64,000 nt of DNA from Rhodobacteraceae bacterium LMO-JJ12 (GTDB lineage: Bacteria; Pseudomonadota; Alphaproteobacteria; Rhodobacterales; Rhodobacteraceae): the NCBI GenBank assembly GCA_021555075.1, contig JAKGBX010000003.1, positions 186,001-250,000 on the forward strand, given 5' to 3'. Both the position numbers and the translations under genes were made by a program. The notes under the pieces are model-generated. The model did no database searches and had not been told where the DNA came from. It worked only from the letters and a program-made list of their open reading frames with translations. Position 1 is the stretch's first letter; every line of letters starts with the position of its first letter. Shown piece by piece: positions 1 through 64,000 of this stretch.

Positions 1-487
1 TCTTTCCGATGTCGCGGTAGCCGTGAAGCGCAATCCTGGCCTCGCCAGCATCGAACCCCTTCCATTGTTCGAACGACCTCTGCAAGGCAGTAGGCGAAGG
101 GAACTCGGCGAGGGCAAGATTGGTCTCTACGCTCGGCGACTGGCCGGTTCCATCGTGGAACAGGAAGCCGTCGCCATTGGATGAGAACGCAAAAGGAACC
201 CTGAGCATTTTTGCGTAGGTCAGGGCTTGCTGCATTCCGTCTCCGACGGCGTGAGAGTTGTCTTTCGCCTCAATAACCGCGATGGGGATATTCGGCTTCA
301 GGTACAAAACATAATCGGCGCGCTTTTGCTTTCCGCGAGCGACCAGCTTACCGCGAACAATAATCCGACCATCGGTGAGCGTCTTTTCTTCGGAAATCTG
401 CGTTTGCAAATCCCAGCCGGCGCCCTGCAGGGCGGGCGTAACGAATTTGCTGCAGATGTCGCGTTCGGATAGCTCGGATTTTTTCAT
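1..487 (-). CDS. hsdR: Type I restriction enzyme R subunit, N-terminal part (runs off left edge)
   Basis: The frame is open from the ATG at 487 to the left edge, about 162 residues, beginning MKKSELSERDICSKFVTPAL. It holds the HsdR N-terminal nuclease core: an Asp in RADYVLYL, then the hydrophobic strand and E-A-K of IAVIEAKD, the PD-(D/E)xK signature. The following NSHAVGDGMQQALTYAKML and FSSNGDGF segments are also typical of HsdR N-domains. The helicase part would lie outside the window. The role is DNA cleavage in a type I restriction complex. It is a different protein from the complete HsdR at 34.5 kb. Whether the gene is intact cannot be judged here. Confidence 0.8.
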   Translation of the reverse strand, partial: MKKSELSERDICSKFVTPALQGAGWDLQTQISEEKTLTDGRIIVRGKLVARGKQKRADYVLYLKPNIPIAVIEAKDNSHAVGDGMQQALTYAKMLRVPFAFSSNGDGFLFHDGTGQSPSVETNLALAEFPSPTALQRSFEQWKGFDAGEARIALHGYRDIGK

Positions 488-656
488 TTGAAACCACAGT
501 AACTCTCGGGGCTACTCTAATCGGTAAGGGTAGTAGAGCAACCGGAGATTGCGGTACTGTGCTTCGTGTCAGCGAGTCCTTCGGCGACAGCAGGGGCAAT
601 CGAGCCGGGATTTTCCTGCACGATGCTGGCGACAACCTGCCCAGATTATGTGATCT

Positions 657-755
657 TCAAGTCTGTGGGATGGCTGCCTCCCGGCTGATTGGGATGGAAT
701 GCAGTGAGAATTTGGTGCGGATGATTTCCAGTTTCTCAGACGCCGGGTATCTCAT
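657..755 (-). pseudogene. IS3-family OrfB remnant (first residues only)
   Basis: A start at 755 reads MRYPASEKLEIIRT, the characteristic beginning of the OrfB integrase of an IS3 subgroup, sited directly downstream of the OrfA fragment as expected. After about 14 residues the similarity stops and the frame ends at 657. The rest of OrfB, with its DDE residues, is gone, so the element is dead. A further open stretch on the same strand down to about 540 has no recognisable family. Confidence 0.6.
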
Positions 756-774
756 TCCTCGAACTCCCCATCCA

Positions 775-1167
775 TTACCCGCCAGGCGAATGCGAAGCAT
801 TCTGCCGCGAGGGCCCTGTCATGCCTTTTTTGTGCAGACGGTTTTCCAGGGTCAGATCGGCGACGCATTCCTTCAGTGCCGTCGCCTCGGATCGCAGCTC
901 CTTCACCTCGGGTGAGGTTGCCTGGCGGGCTGTATCGCCGGACAAACGGCGCTTCCCAGCCTCGAGAAACTCCTTTGACCAACTGTAATACAGACTCTCG
1001 GAGATGCCCTCGCGGCGGCATAGCACCGAGATAGTTTCTTCGCCGCGAAGGCCCGCCAGATCAATGCGGATCTTCTCTTCGGAAGAATAGGTTTGCCGCG
1101 TCTTGCGGCGGATGGTTTTGACCAGCTTGTCAGCCGAAGCTTTGCTGGTTCCGGATTTCTTGTTCAT
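775..1167 (-). pseudogene. IS3-family transposase OrfA, C-terminus frameshifted
   Basis: The start at 1167 (MNKKSGTSKASADK) gives about 130 residues: a helix-turn-helix region (YSSEEKIRIDLAGLRGEETI followed by CRREGISESLYYSWSKEF) and then a leucine-zipper-like helix (ELRSEATALKECVADLTLENR). This is IS3 OrfA architecture. The expected tail leads into OrfB, but here the frame ends in an unrelated SRQNASHSPGG. The tail that fits the family (MDGEFEE just before the OrfB start) lies in another frame, so a small indel is likely. With OrfB truncated the copy cannot transpose alone. Confidence 0.65.
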
Positions 1168-1241
1168 CTTATGGAATGGACGCCCCTTGCATCCAAGCCG
1201 ATAGTTTTCGGCATACGTAGCAAGAAGAAGGAGTTCACAAA

Positions 1242-1505
1242 ATGCAGTTGCTCGCAATCAATTTGGGCAAGCAATCGTTTCACATTCACGGGATTAGCAA
1301 TGACGGCCAGGTGCTCTCAAGGAAGGTGACCAGATCAAAGCTTGAGGCTACCGTGCAGGAGCTTTCCCCTGGAGCCATTGCCATGGAAGCTTGTGCCAGC
1401 GCTCATCATTGGGGACGTCGTTTCGAGACTATGGGTTTTCCGGTTCGCCTCATACACCCACGTTTCGTTATGCCATTCGTCAAAGGCTCGAAGAATGACG
1501 CGGTA
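1242..1505 (+). pseudogene. IS110-family transposase, N-terminal fragment
   Basis: The reading frame starts MQLLAINLGKQSFHIHGI and continues through AMEACASAHHWGRRF and the basic FVKGSKNDAV, the N-terminal DEDD (RuvC-like) half of an IS110-family recombinase. The normal Asp in AIDLGKQ is Asn here (AINLGKQ). Similarity breaks abruptly at SKNDAV near 1505, where the sequence becomes the antisense of an IS481-like fragment. The C-terminal serine domain is missing. It is probably the relic of one IS cut by insertion of another. Confidence 0.65.
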
Positions 1506-1619
1506 GAAACTGGCGCGACCAATCCCAAAATAGCGGCAGGTTTTAGCGAACTGGCCGATCTCTTCGGCGTATCGCAAAATCCGCAACTTGCGTTGAATCT
1601 CGCGTTTGTCCTTGGTCAT
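1500..1619 (-). pseudogene. IS481-like transposase, N-terminal fragment
   Basis: Reading from 1619: MTKDKREIQRKLRILRYAEE, then CRYFGIGRASFYR, a helix-turn-helix start common to IS481-type transposases. It is only about 40 residues long and runs straight into the IS110 fragment at about 1500-1505. The conserved 32-bp segment at 1655-1686 lies where the IS end would be, about 40-70 bp upstream of the start. Confidence 0.55.
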
Positions 1620-1654
1620 GAACATCTCCTTCCTCCCAAACCTGGGACGCTAAA

Positions 1655-1686
1655 GGAAATGTCTCGCGAGTAACGGCATATCTACA
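1655..1686. repeat. IS-end-like 32-bp repeat, copy 1
   Basis: The segment GGAAATGTCTCGCGAGTAAC followed by GGCATATCTACA recurs at 43888-43919 with one substitution (G to A). Read on the minus strand it starts TGTAGATATGC, and it sits just upstream of the IS481-like start. It is most simply the terminal region of that IS, left twice in this window. Confidence 0.6.
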
Positions 1687-1936
1687 GATCACACTTCCGG
1701 CGAATTCACGATTTCCGCCCACCTATCTGGTGCTGCACATGCTGGAGGCCATGAAATAAATGCCTTGATCGGGCTGAGAGCGGACCTTTGACACTTCCGG
1801 AATAAATGTCGGCCATAGCACTTTACTGCCACGCGCATCTCGTGTCGGCGACCAGGCCTTGACCTGCACCCAACGGCTCCCCCGACACCGTTCAGATGCT
1901 ACCTAAAAATGTTGGCTTCTGGTTCCCTGGCCGCAC
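1687..1936. other. Intergenic, no gene recognised
   Basis: About 250 bp between the IS debris and the stop of the TRAP/hydrolase fusion gene. A short frame ending YLVLHMLEAMK at about 1759 may be the relic of a gene end, but no family is recognisable. No clear terminator hairpin with a T-run was seen. Confidence 0.4.
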
Positions 1937-3925
1937 TCACCTTTTCTTTAGGCCAAGATAATCACGTATTCCGATTGTCCGTCTCTCGCGTCCGGTACCG
2001 GGGGACACAGCTTCGGCCAGAGTCTCAGCCAGGTCTGTCACCCCCTCGACCTTGTCGAAGACATAGGAGTGCCGCATGATTGTGGTCGCAGCTTGGTACA
2101 GCTTGCGCGGGTCAATATCTGCGGCGTCGATGGCAACGATATCCGGATCGTCCACCATGTCCTCCGGCACCGAACGCCCAAGCCGTTCATCCCGATGAAC
2201 CATGTATGACAAGTAAAGGGGACGGTCGTACTGTGACACGTAGACCGTAACCTCTTCGGCGAAAGCCGAGAGCGGATGCCGCCCGGTGCGGTTCTCGATC
2301 AGCAAGAACCTGTCCTTGGAGACATCCGACGCCGCAAAGACGAAATCCGCGAAACGCGCGTCATCCGGGTCGAGATCACGATCCTGCAGACTCTCGATGA
2401 AATCGAGAAGCAGTCGGGAGCCCATGCTGTGCGCGACAAGACTGATCCGGTCGGTCGGAACCTTGGCCATGACAAGCCGAAGGAAGTCCTTGAAATTGGT
2501 CTTGCCTATCTCCCAGGACGACTCGTCATAAGCGTACGCCAGAAGCGTACCCTCGCTCGCCCAGCTGAATAGAATTACCACCGCTTCCGGTGCGATATCC
2601 GCCCGCACCGTCGCTGACCGGGCAAGCGCCTCGGAGAAGCTGGTGTTGTAGCCATGAACGAAGATCACCACCGGCTGGTCAGCTGCGGCGATTTCTGTCA
2701 GCACTTGGTTGTTGAAAGCTTCCTGCGAGATCAGGTCGATTGTCCGGAATTCTGTTGCATCCTCCACGTCGTCATCCAGCCGCCGCGAGCTCTTCATCTC
2801 GACCGTCGCCTCGCCAAAGGTCAGGTTTGACCCGGTGCGCTTACCCGAGAACGTCTGACCTAAGGTGCCGCGGGAAGACCGCGCCCGATCCGTGACGAAG
2901 TACACCTCCTGCGTTTCCGCCGGGCGCAGATCGTCGGCACTCGGGACCGGAGCGGGCGCCCCATACGACCCAGCGGCGTAGGCGGCGAGGACGATCTCGC
3001 CCCCGATATCAGAGCCAAAAAACTCGTTGGCTTGCGAGGCCGCGACGGTCCGAACCGTCCCGAAATCGTCTTCGCTCCAAGCCGCCAGTCGGATGCCATT
3101 GTCCGCAGCGGTCTCGCGGAACGCGCCGATGTCTGCTTGAACGCGCTCATCCCACTCCCCGGCAACAGCTTCTGCGGCCTCGACCAGCGCGGTCTGGCTG
3201 ACGATGTCAAGTTGGCCCCAGGTATCGATCGGCATTAGGACAACCAGAACATCGGAGCTGAATGGACGATCCACGGCATATGAGACGACCCTATTGAACC
3301 CCAAGGAAATCGACGCGTCACTATAGGGTGCGATTGTCGTGGAATCGAAGGCACCACTGTCCAGCGCAGCAAAGACTTCCGCAAAGGCAACATTGACGGG
3401 TTTTGCGCCAACCGCGGCCAGAACCCCTGCCGACGGATCGTTCGGTCGCATGACAACCGTTTTTCCCTCCAAATTCGCTATGTTTTCGATCGGTGTAGTC
3501 GAAGCGAATGTCCGCGCGCCAGTCTGCCAGAAGGCCAACACCCGAAAGCCCTCCTCTTCAAGTCCGTAGCGGGCATAGGCGCCAACTTCGGAATTCAGCA
3601 CCTGCCGAAATTCAAGAGCCCCGTCCGCAAGAAAAGGCTGTTGCAGGGGCCGTGTTTCCGCCAGGTCGAACAGCTGGAGCGGCAAAACGGCGATGTCGAC
3701 TAAACCCGCCTGCGCCATCTCCTGCAAGTCCGACGGGCCTACAATCCCCACAAGGGTGTCTACCTTGGTCGCTGGATCAATCTGGCTGACGGCCTCGGCG
3801 AACCTGCCGGCAATCCCGTCCGCCTGCGCTGTGGTGCCAAGTCTCAGACTGGCCTGCGCCGCCACTCCACCCGCGCCGAATAGCGCCAACGCCAAAACGG
3901 CGATACAACTCACGATCCGGCCCAT
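1937..3925 (-). CDS. Secreted fusion: TRAP-type solute-binding domain + DUF900-like alpha/beta hydrolase
   Basis: The ATG at 3925 follows AAAAGGGGGCGGGTT and opens a signal peptide (MGRIVSCIAVLALALF, cleavage after GVAAQA). An upstream in-frame TTG at 3949 is less likely. Residues about 25-320 resemble a DctP-type TRAP binding protein (NLEGKTVVMRPNDPSAGVL, then NVAFAEVFAALDSGAFD). After a Pro/Ala linker, residues about 340-650 form an alpha/beta hydrolase of the DUF900 type: oxyanion strand VVIFVHGYNTSF, and nucleophile elbow VAHSMGS with Ser at about residue 500. Both halves look complete. The natural role is unknown; a periplasmic ligand-sensing esterase or protease-like enzyme is an inference. 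No TRAP membrane subunits are adjacent. Confidence 0.8.
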   Translation of the reverse strand: MGRIVSCIAVLALALFGAGGVAAQASLRLGTTAQADGIAGRFAEAVSQIDPATKVDTLVGIVGPSDLQEMAQAGLVDIAVLPLQLFDLAETRPLQQPFLADGALEFRQVLNSEVGAYARYGLEEEGFRVLAFWQTGARTFASTTPIENIANLEGKTVVMRPNDPSAGVLAAVGAKPVNVAFAEVFAALDSGAFDSTTIAPYSDASISLGFNRVVSYAVDRPFSSDVLVVLMPIDTWGQLDIVSQTALVEAAEAVAGEWDERVQADIGAFRETAADNGIRLAAWSEDDFGTVRTVAASQANEFFGSDIGGEIVLAAYAAGSYGAPAPVPSADDLRPAETQEVYFVTDRARSSRGTLGQTFSGKRTGSNLTFGEATVEMKSSRRLDDDVEDATEFRTIDLISQEAFNNQVLTEIAAADQPVVIFVHGYNTSFSEALARSATVRADIAPEAVVILFSWASEGTLLAYAYDESSWEIGKTNFKDFLRLVMAKVPTDRISLVAHSMGSRLLLDFIESLQDRDLDPDDARFADFVFAASDVSKDRFLLIENRTGRHPLSAFAEEVTVYVSQYDRPLYLSYMVHRDERLGRSVPEDMVDDPDIVAIDAADIDPRKLYQAATTIMRHSYVFDKVEGVTDLAETLAEAVSPGTGRERRTIGIRDYLGLKKR

Positions 3926-4305
3926 AACCCGCCCCCTTTTCGTCCGCAAGACCCGGAATGAGTGTAGCGCGAAACGGAAACTCGCGCTACCCGCCTATCT
4001 CGGGCCAGCAGACCTATCCGGTGAATGATGGAAAACACCCTTCCGTTTTATATGGTTCCAACGTCTGCTTTCATGTCTTGGCACTTTGCCGCCCTCAACC
4101 GCAGAGAAAGCCCGCAAACCGCCGTTCGTGAAGGCTGCCGATTACGGCCCGAAGCCGACCTTAGGCCTCTGCATAGTAAATGGCGGGTTGGTGACCAGAA
4201 CGCCCTTGAAAAACGAATCTAAAACTGAGCATCCGGGCTAAATTTGCGCGGTTTGACGATCTCGCCTAATCTGGTCTCAGCATTTTTTGGCGGAGGTGCG
4301 AAGCT
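3926..4305. other. Intergenic between divergent genes
   Basis: About 380 bp separating two divergently transcribed genes; promoters for both should lie here. The part from about 4120 to 4170 (TTCGTGAAGGCTGCCGATTA and following) resembles the degenerate intergenic repeats seen elsewhere in the window. No ORF here is convincing. Confidence 0.4.
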
Positions 4306-4899
4306 ATGAAGATCGACTTTTGGTTCTCAATCGGGAGCACTTATAGTTACCTGACAGTCATGCGACTTGCCGAAGTCGAAGGAACGTCAGGAATCCGATT
4401 CAGGTGGCGCCCGTTTAATGTGCGTCATGTGATGATCGAACAGAACAACATACCGTTCAAAGACAAGCCCGTTAAGTCTGCTTATATGTGGCGAGACATC
4501 GAGCGCCGTGCGAAACGCTATGGCCTCTCACCGAAGTCTCCTGCACCCTACCCGCTGCCAGGCCTTGTTCTGGCCAACCAAATCGCCATCGTCGGTGTCG
4601 AAGACGGCTGGGTAGAGGATTACGTTCGTGCAACTTATCGACGCTGGTTCGAAAACGGCGAGGCGGCCGGCGAGGAACCAAACCTATCGGCAAGCTTGAA
4701 GGAAATCGGTTGCGATCCAGACGAAGTCTTGGCCGCTGCCCAAACGCAGCGAACCGTAGATCAGTTGGAGACGGCCACCGATGAGGCAATGAACCTCGGT
4801 GTCTTCGGGTCACCTACTTTTGCGGTAGGTCAAGAATTGTTCTGGGGTGATGATCGTTTGGACGATGCCATACACTGGGCGAAAGATAAACCAAGCTAA
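4306..4899 (+). CDS. DsbA-fold 2-hydroxychromene-2-carboxylate isomerase family protein
   Basis: A 197-residue protein of the usual size for the family, with Shine-Dalgarno GGCGGAGG before the ATG. The N-terminus MKIDFWFSIGSTYSYL carries Ser at position 11, the place of the catalytic Ser/Cys of HCCA isomerases and kappa-class GST-like proteins. The C-terminal GVFGSPTF contains the cis-Pro loop. HCCA isomerase uses glutathione in naphthalene breakdown, but no aromatic-degradation genes are near, so the substrate is unknown. It stands alone, divergent from the TRAP/hydrolase fusion. Confidence 0.85.
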   Translation: MKIDFWFSIGSTYSYLTVMRLAEVEGTSGIRFRWRPFNVRHVMIEQNNIPFKDKPVKSAYMWRDIERRAKRYGLSPKSPAPYPLPGLVLANQIAIVGVEDGWVEDYVRATYRRWFENGEAAGEEPNLSASLKEIGCDPDEVLAAAQTQRTVDQLETATDEAMNLGVFGSPTFAVGQELFWGDDRLDDAIHWAKDKPS

Positions 4900-5224
4900 A
4901 TAAAGGCCGGCTTCCAGCACCGTGCTGTCGATTTACACGAACGGCCCTGACTCGCCGTTCGGCTTCGGCCCCTTGCTGCATCGCAGCTTCCCCAGACCGG
5001 CCATTCGTCCATCGTGCAGCATTTTCGGGCCCGGAGGTCGGCAGAGCGGACTTTGCTGCCGTTCAGGGCGCAGAGTCAAAAGACTTCTGTTAGCCCGTAT
5101 TCCGGAAGTAAATCTCTGATTTTTCTGGCGTGGGCACGGTATTGTCGATAAAAATCAGGGGGTGTCTGCTGCCTAGCGTTGCCTTCCCAAGGTGGTCATC
5201 TCGGAAGATTGCCGCGCAGTTGTG
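4900..5224. other. Intergenic with dispersed repeat sequence
   Basis: About 325 bp. It contains the repeat at 4977-5025 and neighbouring words (GAACGGCCCTGA, GGCAGAGCGGACTTTGCTGC) like those in other gaps of this window. No gene is supported. Confidence 0.4.
4977..5025. repeat. Degenerate dispersed intergenic repeat, copy A
   Basis: This 49-bp stretch, with core AGCTTCCCCAGACCGG then CATTC and GCAGCATTTT, matches 13712-13760 with a handful of substitutions. Both lie in gene-free sequence. Confidence 0.6.
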
Positions 5225-5866
5225 TCAGGCCAAGTCGTCAATCGCACGCACGACAGTGCGCTCATGCAACCAATCGTATGCCTTTTGCTCGGTAGAAAAC
5301 TCTAAGTTGGGGTTTCCCAACCGCCAGAGAACACCTGAAATATGCGGTTGAACCTCTTGCATTGTCGTCCAGGCAAACGGTTTCACCCCATCTTGAAAAA
5401 CGACCTTATAAAGGTGCGCACCTTTTTCAGTGGGTTCACCATCATCAACGGGAATGGCCTTGATCGCCCGCGACGATGAAAGGCCAGCAAAGACATATTC
5501 ATTTCCGTTTTCGACAAAAATAGCCCCGAGGTGGTGCTCCTTGACCTGTTGCTCAACCCACTCGCTTTTGCCGGTCTGATACGCTTGATATTCGTCCATC
5601 GACATTGAGAGAGTTTGCAATTGGCTGTGCGATTGCCATGCCCAACTGTGAGCTTCCTTTCGCGCCTTGCGTCGGCTTAGTGTGGCCAAACTCGTGGACG
5701 GGACATAAGCCTCGGGAGAAACTGCGAATTTCTCCACAAACTTCCGGCGGAGAAGGATCGGATTGAGCTCATATTCATCGGCGGTATCGGTCACGATTTC
5801 TGCGGCCCGGCCGCCTTGACCCAAACGATCCTTCAATGTGTCCAAAGCTTCTTCTAATTCAATCAT
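5225..5866 (-). CDS. Hypothetical protein (213 aa) downstream of the OLD nuclease
   Basis: Not recognised. The frame starts MIELEEALDTLKDRLGQGGR. Residues about 18-45 (AAEIVTDTADEYELNPILLRR) could be a helix-turn-helix, which would suit a DNA-binding partner. A basic patch (LSRRKARKEAHSW) follows. The C-terminal half reads as a small alpha/beta domain (KVVFQDGVKPFAWTTMQEV, then YDWLHERTVVRAI). There is no signal peptide or membrane segment. It lies on the same strand as, and about 500 bp beyond, the OLD nuclease and its 183-residue neighbour, so it may or may not share their transcript. Base composition is lower in GC than the cargo genes to the right, suggesting separate acquisition. Confidence 0.6.
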   Translation of the reverse strand: MIELEEALDTLKDRLGQGGRAAEIVTDTADEYELNPILLRRKFVEKFAVSPEAYVPSTSLATLSRRKARKEAHSWAWQSHSQLQTLSMSMDEYQAYQTGKSEWVEQQVKEHHLGAIFVENGNEYVFAGLSSSRAIKAIPVDDGEPTEKGAHLYKVVFQDGVKPFAWTTMQEVQPHISGVLWRLGNPNLEFSTEQKAYDWLHERTVVRAIDDLA

Positions 5867-6372
5867 TTTTACTCAATGAACAGTCTACTTTGAAGGATAC
5901 ACCCCAAGTGGCATGCCGTTTGACGGCAATATCGTTTGATTGGGCCAGTCGATCAAGTGCTTTTTGTTCTGCGCGCCGAGCAACTCCAAACGCGCTCGGC
6001 GATCGAAATTGACCCGATCGCCCGATCCAAACTCGCACGCTCTGGGTGATCCATGAAGCACGCCTCGTGAAACCATCAACACTTTGATTTATATCTGAAT
6101 TAACGAGTTCAGAATAGCGAAATCAGCAGATTACTGGTGGTGTGCGGACTAAAGCTCCAAAGCAGCTATTCGTTCCTTCTGCAGCATCCGGAACTTTGGT
6201 CTCAAAGCCGACCTGCGGCGGCGCGGCATGCATCGCGAGTGTCCGGGCCCTCAGATCGACATCAACGGCCCAAACCAGCCATTCATTGCGTCAGACCGTG
6301 CCGCAATGCAGCGCCCTCATAACGGACGTTGGCACGGTTTGTGAAAGATGGCTCTCACGAAGAGAACTGACG
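5867..6372. other. Intergenic with degenerate repeat words
   Basis: About 500 bp. A 65-residue minus-strand frame at 5885-6082 has no ribosome site or family support. From about 6150 to 6340 the sequence contains words shared with other gaps (CAGCTATTCGTTCC, GGTCTCAAAGCCGACCTGCGG, CCAGCCATTCATTGCG). No gene is supported. Confidence 0.4.
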
Positions 6373-6924
6373 CTATACCAATTCCTTGGCGTCGACGGCA
6401 CCGCCTAACAGGCCATTCAGCGCGGGCAATGAACGCTTTACAGCACTGAGCATCTTCTCTCGGCGGAGAAAGTTTGCGGTTTGCATATTCACCCAATTTC
6501 GAAACTCATCCGATTCTTCGGGACCATTCTGAGCGCATTCCAAAGCCAGATCGCCAATTCGTCCGATCACATCGAGAAACTCTGCCTTCGTTCGGTGCCC
6601 AAGTTTTAGAAAATAGTAGTCGTCGTCTAACGCTCGAAACACGATACAAGGCAGTTCAGAATGCTTGATCTCAAGGTGATTTATGACCGCCCTTGCAAGC
6701 TGAATTCCATATTCTTGCTCGTTGGTGTCGTTGACTGTGTATCCGTTGCCTTCGTGCGGTATTAGCAGATGAAATGAGCTCCCAACGTGCGCATCAAACC
6801 CTTTTCGGGCCGCGAGGACCCAATCAAGTTTTTCTCGACTATAGCTATGATCTATATAGGTTCCGACCAATGCCCGTTGGCGCTCGAATTCTTCGATCTG
6901 TTGTTGTGTCTCAATCAAATACAT
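6373..6924 (-). CDS. Hypothetical protein (183 aa) paired with the OLD nuclease
   Basis: Not recognised. It is soluble, with no signal or membrane segment. It begins MYLIETQQQIEEFERQRALV and has a central segment FHLLIPHEGNGYTVNDTNEQ and a strand/helix region LPCIVFRALDDDYYFLKLGH. The start is 58 bp beyond the stop of the OLD-family gene on the same strand, so co-transcription is likely. Two-gene cassettes of an OLD-type ATPase with a small partner are common among phage-defence loci, which is the basis for suggesting a role as partner or regulator; the sequence itself does not show it. Confidence 0.65.
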   Translation of the reverse strand: MYLIETQQQIEEFERQRALVGTYIDHSYSREKLDWVLAARKGFDAHVGSSFHLLIPHEGNGYTVNDTNEQEYGIQLARAVINHLEIKHSELPCIVFRALDDDYYFLKLGHRTKAEFLDVIGRIGDLALECAQNGPEESDEFRNWVNMQTANFLRREKMLSAVKRSLPALNGLLGGAVDAKELV

Positions 6925-6982
6925 CTATCAACTTACCCTTGGAAAAGCTCTTCACCTCGTAGAAATTCTGATCCTGTCGTGC

Positions 6983-9001
6983 TCACTTCAGGGCTGCATT
7001 TGCAGCACCTATGAGCTTCTTCCACTGTTCCCGCTCACGTTCACTCAAGTCCGAAGCCTCATGATCGCGCGACCACCGAACGAATGCCTTCGCGAGTCGA
7101 TACTTGGAAAAATTTTTGATTTCGCTCTCGAAGATACTGACAAGTGGCCTTTGTGGTTGCTTGCCCGCTGTATCGGAAACATCCCAACCGAGCTCCGATT
7201 TTGCCATGCTAATCAAAGTATCACGCAAAAGGTCTTCGACCTCTGCGGCTTTGATCTCATTCTGCAAGTAGTCTTTCGTTCTCAAAATGCCCTTGTTGCC
7301 AAGTGTATGAACAAGGGTGTCTTGCTGAGCAGCCTGATCTCCGGCGTTGTCAGAATCGAGAAGAGCCGCAACTTTGAAGCCTTGTGCATGAAGGATCGTC
7401 GCAAAATAGACAACCTTCCCCGCGGTGTTTGCCGGAACCAAGGCAATTTTCTCGTTAAGATTTGCGTCCTTCGAGGCACGCAAAAGTTGCGAGACCGCCT
7501 CGATATACCAATAGTCTGTTAGTCCCTCCAAAATGAGATTCTGTTTCTGGGTGAAAAGGCTCTGTGCGAGATCGTACCCAAGCGCTTCTTGCAAGGGAAG
7601 CAGTGCTGCCGGATCATTGGCCGTGATTGAGGTATGAACTTTCGTTCCCTCTTCCCGGCTACTCATTTCAACGACGCGAACCAAATCGAGCTCGTCTGGT
7701 CCAACAAGGAAGGGCGAATGCGTCGTGTAAAGAGTCTGATTTCCCTCCGCCAAGCGCGTAATAGTCTTGCGAAACTCTCGCTGTTTTAATGCGTGCAAGC
7801 TCATGCCTGGCTCGTCGAGCAGCAACACAGCGTTCTTATGTTCGCCCTGGGCTTCAGCGAAGAAGACGACGAAAAACGAAACGAGCCACTGGAACCCCTC
7901 TGAACGCTGGTCGAGCTCAACCTCGACCCCAAGATCATCTTCAACAGTTACCTTGAGATATTGCCCATCAGCTCGGAGGCGGAGCTTCGCTGCCTCGCCC
8001 TTGCTTTCATCTGGTTTCCAAACGGAACGGATTTCCCGAGTTAGGCTGACCTCCGCAGCATTCAACTGATACTGCCTCTTGTCGAGCTTCTCTCGAAACG
8101 CCTCCAGCGCCTCTGGGTCGTTCGCATCGGGGTCAGCCGACGCCCCCATTTCGGAGAGCTCCGTAGCGTCGAATCCCAACAGGTTTAAGAGGCACACATT
8201 CCCATAGTCATAGCGCTCATCGTCGAGCGTGCCATTAGTAATCCTGGTCGCAAGTTGCTTCAAGTGAATGAGAGGGCGGACACGGAAATAGTTGCTGAAA
8301 AGGACGAAGACAGGAACGCGATCGCGCAAGGCCTGAACCGCAGTGTTTCGTGCATCGCCGATTTCAATACCCGCCTTCAGACTATCGAAACGCGCCTCTT
8401 CTTTTTCGTTGTCTTCATCTACGAGCGGGAAAACAGCCTCCAGCCAGTCACGCAAGGCCTTCGCTTTTTCCCCTTCAATCGATTGAAAACCATACCAGCC
8501 TTCCGTAGCTGCCTTAAGTGCCGCTGTCGGGGAAAGTTCCGAACCACCTTCTGAAGGGGTGAACTGCGTATCCGCGTGGGCGGCGAGGCGGATCAGATCC
8601 TTCTCCAGATCTTTGTAGGCTTTCTTCGCAGGCCCACCGGTTAGCCTATGGCCAGTCGAGTTGTCTAAGTTACGCCAAAGGATATAGTTTGCGTCTTTCA
8701 TTCCCTCCGGCAAATACTCACGATCATCGTCTTCCAGCTCAAACTCAGCTTCAACCACATGAACCTCGGCCGGATCCACCTCTCCCAAGGTGATCTTGTT
8801 ATAGTGCGCTCGCGGATAGTCTCTTAGAGCACTAAGGGGCTTGATGCCTTTAGGAGGATTGAGATGCTGGATCGCTTGAAGCAGCGCTGTCTTCCCCGCT
8901 TCATTGGGGCCTACAAAAATAGTTTTGTCGCCATCGACCTCAAATTCTTCACTGTCGATAACTGATCGATAGCTTTGTACATGGACTTTTTTAATTTTCA
9001 C
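6983..9001 (-). CDS. OLD-family ATP-dependent endonuclease (AAA ATPase + TOPRIM)
   Basis: 672 residues, starting MKIKKVHVQSYRSVID. The Walker A is VGPNEAGKTALLQ at residues 30-42; the Walker B is VLLLDEPGMSLH near residue 397, preceded by an SMC/ABC-like region; the switch His is in LYTTHSPFLV near 430. A TOPRIM domain follows, with its acidic residue in LILEGLTDYWYIEAV near 491 and the Asp pair in ALLDSDNAGD near 550. This is the architecture of P2 OLD and of GajA-type anti-phage nucleases, which cut DNA under nucleotide control. No UvrD-like GajB gene is adjacent; instead a 183-residue unknown follows after 58 bp. All key residues appear present. Confidence 0.88.
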   Translation of the reverse strand: MKIKKVHVQSYRSVIDSEEFEVDGDKTIFVGPNEAGKTALLQAIQHLNPPKGIKPLSALRDYPRAHYNKITLGEVDPAEVHVVEAEFELEDDDREYLPEGMKDANYILWRNLDNSTGHRLTGGPAKKAYKDLEKDLIRLAAHADTQFTPSEGGSELSPTAALKAATEGWYGFQSIEGEKAKALRDWLEAVFPLVDEDNEKEEARFDSLKAGIEIGDARNTAVQALRDRVPVFVLFSNYFRVRPLIHLKQLATRITNGTLDDERYDYGNVCLLNLLGFDATELSEMGASADPDANDPEALEAFREKLDKRQYQLNAAEVSLTREIRSVWKPDESKGEAAKLRLRADGQYLKVTVEDDLGVEVELDQRSEGFQWLVSFFVVFFAEAQGEHKNAVLLLDEPGMSLHALKQREFRKTITRLAEGNQTLYTTHSPFLVGPDELDLVRVVEMSSREEGTKVHTSITANDPAALLPLQEALGYDLAQSLFTQKQNLILEGLTDYWYIEAVSQLLRASKDANLNEKIALVPANTAGKVVYFATILHAQGFKVAALLDSDNAGDQAAQQDTLVHTLGNKGILRTKDYLQNEIKAAEVEDLLRDTLISMAKSELGWDVSDTAGKQPQRPLVSIFESEIKNFSKYRLAKAFVRWSRDHEASDLSEREREQWKKLIGAANAALK

Positions 9002-9689
9002 AATTGTACCTCGGTGAATTGCACCTAATGATTTGAAGTATGCCGCTTATTCTTCAGAAGAAAAACCCTCCATCGGAAAACGCGGACAACTTAAGCGTCT
9101 ATGGGACGTTTTGCTTTGTGGGCTAAAGCAGGTGTGTTCCAAAGTCTGGTTTCGCAAAGGCAGTTATCCATTTCGCACATGCAGCGAACGACCGCTCTCC
9201 GCCCGTTACGCTGGCCAGACCGGCCTCCACTGATCGTGCTCCCGCAGCGAGTTGCGGAAAAATTCAACAGGTTAACTTTTCGGCCTGACCCACGGCTGCT
9301 GTTTTACGTGAGCGATCAAAAATATTTCTTCTTCGTTATTCACTGAGATGGCCAATCTCGACATCGAACGGGTCGACGAAGTGTCGGCTCTGCAACGATA
9401 GAGCGGGCTGCTTGTAGAGCGCCAGGCCTGTTGCGCCATTGGTTAATGAGGAGGGGCCAAGCATCAGGGAACCGCTCACAAGTCTGGTCGTCGTGCGCCG
9501 CGGTGGCCGCGTCATGACGGCGCTGTTCCGCCAAGGCCGCGCCAGTGCGAAGAAACAGCGCCTGCGGCAGGGTGACGCACCCTTTTCCGCAGCAAGAACA
9601 TTGAATGCAAATTCCGGGAACAGGCCGGTGAACACACCCCTCTGGGGGCAACGGTCGCATTCAACCCTTCTTAACCGGAGACCATCCCA
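9002..9689. other. Intergenic before tniB-1
   Basis: About 690 bp. From 9100 to 9240 it carries degenerate-repeat words (GCAGTTATCCATTTCGCACA, GCAGCGAACGACCGC). From about 9580 it carries the tniB leader described separately. Long opposite-strand frames here are shadows of tniB. Confidence 0.4.
9583..9634 (+). promoter_or_regulatory. Conserved leader upstream of tniB, copy 1
   Basis: The sequence TTTTCCGCAGCAAGAACATT, then GAATGCAAATTCCGGGAACA and CCGGTGA, aligns with 51308-51356, the same distance class upstream of the second tniB. Shared core words are AGAAC, GCAAATTC and CCGGT. A non-coding stretch conserved between diverged modules suggests a promoter, operator or transposase-binding site. 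Confidence 0.45.
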
Positions 9690-10631
9690 ATGGCCGAAAC
9701 CACGTCTGACCCCTTCGCGACACTTGAGAATCTGCGCGACATATATATCGAGACCTTCCGCGACAGCATTCTTCAGCAACACCTCGATCGCCTCCTGCGG
9801 CGTGACGCCGATGGCCAACCCCTTCCAAAGCCTGTGACCTTCACGGCGACCGGTGACACGCATGGCATCGCGCTTGTCGAAGGCGCAGGGGGCGGCAAGA
9901 CCTCGCTCGTCCATCATGTGCTGAAGAGTCATCCAGCGCTGCAAAGCGACGATCCGACGCGCATGCCCTGGATTGGCGTGAGCGTGCCGAGCCCCGCGAC
10001 CCTGAAGAGTCTCGGATTGGAAATCCTTCAGAAATCCGGCTATCCGGAAGTCTCCCCGAAGAAGAAAGAATGGGACATCTGGCGGCTGGTGCGTTTTCGT
10101 ATGAAGCAGCTTGGCACGGTTGTTCTGTGGATCGACGAGGCGCACGATCTTTTCAGAGCTGGCAAGGCGATCGAAGACATCCTCAAGATGCTGAAATCGG
10201 TCATGCAGGGGGATGGTGCGGTCATCGTGATCCTGAGCGGGGTCGAAACGCTCTGGCAGATGGCTTCCTACGATCATCAGGTCAAGCGGCGTTATTCCAA
10301 GGTCACCCTGCCAGCCATCTCTGCCACTACACACGAGAAGATGTTGCGAGGCTTCATCAATGGATACTGCAAGCAGGCGAATATCGCGCCGCCCGCAGAA
10401 GGCGACCTCATCGATCGTCTGGTATATGCGAGTCTCGGTCGTTTCGGGAGCTGCATAGAGAATATCCTTGCCGCTCTCGCGCAGGCGCTTGTGAAGGGGG
10501 AGGACCAGCTCACCGCGCAGCACTTCGCTGAAGCTTGGGGGCTGGAGGAGGGGGTCGTTCCGGGCAAGAATGTCTTCCTCTCTCCGCGATGGGCCAGCAT
10601 CGACCTCGCAGAACTTCAAACCGCGGCTTGA
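9690..10631 (+). CDS. tniB: TniB/TnsC-family transposition ATPase, copy 1
   Basis: 313 residues starting MAETTSDPFATLENLRDIYI after GGAGACC. It is an AAA+ ATPase: Walker A in VEGAGGGKTSLVHH near residues 67-80, Walker B in VVLWIDEAHDLF near 147, and a sensor region VILSGVETLWQM. TniB/TnsC proteins form ATP-dependent filaments on target DNA and link the target selector TniQ to the transposase TniA. tniQ begins 11 bp after this stop. Unlike the second copy at 51.5 kb, the frame is intact. A long minus-strand frame across it is a shadow. Confidence 0.9.
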   Translation: MAETTSDPFATLENLRDIYIETFRDSILQQHLDRLLRRDADGQPLPKPVTFTATGDTHGIALVEGAGGGKTSLVHHVLKSHPALQSDDPTRMPWIGVSVPSPATLKSLGLEILQKSGYPEVSPKKKEWDIWRLVRFRMKQLGTVVLWIDEAHDLFRAGKAIEDILKMLKSVMQGDGAVIVILSGVETLWQMASYDHQVKRRYSKVTLPAISATTHEKMLRGFINGYCKQANIAPPAEGDLIDRLVYASLGRFGSCIENILAALAQALVKGEDQLTAQHFAEAWGLEEGVVPGKNVFLSPRWASIDLAELQTAA

Positions 10632-10642
10632 GGAGACGTTCG

Positions 10643-12481
10643 ATGACTGTGCTCACACCTCACCTGGACCATGATCCTGTCGAGTCGCCACTGGGTTTCG
10701 CGGCTCGCCTGGCCGCGTTCCACACAGGCGGTCGTACCGGGCCTTTTCTGCGCGATATCGGCGTCAGTTTGTCAGGATTGGCGCGCGGCCAGGCCCAAGA
10801 CATCCAGCGACTTACCGAACGGTCCGGTATTGCCGCCGATGCCCTCGGCGCCAATGCTGCGCGCGGCCTTGACCGCCGACATTTCGATCTGCGCGGCGAA
10901 CATGTCTCGACGGAGATGTTCTCATCTCCATTCACTGTGTTCTGCCCGGCTTGTCTCAGGGCCGACGATCTTGCGTCTGGCGGCAAGCCGGCTATGCGGC
11001 GGCATCGCTGGATCTGGCAGCTTGGCGTGGTTCGGACCTGTCCCGACCATGGCCTGCCACTCATGCGTCGCAAGGCTGCATTTTCGGGTGACCGCTATCA
11101 TGAGCTCGCGATCATGGTGCCCGAAACGGGTGATCGGCTCCAAGCCCTGGTTGCGCCATTGACCGCGCGGTCGGTCTCGCCCTTGCAGGATTACGTGCTT
11201 GATCGACTTGCAGGGAAGGCAGGGGCACCTTGGCTCGACGGGGAGGGGCTGGACCAGGCCGTCCGCGCCAGCGAGATGCTCGGAATTCTTGTCGTATTCG
11301 GGCCAACGCCGAATCTCGACAAGCTGACCGAGGATGATTGGGATCGCGCGGGCGCGATTGGCTATACCCATACCTCCCAGGGCGAGCCGGGCATTCGGCG
11401 GGCTTTGTCCGAAGTTCAGGCCCGGGCAAATTACAGCGGCAGCAATCCGGGTCCGCAGCATGTCTTTGGCCGCCTCTACCAATGGCTGTCGCGATCCCGC
11501 GCCAAGAAGGACCCCGGCGACATCAAGCGGATCCTCCGCGAGCACATCCTGGACACCATGGAAGTGGGGGCCGGTAGCGTTGTACTCGGCGAGGAGATTT
11601 CGGAGCGGCGCCTGCACACCTGCGCCACCCTTGCCCGTGAAACTGGCCTTGATCCGCGCACACTCCGGGGCGTTCTTGCTGCCAGGAGCCTGATCCCGGA
11701 GAACGCACCGCTGGGGTCGAACCATGTGTTCGATGCGGGACTCGGACGAGAGGTCGCGCGATCAATGCGGCGCCTGGTGCCTGTGGCCGGATTGCCCAAG
11801 AGGCTCGCGTGCACACGGCCCATGGCGGAGCAGCTTGTTGCGGAGCGGATCCTGACACCCATCGTGTCCGAGGTTTCCCATGCGCCTGGTCGCATGAAAA
11901 AGGCCATTGATGCCGATGAGGTCAACGGGCTTCTGAAACGGATCCAGTCCGAGGCGAACCCGGTTCGACAACTTGCGGAGGGAATGGTCGACATCGGGAC
12001 AGCCGCCATGAAGTCGAAGGCTCCAGCAATTCAGATCGTTCATCTCATCCTGGGCGGTTTTCTTTCGAAGGCCGTTCGCCTTCACGGATTGGACGGGTTT
12101 GCGGCGATTTATGTCGATCCTGTCGAAACCAAGTCGGTCGTTTCCGATGTGATGGACGGCTTGTCACCGGCGGAAGCATTTGGTCGAATTCGCGTCCCGG
12201 TGGCATCGGGCTGGGAGTTGGTGAAGGAAGGTCTTTTGCCCGCGGTCGAAATCCCCTCCAAGCGGGACGATCACGTGATCTATCGGTTTCGACCGGAAGA
12301 CGTCGACGCATTCCTCGCGGAATTTACCACCGAAGCCTGGATCGGAAACGCGCTCGACATGAGTTTGTCCGATCTGAAACCGGAGATGAAAGCCGCCGGG
12401 GTGAAACCATTCCTACGCAAGACCGAGATTGGAATTCGAATATTCCGACGATGCGACCTCCCGGCGCGGTATCACGTGTAG
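10643..12481 (+). CDS. tniQ: TniQ/TnsD-family target-selection protein, copy 1
   Basis: 612 residues from the ATG at 10643, preceded by GAGGAGACG 11 bp after tniB. The N-terminal TniQ domain is visible (ESPLGFAARLAAFHTGGRTG), followed by the zinc-binding pair: FCPACL, then after a gap RTCPDHGLPL. The C-terminal half is long, as in TnsD rather than the short CAST TniQ, and ends with repeated helix-turn-helix-like segments (LSDLKPEMKAAGVKPFLR, IGIRIFRRCDL). TniQ proteins bind a target site and recruit TniB. The frame is intact and ends 29 bp before a strong terminator. Relative to copy 2 it is clearly diverged but collinear. Confidence 0.88.
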   Translation: MTVLTPHLDHDPVESPLGFAARLAAFHTGGRTGPFLRDIGVSLSGLARGQAQDIQRLTERSGIAADALGANAARGLDRRHFDLRGEHVSTEMFSSPFTVFCPACLRADDLASGGKPAMRRHRWIWQLGVVRTCPDHGLPLMRRKAAFSGDRYHELAIMVPETGDRLQALVAPLTARSVSPLQDYVLDRLAGKAGAPWLDGEGLDQAVRASEMLGILVVFGPTPNLDKLTEDDWDRAGAIGYTHTSQGEPGIRRALSEVQARANYSGSNPGPQHVFGRLYQWLSRSRAKKDPGDIKRILREHILDTMEVGAGSVVLGEEISERRLHTCATLARETGLDPRTLRGVLAARSLIPENAPLGSNHVFDAGLGREVARSMRRLVPVAGLPKRLACTRPMAEQLVAERILTPIVSEVSHAPGRMKKAIDADEVNGLLKRIQSEANPVRQLAEGMVDIGTAAMKSKAPAIQIVHLILGGFLSKAVRLHGLDGFAAIYVDPVETKSVVSDVMDGLSPAEAFGRIRVPVASGWELVKEGLLPAVEIPSKRDDHVIYRFRPEDVDAFLAEFTTEAWIGNALDMSLSDLKPEMKAAGVKPFLRKTEIGIRIFRRCDLPARYHV

Positions 12482-12509
12482 GGTGACAGGAAACAGATAA
12501 AGTTCTATC

Positions 12510-12540
12510 ATCGGCCGTCCTTCGGGGCGGCCGATTTTTT
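12510..12540 (+). terminator. Rho-independent terminator after tniQ-1
   Basis: An 11-bp stem (ATCGGCCGTCC / GGGCGGCCGAT, one G-U pair) closed by a TTCG tetraloop, followed by TTTTTT. It ends the tniB-tniQ transcript. Confidence 0.88.
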
Positions 12541-12575
12541 GTGTGTCGATTGTAGGCGCATTTTCTTAGCTGAAT

Positions 12576-12830
12576 TCAATGGCCAAAATTAGCTTGTCAA
12601 ATGGCCATTTTTGCCGCCGCAGGCAAATGATTGCCCAATGAAATCAATGACTTACGATTTCTCAATGGCCAAAATTAGCTTGTCACCACACCTATTATCG
12701 GGACGGGCGTAGTTATGCCAAAACAGCTGTTTTGGTTTGCCATGAAGCTGGATCAGTTTTGCCAGGTGGCGCTAACATCCTGAATTAGAACGATTTTGGC
12801 CGAACGAAATATTTCGGCCAAAATTGACGA
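12576..12830. repeat. Iterated sites, candidate transposon end beside tniQ-1
   Basis: A 24-bp direct repeat, core AATGGCCAAAATTAGCTTGT, occurs at 12576-12599 and exactly again at 12662-12685. Between them is AATGGCCATT (a palindrome). At 12793-12804 / 12813-12824 the 12-bp inverted pair ATTTTGGCCGAA / TTCGGCCAAAAT follows, running into AATTGACG. The TTTTGGCC word also appears near the tniQ-2 and tnsA ends. Iterated 20-24-bp sites at element ends are the usual binding sites of TnsB/TniA transposases, so this may be a transposon end. The exact boundary is not established. Confidence 0.5.
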
Positions 12831-12988
12831 AATGACCCCGAGTTGCGATGTTAAGGCCATCATCTGCTAACGATTTCGCAGTGTCCGCCAGTCTCAAGCA
12901 GAGATAAGCGGGATCGGTGGCTGCGAGTCTTCAAAGCCGCAGCGTCGAAATCAATCAAATTGTACGTCGTCTGGCTCATCGGTTTTGC

Positions 12989-13027
12989 GGCTCTTGTGCG
13001 GTCCTTTGTTGAGACCGCACAAGAGCC
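12989..13027. repeat. Perfect 15-bp inverted repeat
   Basis: GGCTCTTGTGCGGTC at 12989-13003 and its exact complement at 13013-13027, with a 9-nt loop. The outer flanks (GGTTTTGC, GAAAAC) also nearly pair. There is no T-run on either side, so a simple terminator is unlikely. It may be a recombination or protein-binding site, or the relic of an element end. Confidence 0.55.
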
Positions 13028-13180
13028 GAAAACACGGGCGTGGTGCGTGGCCGATGGCGCAGTCAGCATCCGGGCTATGCGTAGGCTTGCCAATGTATGG
13101 CACCGCGCGCTTCAGTATTTAGCACCGTCCGGCAGAAGTTTGGGAGGCGTCGTGAGTGGGTCTTGGGGTAACACCCTGCT

Positions 13181-13555
13181 TCACCTGATTTCCAGATCTT
13201 GCGCGGGTCCTCTTGTGAGGCCGCGCAGATCCGAAACTCCGGTGGCGACAATGCCAGAGACGTGGCTTTCGTGTCGCGCTGCCTCGCGCGTCTGAAAGAA
13301 CGCCAATCCTTCGATGCGGCCGACGAGGGCGGCTTCGACGCCGTCATGGACATCCTGGAGCGCAGTATCGCTGCCGAATGCCTTGGCAGCGAAGGCCGTT
13401 TCGAGGAGACGGGGTATGACGAATTCGTCCCTCACGGCGAAACCCGTGAAACGCCGGTCTATTCTGATCGCGGCAATGAGCTCATTGAGTTGCGGTGCCT
13501 GTTTCAGGACTTCCTCAACAGCCGTGACAGTGTGCTTGATCAAGTTGCGGCGCAT
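13181..13555 (-). CDS. Hypothetical protein (about 124 aa) near tniQ-1
   Basis: From the ATG at 13555 the product reads MRRNLIKHTVTAVEEVLKQA and ends GLTRGPAQDLEIR. It is unrecognised and soluble. Its tail is loosely similar in pattern to the 110-residue protein at 55328-55660, which lies in the matching position downstream of tniQ-2, suggesting a related cargo gene. An opposing plus-strand frame at 13199-13585 overlaps it; I favour the minus strand because it reads as a helical protein, but the choice is not certain. The Shine-Dalgarno site is weak. Confidence 0.4.
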   Translation of the reverse strand: MRRNLIKHTVTAVEEVLKQAPQLNELIAAIRIDRRFTGFAVRDEFVIPRLLETAFAAKAFGSDTALQDVHDGVEAALVGRIEGLAFFQTREAARHESHVSGIVATGVSDLRGLTRGPAQDLEIR

Positions 13556-13598
13556 CACTGTCTGCTGGACATCATGAGTAGCTGAGAAAGAATAGGAG

Positions 13599-13630
13599 CA
13601 CCCCGAGCAGCTATGTTGCTCGGGGTGTTT
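13599..13630 (+). terminator. Possible terminator hairpin
   Basis: An 11-bp perfect stem, CACCCCGAGCA / TGCTCGGGGTG with a 7-nt loop, followed by only TTT before GGAG. It lies just beyond the plus-strand frame that ends at 13585. Termination on the plus strand is plausible but the T-run is weak. Confidence 0.4.
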
Positions 13631-13711
13631 GGAGTTCCTTGCAGGATAGTGGTCCGCCTGAATGTTGGGAGAGACCGGCCCACAGCTGCCGTCCATTAGT
13701 AGCACCGATGC

Positions 13712-13760
13712 GGTGCCGTAGCTTCCCCAGACCGGTCATTCATGCATCGCGCAGCATTTT
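13712..13760. repeat. Degenerate dispersed intergenic repeat, copy B
   Basis: Counterpart of 4977-5025; the shared core is AGCTTCCCCAGACCGG and GCAGCATTTT. Non-coding. Confidence 0.6.
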
Positions 13761-14122
13761 GAGATCCGCCTGGCGGCAATGCGGGACCAAGCGGCCTATC
13801 TACCGACGATCGTGAAGGTCTGCTTCAATATGTTTGTAGACTTTTTGGAGGCGCTTACACACAACACTCACAGAGGACGCCTAACCCACTGTCGGTAAAT
13901 CTAAACCGCTCCACTCCTCCAGAAGCAAGCTGACATCCCCCTTCTGAGTTGATTCGAAGGATGACTGCGGGAGGGAACGGGACCCCCGTCAAACCTTCTC
14001 CACTCTAAGCATCTGAAATCACTGCAGATAGCAGGGAAAGCAAACTTCCAGCCGTGGGGTATTTCCACCTGCGCGGAGGATACCATGCCGATACGCAATT
14101 GGCGTCAATGCGGTAGCGGCAC

Positions 14123-15004
14123 TCAGCCGATGAAATCCGCGCGCCGCTCCAGCAGGCTTTCGTAAAGGAAATCGACGAAAAGCCGGACCCGCTGCACCCG
14201 GCGTAGATCGCCGTGCATCAGCACCCATGTCGAGCGGCTTTGGTCGAGGCCGGTTCCCGGCACCCGCTGCAATTCGGGAAAGACGCTTTGCACCCAGGCG
14301 GCCAAAAAGGTCATGCCCGCTCCGGCCCGGGCGAGATGCATGTGCATCGCGGGATCTGGGATGGCATGGCGCACTGTCGCGCGTGGAAACGGTGAGGCGG
14401 CGATCATGGCCTGCAATTCGGCCACTTCGCCATAGCCGAGCCAGGTCAGCCCCTCGCCGCGTGGGCCGGCGTCATGCAGATGCCTGTCGATGTAGTCACG
14501 CGACGCAAAGACCCCGATCGAGAGTGGGAACAGCTTGCGTCCCACAGCTTCGCCGGAAAGGTCGCGCACATGGCGGATCGAGACGTCCGTTTCCAGCTTT
14601 TCGATCGAGTCGATGGCGTAAGATAGGTTCATGTCGATGTGGATATCGGGATAAAGTGACAGAAACTCCCCCAGGACCGGCGCCAGCAGGAAATGCGCCG
14701 TCATCGGGTCGACAGACAGACGGATACGTCCCGCCGCCTCGCTGTCGAGTCCGCGCACCGCGTTGAAGCCGTGCCGCAAGGCGGTTTCAGCCTCCAGCGC
14801 CTGCGGCAGCAACTTGCGGCCTGCCGCCGACAGTTCCAGCCCGCCCGCGCTGCGTCGGAACAGCTGGACGCCCAGTTGCGCCTCCAGCCCCTCGATTTGA
14901 CGTCGTAGGGTCGCATGGGTGCCGTCAAGCTGCTCGGCAGCCCCGCGCAGTGACCCCGCCCGCGCAACGGCCAGAAAGGCCGGAAGAGATTTCCAATCCA
15001 CCAT
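14123..15004 (-). CDS. LysR-family transcriptional regulator
   Basis: 293 residues, the usual LysR length. The N-terminal winged helix-turn-helix is clear (FLAVARAGSLRGAAEQLDGT, then RRQIEGLEAQLGVQLFRR). The periplasmic-binding-like effector domain follows (residues about 90-290). It is divergent from the oxidoreductase at 15102 across 97 bp, the typical LysR arrangement, so it probably controls that gene and the VOC gene behind it. The effector is unknown. Confidence 0.92.
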   Translation of the reverse strand: MVDWKSLPAFLAVARAGSLRGAAEQLDGTHATLRRQIEGLEAQLGVQLFRRSAGGLELSAAGRKLLPQALEAETALRHGFNAVRGLDSEAAGRIRLSVDPMTAHFLLAPVLGEFLSLYPDIHIDMNLSYAIDSIEKLETDVSIRHVRDLSGEAVGRKLFPLSIGVFASRDYIDRHLHDAGPRGEGLTWLGYGEVAELQAMIAASPFPRATVRHAIPDPAMHMHLARAGAGMTFLAAWVQSVFPELQRVPGTGLDQSRSTWVLMHGDLRRVQRVRLFVDFLYESLLERRADFIG

Positions 15005-15101
15005 GCGGAGCGATTATGAACCATACTGGTGCATAAACTGCAATGTTCGGAAGGAAATCGGTCCGGTAGATAAAGGGCAATCGAACCGAAAGGAGACCAC
15101 C

Positions 15102-16082
15102 ATGACTGCAACACTCTCTGCCTGGAGCATCAATCATTACGGCACTCCCGAGGTGCTGAACCCGGTGACCCGGCCCATTCCGGCACCCGGTCCCACCGAG
15201 ATCCTGATCCGCATCCGCGCCTCGGCCGTGACGCGCGCCGATGGCATGATGCGGGCCGGGCAGCCCCGCTTTGCACGTCTTTTCCTTGGCCTACACCGCC
15301 CGCGTCAAAACCTGTCGGGCACCGGGCTCTCGGGCGAGGTGATCGCCGTGGGCGACAATGTTAACCGGTTTGCCATGGGCGACGCCGTCTTCGGCGAGGC
15401 AGGACTGAAATTCGGGGCAAATGCCAGCCACATCTGCCTCGATGAGTCCGGCGTGCTGATGAAAAAGCCGGCCGCACTGTCGTTTGAGGAAGCCGCGATG
15501 ATGTGTGACGGGCCGCTGACCTCACTGAACTTTCTGCGCGAAGTGGCCGAGTTGCGCGCAGGCGAGAGGGTCCTGATCCTCGGTGCCTCGGGCAGCCTCG
15601 GCAGCGCGGCGGTGCAGATCGCCGCCACGATAGGAGCCGACGTCACCGGCACCTGCAGCGCCCGCAACGCCGACATGGTGGCCGCCCTCGGGGCCGGCAG
15701 GGTCATCGACTACAGCCGGGAGGATTTCACCACCCAAGCCGAGCGGTATGACGTGATCTACGACACGCTCGCCGTCTCGTCCTTCGCCAAGGCGAAAAAC
15801 AGCCTGACCCGGCATGGCCGCTACGTCTGCCCGGTGCTGGGCCTCGGCCTGCTCGGTGCGATGCTGTGGACGTCGGTGGCGGGCGCGCGCAAGGCCCGCT
15901 TCTCGGCCACCGGCATGCTCAAGCCGGAGGTGTTGCGCCCGATGCTCGGGACACTCATCGAGATGGCCGAGGACGGCACGCTGGCCCCTGTCATCGACCG
16001 GGTCTACCCTTTGGCCGACCTGATCGAGGCGCACCGCCATATGGAGACGGGTCACAAGCGCGGGAACGTGGTCGTAGTGTGA
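15102..16082 (+). CDS. Zinc-independent MDR-family NAD(P)-dependent quinone/alcohol oxidoreductase
   Basis: 326 residues from the ATG at 15102, which follows AAAGGAGACCACC; the open frame extends further upstream but without a ribosome site. There is a GroES-like N-domain (residues about 1-125) and a Rossmann domain with the nucleotide loop LILGASGSLGSAAVQIA near residues 155-172. Cys/His structural and catalytic zinc ligands are absent, as in quinone oxidoreductases. The end KRGNVVVV is typical of the family. It faces the LysR gene and is followed by a VOC protein after 49 bp. Confidence 0.9.
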   Translation: MTATLSAWSINHYGTPEVLNPVTRPIPAPGPTEILIRIRASAVTRADGMMRAGQPRFARLFLGLHRPRQNLSGTGLSGEVIAVGDNVNRFAMGDAVFGEAGLKFGANASHICLDESGVLMKKPAALSFEEAAMMCDGPLTSLNFLREVAELRAGERVLILGASGSLGSAAVQIAATIGADVTGTCSARNADMVAALGAGRVIDYSREDFTTQAERYDVIYDTLAVSSFAKAKNSLTRHGRYVCPVLGLGLLGAMLWTSVAGARKARFSATGMLKPEVLRPMLGTLIEMAEDGTLAPVIDRVYPLADLIEAHRHMETGHKRGNVVVV

Positions 16083-16131
16083 GAGCGCGCCACGCAGTCA
16101 ACTGACCACCAGTTTAATCGGAGAGACAACC

Positions 16132-16488
16132 ATGAAAATGAACTACTTCGTCGTCGGAACGAACGACATGCGCGCATCAAAGGCCTTCTATGACGCACTT
16201 TTTGCGGGCGCAGGACTTCAGACCATGTCGCCCACGGACCGCATGACCTACTGGCTTGGCGAGGACTTTGCCTTCGCAATCGCGATACCTTTCGACGAAA
16301 AACCGGCAACAAACGGGAATGGCACGATGGTTGGCTTTTGTGTCGGTGCAAAGGAAGACGTTGAAAGGATGCACGGCCTGGCCCTTGACCTGGGCGGCAC
16401 CTGCGAAGGCGCGCCCGATCAGCGTGGGCCGAAATTCTCGGCTTATGTGAGAGACCTTGATGGCAACAAGCTGTGTCTGTCTGACTAA
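16132..16488 (+). CDS. VOC-family (glyoxalase/bleomycin-resistance-like) protein
   Basis: 118 residues after a GGAGAGACAACC ribosome site. The start MKMNYFVVGTNDMRASKAFYD and the end YVRDLDGNKLCLSD are the beta-alpha-beta-beta-beta module ends of the VOC superfamily. Small single-module members can be metal enzymes or binding proteins; the substrate is unknown. Probably co-transcribed with the oxidoreductase. Confidence 0.88.
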   Translation: MKMNYFVVGTNDMRASKAFYDALFAGAGLQTMSPTDRMTYWLGEDFAFAIAIPFDEKPATNGNGTMVGFCVGAKEDVERMHGLALDLGGTCEGAPDQRGPKFSAYVRDLDGNKLCLSD

Positions 16489-16618
16489 GGAATACAACAC
16501 CCGATAAATTGGTCGGCACACCATCCCCGGGTCGCTTGGGTTTGGATGGGCTTGCTGACGGAAAACCCCGGCTTGATGATTCCATGCCCTGACCGCAACC
16601 AGCATTGAAAGGAAAACC

Positions 16619-16861
16619 ATGTCCCGATTGAACACAAAGACTTGCATCGTCACAGGCGCGGGGCGCGGCATCGGCGCCGCCATTGCGCGCGCCTTCGTCC
16701 GAGAAGGAGCTACCGTTATTGTGACCGATAGAAGCGAGAGTAACGCCGCCTCTATCGCGCTTCTGCTCGCCTCGGACGAAGCGGCCTAGATGACCGGAAC
16801 CGAACTGACGGTGGACGGCGGGCTACTTGCGGGCCCTGCTGCCGCGCCGAAAGCGGGCTGA
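16619..16861 (+). pseudogene. SDR oxidoreductase with internal deletion and nonsense codon
   Basis: GGAAAACC precedes an ATG at 16619 that reads through a normal SDR nucleotide-binding start (VTGAGRGIGAAIARAFVREG). After DRSESNAA it jumps to the C-terminal end ASIALLLASDEAA, then TAG at 16787, and MTGTELTVDGGLLAG in the same frame. In intact SDRs the two parts are separated by about 150 residues with the Tyr-Lys site, and the TAG replaces a Tyr codon. The gene is a deletion relic. Confidence 0.85.
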
Positions 16862-17049
16862 CCGCCCATAAAGTGCGTTGGTGCCTCTGCTGATGGAACC
16901 GACATTCCCAGTTGCGCTTGCGCTCATGTATCGCCGCGTTCTCCCCAATACGAGGAGTCATTACTATTCCCGTGTTGACCATCATCATTCCTGAACCTCC
17001 GGGAAAATGCTACGATCCACCGTATTTTCATCCATCAAGAGGACTGGCG

Positions 17050-17904
17050 ATGAGCCACGCATCACTGAAAGAAAGTCCGCACCGCGTACCATCCATCGCA
17101 CTCTTCGGCTTTCTGGCCGTGACGTTTCTGATCACTTGGGGGTTGATCGGGGTCTATGTCTTGGCACCTGAAGCCGCCTCCGCCTGCTTCGGCGAAATCA
17201 GCGGCTCGCACCCGTTCTTCTTTCTGGCAACCTGGGCCCCGGCGATCTCTGCCTTCGCGCTCGTGCTTTTCCACTCGGGCTTTGCGGGTTTGCGCGGCTT
17301 CCTGTCCCGCCTGTTTCTCTGGCGTGTCTCGGTGGGTTGGGTCGGATTTATCCTGATCGTCATCCCGTTGGTCTTCGTAACCGGTTCGCTGATCATAGGC
17401 GGCCCGGTTCTGGCCCCGATCCCGCCCAAGGGCGCGGGTACCATGGTCGCGGTGCTCTTCATGATGCTGTTTCTTGGCCCGATCGAGGAGTTCGGCTGGC
17501 GTGGCGTGGCACAGCCGATCCTGCAACGGCACATGGCGCCGATTTGGGCCGGGATCCTGATCGGGATGATCTGGGGCTTCTGGCATTTGCCCGCCTTCTT
17601 CTTGTCCGGGACGGTATTTGCAGGCTGGAACTTCCTGCCGTTCTTTGTCGGCAACATCGTTCTTGCGGTTCTGGTCACGCCGATCTTCAACGCCGCGCGC
17701 GGCAGCTTGCTCTGGCCGATGCTGTTTCACTGGCAGCTGATCAACCCGTTCTGGCCCGATGCGCAGCCCTGGGACACGTGGATCCTCGTGGGGGTGGCCG
17801 CTGTTGTCGTCTGGTGGAACCGCGACACGATGTTCACCCGCGCTGGCGCTGTGACCGAGGTTCTGCCGCCATCGGCGTCCTCCGTCGCCCGCCCGGCGGG
17901 GTAG
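17050..17904 (+). CDS. CPBP-family intramembrane glutamic endopeptidase
   Basis: 284 residues from the ATG at 17050, preceded by AGAGGACTGGCG. It has about eight hydrophobic segments. The family motifs are present: EExxxR in GPIEEFGWRGVAQP, the second motif in GFWHLPAFF, and a third His in LFHWQLINPF. Relatives cleave membrane substrates (CAAX proteins in eukaryotes; varied processing in bacteria). The stop is 5 bp before the next ORF, so it is in an operon with the serine hydrolase. Confidence 0.9.
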   Translation: MSHASLKESPHRVPSIALFGFLAVTFLITWGLIGVYVLAPEAASACFGEISGSHPFFFLATWAPAISAFALVLFHSGFAGLRGFLSRLFLWRVSVGWVGFILIVIPLVFVTGSLIIGGPVLAPIPPKGAGTMVAVLFMMLFLGPIEEFGWRGVAQPILQRHMAPIWAGILIGMIWGFWHLPAFFLSGTVFAGWNFLPFFVGNIVLAVLVTPIFNAARGSLLWPMLFHWQLINPFWPDAQPWDTWILVGVAAVVVWWNRDTMFTRAGAVTEVLPPSASSVARPAG

Positions 17905-17909
17905 AGAGC

Positions 17910-19082
17910 ATGGGAAAGCGTATTCTCACCGCCGCCATGATTGTTTGCGTCGCGGCCTCAAACCCGCTGATGGCGCAAGACGGATCGGATCTCTCGGCGC
18001 AACTGGAAATCACGCTCGGAGACTTTCAGGAGCGCTATGGATTTCCGGGTGCGACGACCGCAATCGCTTTGCCAGATGGCACGGTGGTTGTCGCTGCTGT
18101 GGGTTTGGCCGATGTTGAGGCCGGGCGTCCGATGACGCCCGAGACCCGCATGCTGGCCGCAAGCATCGGCAAGACGTTCGTCGCCGCGACCGTGTTGGCG
18201 CTTGAGAGCGACGGGCGGCTCGCACAGCCGGATCTGCTGGCCGATCACTTCGGAGATCGCCCCTGGTTTGCGAACCTGCCGAATGCAGAGGCGATGACTG
18301 TGGGCCACCTGCTGCACCACCAATCCGGGTTGGCGGATCATCCGCACCTGTCGGAGTTTCAGGCCGCCACTGCGGCACGGATTGCTGAGGGTGGAGGTGC
18401 CTTCACGCCGGAGGAGATTCTGGGCTTTGTCACTGACCATGCGCCACTGTTCGAAGCTGGCACCGCCTGGACCTACAGCGACACTGGCTACATCCTTCTT
18501 GGTCTGCTCATCGAGGACGTGACCGGGCGGTCCTACTACGATGTGGTGCAAGAGAGGTTTCTGGGTCCGCTGGATTTGGTCGATACGATCCCCTCCGACC
18601 GGCGCGCGATTCCGGGCCTCGCGGTCGGCTACACCATCCCGGGCAACCCCTTCGGGCTCCCAGAGCGCACGGCGGACGCAGGCGGCCAACTGGTCTGGGA
18701 TCCGTCCGTGGAATGGACCGGCGGTGGGCTGGCCTCGACCTCGTATGACCTGGCGCTCTGGGGGCATCTGCTGTTCGGCGGTGCGGCGATGGAGGCCCCC
18801 TATCTCGACCGCCTGCTGGACGGGGTGCCGGTGTCGCCCGCAGCCCCCGGCATCCTCTACGGTTCGGGCGTCGCGATCTATGCCGACACGCCCCGCGGTC
18901 CGGTCTATGGCCATGGCGGCTGGATCCCGGCCTATGTTTCCAGCCTGCGCCACTATGCGGATCACGGGGTGACCATCGCCTTCCAGATCAACACCGACGC
19001 AGGCGTCGTGGACGACAGCACGAATCTTGTGCCCGCGCTTGAGGTAGCGCTGGCGGACCTTGCCATTGGGGCTATCCAGTGA
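17910..19082 (+). CDS. Secreted serine hydrolase, beta-lactamase/PBP class C family (1)
   Basis: 390 residues from the ATG at 17910; the longer open frame upstream overlaps the CPBP gene and is not used. A signal peptide runs MGKRILTAAMIVCVAASNPL, with cleavage after LMAQ. The active-site S-x-x-K is SIGK in AASIGKTF, the second motif is Y-S-D in TYSDTGY, and the third is HGG in YGHGGWIP. These are the three motifs of class C beta-lactamase-like esterases and peptidases. The true substrate is unknown. It is tightly coupled to the CPBP gene and followed by the amidohydrolase. Confidence 0.9.
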   Translation: MGKRILTAAMIVCVAASNPLMAQDGSDLSAQLEITLGDFQERYGFPGATTAIALPDGTVVVAAVGLADVEAGRPMTPETRMLAASIGKTFVAATVLALESDGRLAQPDLLADHFGDRPWFANLPNAEAMTVGHLLHHQSGLADHPHLSEFQAATAARIAEGGGAFTPEEILGFVTDHAPLFEAGTAWTYSDTGYILLGLLIEDVTGRSYYDVVQERFLGPLDLVDTIPSDRRAIPGLAVGYTIPGNPFGLPERTADAGGQLVWDPSVEWTGGGLASTSYDLALWGHLLFGGAAMEAPYLDRLLDGVPVSPAAPGILYGSGVAIYADTPRGPVYGHGGWIPAYVSSLRHYADHGVTIAFQINTDAGVVDDSTNLVPALEVALADLAIGAIQ

Positions 19083-19170
19083 TCCGCCGTTACCCTTGCA
19101 TAGAAAAGCCGACTGGCCAATCGCACCGTCAAGCGCGGGTCGGCCTCGAAACTTTGTTTTGAAAGGAACC

Positions 19171-20607
19171 ATGGAGATGCGACATGCAATTAAACTGATC
19201 GCGGTAATGTTCGCTGGCATGACCTTTGCAAGCGCTGCCAGTGCACAGCAGCCAACACTATTTCGGGATGTCAATATCGTTGATGTCGAAGCGGGAACCA
19301 TCGCGCAGGGGCAGTCGATCCTGATCGAGGACGGTGTAATCGCACAAATCGCCCCCGATCTGATGGCTTCGGACGCGATTGACCTGTTCGACGCAGATGG
19401 GGCCTTCGCAATCCCCGGGCTTTGGGACAGCCACGTCCATGTCTTTTCCAGCACCTCCGAGCCAGACACGGCCTTTCCCCTTTACCTGATCAACGGCGTG
19501 ACGGGCATCCGTGACATGGGCGCACTCTGGCCCATCGACGCGCAGCAGGACTTGCAGGCGCGGATCGAGGCGGGCGAGTTTCTCGGGCCTCGTTTGATCC
19601 TGTCCGGCGCATGGGTGGATGCCACCCCCGGATCGTGGCCCGGCATGTTCCTGGCCGACACGCCGACTGAGGCGCGCGCGGTCGTGGAGCGGATCGCGTC
19701 GGAGGGTTGGGCTGCGGTCAAGGCCTACTCGATGCTGGACCAGGCAACCTTTTCGGCACTGGCCGAGGCGGCCCATGACCACGGCCTGCCGCTGGTCGGC
19801 CATATCCCCGAACGCGTGGCGCTTGGGACCGCGATCGACGCGGGCCAGGACGGGATGGAGCATTTTGGGCGGGTCGCCATGGCCTGCGCGACCGGCGAAG
19901 AGCGCATGCTGGAGGATCTGCGGCGCGTCATGGCGGAGGGAGGCGATCAGGCGGCCATCTTTGCGGTCATGGCGGGGCAGAACCGGATCATCCTCGACAC
20001 ATGGGACCGCGGCTTATGCGACACCACGCTTGCGCGGCTCGCCGCATCGGGGATGCATGTCAGCCCCACCCTCGTGGTGGCGGATTTCTACACCGGCAAC
20101 TGGCCTGACGCCGATGCGCCGCGCATGCGGATGATTCCAGCGGAGATACGCGAGGCTTGGGGCCGCCCTGATTTCCGGCTCAAGGCGATGACGGACGAGG
20201 TGCGCGCGTTGGCAGCAGACAGCATCGCGCTGGATCGGCGCACCTTCCTGATGGCGTTTGAGGCGGGCGTGCCGTTCCTCGCTTCGACGGATGCCTCTTT
20301 CGCCAACCCTTATCTGCTCCATGGTTTTTCGCTGCTGGACGAGCTGGATCTCTATGTCAAGATCGGCCTGACCCCGCGCGAGGCGCTTTACACGGCGACG
20401 GTTGCGCCGCCCCGGTTCTTTAGGCTGGCCGATCAGGACGGCACCATCACACCGGGCCGTCGCGCCGATCTGGTCCTGCTGGACGCGAACCCGTTGGAAA
20501 GCCTCGCGACACTGCGCCGCCCGCGTGCGGTGATCGCTGGCGGTAGGGTGCTGGACCGCGCAGCGCTCGATGCATTGGAGGCGAAACTACTGACCCAGGG
20601 GGAGTAG
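19171..20607 (+). CDS. Secreted metal-dependent amidohydrolase
   Basis: 478 residues; GAAAGGAACC precedes the ATG. The signal peptide ends near ASAASAQQ. The amidohydrolase core has metal ligands HxH in WDSHVHVF, a Lys in AAVKAYSM, a His in LVGHIPE and an Asp in LASTDASF, and ends with the usual GTITPGRRADLVLLDANPL. The family hydrolyses amide bonds in cyclic imides, peptides or prolyl dipeptides; this secreted imidazolonepropionase-like group often contains dipeptidases, which would fit the neighbouring peptidase-like genes. That last point is inference. Confidence 0.88.
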   Translation: MEMRHAIKLIAVMFAGMTFASAASAQQPTLFRDVNIVDVEAGTIAQGQSILIEDGVIAQIAPDLMASDAIDLFDADGAFAIPGLWDSHVHVFSSTSEPDTAFPLYLINGVTGIRDMGALWPIDAQQDLQARIEAGEFLGPRLILSGAWVDATPGSWPGMFLADTPTEARAVVERIASEGWAAVKAYSMLDQATFSALAEAAHDHGLPLVGHIPERVALGTAIDAGQDGMEHFGRVAMACATGEERMLEDLRRVMAEGGDQAAIFAVMAGQNRIILDTWDRGLCDTTLARLAASGMHVSPTLVVADFYTGNWPDADAPRMRMIPAEIREAWGRPDFRLKAMTDEVRALAADSIALDRRTFLMAFEAGVPFLASTDASFANPYLLHGFSLLDELDLYVKIGLTPREALYTATVAPPRFFRLADQDGTITPGRRADLVLLDANPLESLATLRRPRAVIAGGRVLDRAALDALEAKLLTQGE

Positions 20608-20611
20608 GCTT

Positions 20612-22024
20612 GTGGCGCATCCAGACACCCGAAAGCACGGAGATCTCAGGCGCTTCATGACCGGCGTCGCCCTAATCCTTGGCGCTGTCGCGGTCAGTTC
20701 AGTCGCCCTGAAAGCAACCCCCTCTGACCGGATCAGCGATGCCGTGCAAACCCGCATGACAAGGGACGGTGTGCCGGGTGTTGTTGTCGTCGTGCTGGAA
20801 AACGGCGCCCCGGTCTGGACCCGCGCCTTTGGCCATACCGATCCAGCCACCGGTCGTGCTATGACGGCAGATGCGCTTTTTCGGGTCGAGTCAATCTCCA
20901 AGCCCGTCACCGCATGGGGCGCGATGCTTTTGGCAGAGACCGGTCGCCTCGATCTCGATGCGCCGATCGCCGATTGCCTCACGCGCTGGCAACCGCCCGA
21001 GGGCACGCCGCCACTCACGCCCCGACAGCTTTTATCACACACCGCCGGGATCAGCCTTGGTGATTTCGCGGCGCGCTATGCGCCGGATGCACCAAGGCCC
21101 GGCTTGGCGGAGCATTTGGCAGAGGACTTCTTGATCCTTGCGCCCGCGCCCGCCGCGTTTTCCTATTCAGACACCGGGTTCAATTTGCTGGAACTGGTGA
21201 TTGAGGATTGCACGGGCGAGGATTTCGCCGCGTTCATGAACCGTGAGGTCCTCGGTCCGCTCGGGATGGAACACGCAGGCTTCGACTGGCCCGGTGTTGG
21301 AATGCCGCGGGGACATGACCTACACGGACGACCCGTGGCACCCTACGTCTACCCGGGCCGCGCTTCGGGTGGGCTTTTCGCCACCGCCGATGACGTTGCA
21401 CGCTTCGCCGCAGCAGCGATGGACGGAACGGATCGGGATGTGCTGTCCCCCGGCGGGGTGGTCGAATTGCACCGACCCGTCGTCGCTGTGGACGGGTTGT
21501 TCGGCTTTGCCGCCGATGGGTATGGACTTGGGCATTTCACCGAAACCTTGTCGGACGGGCGCACAGCGGTCTGGCATGGCGGACAGGGCTATGGCTGGAT
21601 GAGCCATCTGCATCTGGTGCCTGAGACCGGCGACGGGATCGTGATCCTGTCCAACAGCCAACGTGCCTGGCCGCTCTTTGCAGATGTCCTACGAATCTGG
21701 TCCGAGAGCGTCGGCGTGCAGCCTGTGGGGATGACGCGCGTGCTTTGGGCCGAAACGGCGGCACGTGTCGCCATAGCTGGGCTTGGCCTTGTGGCGGCCC
21801 TTGCGCTTTGGCTGGCCGTCACAGGGGCATCTCGCAATCGCGCTGTCCGAGCGATCGCAGGCACAGCATCCGCCACCCTGACCGTTTGGCCCCTTTGGGC
21901 AGCGGGTCAGGACTACCTGTTCCTCTTCTCCATACTGCCCGGCCTTTGGCCGTGGTTGGCTGCGTCTTGCGGGATCGCTGGCCTGTGCCTTGCAGCGCTC
22001 GCCCTTGGACGGCAGCAACAATGA
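20612..22024 (+). CDS. Serine hydrolase, beta-lactamase family with C-terminal membrane segments (2)
   Basis: 470 residues. A GTG start 4 bp after the previous stop is supported by GGGGGAG at a good distance. After an N-terminal hydrophobic anchor (MTGVALILGAVAVSS) come S-x-x-K as SISK, Y-S-D in SYSDTGFN, and HGG in VWHGGQGYGWM. Beyond residue 370 there are about three membrane helices (VAIAGLGLVAALALWLA and others), a layout seen in membrane-tethered esterase-like members. Translationally coupled to the amidohydrolase. Confidence 0.88.
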   Translation: MAHPDTRKHGDLRRFMTGVALILGAVAVSSVALKATPSDRISDAVQTRMTRDGVPGVVVVVLENGAPVWTRAFGHTDPATGRAMTADALFRVESISKPVTAWGAMLLAETGRLDLDAPIADCLTRWQPPEGTPPLTPRQLLSHTAGISLGDFAARYAPDAPRPGLAEHLAEDFLILAPAPAAFSYSDTGFNLLELVIEDCTGEDFAAFMNREVLGPLGMEHAGFDWPGVGMPRGHDLHGRPVAPYVYPGRASGGLFATADDVARFAAAAMDGTDRDVLSPGGVVELHRPVVAVDGLFGFAADGYGLGHFTETLSDGRTAVWHGGQGYGWMSHLHLVPETGDGIVILSNSQRAWPLFADVLRIWSESVGVQPVGMTRVLWAETAARVAIAGLGLVAALALWLAVTGASRNRAVRAIAGTASATLTVWPLWAAGQDYLFLFSILPGLWPWLAASCGIAGLCLAALALGRQQQ

Positions 22025-22068
22025 CATGCGCGGAAGCAATCGAGCCGCCGCGCGAGCGGATTGGCACT

Positions 22069-22877
22069 CTATGGCCTTGCTGCGTACCACTGAAAGCGAA
22101 GATGCACCGCTGCCACCAAGGCGACGGCGGTCAGCAGGCCTTGGAACACGACCTCGACTTCAGATGATCGCGGCAGCACTTCTCCTGTGGCGTTGATCAT
22201 GAAGTGAAACGCCACCATCAGCAAAAGTGAGCGGGCGCTGTGCAGATAGGCCCATGTCATGATCAGGCTCTTCATCAGGATTGACCAGAGAAAGGGCAGC
22301 AAGGTCGGTGCGCCACCGAAGTCGTCATAGTATCCGTCCATTGCGAACAGCGGCAGATGCCACGCCCCCCATGCCGCGCCCAAGATGATTGACGCCGCCA
22401 CAGGGTCATAGCGGTCGAGCAGCGCGTCGAGCCCGTAGCCGCGCCAACCGATCTCTTCCGGCAGCGGCCCCAGAAGAAAGAGGAACGCGGCGTATCCAAG
22501 GATTGCAGGCCATGTGGCACCCGATAGAGCAAGCATGGGAGCCGGGCCGCCACCGAGCATCAGGAGACCTTGTGCAAGAAGCGAAAGCGCCGGGATCAGC
22601 AGGAGCGTCGCCGCCCAGAGCCAGAGCGGTGCGCGGCCCGGTTGCACCAGCCGTTGCCAGAGATCCACCAAGCCACGACCGGCGCTGTGCCGGGGCTGTG
22701 CCGGGGCTGAAACCAGAGCCCGGCAAGGAGCGGGCAAACGCCGCCGAGGTAGAGGAGCCATCGCCCTGTGCCGCTCCAAGGCTCAAGCCCCGTCAGAACG
22801 AGCACCCACCAGAAGGCCCAAGTCCAGGCGAGGGCCACAGCGAGAAACTCGAACGGTCGGTAGGCCGCCCCCCTCAT
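22069..22877 (-). pseudogene. CPBP-family intramembrane protease disrupted by an 11-bp tandem duplication
   Basis: The N-terminal part reads from 22877 (MRGAAYRPFEFLAVALAWTW) to GLWFQPRHS. The remainder, with EExxxR in GPLPEEIGWRGYG, the second motif in AWHLPLF and the His in VAFHFMIN, is in another frame ending at 22069. The two frames join perfectly if one of two tandem 11-bp copies at 22684-22705 is removed. All active-site motifs are intact, so the break is recent, and slippage at the repeat could restore it. The start overlaps the end of the M23 gene by 4 bp. Confidence 0.88.
22684..22705. repeat. 11-bp perfect tandem duplication inside CPBP gene
   Basis: GCTGTGCCGGG twice in a row, followed by the partial unit GCTG. 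Eleven is not a multiple of three, so the duplication shifts the reading frame. Confidence 0.95.
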
Positions 22878-23881
22878 TCCGTCCGCCCGCGAAGGCGATC
22901 GCCACGCACGAGAAACCGCCCATCGATGCGCAGCGCCAACGGATCGCCCGAGATCGGCGGCTCGCCCTCGGCGGCGGGGCGTTGCGCGTGGATATGCAAA
23001 TGCGGCTCGGTGGACGCACCGGAATTGCCAACCTCGCCCAGCCGGTCGCCGGGAGCAACCTGATCACCCGCCGCGACAACGATGCTGCCCTCACGCATGT
23101 GCGCGAAGACGATTTCGGCCTCGCCGCAGCGCAGGATGACATGGTTGCCGAGGCGATTGATCTGATCGCTCTCGGGCACCTCGAAATCGGGGCTATCGCT
23201 TTCGACCGCAGTGACCGTCCCCACGCAGGGCGCCACCAGCGGCGCACCGAAAATCGCGTAGTCCGCCGGATCAACCGGCTGCCAGCCCGATGCGCGCAGA
23301 CCCCAAGGGCCGAGGCCGAAGAAGTCGATGGCATAAGACTGCCCACGCCAAGGGCGGAACCGCTCGACGCTGGCATCCAGCGTCCGCAGATGGCCGTTCA
23401 CCAACGTGTTGGAACCACCGTGCCCCACCAGATAGCGGCCCGGCCCGAAAGGATTGGAAATATCGACGACCTCGACCGGCGGCAAGGCCCGCCCGGACAG
23501 GGCCTTGACCGTGTAGAAGCTGCCGAGCGCCAGCAGACCCGTAGAGACGGCCGTTGCCGACCACGCCCACGCGCCGTGCGGCAACGACGACCGCCCGGGC
23601 AGCGCGAACACTTGCCAGACCGCGATGGCAAGAAACAAGCCGGCATATACCCAAGGCAGCCACCAGACAGGCAGCGCCCACTGGGCAACGCGCGACAACG
23701 CGAACAGAAGCGTCGCAATGGCTGCGGCCTGCATCAGCCACCCGACGACCGATGCCGCCGGAAACAGAGCCAGCCACTGAAGCAGGGCGAGAGGCAGGGC
23801 GACCTGCACGAGCAGAACAACCGCCATCATGGCGAGACCTCTGCGGGATGCGGCGTACAGGCTCCCATCAGATCGGTCCAC
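22874..23881 (-). CDS. Membrane-anchored M23 (LytM) metallopeptidase
   Basis: 335 residues from a GTG at 23881 (an ATG at 23830 is an alternative). About four hydrophobic segments occupy residues 15-120. The C-terminal LytM domain has RLGNHVILR, then FAHM, then GDRLGEVGNSGASTEPHLHIH: the paired GNSG and HLHIH zinc motif of M23 peptidases, which cut peptidoglycan cross-links or lasso-type peptides. The start overlaps the stop of the upstream serine hydrolase and its end overlaps the CPBP gene, so it is mid-operon. Confidence 0.88.
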   Translation of the reverse strand: MDRSDGSLYAASRRGLAMMAVVLLVQVALPLALLQWLALFPAASVVGWLMQAAAIATLLFALSRVAQWALPVWWLPWVYAGLFLAIAVWQVFALPGRSSLPHGAWAWSATAVSTGLLALGSFYTVKALSGRALPPVEVVDISNPFGPGRYLVGHGGSNTLVNGHLRTLDASVERFRPWRGQSYAIDFFGLGPWGLRASGWQPVDPADYAIFGAPLVAPCVGTVTAVESDSPDFEVPESDQINRLGNHVILRCGEAEIVFAHMREGSIVVAAGDQVAPGDRLGEVGNSGASTEPHLHIHAQRPAAEGEPPISGDPLALRIDGRFLVRGDRLRGRTE

Positions 23882-25832
23882 CGAAGGCCAGCCCCCAATT
23901 CAGCATGAGGCCCGCCAGCGCGACAAGCGCGAGCGCGAAAGCTGTCAGGTGTGCACGCCGCCAGAAGCTCCAGCCCGGTGCGCGCCAGGCGAACGGTAGC
24001 GACAGCGCGAGCACAGCGGTTTGCACAGCAACGGCGGCGGCGATCCCCAGGAATATCTCGAATGTCGGCTGCGGTTGATCGAACAGGAATTGCGATCCCA
24101 GCCGCAACGCCACGAGCGCCATCGCCACCCCGGCGATCGCCAGTGCCCAGACAGCGACCGCGCCAGCCACTTGAATCGCCGCCACCACCGCCCCGACGCG
24201 CGATCCGCCGCGCAGCCCGTGACGCCAGATCAAGCCGACGAGACTGGTCGTCGCCAGCAGCAGCGCCAGCGCAAATCCCACGGTCAGCCACACCGGATCC
24301 GCCAGCCCGCGCACCCGCTCATGGGTCTGCGCGCCGGACCCGTCGGCAAGGCGCGTAATCTGCCCCTGCGCATCGCGGATGACTGTCACGCGGTGCCCCA
24401 TCGCGTCCTGCCACAGATCCGTCGCGATCGGATCGAACCGCGAGGGCATCGGCAAAGTGCCTGTGGGGACCAGCAATGCGCCGTCGGACAGCGCGACCAC
24501 TTTCATCGGCGAGAGCGCTGCAAGGACTTGGGCAGGCCCCGAGAAGGTCCGTCGGTTGGTCACGTAACGGCCCGCCGCCTCAGCGGCGCGCGCGACCGCC
24601 TCGGGCACCGGCTGCACTTCGGGCGCCGTCAGCCCGGCATCGGAGGCGAGATCCGCCAGGATCAGGTCCGGTGCCAGCAGCGGAAGGCTCGCCCCCGCAC
24701 CGCCATTCTGGGAGATGAAGACACCGGCACCGATCTCGGGAATGAACACGAGGTTGGAGAGAAATTCGTTGAGGCCGCCGCCGTGGCCATAGACCATAGT
24801 TCCAAAGCGCGGCCTGGACTGGAAGCCATGCGCCATATCTGCCGCCTGCGGCCGATCATCAAACAGTCGCGTGCGCATCTGCGCCATGGTGCCGGGTTGT
24901 AGCAGTCGCGCGCCCTCCAGCGCCCCATCACCCATCAGGAACCGCAGGAACCGCGCCATGTCGGATGCCGTGCTGGCCGTGGCCCCGGCGGGGCCGAATG
25001 CGCCAATGTCGATGCGGAAAGCCGGATGGGCGATGCCGCCCCGAACCGCGTAGCTTTGCGCAAGGGGCGGCTGATCCGGCTGCCGCAGGCGTTCGGCCAG
25101 TGTTGTGTCCATCATTGCGAGCGGGTCTAAGATACGCGCTTGGACGAACTCCTCCCATGGCGCGCCGGAGACCTCCTCGATTATATACCCCGCCAGTGCG
25201 GCCCCCCAGTTCGAGTAGGACGTGACTTCCCCGCGCGGGAACACCTGATCCGGGGCTGCCGCCGCCAAGGCCTGCGCGCGAGGCAAGGCGGCGATGGCCT
25301 CGTCGAAGATCGCGTAGCTTTCCTCGAACCCACCCCGGTGGCTCATCAGGTCTGCAAGCGTCAGCGGCGCGCTGCCTGGAACGTTGAAGCCCGGCAGATA
25401 GTCATTCACATCCGCGCGCAGGTCCAGGCGACCTTCCTCGACCAGCATAATCACCGCGACCCAAGTGAACAGTTTGGTGATCGAGCCGATCTCGAAGCGA
25501 ACATTGTCAGGGCTAACAGCCGTTTGGCCATCGAGGCCCGCGACGCCGTATCCCCGCATGATCACCTCATCGCCGCTGACCACCGCCATGATCGCGCCCG
25601 GGACCTGTTCGCGTGTCATCAGCCCTTCGACGAGTCCGTCAACCCGCGCGGCCAGCGGAGACACTTCGCTGTCTTGTTGTGCAGAGACACTGCCAATAAA
25701 GGCGCAACAGATGGCAACTGCCAAGTTGGCTCGGATGGATGACCACCGGGCAGCGTTCGCCGCCCGCCGTGCAACACGGGCTGTGACACCTCGGCGCACT
25801 GAACACAGACATCTCACAAGTCGGGCGATCAT
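23868..25832 (-). CDS. Serine hydrolase, beta-lactamase family with C-terminal membrane helices (3)
   Basis: 654 residues. A long basic leader precedes a signal segment (NLAVAICCAFIGSVSAQQ). The motifs are S-x-x-K as SITK in EIGSITKLF, Y-S-N in TSYSNWG, and HGGG in YGHGGGLNEF. Residues about 520-650 contain four or five membrane helices. The size and layout match large membrane-bound PBP-like esterases. It overlaps the DUF6544 gene upstream by 4 bp (ATGA) and the M23 gene downstream, forming a four-gene minus-strand operon. Confidence 0.88.
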   Translation of the reverse strand: MIARLVRCLCSVRRGVTARVARRAANAARWSSIRANLAVAICCAFIGSVSAQQDSEVSPLAARVDGLVEGLMTREQVPGAIMAVVSGDEVIMRGYGVAGLDGQTAVSPDNVRFEIGSITKLFTWVAVIMLVEEGRLDLRADVNDYLPGFNVPGSAPLTLADLMSHRGGFEESYAIFDEAIAALPRAQALAAAAPDQVFPRGEVTSYSNWGAALAGYIIEEVSGAPWEEFVQARILDPLAMMDTTLAERLRQPDQPPLAQSYAVRGGIAHPAFRIDIGAFGPAGATASTASDMARFLRFLMGDGALEGARLLQPGTMAQMRTRLFDDRPQAADMAHGFQSRPRFGTMVYGHGGGLNEFLSNLVFIPEIGAGVFISQNGGAGASLPLLAPDLILADLASDAGLTAPEVQPVPEAVARAAEAAGRYVTNRRTFSGPAQVLAALSPMKVVALSDGALLVPTGTLPMPSRFDPIATDLWQDAMGHRVTVIRDAQGQITRLADGSGAQTHERVRGLADPVWLTVGFALALLLATTSLVGLIWRHGLRGGSRVGAVVAAIQVAGAVAVWALAIAGVAMALVALRLGSQFLFDQPQPTFEIFLGIAAAVAVQTAVLALSLPFAWRAPGWSFWRRAHLTAFALALVALAGLMLNWGLAFGGPI

Positions 25833-26668
25833 GGTTCTGGCCTTGGGAATCGTATCTCGGTAACGTCCGCGAGGAAGAAGGGAAAATAATCGTCGGTGCC
25901 AAACATATTCCCGGCCTCGACGCGGAACGGCAGGCGGTAGCCCTCAACATCCCTGAAGTCAGACATATAGGCCCCGAACGGCTGCAGGCGGTGGATCTGT
26001 TCGGGGTTGGCATTGCTCCAGCGCTGAAAGATGACCTTATAGGGCTGCCCTTCTTCATCGACGGTCACGTCGACCGCCTGCTCCAGATCGCAGTGCCGGA
26101 TCGTCACGCGCGCCGTGTCCTCGCCCAAAGCGTCCCAAGTGATCCCGGGACCCGGCAAGAGGGCGGCAGGGGCCCAGATCACCGCCTCTGCCGCATAGCG
26201 CCCGAAGGCGGACCGGGTGTGATCCGGATCGCCGCCAAGCCGCCCCACCGGCACCAGACCGAAAATCCGAAACCGCGTCCAACTCCCTGTGTCCGAACCC
26301 GAAACCGGTATGCCGCCCCGCGTGCGCATCGTCCAGACGAACCCTTCGGGCGCTGCGAGGATCTGGCGGGCTTCCATCGGCTGATAGCGCGGATCGTCCT
26401 TGGTCCCGAGGCTGAACTGGCCGGTCATGTCAATTTCGGCAACTGGAAAAAGTAAGGTGCCTGGCTGGATCATGTAAGTGAAATACCGTCGCGCGGGCTC
26501 GGGCAGGTCAGCAACCATCTCTGGCGCGAACAACTCAGGCGCAGATGGCTGGAGCGACGCCAACCTGTTCCATTCTGCGCGATCGGCCCGCCGGTCCAAA
26601 AGCACAAGAAACGCCAAAGCGCAGACGCCCAGAACAATCGCTAAGAGAAGAGCAAGAAGGAGTTTCAT
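25829..26668 (-). CDS. DUF6544-family membrane-anchored protein
   Basis: 279 residues with one N-terminal membrane anchor (LLALLLAIVLGVCALAFLVL) and a periplasmic beta-rich domain. PEPARRYFTYMIQPG near residue 55 and the run of WxxR-type strands (FVWTMRTRGGIP, SWTRFRIFGLVPV) are features I associate with DUF6544. The function is unknown. It is the first gene of the minus-strand operon, overlapping the serine hydrolase by ATGA. Confidence 0.75.
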   Translation of the reverse strand: MKLLLALLLAIVLGVCALAFLVLLDRRADRAEWNRLASLQPSAPELFAPEMVADLPEPARRYFTYMIQPGTLLFPVAEIDMTGQFSLGTKDDPRYQPMEARQILAAPEGFVWTMRTRGGIPVSGSDTGSWTRFRIFGLVPVGRLGGDPDHTRSAFGRYAAEAVIWAPAALLPGPGITWDALGEDTARVTIRHCDLEQAVDVTVDEEGQPYKVIFQRWSNANPEQIHRLQPFGAYMSDFRDVEGYRLPFRVEAGNMFGTDDYFPFFLADVTEIRFPRPEP

Positions 26669-27517
26669 TCCTAACTGTCAATCCTGACTAACCGGCAATC
26701 CTGAGTTTTGCGGATCCCACCATCTTTTGCGAAATGATGCACCGCGTGATAATTCTGGTCAATCTGGGAGGTGAGCTGTGATGTCGAGTCGCATTCCGGC
26801 TGGATTGCAGTCGGCCAAATGTACATCCCTCTAATTGATCCCAGATAAATGCGTTGTGCTCTATCATTACGACGACTACCGGTCGATCAGGCGGCAGCGC
26901 CAGTATTTCGGTCATCCTGGCTTGCAAGGTCACGCTGGACTACACGATGGCCAGACACGCTGACGAGCCATCTATTTCAAAATCCCTTAGCGGAGCCGGT
27001 TGACCAATGTGCCGCGAGACCGAATACTTCATTTCGCTCTCTGCTCAAGTTAGATTAGCTGCTTTTCATGTCGATTTCCAACGAGAACCATTTGCCGCCT
27101 TTCTTAACAAATTCCTCAAACACTAACGTCCCGTGTGAATGAAATCCGGTGCAGGTGAACTGCAACTTAGAAACGCAAGGTCCTCAATAAACGCGACACA
27201 ATCCGATTTCATGCGATCGCAGTGTGAACGTAAATTGCACACGGCAATTCATAACGAATTGAATTACATCAAGAATAAATGCTGCCCACCACGGATGAGA
27301 TGCAAAGACCTTTTTCGAATGACCGCTAAGCAACGGCTTTCAGACTTTGGTTCTTGTTGCAGCATTCGACACTCTGGGCTCAGTGCACTAAATCGCTTCG
27401 CGATAGGGGCGTTTGTGGCGAGTGTTGAGCTGAGCAGGGATTTGTTGCGCGGGTTTTGGTGTCGGGTGTGTGCTGTTGGTCGAGGTGATTTTGCCTCGAT
27501 TGACAGAGGGTTTCCCC
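26669..27517. other. Gene-poor gap, no gene recognised
   Basis: About 850 bp, more AT-rich than its neighbours. Promoters for the DUF6544 operon should lie at its left end. An open plus-strand frame begins at 27139 but has no recognisable N-terminus; only its later part belongs to IS91 debris. Confidence 0.4.
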
Positions 27518-27960
27518 ATGAACATTCAGCATTCCACACTGATGACACCCCTTCGTGCCCGCATGATCGCCGATATGTCCGCCCGCAATCTTGGGCCTGC
27601 ATCACAAACCAGTCACTTGCGCGCCTGCAAGCGGTTCGCGGCCATGCGTATCGCGCATCCTTTGCAGGCCACATCAGCCTGGCTCAGTTGAAGGTCATGA
27701 GTGCCATCGAGCGTTGTCGCACCGCAGCGCTTGGCGGGCATGTGGCGCGCTGTGAAGACTGTGCGCATGAGAACAGGAAAGATCGCTGCCAGCTTCCGAA
27801 GTTTTTGGGCGTTGGCGGCGAGCAGGAATTAGCCATTTACACCCTGTGGGCCTCGAAACACAAAACCTCCATGGCCAGCTTCGATCTATGGCTCCGGCCA
27901 GCAGATCACCCGCCGAAGTTCCGGCAACAGGCTTCGGCGAAATGGAATCTACCGCGTTAG
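27518..27960 (+). pseudogene. IS91-type element remnant: integrase N-terminus joined to transposase zinc domain
   Basis: From the ATG at 27518 one frame reads TPLRARMIADMSARNLGPAS and SHLRACKRFAA, the N-terminal core-binding region of the tyrosine recombinase that accompanies some IS91 elements. At about 27650 it passes, in another frame, to FAGHISLAQLKVMSAIERCR and LGGHVARCEDCAH, the N-terminal zinc-binding part of an IS91 transposase. Everything between and after (HUH domain) is missing. It sits between the cargo cluster and tniA, so an IS91 event may have rearranged this transposon. Confidence 0.65.
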
Positions 27961-27966
27961 GCGTAT

Positions 27967-28000
27967 TAAAAAAGCCCCCACTGCCTGTGACAGTGAGGGC
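27967..28000 (-). terminator. Rho-independent terminator after tniA
   Basis: On the minus strand, a 10-bp stem GCCCTCACTG / CAGTGGGGGC followed by TTTTTT, 47 bp beyond the tniA stop. It closes the tnsA-like/tniA operon, so tniB and tniQ are not on this transcript. Confidence 0.85.
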
Positions 28001-28046
28001 CTGCGCTGTGTGGAAGAGATGAGGCTGCGATAGTGTCAGACCGGTA

Positions 28047-30372
28047 TCAGCCCTCGCGCCTGGGCGGCAAACTGAACTTCGGTGCCTTGGCCCGGGCTTT
28101 GGTGGGCGTATTGGCTGTATCGGCTGCGTCTTCGCGCTGCTGCACATCATGGGATGGCTTGACTACGGCGGCTTTCACAGGTGCCTTGGATCCTGTTGGT
28201 GGGATGTCCGGATCCGGAGCACGCAGTGTGATGACGCGGCCCAAATCCTTGCCATCGGCCTTCAGGCGCGGCGTGTCATCAATCCGGAAGGACGAGAAAA
28301 AATCCCCTTCGATCTTCTTGAACTGTTCGTCGCTGATTGTCGTGTCGATGATCCCGAACGCCATGGAGCGGTCCTTGACCAGGTCTTCAATCTGGTCGAT
28401 TGCGTTAAATACGATCTCCTGATTCCACACCTTGCGCGACGCTGACTTTGCGCGGAGCGCCCGGTGCACTTTCATCCAGTCATGGAAATGCATCCCGACG
28501 AAACGGTCATACACGGACGGCACGACGTGCCATGCACCCTCCAGATAAACGCTGATGGCGCCGAGGTTTTCAGGATCCCAGCGGATGTCGACCATCTTCG
28601 GATTCATCCCCATAAAATACATCCCGACCTCGGGGCTCTGGTACTGGATTCCCATTACCACAATGCCTTCCTGCGAGACTTTCCGTTCGAGGCGCTTGCC
28701 GAATGCGAGACGCTTTGAGTCGATATCCGGCAACCCACTCAGCGGGTAATTTCCGTCTTCCATATCAGCGTCCCATTGCTCCAGTGGAGTGCGGCCACCA
28801 AGACTACGGTGCGGCGAATTGTGGTAGATATCGACGACCCAACGCACCAGGATGAAAGCGACGTCCTCGGCGTCCAGGCAGGCCCTGTCCTGCGACTTGT
28901 AGTCCCCGCGCTCGATAGAATTGGAGAAGGTGCGCCCCACCAGCCGCGGCATCAAATCGGTGCTGAAAGTGCCGAAAATCCGCTCGCCTGTGCCGCGCAT
29001 GCCCGGAACCCCCGCATGGGTCCGCAAAGTCTGAATGCGCAGATCAAGGCAACAATTGGTAAACGCTTCCGACTTGAAAGCTGGGCCGTTATCCGTGACC
29101 AGCACTTCGGGTTTCACGGCCATCGACCATGGTGTTGGAGCGCCCGAGGCAGCGGCCAACTGGCCCTTGTCACTCACAATCATACGCAGGCATTCTTGTG
29201 CCGAACTCGTGCAAGGGTTCCGCGTTAGCTTCATGCCGAGGATGACCTTGGTCCGGCAATCGATCGCCAGGACAAGCCACCAGCGCGCGGTTTCACCGTT
29301 CAGGCCGATGAGATCGAGAAGTTCATCGCCGAAGAATTCCTTGAGATCGGCGGAATGGATGATCGACTGCAAGTCAATGCACCACTCATCCATTTCAACG
29401 CGTTCACCGGGGCGCGAAACCTCCAGACCTTTTCCGACAGGGCGCAGCTGCTTGATCGCATACTCGCGGCCATATCGGGCTATCATGACGCGCAAGGGAT
29501 CCAGTTCTTTTATTGCGGTGCGGATAGCGTCGCGTCCCGGAACACGAAGAGCCAGCTCACCTTTTTATTGAGGCCTTCATTCGCTTTATGGAATGCCCGC
29601 TGGACGTCAACAAGAGTCGTCTTCAGTGTCTTGCGCTCCAGCGTCAGGTAGCTGGTACGGATGGTCGACTTCAGCAGCGATTGCTCAGCCGGGCGAAACC
29701 CCCTGTTCGGGTGTCCACACTTGGACAGCGTGTCAGCCAAAGCAGAAAGCCCCTGCTTTCGATATTTTTTGTAGAGTTTGCGGAGATAATCCGCTGAGTA
29801 GAGGACGATACCGTCCTTGTTGCCGCCGCCACGACCTTTCCGCACCGACTTCGCAACCGATTTCGGCAACTGTTGATGTTCCAAAGCATGATTCAACAGG
29901 ACGCGCTCAGTGACTTCTTTTTTCAAATAAGCTGCCGCCCGGGCTTCAATCTCTTTGAGAGACGCTTCAATATCTACCACATTTGGAAGGATGAGCCCTT
30001 CTGACACCATGTCCACAATCGGCATGATCTGAAAAAGCGACTGTAAAACCGCTTCTTCTGAGCCGGGTTGAGGTCCGACACCTGAAACAATGCACCTTTC
30101 GCCAAAGGCGTGGGCTTCAGATCATCCGGCAGGTAGTAACCCACCTCGTGCTTGATCGCACCAGCCACACTGAGGCGCGAGAGCATCCCCATGGTGAATT
30201 GCTCGGTCAGCCCTTGCCCGTCTGCTGGCTGCAGAAAGATCGTGTCGCCTGACTGGCCAGCCCAGTCGAAAAGTGTCCCTTCAATTGTCAGGCGGTCGGC
30301 CTGCTCGATCCGGAAGCCCGATTTGGCAGGTGTGGATTTTGCGAAGGTATCGGGTTCGACAATAGCGTTCAT
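28047..30372 (-). pseudogene. tniA: TniA/TnsB-family DDE transposase with two apparent frameshifts
   Basis: The ATG at 30372 overlaps the stop of the upstream gene (ATGA). Three frames make up one protein. The N-terminal part goes to LNPA near 30050. A missing base shifts it to EEAVLQSLFQIMPIVDMV and on to about 29530. A second shift leads to GRDAIRTAIKELDPLRVMIA and the catalytic part. The rve domain has Asp in VEMDEWCID, Asp in VTDNGPAF and Glu in GTGERIFGTFS, the DDE triad, then a Mu-type C-terminal beta-barrel. Total length fits about 770 residues. Either the gene is decaying or the two single-base changes are assembly errors; everything else is intact. Confidence 0.85.
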
Positions 30373-31040
30373 GATTTTTGGCCTTTCCATTGGATGAGAG
30401 TTTTGGGGGTCGTGCGCTCGTGGTGAACGGGCTGTAGTTCGCGCTTCGAGATCAACCTCAGGATCGCGCGATATCCGCGCTCCTTCAGGCCGACCTCATC
30501 CGTGAGGGCTTTGATGCTGATGGCACCACGGAGTTGACAAGCAACACTGCGCACCGCGGTTTCCGCGTCGGGATCGCTGTCATGCACCGCCGCGTTCAGG
30601 TTCGCGTTGTGCAGAGAGATGGAATCGATATCTGCCTCGGTCAGCAGGCGCACTGTGGAGGCAAACTTCTTCTCCTGAACCCACCAAGCAACGACCTCCA
30701 TCTTCCCGAGAAAGTCTTTCGACGCCAATCCAGACGTGGGCCTGACTGTGCATGCGACCCGCTCGCCGCTCGTCTTGGTGGCGATCATGTCAAAGACATG
30801 ACGCTTCTCATTCCGCCAACCGAATTTGAACAGCACCTGCTCGACGACATCAGCGACATCGGGCTGCGCATACTGAAGGGACTGGTGATCCATTTCCAGC
30901 TTGCTTTCGCCCTGCATGCGGGTGCCAGGACCGGCCCCACGCACGGCATGCGTGGTGCAGTGCCACTTGGAAACGCTCTGAATTTTGCGGTCTGCCCGCG
31001 ATGGTGCAGGCAATACGATGCCCTCCGAGAAAATCGGCAT
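30369..31040 (-). CDS. TnsA-like endonuclease subunit (probable)
   Basis: 223 residues after AAAAGGACAG. It overlaps tniA by ATGA, the place and coupling of tnsA ahead of tnsB in Tn7-like elements. The middle of the protein, KFGWRNEKRHVFDMIA with GERVACTVRP, looks like the TnsA nuclease core (Asp on one strand, then the Q/E-x-K strand), although the usual Lys appears to be Arg, so activity is doubtful. The C-terminus (ISIKALTDEVGLKERGYRAI) is a winged-helix-like segment as in TnsA. The identification rests on context plus weak motifs. Confidence 0.55.
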   Translation of the reverse strand: MPIFSEGIVLPAPSRADRKIQSVSKWHCTTHAVRGAGPGTRMQGESKLEMDHQSLQYAQPDVADVVEQVLFKFGWRNEKRHVFDMIATKTSGERVACTVRPTSGLASKDFLGKMEVVAWWVQEKKFASTVRLLTEADIDSISLHNANLNAAVHDSDPDAETAVRSVACQLRGAISIKALTDEVGLKERGYRAILRLISKRELQPVHHERTTPKTLIQWKGQKS

Positions 31041-31974
31041 TTTCTGTCCTTTTCACATAAGGATATCGCTCGCCGGAAAACTCTCCGACGCCGCCCGCAG
31101 GCCGCGATATTGATTGTTGGTTTTGCGGGTGGGGCAGCCTGTTCTCAGGCGGCTCCAGTTGCAGGTGTCACGTCCTGTAGGGGGGCTGATGTGCTACGGC
31201 TGAGTTGCGTCCATGGTCTTCTTTTCCTCGGTGGCTGGGATCTTCCCACCGCCCGCCGGGATCCGATGCAGTCGATGATAAGGTTGGCCAGATGGCTATT
31301 TCACGAAGTAAATTCTGCGTCCTGCGGGTTATCCCCGGCGTTCAGCCCTCGCTTGAGAGCCAGAAACTACCCATCAAATTCCTTCTAACAACCGCTGATT
31401 TTGGCCAAAATAAATTTGCTGCGATCCTTTCCGTCCGCAGCGGAATGAACCCAGTGAAAATGGGCGCGCATCTAAGACACTGATAAATGATCAATTTCAA
31501 AGGCGCTTGATCACACACCCTTCCAAGTGGATAACGAATTTATTTTTCAGGACTGCTCCTCCACCCGACTTCGGCAAAAATTCCGGCTTGGACGAGCGCC
31601 ATTTTTGCAACGGATCATCACGATAGGAATCCGGGGCGAAGGTTTGAAGCCCCGCCGCAGGCCAAAAGTACGATTCGCAACTTCTGTTTCACTGGGGCTC
31701 TCGAGCCGACGAGGTCTCTGTGCGGGCTTTGGCACACACTGTGTCGAAATCATCGGCACGATGCCTCTCGCCATCTACGCGAAGGTCGCAGTGCGCGCCG
31801 TGCGATCACATGCGAGACCTCATCGACTTGATCCTCCCTAATTGAAGAACCGGCAGAGGGCCTAGCATACTTACTGCAAAAAGACCTTTCCGGTGTCGTT
31901 CTATCACTCCCATATATCTGACAGGACGGAGGCACAGCACGTGTCGGCCTTCTTGGAATTCAATTTTGCACACG
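31041..31974. other. Upstream region of the tnsA-like operon, candidate transposon end
   Basis: About 930 bp with no supported gene. It holds the palindrome at 31400-31413 and AT-rich sequence to about 31550; the other frames here have no family or ribosome support. The promoter of the tnsA-like/tniA operon should lie in 31041-31400. Confidence 0.4.
31400..31413. repeat. 14-bp palindrome ATTTTGGCCAAAAT
   Basis: It shares the TTTTGGCC core with the repeats behind both tniQ genes, and lies about 360 bp upstream of the tnsA-like start in AT-rich sequence. It is a possible TniA-binding site marking the tnsA-side end. Confidence 0.35.
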
Positions 31975-32168
31975 GAAAGGAGGCAAGCAAAGCCGGTCAG
32001 TCATGATTGAATGGCCCGGCGCAAAGACATTCGATGATCATCGCTGACAAACAGCGCGCTGTGGGGACTGATCACTCCCTCAATGCGATGATCTCCACGC
32101 CCAGGGTGCTGGAAGTCGAAATTCCAAGTGGAACCGAACCCGCTCAAATCCATCTCAGGAGGCTGACC
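31975..32168 (+). promoter_or_regulatory. Structured leader, copy 1 (candidate cis-regulatory RNA)
   Basis: About 195 bp that aligns end to end with 56815-57012. Shared blocks: GAAAGGAGGC, AGACATTC, GATCATCGC, CAGCGCGCTG, GCGATGATC and GCTGACCATGGCAG. GATCATCGC pairs with GCGATGATC in both copies. Inner stems are kept while bases change (GCCGG/CCGGC here, GGCCG/CGGCC there; GGGA/TCCC here, GGGATT/AATCCC there). This copy ends in AGGAGG plus an ATG, so it is the 5' leader of the 55-residue ORF. No known riboswitch class was recognised. Confidence 0.6.
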
Positions 32169-32336
32169 ATGGCAGACTCCGCCCCATCAACCGCCGACGA
32201 AACATCCAGATTTACACGCAGTGGTGGCCTTCGACGGATAAAAGAGAGAAGCAGACCCGGAAACTTCCAAAATCCACTTATAACGCCGTCCGCGATGCGA
32301 ACGGCGACTCAAATTAATGCCTTGGCGCAGGGCTAA
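32169..32336 (+). CDS. Small hypothetical protein (55 aa) behind structured leader
   Basis: Short frame starting MADSAPSTADETSRFTRSGG and ending INALAQG. It is supported mainly by an ideal AGGAGG 6 bp before the ATG and by the conserved leader upstream. It is polar, with no signal peptide or membrane segment and no recognised family. Its 3' end overlaps the convergent gene at 32314 by 23 bp. The corresponding ATG after leader copy 2 gives only a 14-codon frame. Confidence 0.4.
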   Translation: MADSAPSTADETSRFTRSGGLRRIKERSRPGNFQNPLITPSAMRTATQINALAQG

Positions 32337-33036
32337 GCATGCTGTCGGTGTCGAGCGGCAGCGCCGATTGCCATAGCGGAGTCTTGAAGCACATGTGTGC
32401 TGCCCGCCCCTTTTCGGTTGCCTCATGGATGGACAACAAGCCAGCCCATTCAAGTGGCTTCAGCACGCAATGAGAGAATGCGCCCATCTCCCGCCAGCCA
32501 TCATTGTCCCAATCCGAATTCCGACCGTAAAATGTTTCAAAAAGGGCGCGCTCGCTGGCCCCATTTTCGACTTCGACATTCAAGACATTCAGCCAGACGT
32601 CCCATTTACCGAATGGACGATCCTGGAAGCGGCCATATGATGCGTGGTCGACGTCCAGAATGTAAAATGGGATCAGCTGTTGAAATAAAGCGCCCGGTGC
32701 CTGTGCCATCTGGAGGCCCCGTTTCGTCAGCCGGAATTCCTCGCGGTAATGTCGCCCGAGCTTTAATTCGACAAGCAGGAAGTGAAGAAGCTCCAGCGGC
32801 GGGAAGTCATATTCGTTGAGCACCTTGTGATAGCGCATCAGGTCTTCGTAGCCCTTGCCGGGCCAGGCAAAATGCTCCGCCGCCCACTTCACAAAATAGC
32901 GTTTGAATGCTTTGGTCTTCGTGATCCCGATGGGTCCATTCTCGATCATATACCCCAGCGTCAACCGTGCCGCGCGCAGCAGCGGGGAGTAGATGAAATC
33001 CGAATGGTCGTCGGGCAACTGGCGAAAACTGATCAT
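32314..33036 (-). CDS. Hypothetical protein (240 aa)
   Basis: Not recognised. It starts MISFRQLPDDHSDFIYSPLL; soluble and mostly helical. A basic region KAFKRYFVKWAAEHF lies near residue 43, FRLTKRGLQMA near 102 resembles the recognition end of a winged helix, and LKPLEWAGLLSIHE near 192 has a similar pattern. It could be a DNA-binding accessory protein, but that is a guess. The Shine-Dalgarno site is weak. It lies between the tnsA-like gene and the MOSC gene, in an accessory setting. Confidence 0.65.
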   Translation of the reverse strand: MISFRQLPDDHSDFIYSPLLRAARLTLGYMIENGPIGITKTKAFKRYFVKWAAEHFAWPGKGYEDLMRYHKVLNEYDFPPLELLHFLLVELKLGRHYREEFRLTKRGLQMAQAPGALFQQLIPFYILDVDHASYGRFQDRPFGKWDVWLNVLNVEVENGASERALFETFYGRNSDWDNDGWREMGAFSHCVLKPLEWAGLLSIHEATEKGRAAHMCFKTPLWQSALPLDTDSMLSPAPRH

Positions 33037-33222
33037 ATGAATTTATGGCTCATTCCGCTAATGTGCACCAGATTGTTTCGACATCGTACAGTCATTTGCA
33101 CCATGGACTCAGCTCCCGTTTTGCAGCCGCAGAGCAACCTCGTGGTGACCGTTAACTCATTCTGATACGGCTGCGCCTAAGGACTACAGAGACCGTTTGC
33201 TTGCAAACCTGAAAGAACCGTG

Positions 33223-33912
33223 ATGACCGAATTGTTCATTTCCGAAGTTCGTATTGGCCAAATCCAGCCGCTTGGCCCAAATGGCGTGCCGAGTGGTATC
33301 TATAAGGAGCCCGTACCTGGCGGGATCATGGCGCACGCTGCCTGCCTCACGGGGGATGAACAGGGGGACCGCCGCCATCATGGCGGCCCCGACAAGGCCA
33401 TCCATGCCTATGCCAAAAGCAATTACCCTCTATGGACTGCCGATCTGCCTGATCTCGCGAAACAGTTTCGCGCCGGTGCGTTCGGCGAGAATTTGGTCGT
33501 CGAAGGTGCCGCCGAAGCTGAAATTTCTTTGGGCGACTGGTGGCGGATAGGAGGCGCACTTCTCGAAGTCAGCCAGGGTCGTCAGCCCTGTTGGCGGTTA
33601 AACCTGCGCTTTGGCAGGTCCGACATGGCGCGGTGGGTTCAGATGAACGGTCGCACAGGCTGGTACTTTCGCGTTTTGGAATCTGGGATGATTGCAGCAA
33701 ACGACACGGGGCGACTGGAAGTGCGGCCGCATCCAGCCTGGACGATCAAGAGGGTATCGCATCTGCTCTATCATGACTGTTTGAACACGGCGGCGCTGAC
33801 GGAATTCGCCGCCCTGACCGGCCTGCCCGAAAGCTGGCGCAATCTGGCCGAGGCCCGCCTTTCGACTGGCCAGGTAGAAAGCTGGTCGCGGCGGATTGAA
33901 ACGCCGGAATGA
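33223..33912 (+). CDS. MOSC-domain protein (YiiM-like)
   Basis: 229 residues from the ATG at 33223 (GTG at 33220 is alternative). The MOSC core is clear: GGIMAHAACLTGDEQGDRRHHGGPDKAIHAY near residues 27-60, GAFGENLVVEG near 88-98, and the conserved Cys in VSQGRQPCWRLNL near 125. A 3-alpha C-terminal extension is typical of YiiM proteins, which use a molybdenum cofactor to reduce N-hydroxylated compounds. It stands alone and looks complete. Confidence 0.9.
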   Translation: MTELFISEVRIGQIQPLGPNGVPSGIYKEPVPGGIMAHAACLTGDEQGDRRHHGGPDKAIHAYAKSNYPLWTADLPDLAKQFRAGAFGENLVVEGAAEAEISLGDWWRIGGALLEVSQGRQPCWRLNLRFGRSDMARWVQMNGRTGWYFRVLESGMIAANDTGRLEVRPHPAWTIKRVSHLLYHDCLNTAALTEFAALTGLPESWRNLAEARLSTGQVESWSRRIETPE

Positions 33913-34061
33913 CGGCCGACACATTTAGGCTGGCCTGTGCCGACTATTTGAGCCGCTGGTGTGGCGACGGACTTAGCAAATTGAACTCTCGCATGCGCCG
34001 CCTCCTGGCTTAGTCTTTCACTTTAAGGACCAACTTGCTGCGCGCATGAAGGCAGCAGATT
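33913..34061. other. Short gap, nothing recognised
   Basis: About 150 bp between the MOSC gene and the restriction remnant; no gene or signal is evident. Confidence 0.3.
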
Positions 34062-34337
34062 TTGGAGACGCGTTGTATCCGCTTGGCGGCGGAGATTTTC
34101 ATGGCCCACTCGTGGGCAGCGGCCCTTCGTTCCCTGGCAGGCGGGGCCACCATTCAGACAATTGCGATCAAAGATCTCAGGGAGTTTCAGATTCCGATCC
34201 CCTCTGCCGTTGAGAAGGGTGAGGTTGAGACCGAGTTCCACAACCGGCAAGCATGCTTGGCAGAAGTACATGCTATCCTCACCGACATTGAGAATTCTCG
34301 TGGCTCCACTTGGCCCCACAAAGACTTCCGAGGATAG
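34062..34337 (+). pseudogene. Remnant of a type I restriction specificity/methylase C-terminus
   Basis: The 91-residue frame contains ALRSLAGGATIQTIAIKDLR and FQIPIPSAVEKGEV, the conserved region that ends a target-recognition domain in HsdS-type proteins, followed by a helix that normally joins the next repeat. The rest is missing. It lies just ahead of the intact hsd operon on the same strand and may be the leftover of an earlier specificity gene replaced by recombination. Confidence 0.5.
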
Positions 34338-34505
34338 TCCTATTTTCGCGGCTGCTGTCGAAGATGTCTGCGAGGCGGCGAATTTTTCCCTCGGCAGTTC
34401 TCTTTGATGTCGATTGTCAAAGATGGCTCGCTTTGAACTCCGAAATGAATTTGCCTTTGTTTGGTTCGGGATGGCGCAATTGCAAAACCTCTTGGAACGC
34501 TTACA

Positions 34506-37289
34506 GTGCCATCAGAAACGCAATTTCGAGTTCACAACATCTTGCCTACGTTGAACCAAACCCCTGAACAGTTGGCGCGGGACCGAATTGATCGGCGGCT
34601 GCGTGCTGCCGGATGGCAAGTGCAGAACAAGAGCCATTTGGACTTTGCTGCAGGCCCCGGCATCGCGGTTCGCGAATATCAGACCGATATCGGTCCGGCC
34701 GATTATGTTCTGTTCGCGGACAGGCAGGCTGTGGGTGTGGTGGAGGCCAAGCCCGATAGTTGGGGTGTGCGGCTCACCACAGTCGAGGAGCAATCAGAGG
34801 GATATGCCGGGGCCAAGCTGAAATGGGTGAACCAAACGCAACCCCTCCCGTTTGTCTACGAGAGCACCGGCGAGATCACCCGCTTCACCAATGGACGCGA
34901 TCCGCACCCCCGCTCTCGGGAAATCTTCACCTTCCATCGCCCAGAGACGCTGAAATCCTGGGCGCAGACACAGCAGTCCTTCCGGGCGGGCATTGCAGCG
35001 CTGCCAGCGCTTGATCCCGATGGTTTGCGTGACTGCCAGATCACGGCGATCACCAATCTGGAGGCCTCCCTAAAGGCTGACAAACCCCGCGCTCTGGTCC
35101 AGATGGCGACGGGATCGGGCAAGACATTCACCGCAATCACGCAAGCATATCGCTTGCTGAAACATGCGGGCGCGCGGCGGATCCTGTTTCTGGTCGATAC
35201 CAAGAACCTCGGCGAACAGGCCGAGCAGGAGTTCATGGCCTTCCTGCCCAACGACGACAATAGGAAATTCACCGAACTCTATAATGTCCAGCGCCTGACC
35301 TCGCCGTCCATTGCGGGTGACAGTCAGGTCGTCATCTCCACGATCCAGCGCATGTATGCCACGCTCAAGGGCGAGGAGCTGAAGGAAGGTGCCGAGGACG
35401 ACAATCCGGCTGAACACACATGGCGCCGGAAGGAGCCACTGCCGGTTGTCTACAACGCGAAACTGCCCCCTGAGTATTTCGATGTCGTCGTGATCGACGA
35501 ATGCCATCGCTCGATCTACAATCTATGGCGTCAGGTGATTGAATATTTCGACGCCTATCTCATCGGCCTCACCGCGACGCCCGACAACCGCACCTACGGT
35601 TTCTTCCAGAAGAACGTCGTTAGCGAATACACCCACGAAAAGGCCGTCGCGGACAAGGTGAACGTCGGCAACGAGATCTATCTAATTGAGACCGAGGTCA
35701 CCCAGGGCGGCAGCACCATCAAGGCCGAGCAGTTGATCGAGAAGCGAGAGCGCGACACCCGCGCGCGGCGCTGGGAAACGCAGGATGACGACGAGGCATA
35801 TACCAGCAGCAAATTGGATCGCTCTGTCGTCAACCCAGACCAGATCCGCACCGTGATCCGCGCCTTTCACGACAATTGGCCCAACATCTTCCCGGGCCGC
35901 AAGGAATTGCCGAAAACCCTGATCTTCGCCAAAACCGACAGCCATGCCGATGACATCATCCAGACCGTCCGGCAGGAATTTGGCGAGGGCAACGATTTCT
36001 GCCGCAAGATCACCAATGCCGCGAAGAACCCGAAATCTTCGCTCTCGGCGTTTCGCAACGAATATTACCCGCGCATCGCCGTTACCGTCGACATGATAGC
36101 CACCGGCACCGACGTCAAACCGCTCGAATGCCTGATCTTCATGCGCGATGTGAAATCGAAAAATTACTTTGAGCAGATGAAAGGCCGCGGCACCCGCGTG
36201 CTGAAACCTGACGACCTGAAGAAGGTCTCGCCCTCCGCCCAGGCCAAGACCCATTATGTGATCGTCGATGCCGTGGGCGTCACCAAGTCGCTGAAGACCG
36301 CCAGCCAGCCGCTCGACACCAAGCCCTCCATCCCCTTCAAGGACCTCGCCATGGGGCTGATGATGGGCGACCGATCCGAGGAAACCGTCAGCTCCCTTGG
36401 CGCACGCCTGTCGCGGCTCGATAACAAGCTGGAGGCTGAGGATCAGGAGAAGATCGCCACCGAGGCCGGAATCTCCCTCACCGCAATCGTGCGCGATCTT
36501 TTCGACGCCATCGACCCGGACAAGGTCGAGGCCGATGCCAAGGCTGCCGGTCACCCCGAGCCTGACGATGCCGCCATGCAGATAGCGCGTGAAGAACGGA
36601 TCAAACAGGCCGCCAACGTCTTCACCGGCCCGCTGATCAACCTGATGGATACGATCCGGCGCGACAATGAACAGACCATCGACCATGACAATCTCGACAC
36701 GCTGCTACGGGCCGAATGGGCGGGCAACGTGGCCGAGAACGCCCAGAAGATCGCGCAGGAGTTCGAGGAATACCTGACCGAAAACCGCGATGAGATCGAG
36801 GCGCTGTCGATCTACTTCAACACCCCCGCCCGCCGGTCAGACGTCACCTACGCCATGGTCAAGGACGTGCTGAAAAAGCTGACCGAGGATCGCCCGCGCC
36901 TTGCCCCGCTCACCGTCTGGCGGGCCTATGCGCATCTGGATGACTACAAGGGCAGCAATCCGGCCAGCGACCTGACCGCGCTTGTGGCCCTGATCCGCCG
37001 TGTCACAGGGCTGGATGAAACCCTCACCCGCCATTCCGAGCGGGTGCGGCGCAACTTCCAGAACTGGGTGCTGAACCGGCACGCAGGGAAAGGCGAGAAA
37101 TTCACCGAGGAACAGATGGGTTGGCTGCGGATGATCCGCGACCACCTCGCCACCTCCTTCACCATCGAGCGTGACGATCTGGACATGTCCCCCTTTGACG
37201 GCAAGGGCGGTTTGGGGCAGATGTATGCACTCTTTGGCGATGGGATGGACGATGTGATGACCGAGATGAATGAGGCGCTCTCGGCATGA
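34506..37289 (+). CDS. hsdR: Type I restriction enzyme R subunit (helicase/nuclease)
   Basis: About 927 residues if GTG at 34506 is used; TTG at 34461 or 34545 are alternatives and none has a strong ribosome site. Numbered from GTG: nuclease core PADYVLF with Asp 66 and VVEAK with Glu 80/Lys 82; Walker A MATGSGKT near 200-207; DECH box VVIDECHRS near 331; later helicase motifs ATPDNRT and RGTRVLK. The C-terminal helical domain binds the methylase. HsdR moves DNA and cuts when the target is unmethylated. The stop overlaps the hsdS start (ATGA). Confidence 0.93.
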   Translation: MPSETQFRVHNILPTLNQTPEQLARDRIDRRLRAAGWQVQNKSHLDFAAGPGIAVREYQTDIGPADYVLFADRQAVGVVEAKPDSWGVRLTTVEEQSEGYAGAKLKWVNQTQPLPFVYESTGEITRFTNGRDPHPRSREIFTFHRPETLKSWAQTQQSFRAGIAALPALDPDGLRDCQITAITNLEASLKADKPRALVQMATGSGKTFTAITQAYRLLKHAGARRILFLVDTKNLGEQAEQEFMAFLPNDDNRKFTELYNVQRLTSPSIAGDSQVVISTIQRMYATLKGEELKEGAEDDNPAEHTWRRKEPLPVVYNAKLPPEYFDVVVIDECHRSIYNLWRQVIEYFDAYLIGLTATPDNRTYGFFQKNVVSEYTHEKAVADKVNVGNEIYLIETEVTQGGSTIKAEQLIEKRERDTRARRWETQDDDEAYTSSKLDRSVVNPDQIRTVIRAFHDNWPNIFPGRKELPKTLIFAKTDSHADDIIQTVRQEFGEGNDFCRKITNAAKNPKSSLSAFRNEYYPRIAVTVDMIATGTDVKPLECLIFMRDVKSKNYFEQMKGRGTRVLKPDDLKKVSPSAQAKTHYVIVDAVGVTKSLKTASQPLDTKPSIPFKDLAMGLMMGDRSEETVSSLGARLSRLDNKLEAEDQEKIATEAGISLTAIVRDLFDAIDPDKVEADAKAAGHPEPDDAAMQIAREERIKQAANVFTGPLINLMDTIRRDNEQTIDHDNLDTLLRAEWAGNVAENAQKIAQEFEEYLTENRDEIEALSIYFNTPARRSDVTYAMVKDVLKKLTEDRPRLAPLTVWRAYAHLDDYKGSNPASDLTALVALIRRVTGLDETLTRHSERVRRNFQNWVLNRHAGKGEKFTEEQMGWLRMIRDHLATSFTIERDDLDMSPFDGKGGLGQMYALFGDGMDDVMTEMNEALSA

Positions 37290-38788
37290 GGCTCATAACT
37301 CCATCAAAAGCGCCCACGGGATGGGCATATTGTACCTTTGACGATGTTACCACGCATCATTCCGGAAATTCGAAGCTTATTAAAGGGAAGCAATTTAGCG
37401 CACCTGCGCCCAGACTTTTCCCGGGCTTTAGCGCCTCTGGTCAAGACGTTTGGCTCGATCACTATGAGCATGAGGGTATTGCAATCATCGTTTCTGCAGT
37501 CGGGGCAAGATGTGGAAAGTGTTTCTTTGCGAAAGAAAAATGGAGTGCGGTTGCCAATACTCATGTTGTTTGGCCAGAATCAGAAGCATTGGACCCAAAA
37601 TTCTTTTGGTGGATGGTCAACGATGAGGATTTCTGGATAAGGGGTGGAAGCGGACAGCCATTCGTAAAAACCAAAGCTTCCTTTGAACGCGTTTTCTGCC
37701 TGCCTCCCCTCAACGAACAGCGCTGCATCGTCAAGAAGATCGAGGCGCTGTTTGACGAGATCGACAAGGGGGTCGAGAGCCTGCAAACGGCGCGCAGCAC
37801 TCTCGGCCTCTACTGCCAGTCCCTGCTGAAATCCGCCTTTGAGGGCCGCCTCACCGCCGACTGGCGCGCGAAGAATGTCGACAAGCTGGAAGCCCCCGAA
37901 ACCCTCCTCGCCCGCATCCAAAAGGAACGCGAGACCCGCTACAAGACCGCGCTGGCCGACTGGCAAGTTGCCCTCGCCAAATGGCGCGCCGGTGGCGAAA
38001 AGAGCAAGAAACCCGCGAAGGCAAAACGGCCAGCAACGTTTCCGGATCAACTGCAAAATCTACGGATTGAGTTGCCGGATCTACCCCATGGTTGGACATG
38101 GGCACACTTGGGCCTGTGCTCGTCGGGACCTAAGTATGGAACGGCGGCGAAGTCCGCGGATACTGGCGCATTGCCCGTAATCCGCATGGGCAACCTCCAG
38201 CGTGGCCGCATCGATTGGGACAACCTGGCATTTACCTCCGATCCGGACGAAATCGAACAGTATTTGTTGAAGCCCGGAGATGTCCTGTTCAACCGAACAA
38301 ACAGCCCAGAACTCGTCGGCAAGACCTCAATTTACGGGGGTGAGCAGCCCGCACTGTTCGCGGGCTACTTGGTACGGGTCAACCAGATCGAAGAGATCGC
38401 ATCCGGTCCTTACCTTAACTACTTCCTCAATTCGCCTTTCGCCAGCGAACACGGTAAGACCGTGAAAACCGATGGCGTCAATCAATCGAACATCAATGCG
38501 AGCAAACTTCAGGAATACCCATTTCCCTATTGCTCTCCCGCCGAACAAACCGAAATCACCCGCATCCTCGACGCCCGCCTCGACGCCGCCACGCGGCTTG
38601 AGGCCGAAATCGACGCCGCCCTCACCCGCGCCGACGCTCTGCGCCAATCCATCCTGAAAAAAGCCTTTTCCGGCCAACTCGTCCCCCAAGATCCGTCGGA
38701 CGAGTCCGCCGTTGCCCTGCTGGCCCGTATCAAGGCCGAGCGCGCCGTGGCTCCCAAGGCGACACGGAAACGAAAGGCGACGGCATGA
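37286..38788 (+). CDS. hsdS: Type I restriction specificity subunit
   Basis: 500 residues with the two-repeat HsdS plan: first target-recognition domain about 1-150 ending LPPLNEQRCIVKKIEALFDEID, a long central helix and linker (residues about 150-245, with the Lys/Ala-rich KKPAKAKRPAT), a second recognition domain about 250-420 (LPHGWTWAHLGLCSSGPKYG), and a distal helix (PAEQTEITRILDARLDAATR). It sets the bipartite DNA target. Its ends overlap both neighbours by 4 bp, so the operon is tightly coupled. Confidence 0.93.
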   Translation: MRLITPSKAPTGWAYCTFDDVTTHHSGNSKLIKGKQFSAPAPRLFPGFSASGQDVWLDHYEHEGIAIIVSAVGARCGKCFFAKEKWSAVANTHVVWPESEALDPKFFWWMVNDEDFWIRGGSGQPFVKTKASFERVFCLPPLNEQRCIVKKIEALFDEIDKGVESLQTARSTLGLYCQSLLKSAFEGRLTADWRAKNVDKLEAPETLLARIQKERETRYKTALADWQVALAKWRAGGEKSKKPAKAKRPATFPDQLQNLRIELPDLPHGWTWAHLGLCSSGPKYGTAAKSADTGALPVIRMGNLQRGRIDWDNLAFTSDPDEIEQYLLKPGDVLFNRTNSPELVGKTSIYGGEQPALFAGYLVRVNQIEEIASGPYLNYFLNSPFASEHGKTVKTDGVNQSNINASKLQEYPFPYCSPAEQTEITRILDARLDAATRLEAEIDAALTRADALRQSILKKAFSGQLVPQDPSDESAVALLARIKAERAVAPKATRKRKATA

Positions 38789-39105
38789 CGGACGGCCAGC
38801 GATTTCCTCTTTACCATGACCGGATCGAAAATCCGGACGGTGCCGATACCACGCAGATCGACCTGGTCTTTCAGCCCGATGGCAGCCTGAAGATCGACGG
38901 GGTTTATGCCGGTCCCAAGGCCGAGGAATTCTGGGGCGACTGGGATCACGAATTCTGGCTGGACATCGCCGCCAGCCACGCGCAGGCGTTCCTTGCCCTC
39001 ATCGCCCGCGACGCCTTTGTCCGCGACGGCCGGCTGACCTATTCCGCCCTGCGCGACCTTTGCAAGAGTTCTGAAATTCCCTTCAAAGAAGGACACTGGA
39101 CATGA
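38785..39105 (+). CDS. Small protein (106 aa) between hsdS and hsdM
   Basis: The start overlaps the hsdS stop and the end overlaps the hsdM start, each by ATGA, so it is made in step with the restriction complex. The product is acidic and aromatic-rich (FQPDGSLKIDGVYAGPKAEE, FWGDWDHEFWLDIA), with no Cys/His cluster, signal or membrane segment, and no family recognised. Such a position suggests an accessory or control subunit, but the sequence does not show which. Confidence 0.75.
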   Translation: MTDGQRFPLYHDRIENPDGADTTQIDLVFQPDGSLKIDGVYAGPKAEEFWGDWDHEFWLDIAASHAQAFLALIARDAFVRDGRLTYSALRDLCKSSEIPFKEGHWT

Positions 39106-40580
39106 ACACCGCCCCCATCGTCTCCAAGGTCTGGAGTTTCTGCACCACGCTGCGTGACGACGGCGTGGGCTATGGTGATTACCTCGAACAGCTGACCTAT
39201 CTCATCTTCCTCAAGATGGCGGATGAATACGCCAAGCCGCCCTACAGCCGTGATGTGGGTGTTCCCGCGGGCTATGACTGGACCAGCCTGACCACCCGCC
39301 GTGGCGCCGATCTGGAGGCGCATTACGTCGCCCTCCTGCGCAAGCTGGGCGAGCAGAAGGGCATGCTGGGCCAGATATTTACCAAATCGCAGAACAAGAT
39401 CACCGATCCCGCCAAGCTGTTCCGCCTGATCGACATGGTGGACGGCACACAATGGGTGATGCTGGGCGCCGACGTGAAGGGCGACATTTACGAGGGCCTG
39501 CTGGAGCGCAACGCCGAGGACACCAAATCGGGCGCTGGCCAGTATTTCACCCCGCGCGCCCTGATCCGCGCCATGGTGGAATGCATGCGCCCCGAGCCGG
39601 GCAAGACGATCGCCGACCCGGCCTGCGGCACTGGCGGTTTTTTCCTTGCCGCCCATGATTTCCTGACAGACGATGAGAATTTCGCACTCGACAAGGCCCA
39701 GAAGGCATTTCTGAAGCACGAGACGTTCTTCGGGAACGAAATCGTCGCCGGTACACGGCGGCTGTGCCTGATGAACATGTTCCTGCATGGGATCGGCGAG
39801 ATGACCGGCGACTCTCTGGTCTCGCCCGCCGATGCGCTGATTTCACCACCGTCCGAGACTTTCGACTATATTCTGGCGAACCCGCCCTTCGGCAAGAAAA
39901 GCTCGATGAGCTTTACCAATGCCGAGGGGGAGCAGGAAACCGACGATCTGACCTACAACCGGCAGGATTTCTGGGCGACCACCTCGAACAAGCAGCTAAA
40001 TTTTGTGCAGCACATCCGCACGATGCTGAAAACCACCGGCCGCGCTGCCGTCGTCGTGCCCGATAACGTGCTTTTTGAGGGCGGTGCTGGCGAGACGATC
40101 CGGCGCAAGCTTTTGCAGAATACCGATCTGCACACGATCCTGCGTCTGCCTACCGGGATTTTCTATGCTCAGGGCGTGAAGGCCAACGTCATCTTCTTCG
40201 ACAACCGCGCCGCCAGCCCAGATCCGCAGACGTCACAGATCTGGTATTACGACTACCGCACGAATGTGCATCATACGCTCAAGCAAAAGCCCCTGACCTT
40301 CGCGCACTTGGAAGATTTCATCGCCTGCTACAATCCAGCCAACCGGCATGAGCGGGAAGCAACCTGGAGCGAGGCCACCCCGGATGGTCGCTGGCGGGCC
40401 TACCCCCGCGAAGATCTGTTGCAACGTGACAAGGCCAGCCTTGACTTGTTCTGGCTGCGCGATGCTTCGATGACCGACCTCGAAAACCTACCTGATCCAG
40501 AGGTCCTGGCGGAAGAAATTCTCGAGAATTTGGGAGCCGCGATGGAGAGCTTTAAATCAGTTGTGCAGAGCATAAGATGA
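39102..40580 (+). CDS. hsdM: Type I restriction N6-adenine DNA methyltransferase subunit
   Basis: 492 residues. An N-terminal helical HsdM domain (residues about 1-130) is followed by the methylase core: AdoMet motif I in ADPACGTGGFFLAA at about 171-184 and catalytic NPPF at about 260-263. Gly-Gln-Tyr-Phe-Thr-Pro (GQYFTPR) precedes motif I as usual. It methylates adenine at the site chosen by HsdS. The gene order here is R-S-x-M rather than the more common R-M-S. Confidence 0.95.
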   Translation: MNTAPIVSKVWSFCTTLRDDGVGYGDYLEQLTYLIFLKMADEYAKPPYSRDVGVPAGYDWTSLTTRRGADLEAHYVALLRKLGEQKGMLGQIFTKSQNKITDPAKLFRLIDMVDGTQWVMLGADVKGDIYEGLLERNAEDTKSGAGQYFTPRALIRAMVECMRPEPGKTIADPACGTGGFFLAAHDFLTDDENFALDKAQKAFLKHETFFGNEIVAGTRRLCLMNMFLHGIGEMTGDSLVSPADALISPPSETFDYILANPPFGKKSSMSFTNAEGEQETDDLTYNRQDFWATTSNKQLNFVQHIRTMLKTTGRAAVVVPDNVLFEGGAGETIRRKLLQNTDLHTILRLPTGIFYAQGVKANVIFFDNRAASPDPQTSQIWYYDYRTNVHHTLKQKPLTFAHLEDFIACYNPANRHEREATWSEATPDGRWRAYPREDLLQRDKASLDLFWLRDASMTDLENLPDPEVLAEEILENLGAAMESFKSVVQSIR

Positions 40581-40874
40581 CTTGCACGATGGCAGATGGA
40601 AATTCGGCCATTCATTTTGGCTTATTTTACTCGAAGGGCAGATTGTGTTGAAAAACTCCAATACAGCGCGTTGGCACCAAATTTGGAAGAACAAAATTCC
40701 GAATTACCCAAATTCCAACCGCATCATAGGCCGCAATCAGCTCGTCGGGGAACGGTTTTCCACTTTTCCGAAATTTGGAGGTGCAGAAAAGAGTTTTTCA
40801 ACATGGTGTAATCTGAATCTGGCTCTGCAACTCGTCTGGTAGACTGTATTCGCAACCCTATGGAGGAGTGAAAA
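40581..40874. other. Gap between hsdM and IS110-1
   Basis: About 290 bp, AT-richer than the hsd genes. It holds the inverted-repeat element 40646-40803 and then about 70 bp of IS110 left flank ending in GGAGG. Confidence 0.5.
40646..40803. mobile_element. MITE-like element with 13-bp terminal inverted repeats
   Basis: TGTTGAAAAACTC at 40646-40658 and its exact complement GAGTTTTTCAACA at 40791-40803 bound 158 bp of non-coding sequence. These ends resemble those of IS1182/IS5-like elements, so this may be an internally deleted derivative. Confidence 0.55.
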
Positions 40875-41888
40875 ATGGAGTATTTTGCTGGATTGGATGT
40901 CTCGATGGAAGAGACGCACGTTTGTGTTTTGGATCGTGACGGCGTGTTGATCCGAGAAGGAAAGACACGTTCGTCACCAGATGCGATTAGTGATTTTCTC
41001 GCGGCTGGCCCAACTTGTGCAGGCGTTGTGTTTGAGACCGGCAGAATGGCACCGATGCTGTACCACGGGCTTACTGAACGCAGCATTCCAATCCAATGCA
41101 TTGAAAGCAGACAAGCCTATCAGGCCCTCAAATCACTGGCCGGTCACAAGTCAGACCGAAATGACGCGCGCGGCCTGGCACATCTGGCGCGGACCGGGTT
41201 CTACAAACCTACCCACGTCAAATCGCTGTCTGCTCATGCGATACGGTCACTGATCGCAGCACGCAAGAAACTGGTCGGGCAGCGCGTGACAATCGACAAT
41301 CAGATCCGTGGGCTGGTGGTCGTATTTGGTGTACGGTTGCCACGGGCACTGTCGCCTGCGTTCAAAGATGCCGCTCTGAAAGTGAGTAATGGGGTTCCAG
41401 GTCTTCATGCTGCATTGAACGGATTGTTTGCAGCACGCGAAGCAATTTTGGCGGCCGTTGCTGCAATTGATGCCGATATTAAGAAGATGGCCCGTAAATC
41501 GAAAACCTGCTCACGTCTTATGTCCGTCCCAGGTGTCGGGCCGATCACGGCACTGGCTTTTGCGGCCGCAATAGATGATCCGTCGAGGTTCCGACGATCG
41601 CGCGATGTCGGGCCGTACCTTGGGCTTGTCCCAAGGCGGCATCAGTCCGGAGAAGTGGACTATGTCGGCAGCATCTCGAAACGGGGTGATACCAGGGTCC
41701 GAACGCTCCTGTACGAGGCGGCCAATGTCATGCTGACGAGGTATGCTGGCCCGCTCAAATTGAAGGAATGGGCGCTTGCGATTGGTACGCGCTCAACAAT
41801 GAGGAAGGCACGTGTGGCCCTCGCCAGACGCCTCGCTATCATCCTGCACGCGATGATGCGCGACCAAACCGAATTCCAGTTCGCATAA
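40875..41888 (+). mobile_element. IS110-family transposase (recombinase) 1
   Basis: 337 residues after TGGAGGAGTG. The DEDD half has Asp in YFAGLDVS, Glu in VVFETGRMA and the pair in HKSDRNDARGLA. The C-terminal half is the IS116/IS110/IS902 domain, with SVPGVGPITALAF, DPSRFRRSRDVGPYLGLVPRR and the likely nucleophile Ser in VGSISKRGD. The frame is intact. IS110 recombinases are now known to be guided by a bridge RNA from the element's own non-coding end. A related but different element lies directly downstream in the same direction. Confidence 0.92.
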
Positions 41889-42201
41889 GGATCACCAGAG
41901 CGACAATTACGAGGATTCCAAAATCAAAGTTCCCATCTGGGACAATGCCCGAGGGAGGGCGTGAGACACGGCGTCGATTCTGTAGCAACAACCAACACCA
42001 ACGGTATGATTGCGGTTTCCACCTTGCCGACCCACACCCAGCCAACCCCATTATGAACCCAAGAGTTCGAACAGAACAAAGGCAACCTCTGACATCACAA
42101 TGCGACATTTGGAAACCCGCATTGACGAATTAGAGAACAGAATGGGCGGGAAGCATGCGTAATTGGGCTGACCCTGCACTTTGGTCGAGCTCCCGATAGG
42201 A
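41889..42201 (+). ncRNA. Candidate bridge-RNA region of IS110-1 (3' flank)
   Basis: Non-coding flank of IS110-1. A 5-bp hairpin with 5-nt loop (GTTCC...GGGAC, 41929-41943) starts 41 nt after the stop; the second IS110 has a hairpin of the same size 32 nt after its stop. IS110 elements encode bridge RNAs in a flank. The assignment is by position and structure only, and the exact ends are unknown. Confidence 0.3.
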
Positions 42202-42218
42202 TCACAGCATAGCTGTGA
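42202..42218. repeat. Hairpin at left end of IS110-2
   Basis: TCACAGC-ATA-GCTGTGA, a perfect 7-bp stem ending 13-16 bp before the transposase start, a likely subterminal structure of the element. Confidence 0.5.
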
Positions 42219-42234
42219 ACAAGGGAGACAGATG

Positions 42235-43269
42235 ATGGAATACTATGCTGGTTTAGATGTGTCGCTTCGGTCTTGTGCGATGTGCATCGTCGATAGCAAA
42301 GGCAAGGTTTACCTTGAGCGAGAGCTGCCATGCGAAGTTGAGGACATCGCCGACTATCTCGCAGCTTTTGAGCACCCAATAGAACGCGTTGGTTTTGAAG
42401 CCGGAGCAGTGAGCCAACATCTGTTCTTTGGCTTGCAATCAAAAGGCTTCGAAGTCGTACGCATGGAAGCTCGGCAAGTAAGTGCCGCCTTATCTGCGAT
42501 GCGAAACCAAACCGACAAGACAGATGCAAAGGGCATTGCCCAAATCCTACGAACAGGCTGGTTCAGTCCGGTTCATATGAAGAGCCGAGAAGCCCACGGG
42601 CTGAGGGCGCTATTGAGCACGCGCAAAGCTTTGCTCAAGAAGACAATGGATCTGGCCAACGAGGTTCGTGGCCTGCTGAAAATCTTCGGCGTGCGATTGC
42701 CCCGAACAGTGAAACACGGGTCTTTTGATGGCTTGGTAAGGCCGATGATCGAGATCGATGACGTCCTTGCGCATGCGATCATTCCATTGCTCGACGCGCG
42801 GGCGGTTTTGCTCCAACACTACCTCGAGCTGGACCGGCGCGTGAAACGTGCGGCGTCTCAAGACGAAGTTTGCATGCGCATGATGACCGTTCCAGGTGTT
42901 GGGCCGATTGCAGCGCTGACATTCAAGGCGGCAGTTGATGATCCGAGTCGCTTTAAGCGGTCGCGTACAGTTGGAGCACACTTTGGCCTGACCCCAAGGC
43001 GATTTCAGTCTGGAAAGCATGACAATCCTGGCAGAATATCAAAGGCTGGGGATAGAGTTGTTCGCGCAACTCTTTACGCCGCTGCCAACGCATTGCTGAT
43101 GCGAACGATGGCAGGGTCACAGATTAAATCATGGGGCATGCGATTGATGCGCACCAAAGGTCGCCGACGCGCAGTTGTTGCCGTCGCTCGCAAACTTGCC
43201 GTTCTGCTCCACCGTATGTGGATCGACGGCAGTGAATTCCGTCAGGAACAAGTTGGAGGCACGGCATGA
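42235..43269 (+). mobile_element. IS110-family transposase (recombinase) 2
   Basis: 344 residues from the ATG at 42235 (ATG at 42232 also possible) after AAGGGAG; the frame upstream is not used. Motifs match the first copy: Asp in YYAGLDVS, Glu in VGFEAGAVS, the pair in DKTDAKGIA, then TVPGVGPIAALTF, HFGLTPRRFQSG and Ser in PGRISKAGD. The two proteins are clearly related but diverged, so they are two elements in tandem rather than a duplication. Intact. Confidence 0.92.
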
Positions 43270-43566
43270 ACAAGTAGCCTACCACCTAACCTGACGGGAT
43301 CGTCCAATCCGGACGAGGTTCGTGGATTAAGCCGAAAATGTCTGCTGCGCAATTTGAAGCGCGCCGGAAAGCGTGGCTCTCCACTTCCAATCCGACACAT
43401 GCATGCAGCGGCGCCATTTCGAACGCCAAACCAGACTGCGAAGAGAAGCGTGACCCGGACAAACGATCCTTGATCATTCAAAAGAAGGAAAACGAGCTTG
43501 ACCCAGACACACAATTAGAGAAGGCCTTTGATGCGTTTTGCCCCGAGGTCCGGTGTGCCGGACTAA
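43270..43566 (+). ncRNA. Candidate bridge-RNA region of IS110-2 (3' flank)
   Basis: Non-coding and rich in pairing. Hairpin CGTCC-AATCC-GGACG at 43301-43315 lies 32 nt after the stop, and GTCCGG-TGTG-CCGGAC lies at about 43550-43565. Parallels the flank of IS110-1. Tentative. Confidence 0.3.
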
Positions 43567-43724
43567 GCCGTCGTTCAGGAGGTTGACCGCGTGATACGGT
43601 TGGATCGGGGCGGCTGATTGCGGCGCTCGCTGCGGGCCTGCGGGACCTGTCGCTGGCCGAAGATATATTACAAGAAGGTGCTGTATCGGCACTGGTCCAT
43701 TCCATACGCTTGGAAACGGCTTGA
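43567..43724 (+). pseudogene. ECF sigma factor N-terminal remnant (SigJ/DUF6596 type)
   Basis: AVVQEVDRVIRLDRG in one frame is continued in another by RLIAALAAGLRDLSLAEDIL and QEGAVSALVH. Together they are the sigma-2 region start of ECF factors that pair with YCII-domain proteins. A frameshift lies near 43605 and the sequence ends at 43724; the sigma-4 region is absent. Confidence 0.6.
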
Positions 43725-43887
43725 TAGAAACACACCAATTCCCAGGTATTTCCCATCAGGATCAATGCGGGAAAGCTGGCAGAGCATCCACCATTAGTTG
43801 AAAGTGATCACGTCTGAAAGAGGTGGATAATCTCTTTAGCAGGGCGACGCTTTTGTAGCGCCCTATGAGGCGCGTAGGGAGGCAAAG

Positions 43888-43919
43888 GGAAATGTCTCGC
43901 GAGTAACAGCATATCTACA
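43888..43919. repeat. IS-end-like 32-bp repeat, copy 2
   Basis: Same as 1655-1686 except one base. Here no transposase fragment is attached, so it is a solo IS end between the sigma remnant and the DeoR gene. Confidence 0.6.
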
Positions 43920-44090
43920 TATGGTTTCCAACCAGCAATAGGCATGTTTCGTGCAGTGGTTCGGAAACCATCAAACGCCGCGCATACTGTGTGCCGCGTT
44001 GCTCTAATGCACACAAAAATTCACCGCTTCGGACAATGGCTGTCATGTCAATGTAACATGGAGTGCTCATACGAACATTTAGGAGCCCAC

Positions 44091-44852
44091 ATGAACAGAC
44101 ATCGAATGATTCTCGAACACGCACAATCCAAAGGACGAGTAAGCGTCGATACACTCGCCGACGCCCTCAAGGTCTCGCCCCATACAATCAGGCGGGACAT
44201 CAAAGCGTTGTGCGAACAAGGAAAACTACGCAGGTTTCACGGCGGCGCCGAGTTTGTTGAGGACGCGTCAAACCTGCCCTATTCGGTGCGTACATCCCTT
44301 AACATCGCGGCGAAAAGGCAGGTTGCAAGTCGGGCGGCGCACCTCATTCCAGACAGGGCAACATTGTTCTTTTCAATCGGAACCACTCCCGCCCTTGTCG
44401 CCAGAGCATTGACGGGCCGCACAGGCCTCACCGTCATTACAAATAATCTGAATGTTGCGATGATTTTATCCGAAGCGTCTGATGTACGAATTATCCTGCC
44501 CGGTGGCGAATTGCGGTTGCCAGATAGTGACATCCTCGGAGAACAGGCGTTGGCCCTCGTCGAGGGATACCGTGCCGATTATGCGATCTACGGCGTGGGC
44601 GGGATTGACGCCGATGGCAGCTTGCTCGACTTCCACGAGGCCGAAGTGCGCATCCGGCAAACAATGCACGCGAATGCACACCAAAGTGTACTTGTTGCCG
44701 ATGCTACGAAGTTTGGCCGCCGTGCCGCGGCATTCGGCGGAAACCTCGCCGATGTTTCCCATTTCGTAACCAACGCGCGCCCTGCCGATAATTTCGGTCC
44801 CCTTCTTGACGTGCTGGATGGCCGCCTGATTGTCGCCGGAGAACCGATATGA
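44091..44852 (+). CDS. DeoR-family transcriptional regulator of the ABC operon
   Basis: 253 residues from the ATG at 44091 after AGGAGCCCAC; the longer upstream frame is not used. The N-terminal DeoR helix-turn-helix is clear (RVSVDTLADALKVSPHTIRR). The DeoRC sugar-phosphate isomerase-like domain has FSIGTTPALVA, TVITNNLNVA, LPGGELR and ADATKFGRRA. DeoR proteins are usually repressors released by phosphorylated sugars or glycerol-3-phosphate. The stop overlaps the ABC ATPase start by ATGA, so it regulates its own operon. Confidence 0.92.
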   Translation: MNRHRMILEHAQSKGRVSVDTLADALKVSPHTIRRDIKALCEQGKLRRFHGGAEFVEDASNLPYSVRTSLNIAAKRQVASRAAHLIPDRATLFFSIGTTPALVARALTGRTGLTVITNNLNVAMILSEASDVRIILPGGELRLPDSDILGEQALALVEGYRADYAIYGVGGIDADGSLLDFHEAEVRIRQTMHANAHQSVLVADATKFGRRAAAFGGNLADVSHFVTNARPADNFGPLLDVLDGRLIVAGEPI

Positions 44853-45868
44853 GCTTTTTGTCGCTTGAGGGCATCACACGTCAATGGGACGATCAAGGTG
44901 GCGTCGTCGGCATTGACCTAACGCTGACCAAAGGCGCGTTTTTGTCTATCCTCGGCCCCTCCGGCTGCGGCAAGTCCACCCTGTTGCGCTTGATCGCAGG
45001 GTTGGAACATCCCGAAGCGGGCAGGATCTTGATCGATGAGCGCGATGTAACCGCGCTGCCCCCCGCACAGCGCAACCTGTCGATGGTGTTTCAGTCATAC
45101 GCATTGTTCCCTCACCTGAGCGTTGCCGAAAACATTTTGTTTGGCCTCAAAGTCCGCAGAATTGATAAGACCGAGCGTAACACAAGGCTTGCCGAAGTTC
45201 TGGAGATGACAGGCCTAACAGGGCTTGAGCGGCGCAAGCCTTCCGCGCTTTCGGGCGGGCAACGTCAACGTGTTGCCCTTGCCCGCGCAGCCGTTGCGCG
45301 AAAGCCGCTTTGTCTGATGGATGAACCGCTCTCGAACCTCGATGCTAAACTGCGCAACTCTGTGCGGCGCGACGTTCGCACGCTGTCGCGCAAACTCGGC
45401 CTTACGGTTGTTTATGTCACCCACGATCAAGGCGAAGCGATGAGTTTGTCGGACAAGGTCATTTTGATGAACAACAGCCGGATTGAACAGGTAGGCACAC
45501 CCGCCGAACTTTACACCCGACCCGCTACAACCTTTGCCGCACAGTTCATTGGTGAGCCGCCTATGTCGCTGATCGACGGGGCCGCTTTGGGATATGACGG
45601 TGGGTACACAGTCGGGATACGCCCCGAAGCTGTCAAAGTTGTCCCCTCGGGTCACGGCCATCTAAACGTTGTTGTCGACGATTTCGAATTTATGGGCAGT
45701 GAGACGCAACTTGCCCTAAGCCATCCGGCCACCAAAGGACTGGCCGCGATTACGAACGACGATGCCCACTTTGAATTAGGGCATAAGATCGGCGTTCAAC
45801 TCCCGCAAGAAAGCAGGCTCCTTTTCAATGCCGTCACCGGTAAAATTGAAAAGGAACCCCAGAAGTAA
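44849..45868 (+). CDS. ABC importer ATP-binding protein (UgpC/MalK-like)
   Basis: 339 residues: Walker A GPSGCGKSTLLR near 35, Q-loop MVFQSYALFPH, signature LSGGQRQRVALARA near 135, Walker B LCLMDEPLSNLDAKLR, H-loop YVTHDQGEAMSLSD, and a C-terminal TOBE domain (residues about 240-339, VGIRPEAVKVV). This is the carbohydrate (CUT1) type that powers import of sugars or glycerol-3-phosphate. Confidence 0.93.
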   Translation: MSFLSLEGITRQWDDQGGVVGIDLTLTKGAFLSILGPSGCGKSTLLRLIAGLEHPEAGRILIDERDVTALPPAQRNLSMVFQSYALFPHLSVAENILFGLKVRRIDKTERNTRLAEVLEMTGLTGLERRKPSALSGGQRQRVALARAAVARKPLCLMDEPLSNLDAKLRNSVRRDVRTLSRKLGLTVVYVTHDQGEAMSLSDKVILMNNSRIEQVGTPAELYTRPATTFAAQFIGEPPMSLIDGAALGYDGGYTVGIRPEAVKVVPSGHGHLNVVVDDFEFMGSETQLALSHPATKGLAAITNDDAHFELGHKIGVQLPQESRLLFNAVTGKIEKEPQK

Positions 45869-45966
45869 CCACAAAGAATCCTATGGCGCGTATTCGCCAA
45901 AATCCTGCGCCATCGGCTGGCCGTAAGGCTCCATCTCCAACCAAACTTGTCAAAGAGGACATTAAA

Positions 45967-47229
45967 ATGACCCGAATTACGACTGTAGCTGCGTTCTTGG
46001 CCGCTTCAACGGCGCTCGTCAACCCGGCGACTGCCGAAACCGAGTTGACCATGTATTACCCCATCGCCGTTGGCGGTGCCTTGACCGAAGTCGTTGACGG
46101 TATTGTCGCCAAATTCGAAGCGCAAAACCCAGACGTTTCAGTGAACGCGATCTATGCCGGCAATTATGACGATGCCCGCATCAAAGCACTTGCCGCCCTT
46201 GACGCAGGCGAGCCTGCGCATCTTGCTGTCATGTTCTCCATCGATGCCTATGACCTGCTTGAGCAAGAACATATTGTTGCGTTTGACGACCTGATCGAGG
46301 GCGAAGAAGACACCAGATGGCTCAACAGCTTTTATCCCGCTTTGATGGCCAACGGCCAAGTTGAAGGCAAAACATGGGGCGTGCCGTTCCAGCGCTCAAC
46401 AATCGTTGCCTATTACAACAAGGACATGTTCCGCGCCGCAGGTCTGGACCCTGAAAAAGCCCCAACAACCTGGGACGAAATGGTATCCATGGGCAAGGCG
46501 CTGACCAATGACGACCATTATGGTATAATGATCCCCTCGACGGGTTATCCTTACTGGATGTTCCAAGCACTGGCGATCCAGAACGACAAGGAATTGATGT
46601 CGAACGATGGGGTCACAACCTATTTCAACGACCCAGTCGCAATTGAAACCTTGGAATTCTGGAAATCCCTAAGCACAGAGCACAAGATCATGCCCGAAGG
46701 CACGGTTGAATGGGGCACATTGCGTCAGGCATTCCTTGAATCCAAGACGGCTATGATGTGGCATTCTACCGGCAATTTGACCGCTGTAAAAAACGCGGCG
46801 GAGTTTGATTTTGGCGTGGCCATGTTACCTGCAAACAAACGTCTTGGTTCGCCCACGGGGGGCGGCAACTTCTATGTATTTAAGAACGCCAGTGACGAAG
46901 AACAGCAAGCCGCCCTTGATCTGATCCAGTTCATGACAGCGCCCGAGCAAGCGGCCGAATGGTCGATCTCGACCGGCTACATGGGAGTTTCTCCTGCGGC
47001 ATACGAAACCGATGCACTGAAATCCTATGTTGAGGACTTCAAACCGGCTTTGGTTGCCCGTGACCAGCTTGAACATGCCGTTGCTGAATTCTCAACATTC
47101 GAGACCGCACGCGTGCGGGACGGCCTGAATGGCGCGATCCAATCGGTTCTGACGGGTGATAAGACTGCTGAAGAAGCATTGAACGATGCCCAAGGCGCAG
47201 CCGAACGTCTACTGCGCCCTTACAAATAA
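45967..47229 (+). CDS. ABC substrate-binding protein, glycerol-3-phosphate (UgpB)-like
   Basis: 420 residues from the ATG at 45967 after AGAGGAC; the open frame upstream is not used. A signal peptide (MTRITTVAAFLAASTALVNP) ends near ATAETE. The mature start ELTMYYPIAVGGALTEVVDG and NAIYAGNYDDARIKAL resemble UgpB, where the GGAL and Y-x-G-x-Y segments contact the ligand. WGVPFQRSTIVAYYNKDMF is the usual hinge region. Glycerol-3-phosphate or a glycerophosphodiester is the best guess for the ligand; other polyol phosphates are possible. Confidence 0.88.
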   Translation: MTRITTVAAFLAASTALVNPATAETELTMYYPIAVGGALTEVVDGIVAKFEAQNPDVSVNAIYAGNYDDARIKALAALDAGEPAHLAVMFSIDAYDLLEQEHIVAFDDLIEGEEDTRWLNSFYPALMANGQVEGKTWGVPFQRSTIVAYYNKDMFRAAGLDPEKAPTTWDEMVSMGKALTNDDHYGIMIPSTGYPYWMFQALAIQNDKELMSNDGVTTYFNDPVAIETLEFWKSLSTEHKIMPEGTVEWGTLRQAFLESKTAMMWHSTGNLTAVKNAAEFDFGVAMLPANKRLGSPTGGGNFYVFKNASDEEQQAALDLIQFMTAPEQAAEWSISTGYMGVSPAAYETDALKSYVEDFKPALVARDQLEHAVAEFSTFETARVRDGLNGAIQSVLTGDKTAEEALNDAQGAAERLLRPYK

Positions 47230-47286
47230 GTCATAAAGCAGGGCTGGCCTAACCGGGCTGGCCCCATTCTTTAACCGGAGAACGGC

Positions 47287-48180
47287 ATGACAGACCACTT
47301 TGCATTACAGCGCCGACGCCGTGCCATAAATGGCTGGTTGTTGCTGGCACCCTCGTTGGTCATGCTATCCGTCTTCGCCCTTTATCCCTCCGTCGCCACG
47401 GTGTTCACCTCGCTCTGGTCACGCGGCACACGGCGCAGCCCGTCGGAATTTGTCGGGCTTGAGAATTACCGCCATATGTTCGACGATCCCGGCTTCTGGC
47501 TCGTTGTGCAGAACAACTTGTTTTATGCAGGTTTAACCATTCCCGTTTCTATTGGTATGGCCTTGACAATGGCGCTTTGGGCGAATGCCACACTTCCGGC
47601 GCGCGGCTTTGTGCGAACCGCCTATTTCACCCCCACCGTTCTGCCGATGATCGCGGCGGCAAACCTTTGGCTGTTCTTTTATACGCCCAGCTTTGGTATC
47701 CTGAACCAGATCGCGGGTCTATTCGGGGCCGATCCGGTGAACTGGCTTGGCCAGCCAAGCACCGCGCTTTGGGCCATTTGTGTAGTGACCATCTGGAAAG
47801 AGTCCGGTTTCTTCATGATCTTCTATCTGGCGGCCCTGCAAACCATCCCGCCCGATTTGAAAGAGGCCGCAGACATCGAGGGCGCATCGCGCTGGACCTA
47901 CACCCGCTGCATCGCGCTGCCGCTGTTGATGCCAACCACCTTGTTCATACTGGTTAATGCGATGATCAACTCGGTCAAGCTGATCGACCACTTGTTTATC
48001 CTGACCAAAGGCGGGCCTTCCGACAGTTCCAAACTGATCCTTTATTATATCTGGGAACATGCCTTTGCCTACTTCGACCGCCCCACAGCGGCGGCAATGA
48101 CGGCGCTGGTCCTCGCGGTTCTTGGCATCCTCGCTGCGCTTCAGTTTGCTATCTTTGACAAAAAGGCCCACTACCGATGA
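47287..48180 (+). CDS. ABC importer permease (UgpA-like)
   Basis: 297 residues with six membrane segments beginning NGWLLLAPSLVMLSVFALYP. The EAA loop that docks the ATPase is EAADIEGASRWTYTRCIALPLL near residues 197-218. It is the first inner-membrane channel subunit. The stop overlaps the second permease by ATGA. Confidence 0.92.
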   Translation: MTDHFALQRRRRAINGWLLLAPSLVMLSVFALYPSVATVFTSLWSRGTRRSPSEFVGLENYRHMFDDPGFWLVVQNNLFYAGLTIPVSIGMALTMALWANATLPARGFVRTAYFTPTVLPMIAAANLWLFFYTPSFGILNQIAGLFGADPVNWLGQPSTALWAICVVTIWKESGFFMIFYLAALQTIPPDLKEAADIEGASRWTYTRCIALPLLMPTTLFILVNAMINSVKLIDHLFILTKGGPSDSSKLILYYIWEHAFAYFDRPTAAAMTALVLAVLGILAALQFAIFDKKAHYR

Positions 48181-48977
48181 GCCGTAAATTCGAAGCCGCG
48201 TTGGCCATTGTGCTGGCCATCCTGTGGATATCCCCCCTGATATTTGCCTTTTGGGCAGGCTTTCACACCGTAACTGATGCGGTAAATTTTCGGCTGACCG
48301 CCCCTTTAACGCTCGATAACTTCCGAACTGCTTGGGATGGCGCACCTTGGTTGCGTTATTTTCTTAACACCTTTATTTTGGTGACGCTGATCCTGATCGG
48401 GCAATTCATCCTTTGCACACTTGCCGGTTTTGCCTTTGCTCAAATCGGCTTCAAAGGGCGCGACACGGTGTTTGTCCTTGTCTTGCTGCAACTGTTTATT
48501 CTGCCCGAAGTTTTGATTGTCGAGAACTACCGCGTTGCCGCCTCACTGGGGCTGATTGATACGCTGATGGGTATCGGGGCGCCCTATATGGCCTCAGCAT
48601 TCGGGATATTCCTGATGCGGCAGACCTTCAAATCTGTTCCCAAAGACCTGGATGAGGCTGCACGCATTGAGGGCTGTTCCACGCTTGGTGTCCTTTGGCG
48701 CGTGTATGTGCCAGCCGCGCGTCCGACCTATCTGGCTTACGCGCTGGTTTCGATCTCTACTCACTGGAACAACTTCTTGTGGCCGTTGATCGTGACCAAC
48801 TCTGATAACGCCCGGCCTTTGACCGTGGGTCTTTCGCTGTTTGGCGCGCCTGAAAACGGGGTTGATATCTCGATCATTTCCGCCGCGACGATCATGATGA
48901 TTGCACCTCTGCTGATCGGGTTCCTGATCTTTCAACGCCAGTTTGTGCAGGCGTTTTTGACCGCTGGTGTAAAATGA
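48177..48977 (+). CDS. ABC importer permease (UgpE-like)
   Basis: 266 residues with six membrane segments starting FEAALAIVLAILWISPLIFA. The EAA loop is EAARIEGCSTLGVLWRVYVP near residues 160-180. The last gene of the DeoR-ABC operon. No UgpQ phosphodiesterase or dehydrogenase follows, so breakdown of the substrate must be encoded elsewhere. Confidence 0.92.
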   Translation: MSRKFEAALAIVLAILWISPLIFAFWAGFHTVTDAVNFRLTAPLTLDNFRTAWDGAPWLRYFLNTFILVTLILIGQFILCTLAGFAFAQIGFKGRDTVFVLVLLQLFILPEVLIVENYRVAASLGLIDTLMGIGAPYMASAFGIFLMRQTFKSVPKDLDEAARIEGCSTLGVLWRVYVPAARPTYLAYALVSISTHWNNFLWPLIVTNSDNARPLTVGLSLFGAPENGVDISIISAATIMMIAPLLIGFLIFQRQFVQAFLTAGVK

Positions 48978-49108
48978 CCTCTCCACTTTCAGTTGATACC
49001 GTTTTTGACAGATAAACGCGTATTTTCAGTTGCGGTGAAGGTCCGCTATGACAAGCTGTATTCCAGTATCCAAGATGGTCGCGGGATGGCAGCTTTGGGC
49101 CGTTCGCG

Positions 49109-50773
49109 TCATTCCCGGAGTCGAAAGACGCCGAGGCTTTCGCCGTTCAGGTGTTCGATCTGCAGTGCCATTCCTGCTTCCGGGGGAACTTCGAGAAATT
49201 CGACAAGTGAGACCGAGCCGGCCGACTGGTTCTCGGTCACCGGGTAAACCACGAATGTGTCGCCATCCCAATGCCGCATTGGCAGCTCCCGGTTGCCCGG
49301 CCCCAGTTTCAGAACAAGCGGCCCGTTGGTCATAGCAATCGACACGGGACCGAAATACGCATTGTCATAGATGCCGACATAACGGTCAACCGGCCCCGCC
49401 GGGGCGGGGTCAGCGGGCGGCTCTGCGCCCACGAGATGCCCCACCGGCGCCGAAAGTGGCGCCATGAGCGGGGCATAGGCAGCCAGCCAGTCGCGGCTGT
49501 CGGCCCCGAGTTCCGCCCGGTCGAGGAAGCTCGCCGTAACAGCTTCGGCGGCGCCGACGGGGGGCGCACTGGTCAATACCACGATGCCCAGATCGAGGTC
49601 GGGCACCATCGCAACACTGGTCGACGCCCCAAGCGCGAAAGCGCCGGAATGACTGAGCATGACGCGCCCTGACAGCCGCGTGTCGACATTGAAGCCGAAA
49701 CCGTATGCACCTGGCCGGGCTGAGATGTCCATCGGCGCCCCCCGGATCATCTGCGCGGACAGGGCCGGCAAGAGCGCCTCCTCGGAGACCACGCGTGACC
49801 CCTCTGCCATGCCACGGCCCAGCACCATCGCCATCCAGCGAGCCATGTCCTGCGCGTTGGAGCTGACACCGCCAGCCGGGCTTTGCGCATCCGGCTGGCG
49901 TGTGTCGGCCACCGCATATCCATCCCCAACTGCGACATGGCTTGAGGCGCGGTTGTCGCGCGCCATGTAGTCGGCGTGTTTCGAGCTGGTCGATGTCATG
50001 CCCAGCGGCGAATAGAGCGCGGTTTCCGACAGGGTGGCCCAATCCATGCCTGCCGCCGCCGCCACGGCCCCGGCTGCGGCGGTCAGTCCAAAGTTGGTAT
50101 AGGCGTACTTCGTCCGAAACGCGCCTTTCGGCAGTAGCGCAAGCCGCTCCAGCACCGCGCGACGGTCAAAGCCGATATCCTCAAGATCGTCACCGGCGTG
50201 GTCCGGCAGGCCGGAGCGATGCGCGTAGAGATCGCCAATGGTGACATGATCGCTGATCCAAGGATCGCCCATATCGAACCAGGGCAGGAAATCGCGCACC
50301 GGGCTATCCCACTGCACGCGACCGGCATCCACCTGCGTCGCGACGACCGTGGCACCGACCGGTTTTGAAAGCGAGGCCAGCAGGAAGACCGTATCGGCAT
50401 CGACGCGCTCCGGGCGCCCAGCGGCACGGATGCCGAAACCCCGAGCATAAATGGTGCGTCCGTCGTGGACGACGGCAATAGCCAGTCCCGGAATGCCGGT
50501 GTGTGTCAGGACATTCTGACCGAGATCATCCAGCGTCGAGACCGCTGTCATGATCCGTTCCTTTGGCACGGACAGTAGCACCGCCATGGGCGGCGCGGTC
50601 ATCGGATCGGGCAAGGCGAGGGCGGGCAGGGAGCTGTCCATATCTGCCGCACATGGCGACGCCCCGGCAAGTAGGCCGACCGATAACAGCGCGCCGCCAA
50701 GCAGCCTGTGACCTGCACCTCGCCCTGACTGTGGCTGGGCAGATGCGGCCGACAATTCCAAACGATTTTTCAA
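49109..50773 (-). CDS. Secreted serine hydrolase, beta-lactamase family (4)
   Basis: 554 residues from a TTG at 50773, chosen because AAGGAAA lies at the right distance and the signal peptide (RLLGGALLSVGLLAGASPCAA) needs it. The motifs are S-x-x-K as SLSK in LASLSKPV, Y-T-N in YAYTNFG, and HSG in LSHSGAFALG. The C-terminal part (residues about 450-554) is a beta-rich lipocalin-like domain found in longer members (RYVGIYDNAYFGPV). It is monocistronic and convergent with the ABC operon. A distant relative of the three in the 17-26 kb cluster. Confidence 0.87.
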   Translation of the reverse strand: MKNRLELSAASAQPQSGRGAGHRLLGGALLSVGLLAGASPCAADMDSSLPALALPDPMTAPPMAVLLSVPKERIMTAVSTLDDLGQNVLTHTGIPGLAIAVVHDGRTIYARGFGIRAAGRPERVDADTVFLLASLSKPVGATVVATQVDAGRVQWDSPVRDFLPWFDMGDPWISDHVTIGDLYAHRSGLPDHAGDDLEDIGFDRRAVLERLALLPKGAFRTKYAYTNFGLTAAAGAVAAAAGMDWATLSETALYSPLGMTSTSSKHADYMARDNRASSHVAVGDGYAVADTRQPDAQSPAGGVSSNAQDMARWMAMVLGRGMAEGSRVVSEEALLPALSAQMIRGAPMDISARPGAYGFGFNVDTRLSGRVMLSHSGAFALGASTSVAMVPDLDLGIVVLTSAPPVGAAEAVTASFLDRAELGADSRDWLAAYAPLMAPLSAPVGHLVGAEPPADPAPAGPVDRYVGIYDNAYFGPVSIAMTNGPLVLKLGPGNRELPMRHWDGDTFVVYPVTENQSAGSVSLVEFLEVPPEAGMALQIEHLNGESLGVFRLRE

Positions 50774-51481
50774 ATGTCGTTTCCTTGGTCTGGACGCAGC
50801 CTATTTGAAAACAGGCTCACGCATTCTGACAGAAGTCCGACGGATTGAAAGGGTCGGGTGACAGCAAGGTTAGGAGGGCTTTGCATGACCGGCAATGCTG
50901 GCAGATTCCGCTGCGGAATGGGTGCCATTCGTCCCTCGTGGCGGACCGTGCTGCCACCTTTTTATCTCGATCTTGAGGGTATTTGGGCAGTCGTTCCAAA
51001 TTTCGGATTGATGCTCATTCGGTTCGTCACTTCACAGACCGCGAGAAGAAAATGGGCCTGCCAGCCAGTTTTTACTTCGTCTTACGGACAGGTAGCCAAT
51101 CTCCTCATTGAGGTCAGAAATCAGGTGCTTGGCTGCTGCCGGATTTGGAAATTATCGCAATTGTCCCAAAATCGGCCGTGTTCTGAAGTTCGGGGCGGGA
51201 AGTCCGCAAACGACTGAATTAATTTCGATATTCTTCAATTGGACCGTGGCTGTGCCAGCGGCCCGGCGCACTCGACGACAGAAATCAGCATGACGTAGCG
51301 TCAAGCGATTTCTGCCGTGAGAACAACGAGCGCAAATTCTGAAAACGAACCGGTTACCCGCCTGCGTGCTGGCACCGGCTTTTTGCAAACCATCCGTTCG
51401 GAGGACCTCAGAATGACCAATGAAAACCTCGAGATGCGTAGCTACGCATCAAGCGCAACACAGTTTCAGGGAGCATAGATC
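50774..51481. other. Intergenic with degenerate repeats and tniB-2 leader
   Basis: About 710 bp. From about 50930 to 51200 there are words like those in the other gaps (GCCATTCGTCCCTCGTGGCG, GCGGGAAGTCCGCAAACGAC). From 51308 the conserved tniB leader begins. No gene is supported. Confidence 0.4.
51308..51356 (+). promoter_or_regulatory. Conserved leader upstream of tniB, copy 2
   Basis: ATTTCTGCCGTGAGAACAAC, GAGCGCAAATTCTG and AACCGGTTA align with 9583-9634. The GC-rich hairpin-prone stretch CGTGCTGGCACCGG and TTTTTGC follow at about 51363-51386 and could form an attenuator. Confidence 0.45.
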
Positions 51482-52379
51482 ATGAACGCCACTACCAGTG
51501 TCGCTGCGCAAATCCAAAAGCTGCGCAAGATCCATGTTCCAACCGAGCGCGACAGTGAGCTCAGGAAGCACCTCTATCGCTTGTTCGAAGTCGATGACGA
51601 CGGGGGAATGACCTCAGTGCCTTGTCGCTACACGGCGGGACAGGAAACCCGTGGAATTATTCTCATCGAAGAACCCGGCGGGGGCAAGACGACCGCCGTC
51701 CGCACGATTCTCGGTGAATCAAAATTCCTGGCGCAGAATCCCGAAACTGGCGAGCCGCGCTACCTTGAGATCCAGGTGCCGAGCCCCGCGACTTTGAAAA
51801 GCGTTGGTTTGGCGATCCTTGCGGCCTTGGGTGTGGAGCATGTCGGGTCCAGGGCGAAAGTATGGGAGATCTGGGAAGCCGTGAAACAGCGGCTCACGGC
51901 TGCCGGGATCAGTGTCCTTTGGTTGGATGAAGCGCAGGATCTCATCATGGCGCGGTCGGCCAATGACACCGAAAGTTCGCTGCGCATGATCAAGTCCCTG
52001 ATGCAGGGCGACAATGCGGCCATTCCGATTCTGAGTGGGACACGGCGTCTGGCAGAGGTCGCCGCATTCGATCCTCAAGTTTCGCGGTGCTTTACCAAGA
52101 TCATGCCGTCAAATCTGCAGCATGGCGTTGACGAAACTGGGCTGATCTCTCTGGTCGAACACTATTGCGAAGAGGCCGCAATCAAGGCGCGCGTCGATGC
52201 CGACGTGATGGCGCGCTTGATTACCGCCAGCCGTCACCGCTTTGGGCGTGGCATCGACACGATCATCAATGCCATCGAATATGCGCTGTGGGGGGGGCGA
52301 CAAAATCCTCACCGTCGATCATTTTGCCGAAGCATGGGCGATGCAGGAAGGCTGCGATCCCAGTGCTAATGTCTTTTGA
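51482..52379 (+). pseudogene. tniB: TniB/TnsC-family ATPase, copy 2, frameshifted in a G8 run
   Basis: An AAA+ ATPase with Walker A in IEEPGGGKTTAVRT and Walker B in VLWLDEAQDLI, collinear with copy 1. Near the end a run of eight G (52290-52297) throws the frame into HRRSFCRSMGDAG. With seven G it reads ALWGGDKILTVDHFAEAWAM and ends GCDPSANVF at 52379, matching copy 1 (QHFAEAWGLEEG). Only about 30 C-terminal residues are affected. A homopolymer sequencing error, a real mutation or slippage are all possible. Confidence 0.85.
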
Positions 52380-52478
52380 GCGAACACTGGCTTTCGATTC
52401 CGCTCGATGCAGGAGCCGAAGAATACGACGAGGCGCGTACAAAACGGCAGAAGAAAAAGCTGGAGAGGGTCTGAGATC

Positions 52479-54311
52479 ATGTCCATGCTGCCAATCTTGC
52501 CCCCATACGCCGATGAAACCACCGTTTCATGGTGCGCCCGCGTTGCCCGTTTCCACACTGGCCTGCCCTGCGCGGACTTTCTTCATATGATGGAGATCAG
52601 CCAGGCCCATGTGAAGGACCTGAGCGATTATGCTGTGGAACGCCTGTCAAAGCTGACAGGCGTTTCCGAAGAGCAGGTCCTGGGATGTGGTCCGCAAAAA
52701 GTCGGTGATCGCCTTCTGACCTACCAGGGAGAAACCTTTGGGCCCGCGTTCATGACGCGCACCCACACCACCTATTGTCCGGCGTGTTTGATTGATGATG
52801 CCACAGAGGAGGCCAATGGTGACAGGGTAGGGCGCCTGTCGTGGATGTTAGCGTCGGTCCGCGTTTGCCCACGCCATGGCATCATCCTCACTCGGCGCAG
52901 GAACGTGGGACATTTCGAGCGCTTCCAGGACATGGATAGGGTAGCGCCATCAGTTCAGGAGCTTGCCGAACAGGTTGAAAACGCTGGGACAGCAAGCGTG
53001 TCGCCGCTTCAGACGTATGTTGTGGATCGGCTGTCCGGCATGGAAGGCCCCCGCTGGATGGACGGACAGCGCATCGATCAAGCGGCGCGCGCCTGCGAAA
53101 TGCTTGGAGTCTGTCGCATCCGTGGGGCTCACGCTGATATCGATGATCTGACAATCCAGCAATGGGATGAAGCGGGCGCTGTTGGCATGGAGGCCGTATC
53201 TCAGGGGCCGGAAGGCATATACAGGATATTGGAAAGCATCGTGCAGGAAGCGATCATTGACAAGCGCTGGGGTGGAGCACCGTCAGCACTGGGCCGGATT
53301 TATGACTGGTTGCAGCTCAATAAATCAAAGCAAGATCCTGGACCTATCCAGGACGTCGTGCGAGATTTCATCATTGATCATATGCCCGTCGAGCCAGGTA
53401 CGGTACTGTTCGGTGGCAAGGTTTTGAAGCGGAAACGGCATACGGTGGCCACGTTGTCGAAGGTGAGCAGATTACACCAGAAGATCTTGAACCGGGCCTT
53501 GGTCATCACGGGGCTGCTGGCCGACGGAGACCCGGAGCACATCGAAATCAGGAAGACGTTCGACGCAGTTGACGGCGAAGCACTGGCGCTCCGGATCAAA
53601 AACTCCACACCTATCAAAAAGATACCCGATTATCTGAACTGCAACCGCACACAGGCACAAATGATGGTGCAAACTGGACTCCTGAAGAAGCTGGCGGATG
53701 ACCCGTCGATCACGGGCGGCGTCTTGTCCAGTGTCGCGAATGACGATCTTGACGAGTTTCTCATCAGGTTTCGCGCCAATGGGCGGCGGGTAGCTGTCGC
53801 AAGCCCCGGTATGACCGACGTCATCAAAGCGTCGGAAATTGCGCGCGTGCCTGCCGCAGACATTGTGGCCCTCGTGCTTGAAGAGCGGTTGTCGAAGGTC
53901 GAGGTCGGGGATGACGATCTGCGCTTTCGATCCGTGTTTGTCGATGCCGACGAGGTTCGGTCAGCTGCCGGAGATATGGTTGCGGAGCAAGGGTTGTCGG
54001 CCAAGGAAGCAGCAGATCGTATTGGCTTGAGGCTGCTGGCAATCGAGCGCCTCCGGACCGCGATGGATGTCGCTGGCCAACCTTTTCTCAAAGCAACGAT
54101 GATCACCAATGCCCGCGGCACGATCCGATACTGCTATGCCAAAGAGGATCTGGACGAATTTCGTGCAAAGTATGTCACGCTCCAGGAAATTGCAGACCGC
54201 AATGGTGTCGGCACAAAATCAATGTCCTTGAAGCTAACTCGGGCTGGCATCGAACCTATAGTGGATCGCAGCCTTCTGGGGGCAAAGGTGTTCCGCCGAA
54301 AAGACCTTTGA
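52479..54311 (+). CDS. tniQ: TniQ/TnsD-family target-selection protein, copy 2
   Basis: 610 residues from the ATG at 52479, with GGAGAGGG upstream; the longer frame from 52407 lacks support. The TniQ domain is TTVSWCARVARFHTGLPCAD; the zinc pair is TYCPACL and later VRVCPRHGIILTRR. The long C-terminal half ends in helix-turn-helix-like repeats (YVTLQEIADRNGVGTKSMSL, then LGAKVFRRKDL) that parallel the end of copy 1 (IRIFRRCDL). The two proteins are nearly equal in length but much diverged, so they probably recognise different target sites. Confidence 0.88.
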   Translation: MSMLPILPPYADETTVSWCARVARFHTGLPCADFLHMMEISQAHVKDLSDYAVERLSKLTGVSEEQVLGCGPQKVGDRLLTYQGETFGPAFMTRTHTTYCPACLIDDATEEANGDRVGRLSWMLASVRVCPRHGIILTRRRNVGHFERFQDMDRVAPSVQELAEQVENAGTASVSPLQTYVVDRLSGMEGPRWMDGQRIDQAARACEMLGVCRIRGAHADIDDLTIQQWDEAGAVGMEAVSQGPEGIYRILESIVQEAIIDKRWGGAPSALGRIYDWLQLNKSKQDPGPIQDVVRDFIIDHMPVEPGTVLFGGKVLKRKRHTVATLSKVSRLHQKILNRALVITGLLADGDPEHIEIRKTFDAVDGEALALRIKNSTPIKKIPDYLNCNRTQAQMMVQTGLLKKLADDPSITGGVLSSVANDDLDEFLIRFRANGRRVAVASPGMTDVIKASEIARVPAADIVALVLEERLSKVEVGDDDLRFRSVFVDADEVRSAAGDMVAEQGLSAKEAADRIGLRLLAIERLRTAMDVAGQPFLKATMITNARGTIRYCYAKEDLDEFRAKYVTLQEIADRNGVGTKSMSLKLTRAGIEPIVDRSLLGAKVFRRKDL

Positions 54312-54335
54312 GTAAAAATTGTCATTACGAAACAC

Positions 54336-54362
54336 AGGCCGCCCCTCGGGGCGGCCTTTTTT
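54336..54362 (+). terminator. Rho-independent terminator after tniQ-2
   Basis: A 9-bp stem AGGCCGCCC / GGGCGGCCT with a CTCG loop, followed by TTTTT. It lies 24 bp beyond the tniQ-2 stop, as in module 1. Confidence 0.88.
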
Positions 54363-54371
54363 GTGCCTGTG

Positions 54372-54600
54372 TTGGCAAAACTCGCCCCGATCCTGCTGGC
54401 AATACTTTGCCCGACCGCTTGGCAAAAGCAGCCGCTCTTTTCAGGCTGTCAATTTTGGCCTATCCGCAAGTGGCTGATTTTATATGCTATTTTTGTGAGC
54501 TAAAATTGAGCTTGGCATAACTATGCCCGCGTCGACACTTGTGTTGTTCTGACTGCCAATTAATGGCCACCGGCCGGGTTAGAATGGCCATTTTGCAAGC
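54372..54600. repeat. Iterated sites, candidate transposon end beside tniQ-2
   Basis: TTGGCAAAACT, TGGCAATACTT and TTGGCAAAAGC start near 54372, 54396 and 54419, a spacing of about 24 bp; the first two units match over most of 22 bp. TGTCAATTTTGGCC follows at 54447-54460, GAGCTAAAATTGAGCTTGGC at 54497-54516, and AATGGCC words to 54590. GGGCATAGTTATGCCAA (minus strand) matches 12704-12722 beside tniQ-1 with one change. These are probably TniA-binding sites. Confidence 0.5.
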
Positions 54601-54639
54601 ATAAGAAGTCTATCGGGCGGGAACGCCCGATTTTCTTGT

Positions 54640-54919
54640 TTTTGGCCCCTGAAGCATAGTGCCCGAGGTTCGACTCTGTCCCAAGGGATATGGTGCGACA
54701 GGAATGCCGCCCAAAACCGAATTAGGAGAAATTTCTGTTCCGTTTTGAAATCTCCAGGGCAAGGGCAAGGGCAAGCTCTTTGCTCATCGATGGATGGGAT
54801 GCTGTTGCTCTTTGAGCACTGGATCGTCTCAGGGGGGCAACCATATTCGGTGGCCCCCTATCTGAGGTTCATGGCCTGAAACGCAAATGGGGCGGCCAAA
54901 GGCCACCCCACTTTTTTTT
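54640..54919 (+). ncRNA. Candidate structured ncRNA ending in a terminator
   Basis: No ORF is credible here, yet the stretch ends in a clear plus-strand terminator (54888-54919: TGGGGCGGCC / GGCCACCCCA, one mismatch, then eight T) that belongs to no gene. Just before it CTCAGGGGGGC pairs with GCCCCC and CTGAG around 54826-54867. The promoter and 5' end are unknown. It may be an RNA linked to the transposon module or a regulator of the opposing small-gene operon. Confidence 0.4.
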
Positions 54920-54936
54920 GTCACTTTATGTATGGT

Positions 54937-55338
54937 TTACGTACGGCTTGCTGTTCGTGCGCTTAGCGCGGCCTCTATCCGCGTATAGGCTATGAGGGCC
55001 TCGTGATGAGAATGTCTGCCATCACAGCAAGCGCAAGGCATCAAAGCATCTCCAAGGTCCTGGATCTGATATCCGAGCGCAAGGAATGCCTCCCTTGCTG
55101 CAGCAGCCAATAGATCAAGGTGCTGCTGCCATTGCATCACCGAGAGGCATGCGATTTCCCGACTTTGCTGGAAGGGGTGCCTGTCCACCCAAAGGTGGAC
55201 GAATGGCACCCGAAACTTCTGTAGAAGCCACATTGAGATGTCGCAGATATCTTGTTGGAGAAGGTTGCCCTCATCGGGGTCGGAACCCCGACGACGAGCG
55301 TGCTGCAGCTGACAGCCCGCGACGGTGTCAGTCGGCAT
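54937..55338 (-). CDS. Hypothetical protein (133 aa), last of a three-gene set
   Basis: From the ATG at 55338 the start overlaps the preceding gene's stop by 11 bp (translational coupling). It begins MPTDTVAGCQLQHARRRGSD. It is soluble, with helical segments (LLQQDICDISMWLLQKFRVP, HLDLLAAAAREAFLALGY) and a Cys/His-rich stretch MPCACCDGRHSHHEA near the C-terminus that could bind metal. The family is not recognised. The longer frame from 55467 is not used. Confidence 0.6.
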   Translation of the reverse strand: MPTDTVAGCQLQHARRRGSDPDEGNLLQQDICDISMWLLQKFRVPFVHLWVDRHPFQQSREIACLSVMQWQQHLDLLAAAAREAFLALGYQIQDLGDALMPCACCDGRHSHHEALIAYTRIEAALSARTASRT

Positions 55339-55660
55339 TACAGAACCGCGAATGCAGTTCACTGATACGAGCGCCATGCCAGCGCAGGGCACCAGAGGCA
55401 TCGAAATTCCGATCCCGCGTAGCAGCATCTGCAGCTTGCGATGTCTGCTTTGCCAGAAATGTTTCAATCTCCTGAAGCGCTGTTTTAATCATTTTGGCGT
55501 CCGGGTGCTGGTTCCCGAAGATGCCATGCAGATCGCAAAGCGCGTCGAAAGCGTCGAACAAATTGCACAGGGCAGGGCCGTGACGGCGCAAATGCCGCTC
55601 GGTATCCGCGATCCTGTCGTATGCGGCCTGTGCGATGTTTTCATTGGTGGTGATGTCCAT
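55328..55660 (-). CDS. Hypothetical protein (110 aa)
   Basis: The ATG at 55660 is preceded by a perfect AGGAGG (GAACAGGAGGTCCCCC), which decides the start over an upstream GTG at 55915. The product MDITTNENIAQAAYDRIADT is helical (RHGPALCNLFDAFDALCDLH, KMIKTALQEIETFLAKQ) and soluble. It is unrecognised. The pattern of its tail resembles the end of the protein at 13181-13555 near tniQ-1. Confidence 0.65.
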   Translation of the reverse strand: MDITTNENIAQAAYDRIADTERHLRRHGPALCNLFDAFDALCDLHGIFGNQHPDAKMIKTALQEIETFLAKQTSQAADAATRDRNFDASGALRWHGARISELHSRFCNAD

Positions 55661-55911
55661 GGGGGACCTCCTGTTCATGTAGTTGGATTGTTTGGGGTGA
55701 GTGCCATTCTGCGGCGTCACAAAATCCTGCATGAGAGGAGGTGGTAGGTCTGACGGTGTGCTCCTTTTGTTTGGATCGGAAAGAGATTGTTTGCTGGTAT
55801 CAATGAGATTGGTCGTTTTGCGAAAGTACGAAGAAGAAAACTGCTCGCGCTCCAACTTTTCTTGCGAGAAGCCCACGCCGCCGCCGAGGTGACGGGGCGC
55901 GGGGTGATATA

Positions 55912-56307
55912 TCACGCTGCTTGAGTATCCTTCATCCCGACCACCCCTGCGTCATGAAGGGCCTGTTCCAATCCATCCGCGAGGAGGCAGATTTCCGGAA
56001 CAATCGGATCATCGGGTTCGAGCAGTGCAAGGTCCGGCCCATCGCTCCAGTCGTCATTGTAAGCGTATTCGAGAAACAGAAGGTTCCGCAGCTCAAGCAA
56101 TTGACGGCGCAGGCGACGGGTAAATGGCCCATGGCAGTCCATCGCCTCGCGAACGGCATTGATCAGCCGCGCGCCGCGACGCCCGCCGAGCATCACTGCG
56201 GCATGACCGATGGCTTCATCGTGGACTTGGAAATACGCCCGAAATGCGTGTTCGTTTACTTCGCAATGGGTGAATTTGGGATCGCTAGTGATCTTACTGT
56301 AGTACAT
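55912..56307 (-). CDS. Hypothetical protein (131 aa), first of a three-gene set
   Basis: The ATG at 56307 follows AGGAGGCAAC, so the frame further upstream is not used. It starts MYYSKITSDPKFTHCEVNEH. It is soluble, with helical segments (FRAYFQVHDEAIGHAAVMLG, FTRRLRRQLLELRNLLFLEY) and an acidic end. It is not recognised. With the next two genes it forms a minus-strand set facing the tniB-tniQ-2 module, probably cargo. Confidence 0.65.
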   Translation of the reverse strand: MYYSKITSDPKFTHCEVNEHAFRAYFQVHDEAIGHAAVMLGGRRGARLINAVREAMDCHGPFTRRLRRQLLELRNLLFLEYAYNDDWSDGPDLALLEPDDPIVPEICLLADGLEQALHDAGVVGMKDTQAA

Positions 56308-56814
56308 GTTGCCTCCTGGGTTAAAAAAGTTGCCAGGTTTCGTCCTGGCTGTCAGGATTCTTCGGAGGTTCATGTGATCGTCATCGACTGAGTTGCGCGT
56401 CTCAATTTATGGGCGCGAAAATCAGTCGATGGCGGTGTATGTTAATTTGCCCTTCATTGCGTATCGTCCTTCTTGATGGCTTCTGAATAAAAGATTGGCC
56501 AAATTTCCCAAGACGAAGAAGTTTCTGAAAAAAATTGGAAACTCGCTTTCCCTGAGACGATTCTTCTGCCGTCTAATACCATCAGGATGCAGTGTGCCGA
56601 CCAATACGATCCGCACAGTTCACTTGTGCACCTTTAGGAGAATTGTCGTTCGAGGGGGCACTTGGAGGGTCTGCCCTTTATATGGGACGGCGTGTCCGGA
56701 GGGCATAGGGTGTTTCGGTCGAAAAAATGTTTCCGCATTGAACCAAACGTATTCATCTACGCATCAAGATTGATGTAAGCATTTCGCAGCTGTCTCGGGA
56801 AAATCTCTTGCATG
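56308..56814. other. Intergenic, promoter region of the small-gene set
   Basis: About 500 bp. A 10-bp inverted repeat CATCGACTGA / TCAGTCGATG lies at 56382-56391 and 56422-56431 and may be an operator for the small-gene set. An 11-codon frame (MKGKLTYTAID) starts behind AAGAAGGAC on the minus strand and could be a leader peptide. Nothing else was recognised. Confidence 0.4.
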
Positions 56815-57012
56815 CAGAAAGGAGGCGTTCGGTTTGGTTGGCCGGTTACGGCCTGACAAAAGCAAGACATTCATAGATCATCGCCAAAAAGCAGCGCGCT
56901 GCGGGATTTGATCAATCCCATATGCGATGATCGATAGGCGCAAATCGCCTGATCTTGAACCCCGAGACTCTATGTGCCTGCGCACGTCTTTCCCAGAAAG
57001 CTGACCATGGCA
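56815..57012 (+). promoter_or_regulatory. Structured leader, copy 2 (candidate cis-regulatory RNA)
   Basis: Aligns with 31975-32168 from GAAAGGAGGC to GCTGACCATGGCAG. GATCATCGC / GCGATGATC is exact in both. Inner stems keep pairing with changed bases: GGCCG-GTTA-CGGCC, GGGATT-TGATC-AATCCC, AGGCG-CAAAT-CGCCT. Here the ATG leads to a 14-codon frame only, so the downstream gene is lost or the RNA acts alone. Confidence 0.55.
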
Positions 57013-57413
57013 GTTTTCTATGGAGCGCGGCTCCTCCTGGCCCATTCTTGACTCAATGCGAACGGCCCAAACCGGACATCCACCAAGTGTGGCATCGGCG
57101 CGCTGCAGCTTCGCTGAAGCGGACATTGGCGGGCAAATGCAGCATTTTCGGCTGATGGACGGCAGCAATGCGGACTTTTCCGACCTTTGAATATTCTCGA
57201 CCAATGGCCGGTTTCTTGGGGCTGCAAATGCAGCGAAAAGCGTCAAGGGCGGGAAGCGGAGAATTGCTGCACGTGCAAGCCAATTGGTCCATAACTAAGA
57301 AAGCGGGCATCCAGAAGACCCTGAAACTGGGTTACACTCTTCGACGCCGAATAGTCCGAGATGGCAGTTTTCCGCCCAGTGCTGCGCAGCGGTCCGAACT
57401 CCGGCTCTTCCTC
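57013..57413. other. Intergenic with degenerate repeats
   Basis: About 400 bp. GCGCTGCAGCTTCGCTGAAG, GCGGACATTGGCGGGCAAAT, GCAGCATTTTCGGCTGATGG and GCAGCAATGCGGACTTTTCC are of the dispersed repeat type seen in other gaps. No gene was seen. Confidence 0.45.
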
Positions 57414-58298
57414 TCAGCGACCGAGTTCATCAGCCAGAAACCGAACAAAAAGCAGCGTCAAATTTTCCCGCCTTGAGGTGTCCGGCCAGATGGCATGCAG
57501 GTCGATATCGGGCGGCCGCCATTTGGGCAGTAGCCGGACGAGTGCGCCGGATGCGACACCCTGTGCTGCCAGATTTTCTGTAAGGACCGTCACGCCCACG
57601 TCTTGCAGAGCGAAGTGATAGAGCGCGTTGACGCTATCAACCTCGATCTGCGATTGCCCGCTTAACTTTTCAGTTTCGCCCTTTTCGGAGATCAGATCGA
57701 CCGTGTCGGACCGCTGCTGGTATTGGATCCAGTCCCAGTCTTCCAGATCGGCGGGCCGCGCAGGCACAGGACGGGCTCCGGCATATCCGGCACCAGCGAC
57801 CAGCGTGCGAGAGATCGCGCCTAATTTACGTGACATCATCGCTGAGTCCGCAAGCGTGCCGGCCTTAATGGCCAGATCGAACCCGTTCTCGATGATGTCG
57901 ACCCTGCGGTCGCTGTAATGCAGGGACAGGGCCACATTCGGGTAGCGCTTGATAAAAGTGGCGATGGCAGTTGAAAGATCGGACATCGCCAGAAACGCAG
58001 GAACGGTCACGCGCAGCGCACCTACCGGATCTTGCATATTGGCGTTGATTTCATTGAAGCCCGCTTCGGCGCTGCGCAGCATTTCTGTGACGCGCGCATA
58101 GAGCGTTCTGCCCTCTCCGGTCAGCGCAAGCTTGCGTGTCGTGCGGTAAAGCAACGTCGTGCCAAGAAAACTCTCAAGATCGGTGATCGTCTGGCTAACG
58201 CGCGAGGGGGCCACGCCAATATCCTGCGCGGCCGCGCGGAACGACCCTTTATCGACGACCCGCGCAAAGACGGCCATGTGCTTCAAGTGGTCAATCAT
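57414..58298 (-). CDS. LysR-family transcriptional regulator
   Basis: 294 residues from the ATG at 58298 (MIDHLKHMAVFARVVDKGSF); the frame upstream of it is not used. The helix-turn-helix is FRAAAQDIGVAPSRVSQTIT, followed by LESFLGTTLLYRTTRKLALT. The effector domain is complete (GALRVTVPAFLAMSDLSTAI onward), ending FVRFLADELGR. It belongs to the AaeR/CrgA-like branch. It is divergent from the DUF2218 operon across 96 bp and is the likely regulator of that operon. Confidence 0.92.
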   Translation of the reverse strand: MIDHLKHMAVFARVVDKGSFRAAAQDIGVAPSRVSQTITDLESFLGTTLLYRTTRKLALTGEGRTLYARVTEMLRSAEAGFNEINANMQDPVGALRVTVPAFLAMSDLSTAIATFIKRYPNVALSLHYSDRRVDIIENGFDLAIKAGTLADSAMMSRKLGAISRTLVAGAGYAGARPVPARPADLEDWDWIQYQQRSDTVDLISEKGETEKLSGQSQIEVDSVNALYHFALQDVGVTVLTENLAAQGVASGALVRLLPKWRPPDIDLHAIWPDTSRRENLTLLFVRFLADELGR

Positions 58299-58394
58299 TG
58301 TTCTGTTTTCCGGAACTATCAAATCAGTATTCATACAATATTCGAAACAGTCTCGAGGGGCTAGATGTGTCTTCAACACTGAAGGAGCACCCCG

Positions 58395-58670
58395 ATGAAC
58401 GCACAAACAACATTCAAGACAGAGCAGGCGCAGCGCTACCTCGGCACCCTATGCAAGCACTTTGGTCACAAGGTTCCGGTTGAATTGGACGGCAATACAG
58501 GCCGGATCGACCTTCCGTTTGGCCAATGTGAACTGGCCGCGAATGACGACGCACTGGATATGAAAGTGTCTGCCGACACCAAAGCCGACCTCGACAAGGT
58601 CGCGCAGGTCATCGCCAGCCACCTCGAACGTTTCGCCTTCCGCGAAAACCCGCAGATAGAATGGCACTGA
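58395..58670 (+). CDS. DUF2218-family protein
   Basis: 91 residues after GAAGGAGCACCCCG. RYLGTLCKHFGHKVPVELDG and the FAFRENPQIEW ending are hallmarks of DUF2218, small proteins with a two-helix beta sandwich, often linked to siderophore or redox genes. The precise role is unknown. First gene of the operon controlled by the LysR neighbour. Confidence 0.88.
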   Translation: MNAQTTFKTEQAQRYLGTLCKHFGHKVPVELDGNTGRIDLPFGQCELAANDDALDMKVSADTKADLDKVAQVIASHLERFAFRENPQIEWH

Positions 58671-58730
58671 GCGCTGCGAACGCCCTCCTTTCGACCCGAC
58701 CCAATCACCCCTGAAATCTGGAGATCTAAC

Positions 58731-59573
58731 ATGACTATGAAAACACTTATGGCCACTGCCGCTATTGCGGCTGCACTGCCCCTCACCGCAATGGCCGACA
58801 GCGCGCAAAACAAGGCGTTCATTCTTGAGGCACTGGAAAACACCCTGCTGGCTGGCAATGTCGACGCAGTAGACCAGTATTTTGCCGAAGACATCATCCA
58901 GCACAATGAGATGTTCGCCGACGGCATTGAAGCACAAAAAGGCGTTGTCGCCTTCCTGTCCGGCAATGGCGACTTCAGCGCCGAATATATTCGTTTGATT
59001 GCTGATGATGACATCGTCGCCGTGCATGCCCGCTACGAAGGGTTTAGCCCAGATCCTGTCATCGGTTTCGACGTCTTCCGCGTCGAGGAGGGCAAGATCG
59101 CTGAACACTGGGACAACCTGATTGCCGAGCAGCCCCTTAACCCGTCAGGCCGCAGCCAAATCGACGGCGCGACCGAGATCACCGACCTCGACCAAACTGC
59201 TGCCAACAAGGACCTCGTCGAGGATTTCCTCACCCGCGTCCTGATCAACCACGAACAGGTCGATTTCACCCAGTACATCAACCCGACCAACTACGCGCAG
59301 CACAACCCGATGGTCGCTGATGGCCTTGATGGCTTTGGTGCCTTCATGGCGCAGATGACCGAACAGGGCATCAGCATGGACTACACCGAAGTCCACAACG
59401 TAATCGGCGAGGGCAACTTTGTGCTGACACTGTCCGAAGGCACGCTGGGTGCGGATGCCACTGCATTCTACGACCTCTTCCGCGTCGAAGACGGGCTGAT
59501 CGTCGAGCATTGGGACGTCATCGCACCAATGCCAGCGGCAGACGCGCCGCACAACGAAGCCAGCAAATTCTAA
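58731..59573 (+). CDS. Secreted protein with two NTF2/SnoaL-like domains
   Basis: 280 residues. A signal peptide (MKTLMATAAIAAALPLTAMA) precedes two tandem SnoaL-like domains, about 25-140 and 155-270. Each carries the same pattern: NVDAVDQYFAEDIIQHNEMF with DVFRVEEGKIAEHWD, then QVDFTQYINPTNYAQHNPMV with DLFRVEDGLIVEHWD. The internal repeat points to a gene duplication and fusion. These domains bind small hydrophobic ligands or act as cyclases/isomerases; the substrate is unknown. Confidence 0.88.
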   Translation: MTMKTLMATAAIAAALPLTAMADSAQNKAFILEALENTLLAGNVDAVDQYFAEDIIQHNEMFADGIEAQKGVVAFLSGNGDFSAEYIRLIADDDIVAVHARYEGFSPDPVIGFDVFRVEEGKIAEHWDNLIAEQPLNPSGRSQIDGATEITDLDQTAANKDLVEDFLTRVLINHEQVDFTQYINPTNYAQHNPMVADGLDGFGAFMAQMTEQGISMDYTEVHNVIGEGNFVLTLSEGTLGADATAFYDLFRVEDGLIVEHWDVIAPMPAADAPHNEASKF

Positions 59574-59579
59574 TTCAAC

Positions 59580-59602
59580 GCGCCGCGGCCCGCCCGCGGC
59601 GC
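59580..59602. repeat. Intercistronic hairpin 1
   Basis: GCGCCGCGG / CCGCGGCGC, a perfect 9-bp stem with a CCCGC loop and no T-run. Probably an mRNA-stabilising or attenuating structure within the operon. Confidence 0.7.
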
Positions 59603-59620
59603 ACCAAACAGGAGCTAACA

Positions 59621-60112
59621 ATGAACCGCAGAACACTACTCACAACATCGCTCGGCGCATCGCTGGCGATCATTCTTGGAACACACGCAGGAGCACAGAA
59701 CATGGACGAACAAGCACAAGCATCATTTGACACGGTCATGGCTTTCATGGGCGCGATGGGGTCCGGCGATATGGAGGCTATGAACGCTCTGATGGCAGAC
59801 GATATGGTCTGGCACAATGAAGGCGACGAGAGCTTGCCGTGGATCGGCGAGACCCGTGGCAAAGAGAACATCTTTACCTTCCTCGGCGTCTTTTCTGAAA
59901 ACCTGCAAACGACCAAATGGGAAAACACTGACGCTTTTGCATCGGGCGATACCGTCGCCGTTTTTGGTGTGATGAACGGTGTCACAACACATTCGGGCAA
60001 AGAGACAGGTGACTTTACCTTCGCCCTGCGCGCCAAGGTCCGTGACGGTCAGGTCGTCCTGTGGCACTGGTTTGAAGACAGTTTCGCAATCAGCCAAGCC
60101 TACCACGGTTGA
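59621..60112 (+). CDS. Secreted NTF2/SnoaL-like protein
   Basis: 163 residues from the ATG at 59621 after GGAGCTAACA; the longer frame is not used. The leader (MNRRTLLTTSLGASLAIILG) has an RR pair and a weak hydrophobic core ending GAQN, a possible Tat or Sec signal. One SnoaL-like domain follows (FMGAMGSGDMEAMNALMADD, MVWHNEGDESLPWIG, VVLWHWFEDSF). A single-domain relative of the preceding gene product. Confidence 0.87.
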   Translation: MNRRTLLTTSLGASLAIILGTHAGAQNMDEQAQASFDTVMAFMGAMGSGDMEAMNALMADDMVWHNEGDESLPWIGETRGKENIFTFLGVFSENLQTTKWENTDAFASGDTVAVFGVMNGVTTHSGKETGDFTFALRAKVRDGQVVLWHWFEDSFAISQAYHG

Positions 60113-60125
60113 TATCCAACTGACT

Positions 60126-60152
60126 GGAATGGCCTGATTGTCGGGCCATTCC
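60126..60152. repeat. Intercistronic hairpin 2
   Basis: GGAATGGCC / GGCCATTCC, a perfect 9-bp stem with a 9-nt loop and no T-run, placed before the NmrA gene. Confidence 0.7.
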
Positions 60153-60176
60153 AACCTCGCCCTATAGGAGAGACTT

Positions 60177-61022
60177 ATGATCTATGCCGTAACAGCCGTT
60201 TCCGGACAATTGGGCCGGGAGATCGCCCATAAACTCATCGACCAATTTGGCGTCAACAACGTCATTGGACTGGCCCGCACGCCTGACCATGTCGAAGGTC
60301 TCGGGATCGAGGTTCGCCCCGGTGACTATGATAAACCTGACGATCTGCATGCATCGTTAGGCGGTATCGACGCACTGGTCCTCGTGTCCGGCATGGCCCC
60401 GCCCGAAGACCGCATCCAGCAGCATCGCAACGTGATAGAGGCCGCCAAGGCAGCAGGGGTGCGCAAAATTGTCTACACCAGCATTCAAGGCCCCGATGAA
60501 GACACCGCGTTTTCACCAGTTGTTCAAAGCAATCGCCAGACCGAGGCAGACGTTCGCGACAGTGGCCTAGATTGGGCGATCGGGCGCAACGGCATCTATA
60601 TTGAACCGGATGTCGAATACATCGACAGCTACCGCGCCAAAGGCGAGATCGCCAACAGCGCAGGCAACGGCAAATGCGGCTACACCACACGGTCGGAACT
60701 GGCTTATGCCTACGCTGCATTGGTGGCGCAGGACGGGTTGAACGGCCAGACAGTCAACCTGAACGGCACGCCGATCACACAACAACAGCTGGCCGGATAC
60801 CTGAACACTGCCTTCGGCACTGAGCTGACCTATCGCGCGATGTCATCGGCAGAGTTCGTCGCGGATCGCACAGCAGAGCTCGGCGATTTCATCGGCCCCA
60901 TCATCGGCGGTATCTACGATGGCATCAGCAAAGGCACCTATGACCGTATAGGCGATTTCGAGGCAGTGGCTGACAGGCCGCATCAAACCTGGGAAAATTA
61001 TTTTTCGTCCCTCGCGAAATAG
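60177..61022 (+). CDS. NmrA-like NAD(P)H-binding oxidoreductase (QorB-like)
   Basis: 281 residues after ATAGGAGAG. Nucleotide-binding loop VTAVSGQLGREIAHKL, then ARTPDHV, the strand ALVLVSG, KIVYTSIQG and the active region RQTEADVRDSGLDWAIGRNG match NmrA-like and quinone oxidoreductase 2 proteins. The Tyr-x-x-x-Lys of classic SDRs is absent, as usual for this group. Probably reduces or senses quinones or NADPH state. Third from last in the operon of secreted NTF2-like proteins. Confidence 0.88.
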   Translation: MIYAVTAVSGQLGREIAHKLIDQFGVNNVIGLARTPDHVEGLGIEVRPGDYDKPDDLHASLGGIDALVLVSGMAPPEDRIQQHRNVIEAAKAAGVRKIVYTSIQGPDEDTAFSPVVQSNRQTEADVRDSGLDWAIGRNGIYIEPDVEYIDSYRAKGEIANSAGNGKCGYTTRSELAYAYAALVAQDGLNGQTVNLNGTPITQQQLAGYLNTAFGTELTYRAMSSAEFVADRTAELGDFIGPIIGGIYDGISKGTYDRIGDFEAVADRPHQTWENYFSSLAK

Positions 61023-61078
61023 ACGCGACGGAACCATAGCCGCGCTTCGTAAAATTTTCGACCTTTCGGAGAAACCCC

Positions 61079-61687
61079 ATGTCCACACTCAAATCTATCT
61101 GGGATCATCCCTACACCTTCTGGGCGCTGCTCAGCCTTCCTGCTATTCCTATGATCCTGGGGCTAACTTCTGACGATCCGGATGCGGTTGCTGGCGTCTT
61201 GCACCCCTCTGGAGAATTCGCGGCGCGGTTCATGATCATCGCCATGATGATCACACCGCTGATGATGCTGTTTCGCAACGCAAGCTGGCCGCGTTGGCTG
61301 ATGAAGCGTCGTCGTCACCTCGGCGTGGCTACGTTTTTTTATGCGCTTGGGCATACAGTGCTGTACCTTGTTGACGAGGGGGCGGTGTCCTTCACCGGTG
61401 GGGAAATCTCTAAACTCTATATCTGGACGGGTTGGCTGGCCTTCCTGATCTTCGTGCCGCTGGCCATTACATCGACAGACGGTTGGGTGCGCAAACTTGG
61501 CCGAAACTGGAAAACGCTCCAGCAATTCGTCTATGGTGCCGCTGTGATGACCCTCGTTCACTGGGCCGCACTGCATGAGTGGGGCGGGGTAGGGTCGGCC
61601 CTTGTGCATTTTACACCGCTCGTTCTGCTGGAAATCTACCGCGTCTGGTCAACCCAATCGCGCCGCCGTCAGCGTGCAGCGGCCTAA
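61079..61687 (+). CDS. Ferric-reductase-like transmembrane protein (MsrQ-like)
   Basis: 202 residues with about six membrane segments. A pair of candidate haem His residues lies in RRRHLGVATFFYALGHTVLY and another in LVHWAALHEW, the pattern of the ferric-reductase-like transmembrane family to which MsrQ belongs. MsrQ passes electrons to the periplasmic methionine sulfoxide reductase MsrP, but no msrP is here, so the partner may differ. The last gene of the operon, 56 bp after the NmrA gene, with TTCGGAGAAA before the ATG. Confidence 0.85.
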   Translation: MSTLKSIWDHPYTFWALLSLPAIPMILGLTSDDPDAVAGVLHPSGEFAARFMIIAMMITPLMMLFRNASWPRWLMKRRRHLGVATFFYALGHTVLYLVDEGAVSFTGGEISKLYIWTGWLAFLIFVPLAITSTDGWVRKLGRNWKTLQQFVYGAAVMTLVHWAALHEWGGVGSALVHFTPLVLLEIYRVWSTQSRRRQRAAA

Positions 61688-62262
61688 GGTGACTTCGTGA
61701 GCCAAACCCTATTCGCCGGGTCCTGCCGTAGTCGTCGATCTGGCGAAAGGGTTGGCCCTTGCACTGCTTTCACTGTTTGTCCTTTATCTGCTTGCGCGGA
61801 AAAGCGACCACTGCCTACCATCTGCCTGCTCACGGCCAAGGCACCATAGGTTCTCTTTTGGACCTGCAACGAACGGCCGCTCCGGGGTGCCGCACCGTGA
61901 CCTCCCCGCTCCTCGGCGGGTGGCTAATTGGGCCGTGGCTTCAGGATCATATTAGTTTATTTCCCGAAAGCAGACTTTAGCTGCTTTGCAGCTAATCGGC
62001 AGAATCGGCTCATAACTGCCGTTCGCTGCGGTTGAATGCGCTACGTGCTGCCGAACGTCTGCTTTCTCATACGGTGAGCCCATATTTCGCAACTGCGGCG
62101 AAGCTCTGCTTCCCGCCCTTAGTCCCGATCGACGCGAACGGTCCGCATCGGACATTGAGCAGCGCATCCAACGCTGCAGTGCGGCTTCCCAGAAGCCGTC
62201 GTTCGCTGATTGACGCCGTTGGACGCAATCCAACGGAACACGAAACTCGACCAATCTGTAAA
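61688..62262. other. Intergenic with degenerate repeats
   Basis: About 575 bp. CAACGAACGGCCGCTCCGGG, CTGCCGTTCGCTGCGG, AACTGCGGCGAAGCTCTGCT and GAACGGTCCGCATCGGACAT are of the dispersed repeat type. No gene is supported; the short frames have no ribosome site. Confidence 0.45.
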
Positions 62263-63333
62263 TCAGTATCGCCTGTGGGCCCGCAGTACTACTCCAACAG
62301 GCGCTCCATCATCTGGGTTCAGGGCAACGACGACACGGGTCTTCGGTTCTTTCAGTATTTTGACGGCATCCAAGAATGATGAACCTGCTGGCATTGTCCG
62401 AAAGCCGTCCGCGACTGCAGGACTATCCAAGATGTCGGAGATGGTGTGGTCATCCAAATCGATCATGCCATCCAATTCCGACGCTTTGTTTGTCATATAA
62501 AGCGCCAGTTGCTGGTGCGTGATTGCTCCCAAGACGACGTCATTCTCCACGCAAACGAATGCTGCGCATGTTTGGGCCTCTTCCCTCGCAAGGCTAACCA
62601 GCTTGGATGTCTGATCGACGACCTCAAACCTGTGATCAGCTCTGCTCGCCAAGGTAACGGGCGCGGATCCCTCCAGATTTGGCCGGGAACGCATCACAAT
62701 ACTTACGGTTGAATGATGCCGCATCCAGTTGGCCGTGACTTCGCATCGAAGTTCCACCAGTTTGATGATTTTCGAATGCAGGTCAGGGACGTTCATATCC
62801 AGAATAGGCTCATGATGCGCGACCCTGTTTCTCAGGCGGTTGATCTCTCTCACAAGAATCTGGATCTCATGCCGCCCCTCACGGTGGGCAAGCCCCGGAA
62901 ACGCGATATTAGCCTTGGTTCGCCAAATGCTTGCGTACTCGTTGCGAAATAGGTTGGACCAGAAGTCAAAGGTGAGTTCCGCGATCACTTTGCCGCGCTC
63001 GTTTGAGCGCGCTCTTTGCATTGCCTTATCCAAGGCGCCCAGGCTTTCTGGCGTCAGAACGGTATCGCGAAAGTTGGCATTTTGATGCCAAGCAGCCCCA
63101 AAAAGCTGCAGCAGGACGCCGTCCACAGCATTGCGCAGAGTCACTTCCGCCACGCTAAGCGGGAAAAGGAACGATTTCGCAAGCCTTGCGTTGTATAGAT
63201 ATAGGGCGAACGCGAAAGCCTCATCTCCACTGGCTTTCGCGAGGTAGGTGGCGAATCTTGGCTCAGAAAGCGACTCTTTGAGTGAAGCGATCGTCGCCGC
63301 ATCGTACGGGTATGGAACTTGACTCTCAGCCAT
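62263..63333 (-). CDS. HEPN (Abi-like) ribonuclease domain fused to CBS pair
   Basis: 356 residues from the ATG at 63333 (MAESQVPYPYDAATIASLKE); the frame upstream is not used. Residues about 40-200 are an Abi-like HEPN domain: LFPLSVAEVTLRNAVDGVLL and the catalytic R-x4-H as RNRVAHH at about 168-174. Residues about 235-356 resemble a CBS pair (TCAAFVCVENDVVLGAITHQ; GSSFLDAVKILKEPKTRVVV with DDGAPVGVVL). HEPN nucleases of abortive-infection systems cut RNA; CBS pairs bind adenine nucleotides. A nucleotide-gated RNase is therefore a reasonable inference. No antitoxin-like gene is adjacent. Confidence 0.78.
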   Translation of the reverse strand: MAESQVPYPYDAATIASLKESLSEPRFATYLAKASGDEAFAFALYLYNARLAKSFLFPLSVAEVTLRNAVDGVLLQLFGAAWHQNANFRDTVLTPESLGALDKAMQRARSNERGKVIAELTFDFWSNLFRNEYASIWRTKANIAFPGLAHREGRHEIQILVREINRLRNRVAHHEPILDMNVPDLHSKIIKLVELRCEVTANWMRHHSTVSIVMRSRPNLEGSAPVTLASRADHRFEVVDQTSKLVSLAREEAQTCAAFVCVENDVVLGAITHQQLALYMTNKASELDGMIDLDDHTISDILDSPAVADGFRTMPAGSSFLDAVKILKEPKTRVVVALNPDDGAPVGVVLRAHRRY

Positions 63334-63615
63334 CGCGGCGGTACATACCCTTTCAGAGCAGTCGAACTGGCCCCACTGGCTCTTGCTACGCGCCGTCGAC
63401 ATCAGATTGGAACACCAGGTCGGGCAAGTCCCCACCTGGTGTTTCTCTTTTGACGGGATTACCCCCTGAATTCAACCACTTTGGTTTGCGAATGGTGGTG
63501 TAGGAAGTGCCCCTTCCGCTCGCTCAAGAGATGCCGCCAAGTCATACAACATTGGTGATCACGAGCGCCCCATCCACCTGACAAGCGCGCTTGTGAACAG
63601 ACTTCCATTCGGATG

Positions 63616-64000
63616 TTAGTATCGCATGCGCCTACGGATCATCGCCTCATTGTCGTGCCACTCCGCCTCAGCGATGTACTTGCGAACCATCTCACGCAGG
63701 ATTCTCGCCATGCGTGGATGCTCGATCTCGCAAGCTTTAGCCCAGCCCTCGTACTGATCCGCCAACTCTCGCTCTTGCGCTTCGCCTTCACCTCGCCAAG
63801 TCGCACCGCGAGCATTGTATCGCCCGATTGTGATGCCGCGCTCAATCTCGACGCTATACAGATCATTGACAGCCTCCCGTACAGGTTCACAAGTCCATGA
63901 TCCATCGTCTGCCAAAGGAGTGTGTGCGAGGATTTCCCCGATCTGATAATCAAGCATGGCGCGATGACCTGTTGGCTCACTAATGCGCCTTGCCTCGATA
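63616..64000 (-). CDS. Hypothetical protein, partial (runs off right edge)
   Basis: The frame is open from 63616 to the window edge on the minus strand (128 codons), with an internal ATG at 63957 that is a possible start. It ends EAEWHDNEAMIRRRMRY. It is soluble and charged; the stretch EAQERELADQYEGWAKACEI near the middle is helical. The family is not recognised. The sequence before the ATG (EARRISEPTGHRA) reads like protein, so the gene probably begins outside the window. Confidence 0.55.
   Translation of the reverse strand, partial: IEARRISEPTGHRAMLDYQIGEILAHTPLADDGSWTCEPVREAVNDLYSVEIERGITIGRYNARGATWRGEGEAQERELADQYEGWAKACEIEHPRMARILREMVRKYIAEAEWHDNEAMIRRRMRY

Follow-up and report, generated by a model that had tools for sequence, protein, structure and literature searches.

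The DNA analysed here, a 64,000-nt stretch of Rhodobacteraceae bacterium LMO-JJ12 (contig JAKGBX010000003.1, positions 186,001 to 250,000; referred to below as the window), contains on its minus strand a gene for a two-domain HEPN-CBS protein and, directly upstream of that gene, a conserved structured RNA. The coding sequence occupies positions 62263..63333 and specifies 356 aa, from an ATG at 63333 to a stop codon, included in these limits, that ends at 62263. An alternative, longer mechanical ORF starts with a GTG at 63435, and the start at 63333 is favoured because M1, A2 and Q5 are each conserved in >=95% of the 42 family members aligned. The RNA, ~93 nt in length, is located at 63357..63449 on the minus strand and ends 23 nt ahead of the start codon. 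The original prediction for this locus, which was made from the sequence alone, placed the gene correctly at 62263-63333 and left the conserved RNA out.

Related genes were obtained from 49 loci by scanning a collection with one genome per species; judging by record titles, these loci span the Alpha-, Beta- and Gammaproteobacteria. Alignment A1 comprised the window and 38 of the 49 loci, with L027, L031, L032, L042, L059, L061, L062, L064, L066, L067 and L069 omitted as broken, short, without CBS or near-duplicates, while alignment A4 comprised the window and 39 of the 49. Duplicate loci were L002, L003 and L004 (repeats of L027, L025 and L026, respectively), and L001 and L106 duplicate part of L070. 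The structure prediction that had been proposed as a check on the two domains was performed with AlphaFold2 on a 39-member alignment. The resulting model (mean pLDDT 89.8, pTM 0.62) supports both folds, and its comparison by VIA-align gave two separate matches, one for residues 9-221 (HEPN) and the other for residues ~224-356 (CBS).

The HEPN domain (residues 9-221; 62671..63309, minus strand) is predicted to be of the AbiF/PD-T4-5 type. Residues 9-221 were matched by VIA-align to the PbAbiF dimer bound to its ncRNA (8vz6) with Z 12.3, rmsd 3.2 and 203 aligned residues, a score to be read with the caveat that Z below ~13 can reflect mere arrangement in helical folds. The assignment does not stand on this comparison alone, since sequence profiles agree with it. 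Pfam Abi_2 was matched in 39/39 members at E <= 1, and the window protein by itself scored 21.4 bits, under the cut-off of 25.6. The best PADLOC profile was PD-T4-5, with an E value of 1.4e-11 for the window protein over residues 37-177, and all 39 members matched it at E <= 0.1; a Yersinia relative without CBS matched the same profile at 4.2e-32, over profile positions 8-256. By this profile, the protein is a putative member of a defence-type family. The catalytic-type motif R168-N-R-V-A-H173 is encoded at 62815..62832 on the minus strand. R168, N169, H173 and E175 are invariant in the 39 aligned members, and the mean top-residue frequency of the HEPN half is 0.63. It is apparent that the Abi-like HEPN domain anticipated by the original prediction, with its R-x4-H sequence (RNRVAHH) at R168/H173, is borne out.

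The expected C-terminal CBS pair (residues 224-356; 62266..62664, minus strand) is likewise supported. A Pfam search of the window protein alone gave no CBS match; among the 39 members, Pfam CBS was matched in 21 at E <= 1, with a best value of 1.7e-5. When a profile of the C-terminal halves was compared with PDB sequences, the top matches were CBS proteins (best E value 7.8e-16), and VIA-align matched residues ~224-356 to many CBS proteins, with Z values from 12.4 to 10.4 (for 2p9m, Z 12.4 and 118 aligned residues). The model contains two beta-alpha-beta-beta-alpha repeats packed as a pair, the second without its closing helix, and ends in a strand (345-350) that is followed by no helix. Prediction and profile thus point to the same two folds.

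The usual CBS ligand motif is G-x-x-T/S-x-x-D. Its first-repeat version is partial in the family (T272 in 18/39 and D275 in 19/39 members; the window protein has T272 and Q275), and it is absent from the second repeat in the 39-member alignment. The CBS body is weakly conserved, with a mean top-residue frequency of 0.38 versus 0.63 for the HEPN half, and the frequency rises to 0.73 in the last residues. These form a conserved basic tail, [RK]-A-H-R-R-Y (residues 351-356; 62266..62283, minus strand), in which R or K is present at position 351 in 39, H353 in 31, R354 in 33, R355 in 35 and Y356 in 34 of the 39 members. Because the model ends in the strand 345-350, the tail would be placed approximately where the second ligand motif would be. 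A CBS pair that no longer binds ligand, and acts instead as a dimerisation or RNA-holding module while the RNA alone is in control, would fit the kept tail beside the divergent body, as well as the lost second and partial first motif; the CBS-less members found inside the CBS group, described below, point the same way. The fold has, however, been kept over wide divergence, and CBS proteins elsewhere bind ligands despite variable motifs. This explanation, which is compatible with the RNA part of the reading preferred below, is regarded as rather unlikely.

A covarying RNA structure lies at a fixed place upstream of the gene. Between the window and most of its close relatives, the DNA is similar from ~110-150 bp ahead of the start codon as far as the stop codon, and the stretch upstream of the gene is alike in most loci. 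Two stem-loops were recognized on the minus strand. P1 (63413..63441) is paired in 98.9% of cells, and 9 of its 11 pairs are changed on both sides across 40 sequences. P2 (63361..63400), with the internal loop GGCGCNU / CAGWGG, has 12 pairs in three helices, with 84 to 94% of cells paired and changes on both sides in 8 of the 12 pairs across the 40 sequences; it was drawn by reading the sequences, the P2 of RNAalifold being poor, so that pair counts favour it. The checks on this hand-read P2 were slid and shuffled controls and a model, R3, built from gammaproteobacterial copies only, the structure of which was also assigned by hand. The RNA includes unpaired bases that are invariant.

For the 23-pair structure as a whole, 94.5% of cells are paired in the 40 sequences, compared with 81.0% in shuffles; 17 pairs are changed on both sides (11.2 in shuffles), double changes occupy 141 cells (41.8) and the covariation score is 0.421 (0.181), none of 500 shuffles reaching the observed value in any case, with the caveat that related sequences can exceed shuffles without any structure. 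The number of further pair types (25) was not above that in shuffles (26.8), and this counts against a restraining RNA. When the structure was slid by 1-3 columns, at most 46.9% of cells were paired, and the slides, together with the compensatory changes in P1, are a stronger argument for the predicted structure than the shuffles. In 11 loci searched against Rfam, nothing at the RNA reached the gathering score. Matches to the window and L052 stretches were weak and unrelated, the best being a DnaX element at 23.2 bits (gathering score, 35); for these two RNAs RF03085, the Rfam abiF family, was absent among matches at E <= 10, which counts against an AbiF-like reading. A scan of the window stretch for a promoter and a terminator returned no match, and this too counts against restraint by the RNA; the scan of L052 returned one promoter-like site, at about chance level.

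It was of interest to see how closely RNA and gene occur together. Model R1 was built from 34 sequences (the window and 33 of the 49 loci) and scores 101 bits against the window RNA, a member of its training set. It matches upstream of the gene in 49/49 loci, 43 of them at >=53 bits and six (L062-L066 and L068) at 18.1-33.0 bits; of the 16 loci outside the training set, 10 gave a strong match. On 18 control loci holding other CBS matches, R1 gave none at E <= 10. Across 289 genomes of the class it had matches in six, at more than 40 bits in three (G000, G441 and G524), each just upstream of a family gene, and at 24-28 bits in the others. The protein profile matched 22 of the 289 genomes, two in the CBS part only (G473 and G618) and two at full length (G000 and G441).

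Model R3, built from 12 gammaproteobacterial copies, found the window RNA in its own 4.35 Mb genome at 69.4 bits (E 1.3e-18), the next match being at 14.1 bits (E ~1); there is thus one clear copy in that genome, without tandem repeats. R3 matched all 36 family sources that had not been used to build it, counting that of the window (30 at >=51.9 bits and six at 14.3-35.4), and none of the 18 control loci at E <= 0.1. The upstream RNA persists beside family genes that are broken or interrupted at L034:4573-7071 and at L027, L059, L062, L067 and L069. At L034 the RNA is situated ~1.3 kb upstream of the gene, with a transposase-like frame (4770-5972, recognized by eye) between the two. Loss of the protein seems to be common among family copies.

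In the samples taken, relatives that lack the CBS half are more numerous than those that have it. In a tree of 88 HEPN domains, from a sample drawn with a CBS-bearing query, all 45 rows with CBS fall in one group (support 99/93), which also holds three rows without CBS (L061, L064 and L066). This arrangement suggests one gain of CBS and a few losses, so that the pair was probably gained once on a lineage that already combined HEPN and RNA. The CBS-less members of the group keep the RNA, with R1 scores of 74.6 bits (L061), 19.6 bits (L064) and 29.5 bits (L066). L135, from G524, lies outside the CBS group and has the RNA at 42.5 bits, which suggests that the extended RNA is independent of CBS.

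Further afield, a regular expression for the loop, GCGCNU/CAGWGG, was found in 15 of 50 relatives, fragments and duplicates having been left out, versus 1.1 expected from mononucleotide shuffles; of the 15, L165 is a CBS member and L138 looks spurious. The loop GG[CA]GCNU/CAGAGGC occurs in a hairpin upstream of 13 relatives (two being gene fragments) that do not belong to the CBS type, and many CBS-less relatives have other upstream hairpins. A single RNA model for all relatives was tried and rejected: R2, built from 13 motif-chosen relatives, matches P1 and not P2 of the CBS loci, at no more than 27.2 bits. Since R2 misses P2, the case for homology between the two RNA types is the motif, which the CBS-type and CBS-less RNAs appear to have in common, and they are not claimed here as one proven RNA family. 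Upstream of the HEPN genes of L160, L164, L168 and L007, all without CBS, two successive hairpins were seen, a terminator-like one and then one containing GGGGRGGC and GUCCCG-like stretches; this arrangement does not resemble the CBS-type RNA.

One CBS-less HEPN gene (L139:1044-2875, from G600) is flanked by five copies of an RNA-bearing repeat, spaced at steps of ~194-200 nt; three precede the gene and two follow it. The downstream copies suit action of the RNA in trans, and they bear on a further explanation, in which the RNA acts in cis as a leader, controlling how the gene is transcribed or translated, and does not neutralise the protein. A precedent would be lactococcal abiD1, which has a structured leader that is bound by a phage protein, according to the accessible portion of the relevant paper (PMC12373285). 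The distance of 23 nt between the RNA and the start codon, with no terminator following the RNA in the window, would suit a leader. The copies downstream of the L139 gene would not, however; nor does the conserved structure contain any obvious pairing between the RNA and the start region, and the nearest fold match, PbAbiF (8vz6), binds its RNA as a protein partner. A leader of this kind is therefore considered unlikely.

The genomic setting of the gene is suggestive of mobility. The most similar protein, at 87% identity, is from Labrenzia (Stappiaceae), whereas the copies in three genomes from the family to which the window belongs are 72-78% identical, a relationship that makes transfer between families likely. 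The gene order held in common with one congeneric genome ends at ~61649. Beyond the window, a tRNA gene is found at L070:6655-6741 (~64654-64740 in window numbering) and, upstream, a serine-recombinase-like frame recognized by eye at L070:16140-16778 (~74139-74777); the two together suggest an integration site. The upstream neighbour (63616-64000, minus strand, continuing to ~64473) encodes 285 aa with no family above the cut-off (DUF4404 at E 0.015), and a similar gene is at the same place in L021. No general operon partner was detected, in that no neighbour family occurs in more than 5 of 44 loci; the gene directly downstream is common to three of the 44 (L029, L031 and L032). A 694-aa helicase-like frame, recognized by eye, lies downstream of the family copy in L034 (7141-9225).

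Among plasmids, the RNA and the start of the gene were found in 58 records, 53 of them from Agrobacterium and 49 at >=99% identity; E. coli rows among the matches listed cover about half of the query. In one Ti plasmid record the downstream gene, which starts ~10 bp past the HEPN-CBS gene, is a PADLOC DrmC match (E 1.8e-95). At L126:7887-10703 (Agrobacterium Ti plasmid) the RNA is followed in turn by the HEPN-CBS gene, the DrmC-like PLD gene and a frame of 130 aa, and an integrase gene is close by. The DrmC-like defence neighbour and the kinship to PADLOC profiles are indirect hints at a role in phage defence.

The original prediction was aware of no characterised defence system that pairs HEPN with CBS in exactly this way. 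On this point it needs amending: the pairing is already known, HEPN-CBS fusions having been reported in 2013 (PMC3710099) and a one-protein CBS and HEPN system, DS-11, having been described in 2026 as protecting E. coli against phage (PMC13092281). The 2013 work put forward the same idea of ligand-controlled RNA cleavage; its examples include alr3009 (CBS and HD) and a Pelobacter protein, and no upstream RNA is mentioned in the accessible portion of that paper (PMC3710099). According to the text available for DS-11, defence fails when the HEPN catalytic residues or Y157 of the CBS part are mutated, the CBS residue being a predicted adenine contact, and no RNA partner is mentioned there (PMC13092281). 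In the window protein residue 157 falls in HEPN helix 154-172 and the CBS pair starts at ~224, so that, by residue numbering, the layout of DS-11 is probably different. For this reason it is very improbable that the window protein is simply a member of the characterised DS-11 family, in spite of the same two domain types in one protein; an Enterobacter member of the present family, moreover, had no match, and hence no E. coli relative, in 20,395 E. coli records in a DNA search that would miss distant relatives. No report of a HEPN-CBS protein with an upstream RNA was found in the accessible text of PMC papers under CC0, CC BY or CC BY-SA licences.

The DS-11 results also bear on the mechanism first proposed for this locus, nucleotide gating of the RNase by its CBS pair, taken here as the sole control with an incidental RNA. 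The CBS fold is secure, and DS-11 no longer defends when a CBS residue that is a predicted adenine contact is mutated (PMC13092281). The presence of the RNA at all 49 family loci argues against an incidental RNA, however, as do the RNA-like elements that precede CBS-less relatives, and control by the CBS pair alone is judged quite improbable. The original prediction thus identified the domains and the catalytic motif correctly, and missed, besides the precedents for the pairing, the RNA.

The closest parallel is with AbiF (AbiD/F, Abi_2; PbAbiF-AbiFr 8vz6 and C. difficile AbiF-RCd22), which has the HEPN fold, the R-x4-H motif and a mobile setting, and whose gene is immediately preceded by a structured RNA in the same orientation. 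In the accessible portions of the literature, the AbiF toxin is described as neutralised by its upstream RNA both in cis and in trans (PMC12373285), and PbAbiF as a dimer with one RNA per monomer, in which unpaired RNA bulge bases block the RNase (PMC12737573, a review). The locus described here differs in its added CBS pair, in an RNA unmatched by RF03085 and in a neutralisation that is presumed by analogy. PD-T4-5, a plasmid-borne AbiF/D relative that causes abortive infection against T4, has no RNA partner named in the available text (PMC9519451), in contrast to the upstream RNA here. The PD-T4-5 profile, although the best in PADLOC for the window protein, is matched over positions 30-204 of 309 only. 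We know of no CBS domain in PD-T4-5. Type III toxin-antitoxin systems (ToxIN, AbiQ and kin) similarly have an RNA directly upstream of a presumed RNase toxin; the window locus differs from them in its HEPN fold and in a single RNA copy rather than tandem repeats.

Taken together, these data are best explained, with a probability of roughly 60%, by an AbiF-like, RNA-restrained HEPN RNase carried on mobile DNA, in which the CBS pair supplies a second input and phage takeover leads to abortive infection. Both predicted folds, the unvarying catalytic residues and the covarying RNA at its constant position ahead of the gene are supported directly, whereas transcription of the RNA, RNase activity, neutralisation, ligand binding by CBS and phage defence are inferred. 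The unit would pair a single RNA with a single protein and travel as mobile cargo. Its RNA, as the leader of a transcript that continues into the gene, would probably be the first part to be transcribed; it would fold into P1 and P2, bind the HEPN dimer and keep the putative RNase inactive, as the upstream ncRNA of AbiF does. Restraint of the AbiF type is suggested by the HEPN type and the gene order, both as in AbiF, and by the invariant unpaired bases of the RNA. The CBS pair may bind a small ligand, for which a nucleotide is the likeliest candidate, or the RNA itself by way of its basic tail, and so shift the dimer towards restraint or towards activity. A ligand is plausible because defence by the HEPN protein DS-11 needs a CBS residue, as far as the accessible text goes (PMC13092281). 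Phage takeover would then cause the RNA to be lost or the ligand level to change, and the freed HEPN dimer would cut cellular RNA, phage growth being stopped by abortive infection. Of the two inputs, the upstream RNA is, by analogy with AbiF, the likelier main restraint on the RNase. Counted against this reading are the incomplete CBS ligand motif, the single RNA copy at the window locus and the presence of the RNA beside CBS-less genes (L061, L064, L066 and L135). In a more specific version, the locus would encode a doubly gated ribonucleoprotein, in which a CBS ligand (a nucleotide, a dinucleotide or an S-adenosyl compound) decides whether the RNA-restrained HEPN dimer retains its RNA, and the basic tail touches the RNA. 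This version is put forward tentatively, as possible rather than probable.

If this version is correct, the family would represent an RNA-antitoxin system that reads the nucleotide state of the cell. AbiF and its RNA have been proposed as ancestors of Cas13, in the accessible portions of two papers (PMC12165695, PMC12737573), and the system would lie near the AbiF side of that proposed path. A widespread sister type, in which such an RNase has both a CBS module and a covarying RNA that Rfam does not contain, would illustrate how restraint by RNA can be combined with the sensing of small molecules within one small unit. The findings also suggest that RNA partners are worth seeking for PD-T4-5 and DS-11.
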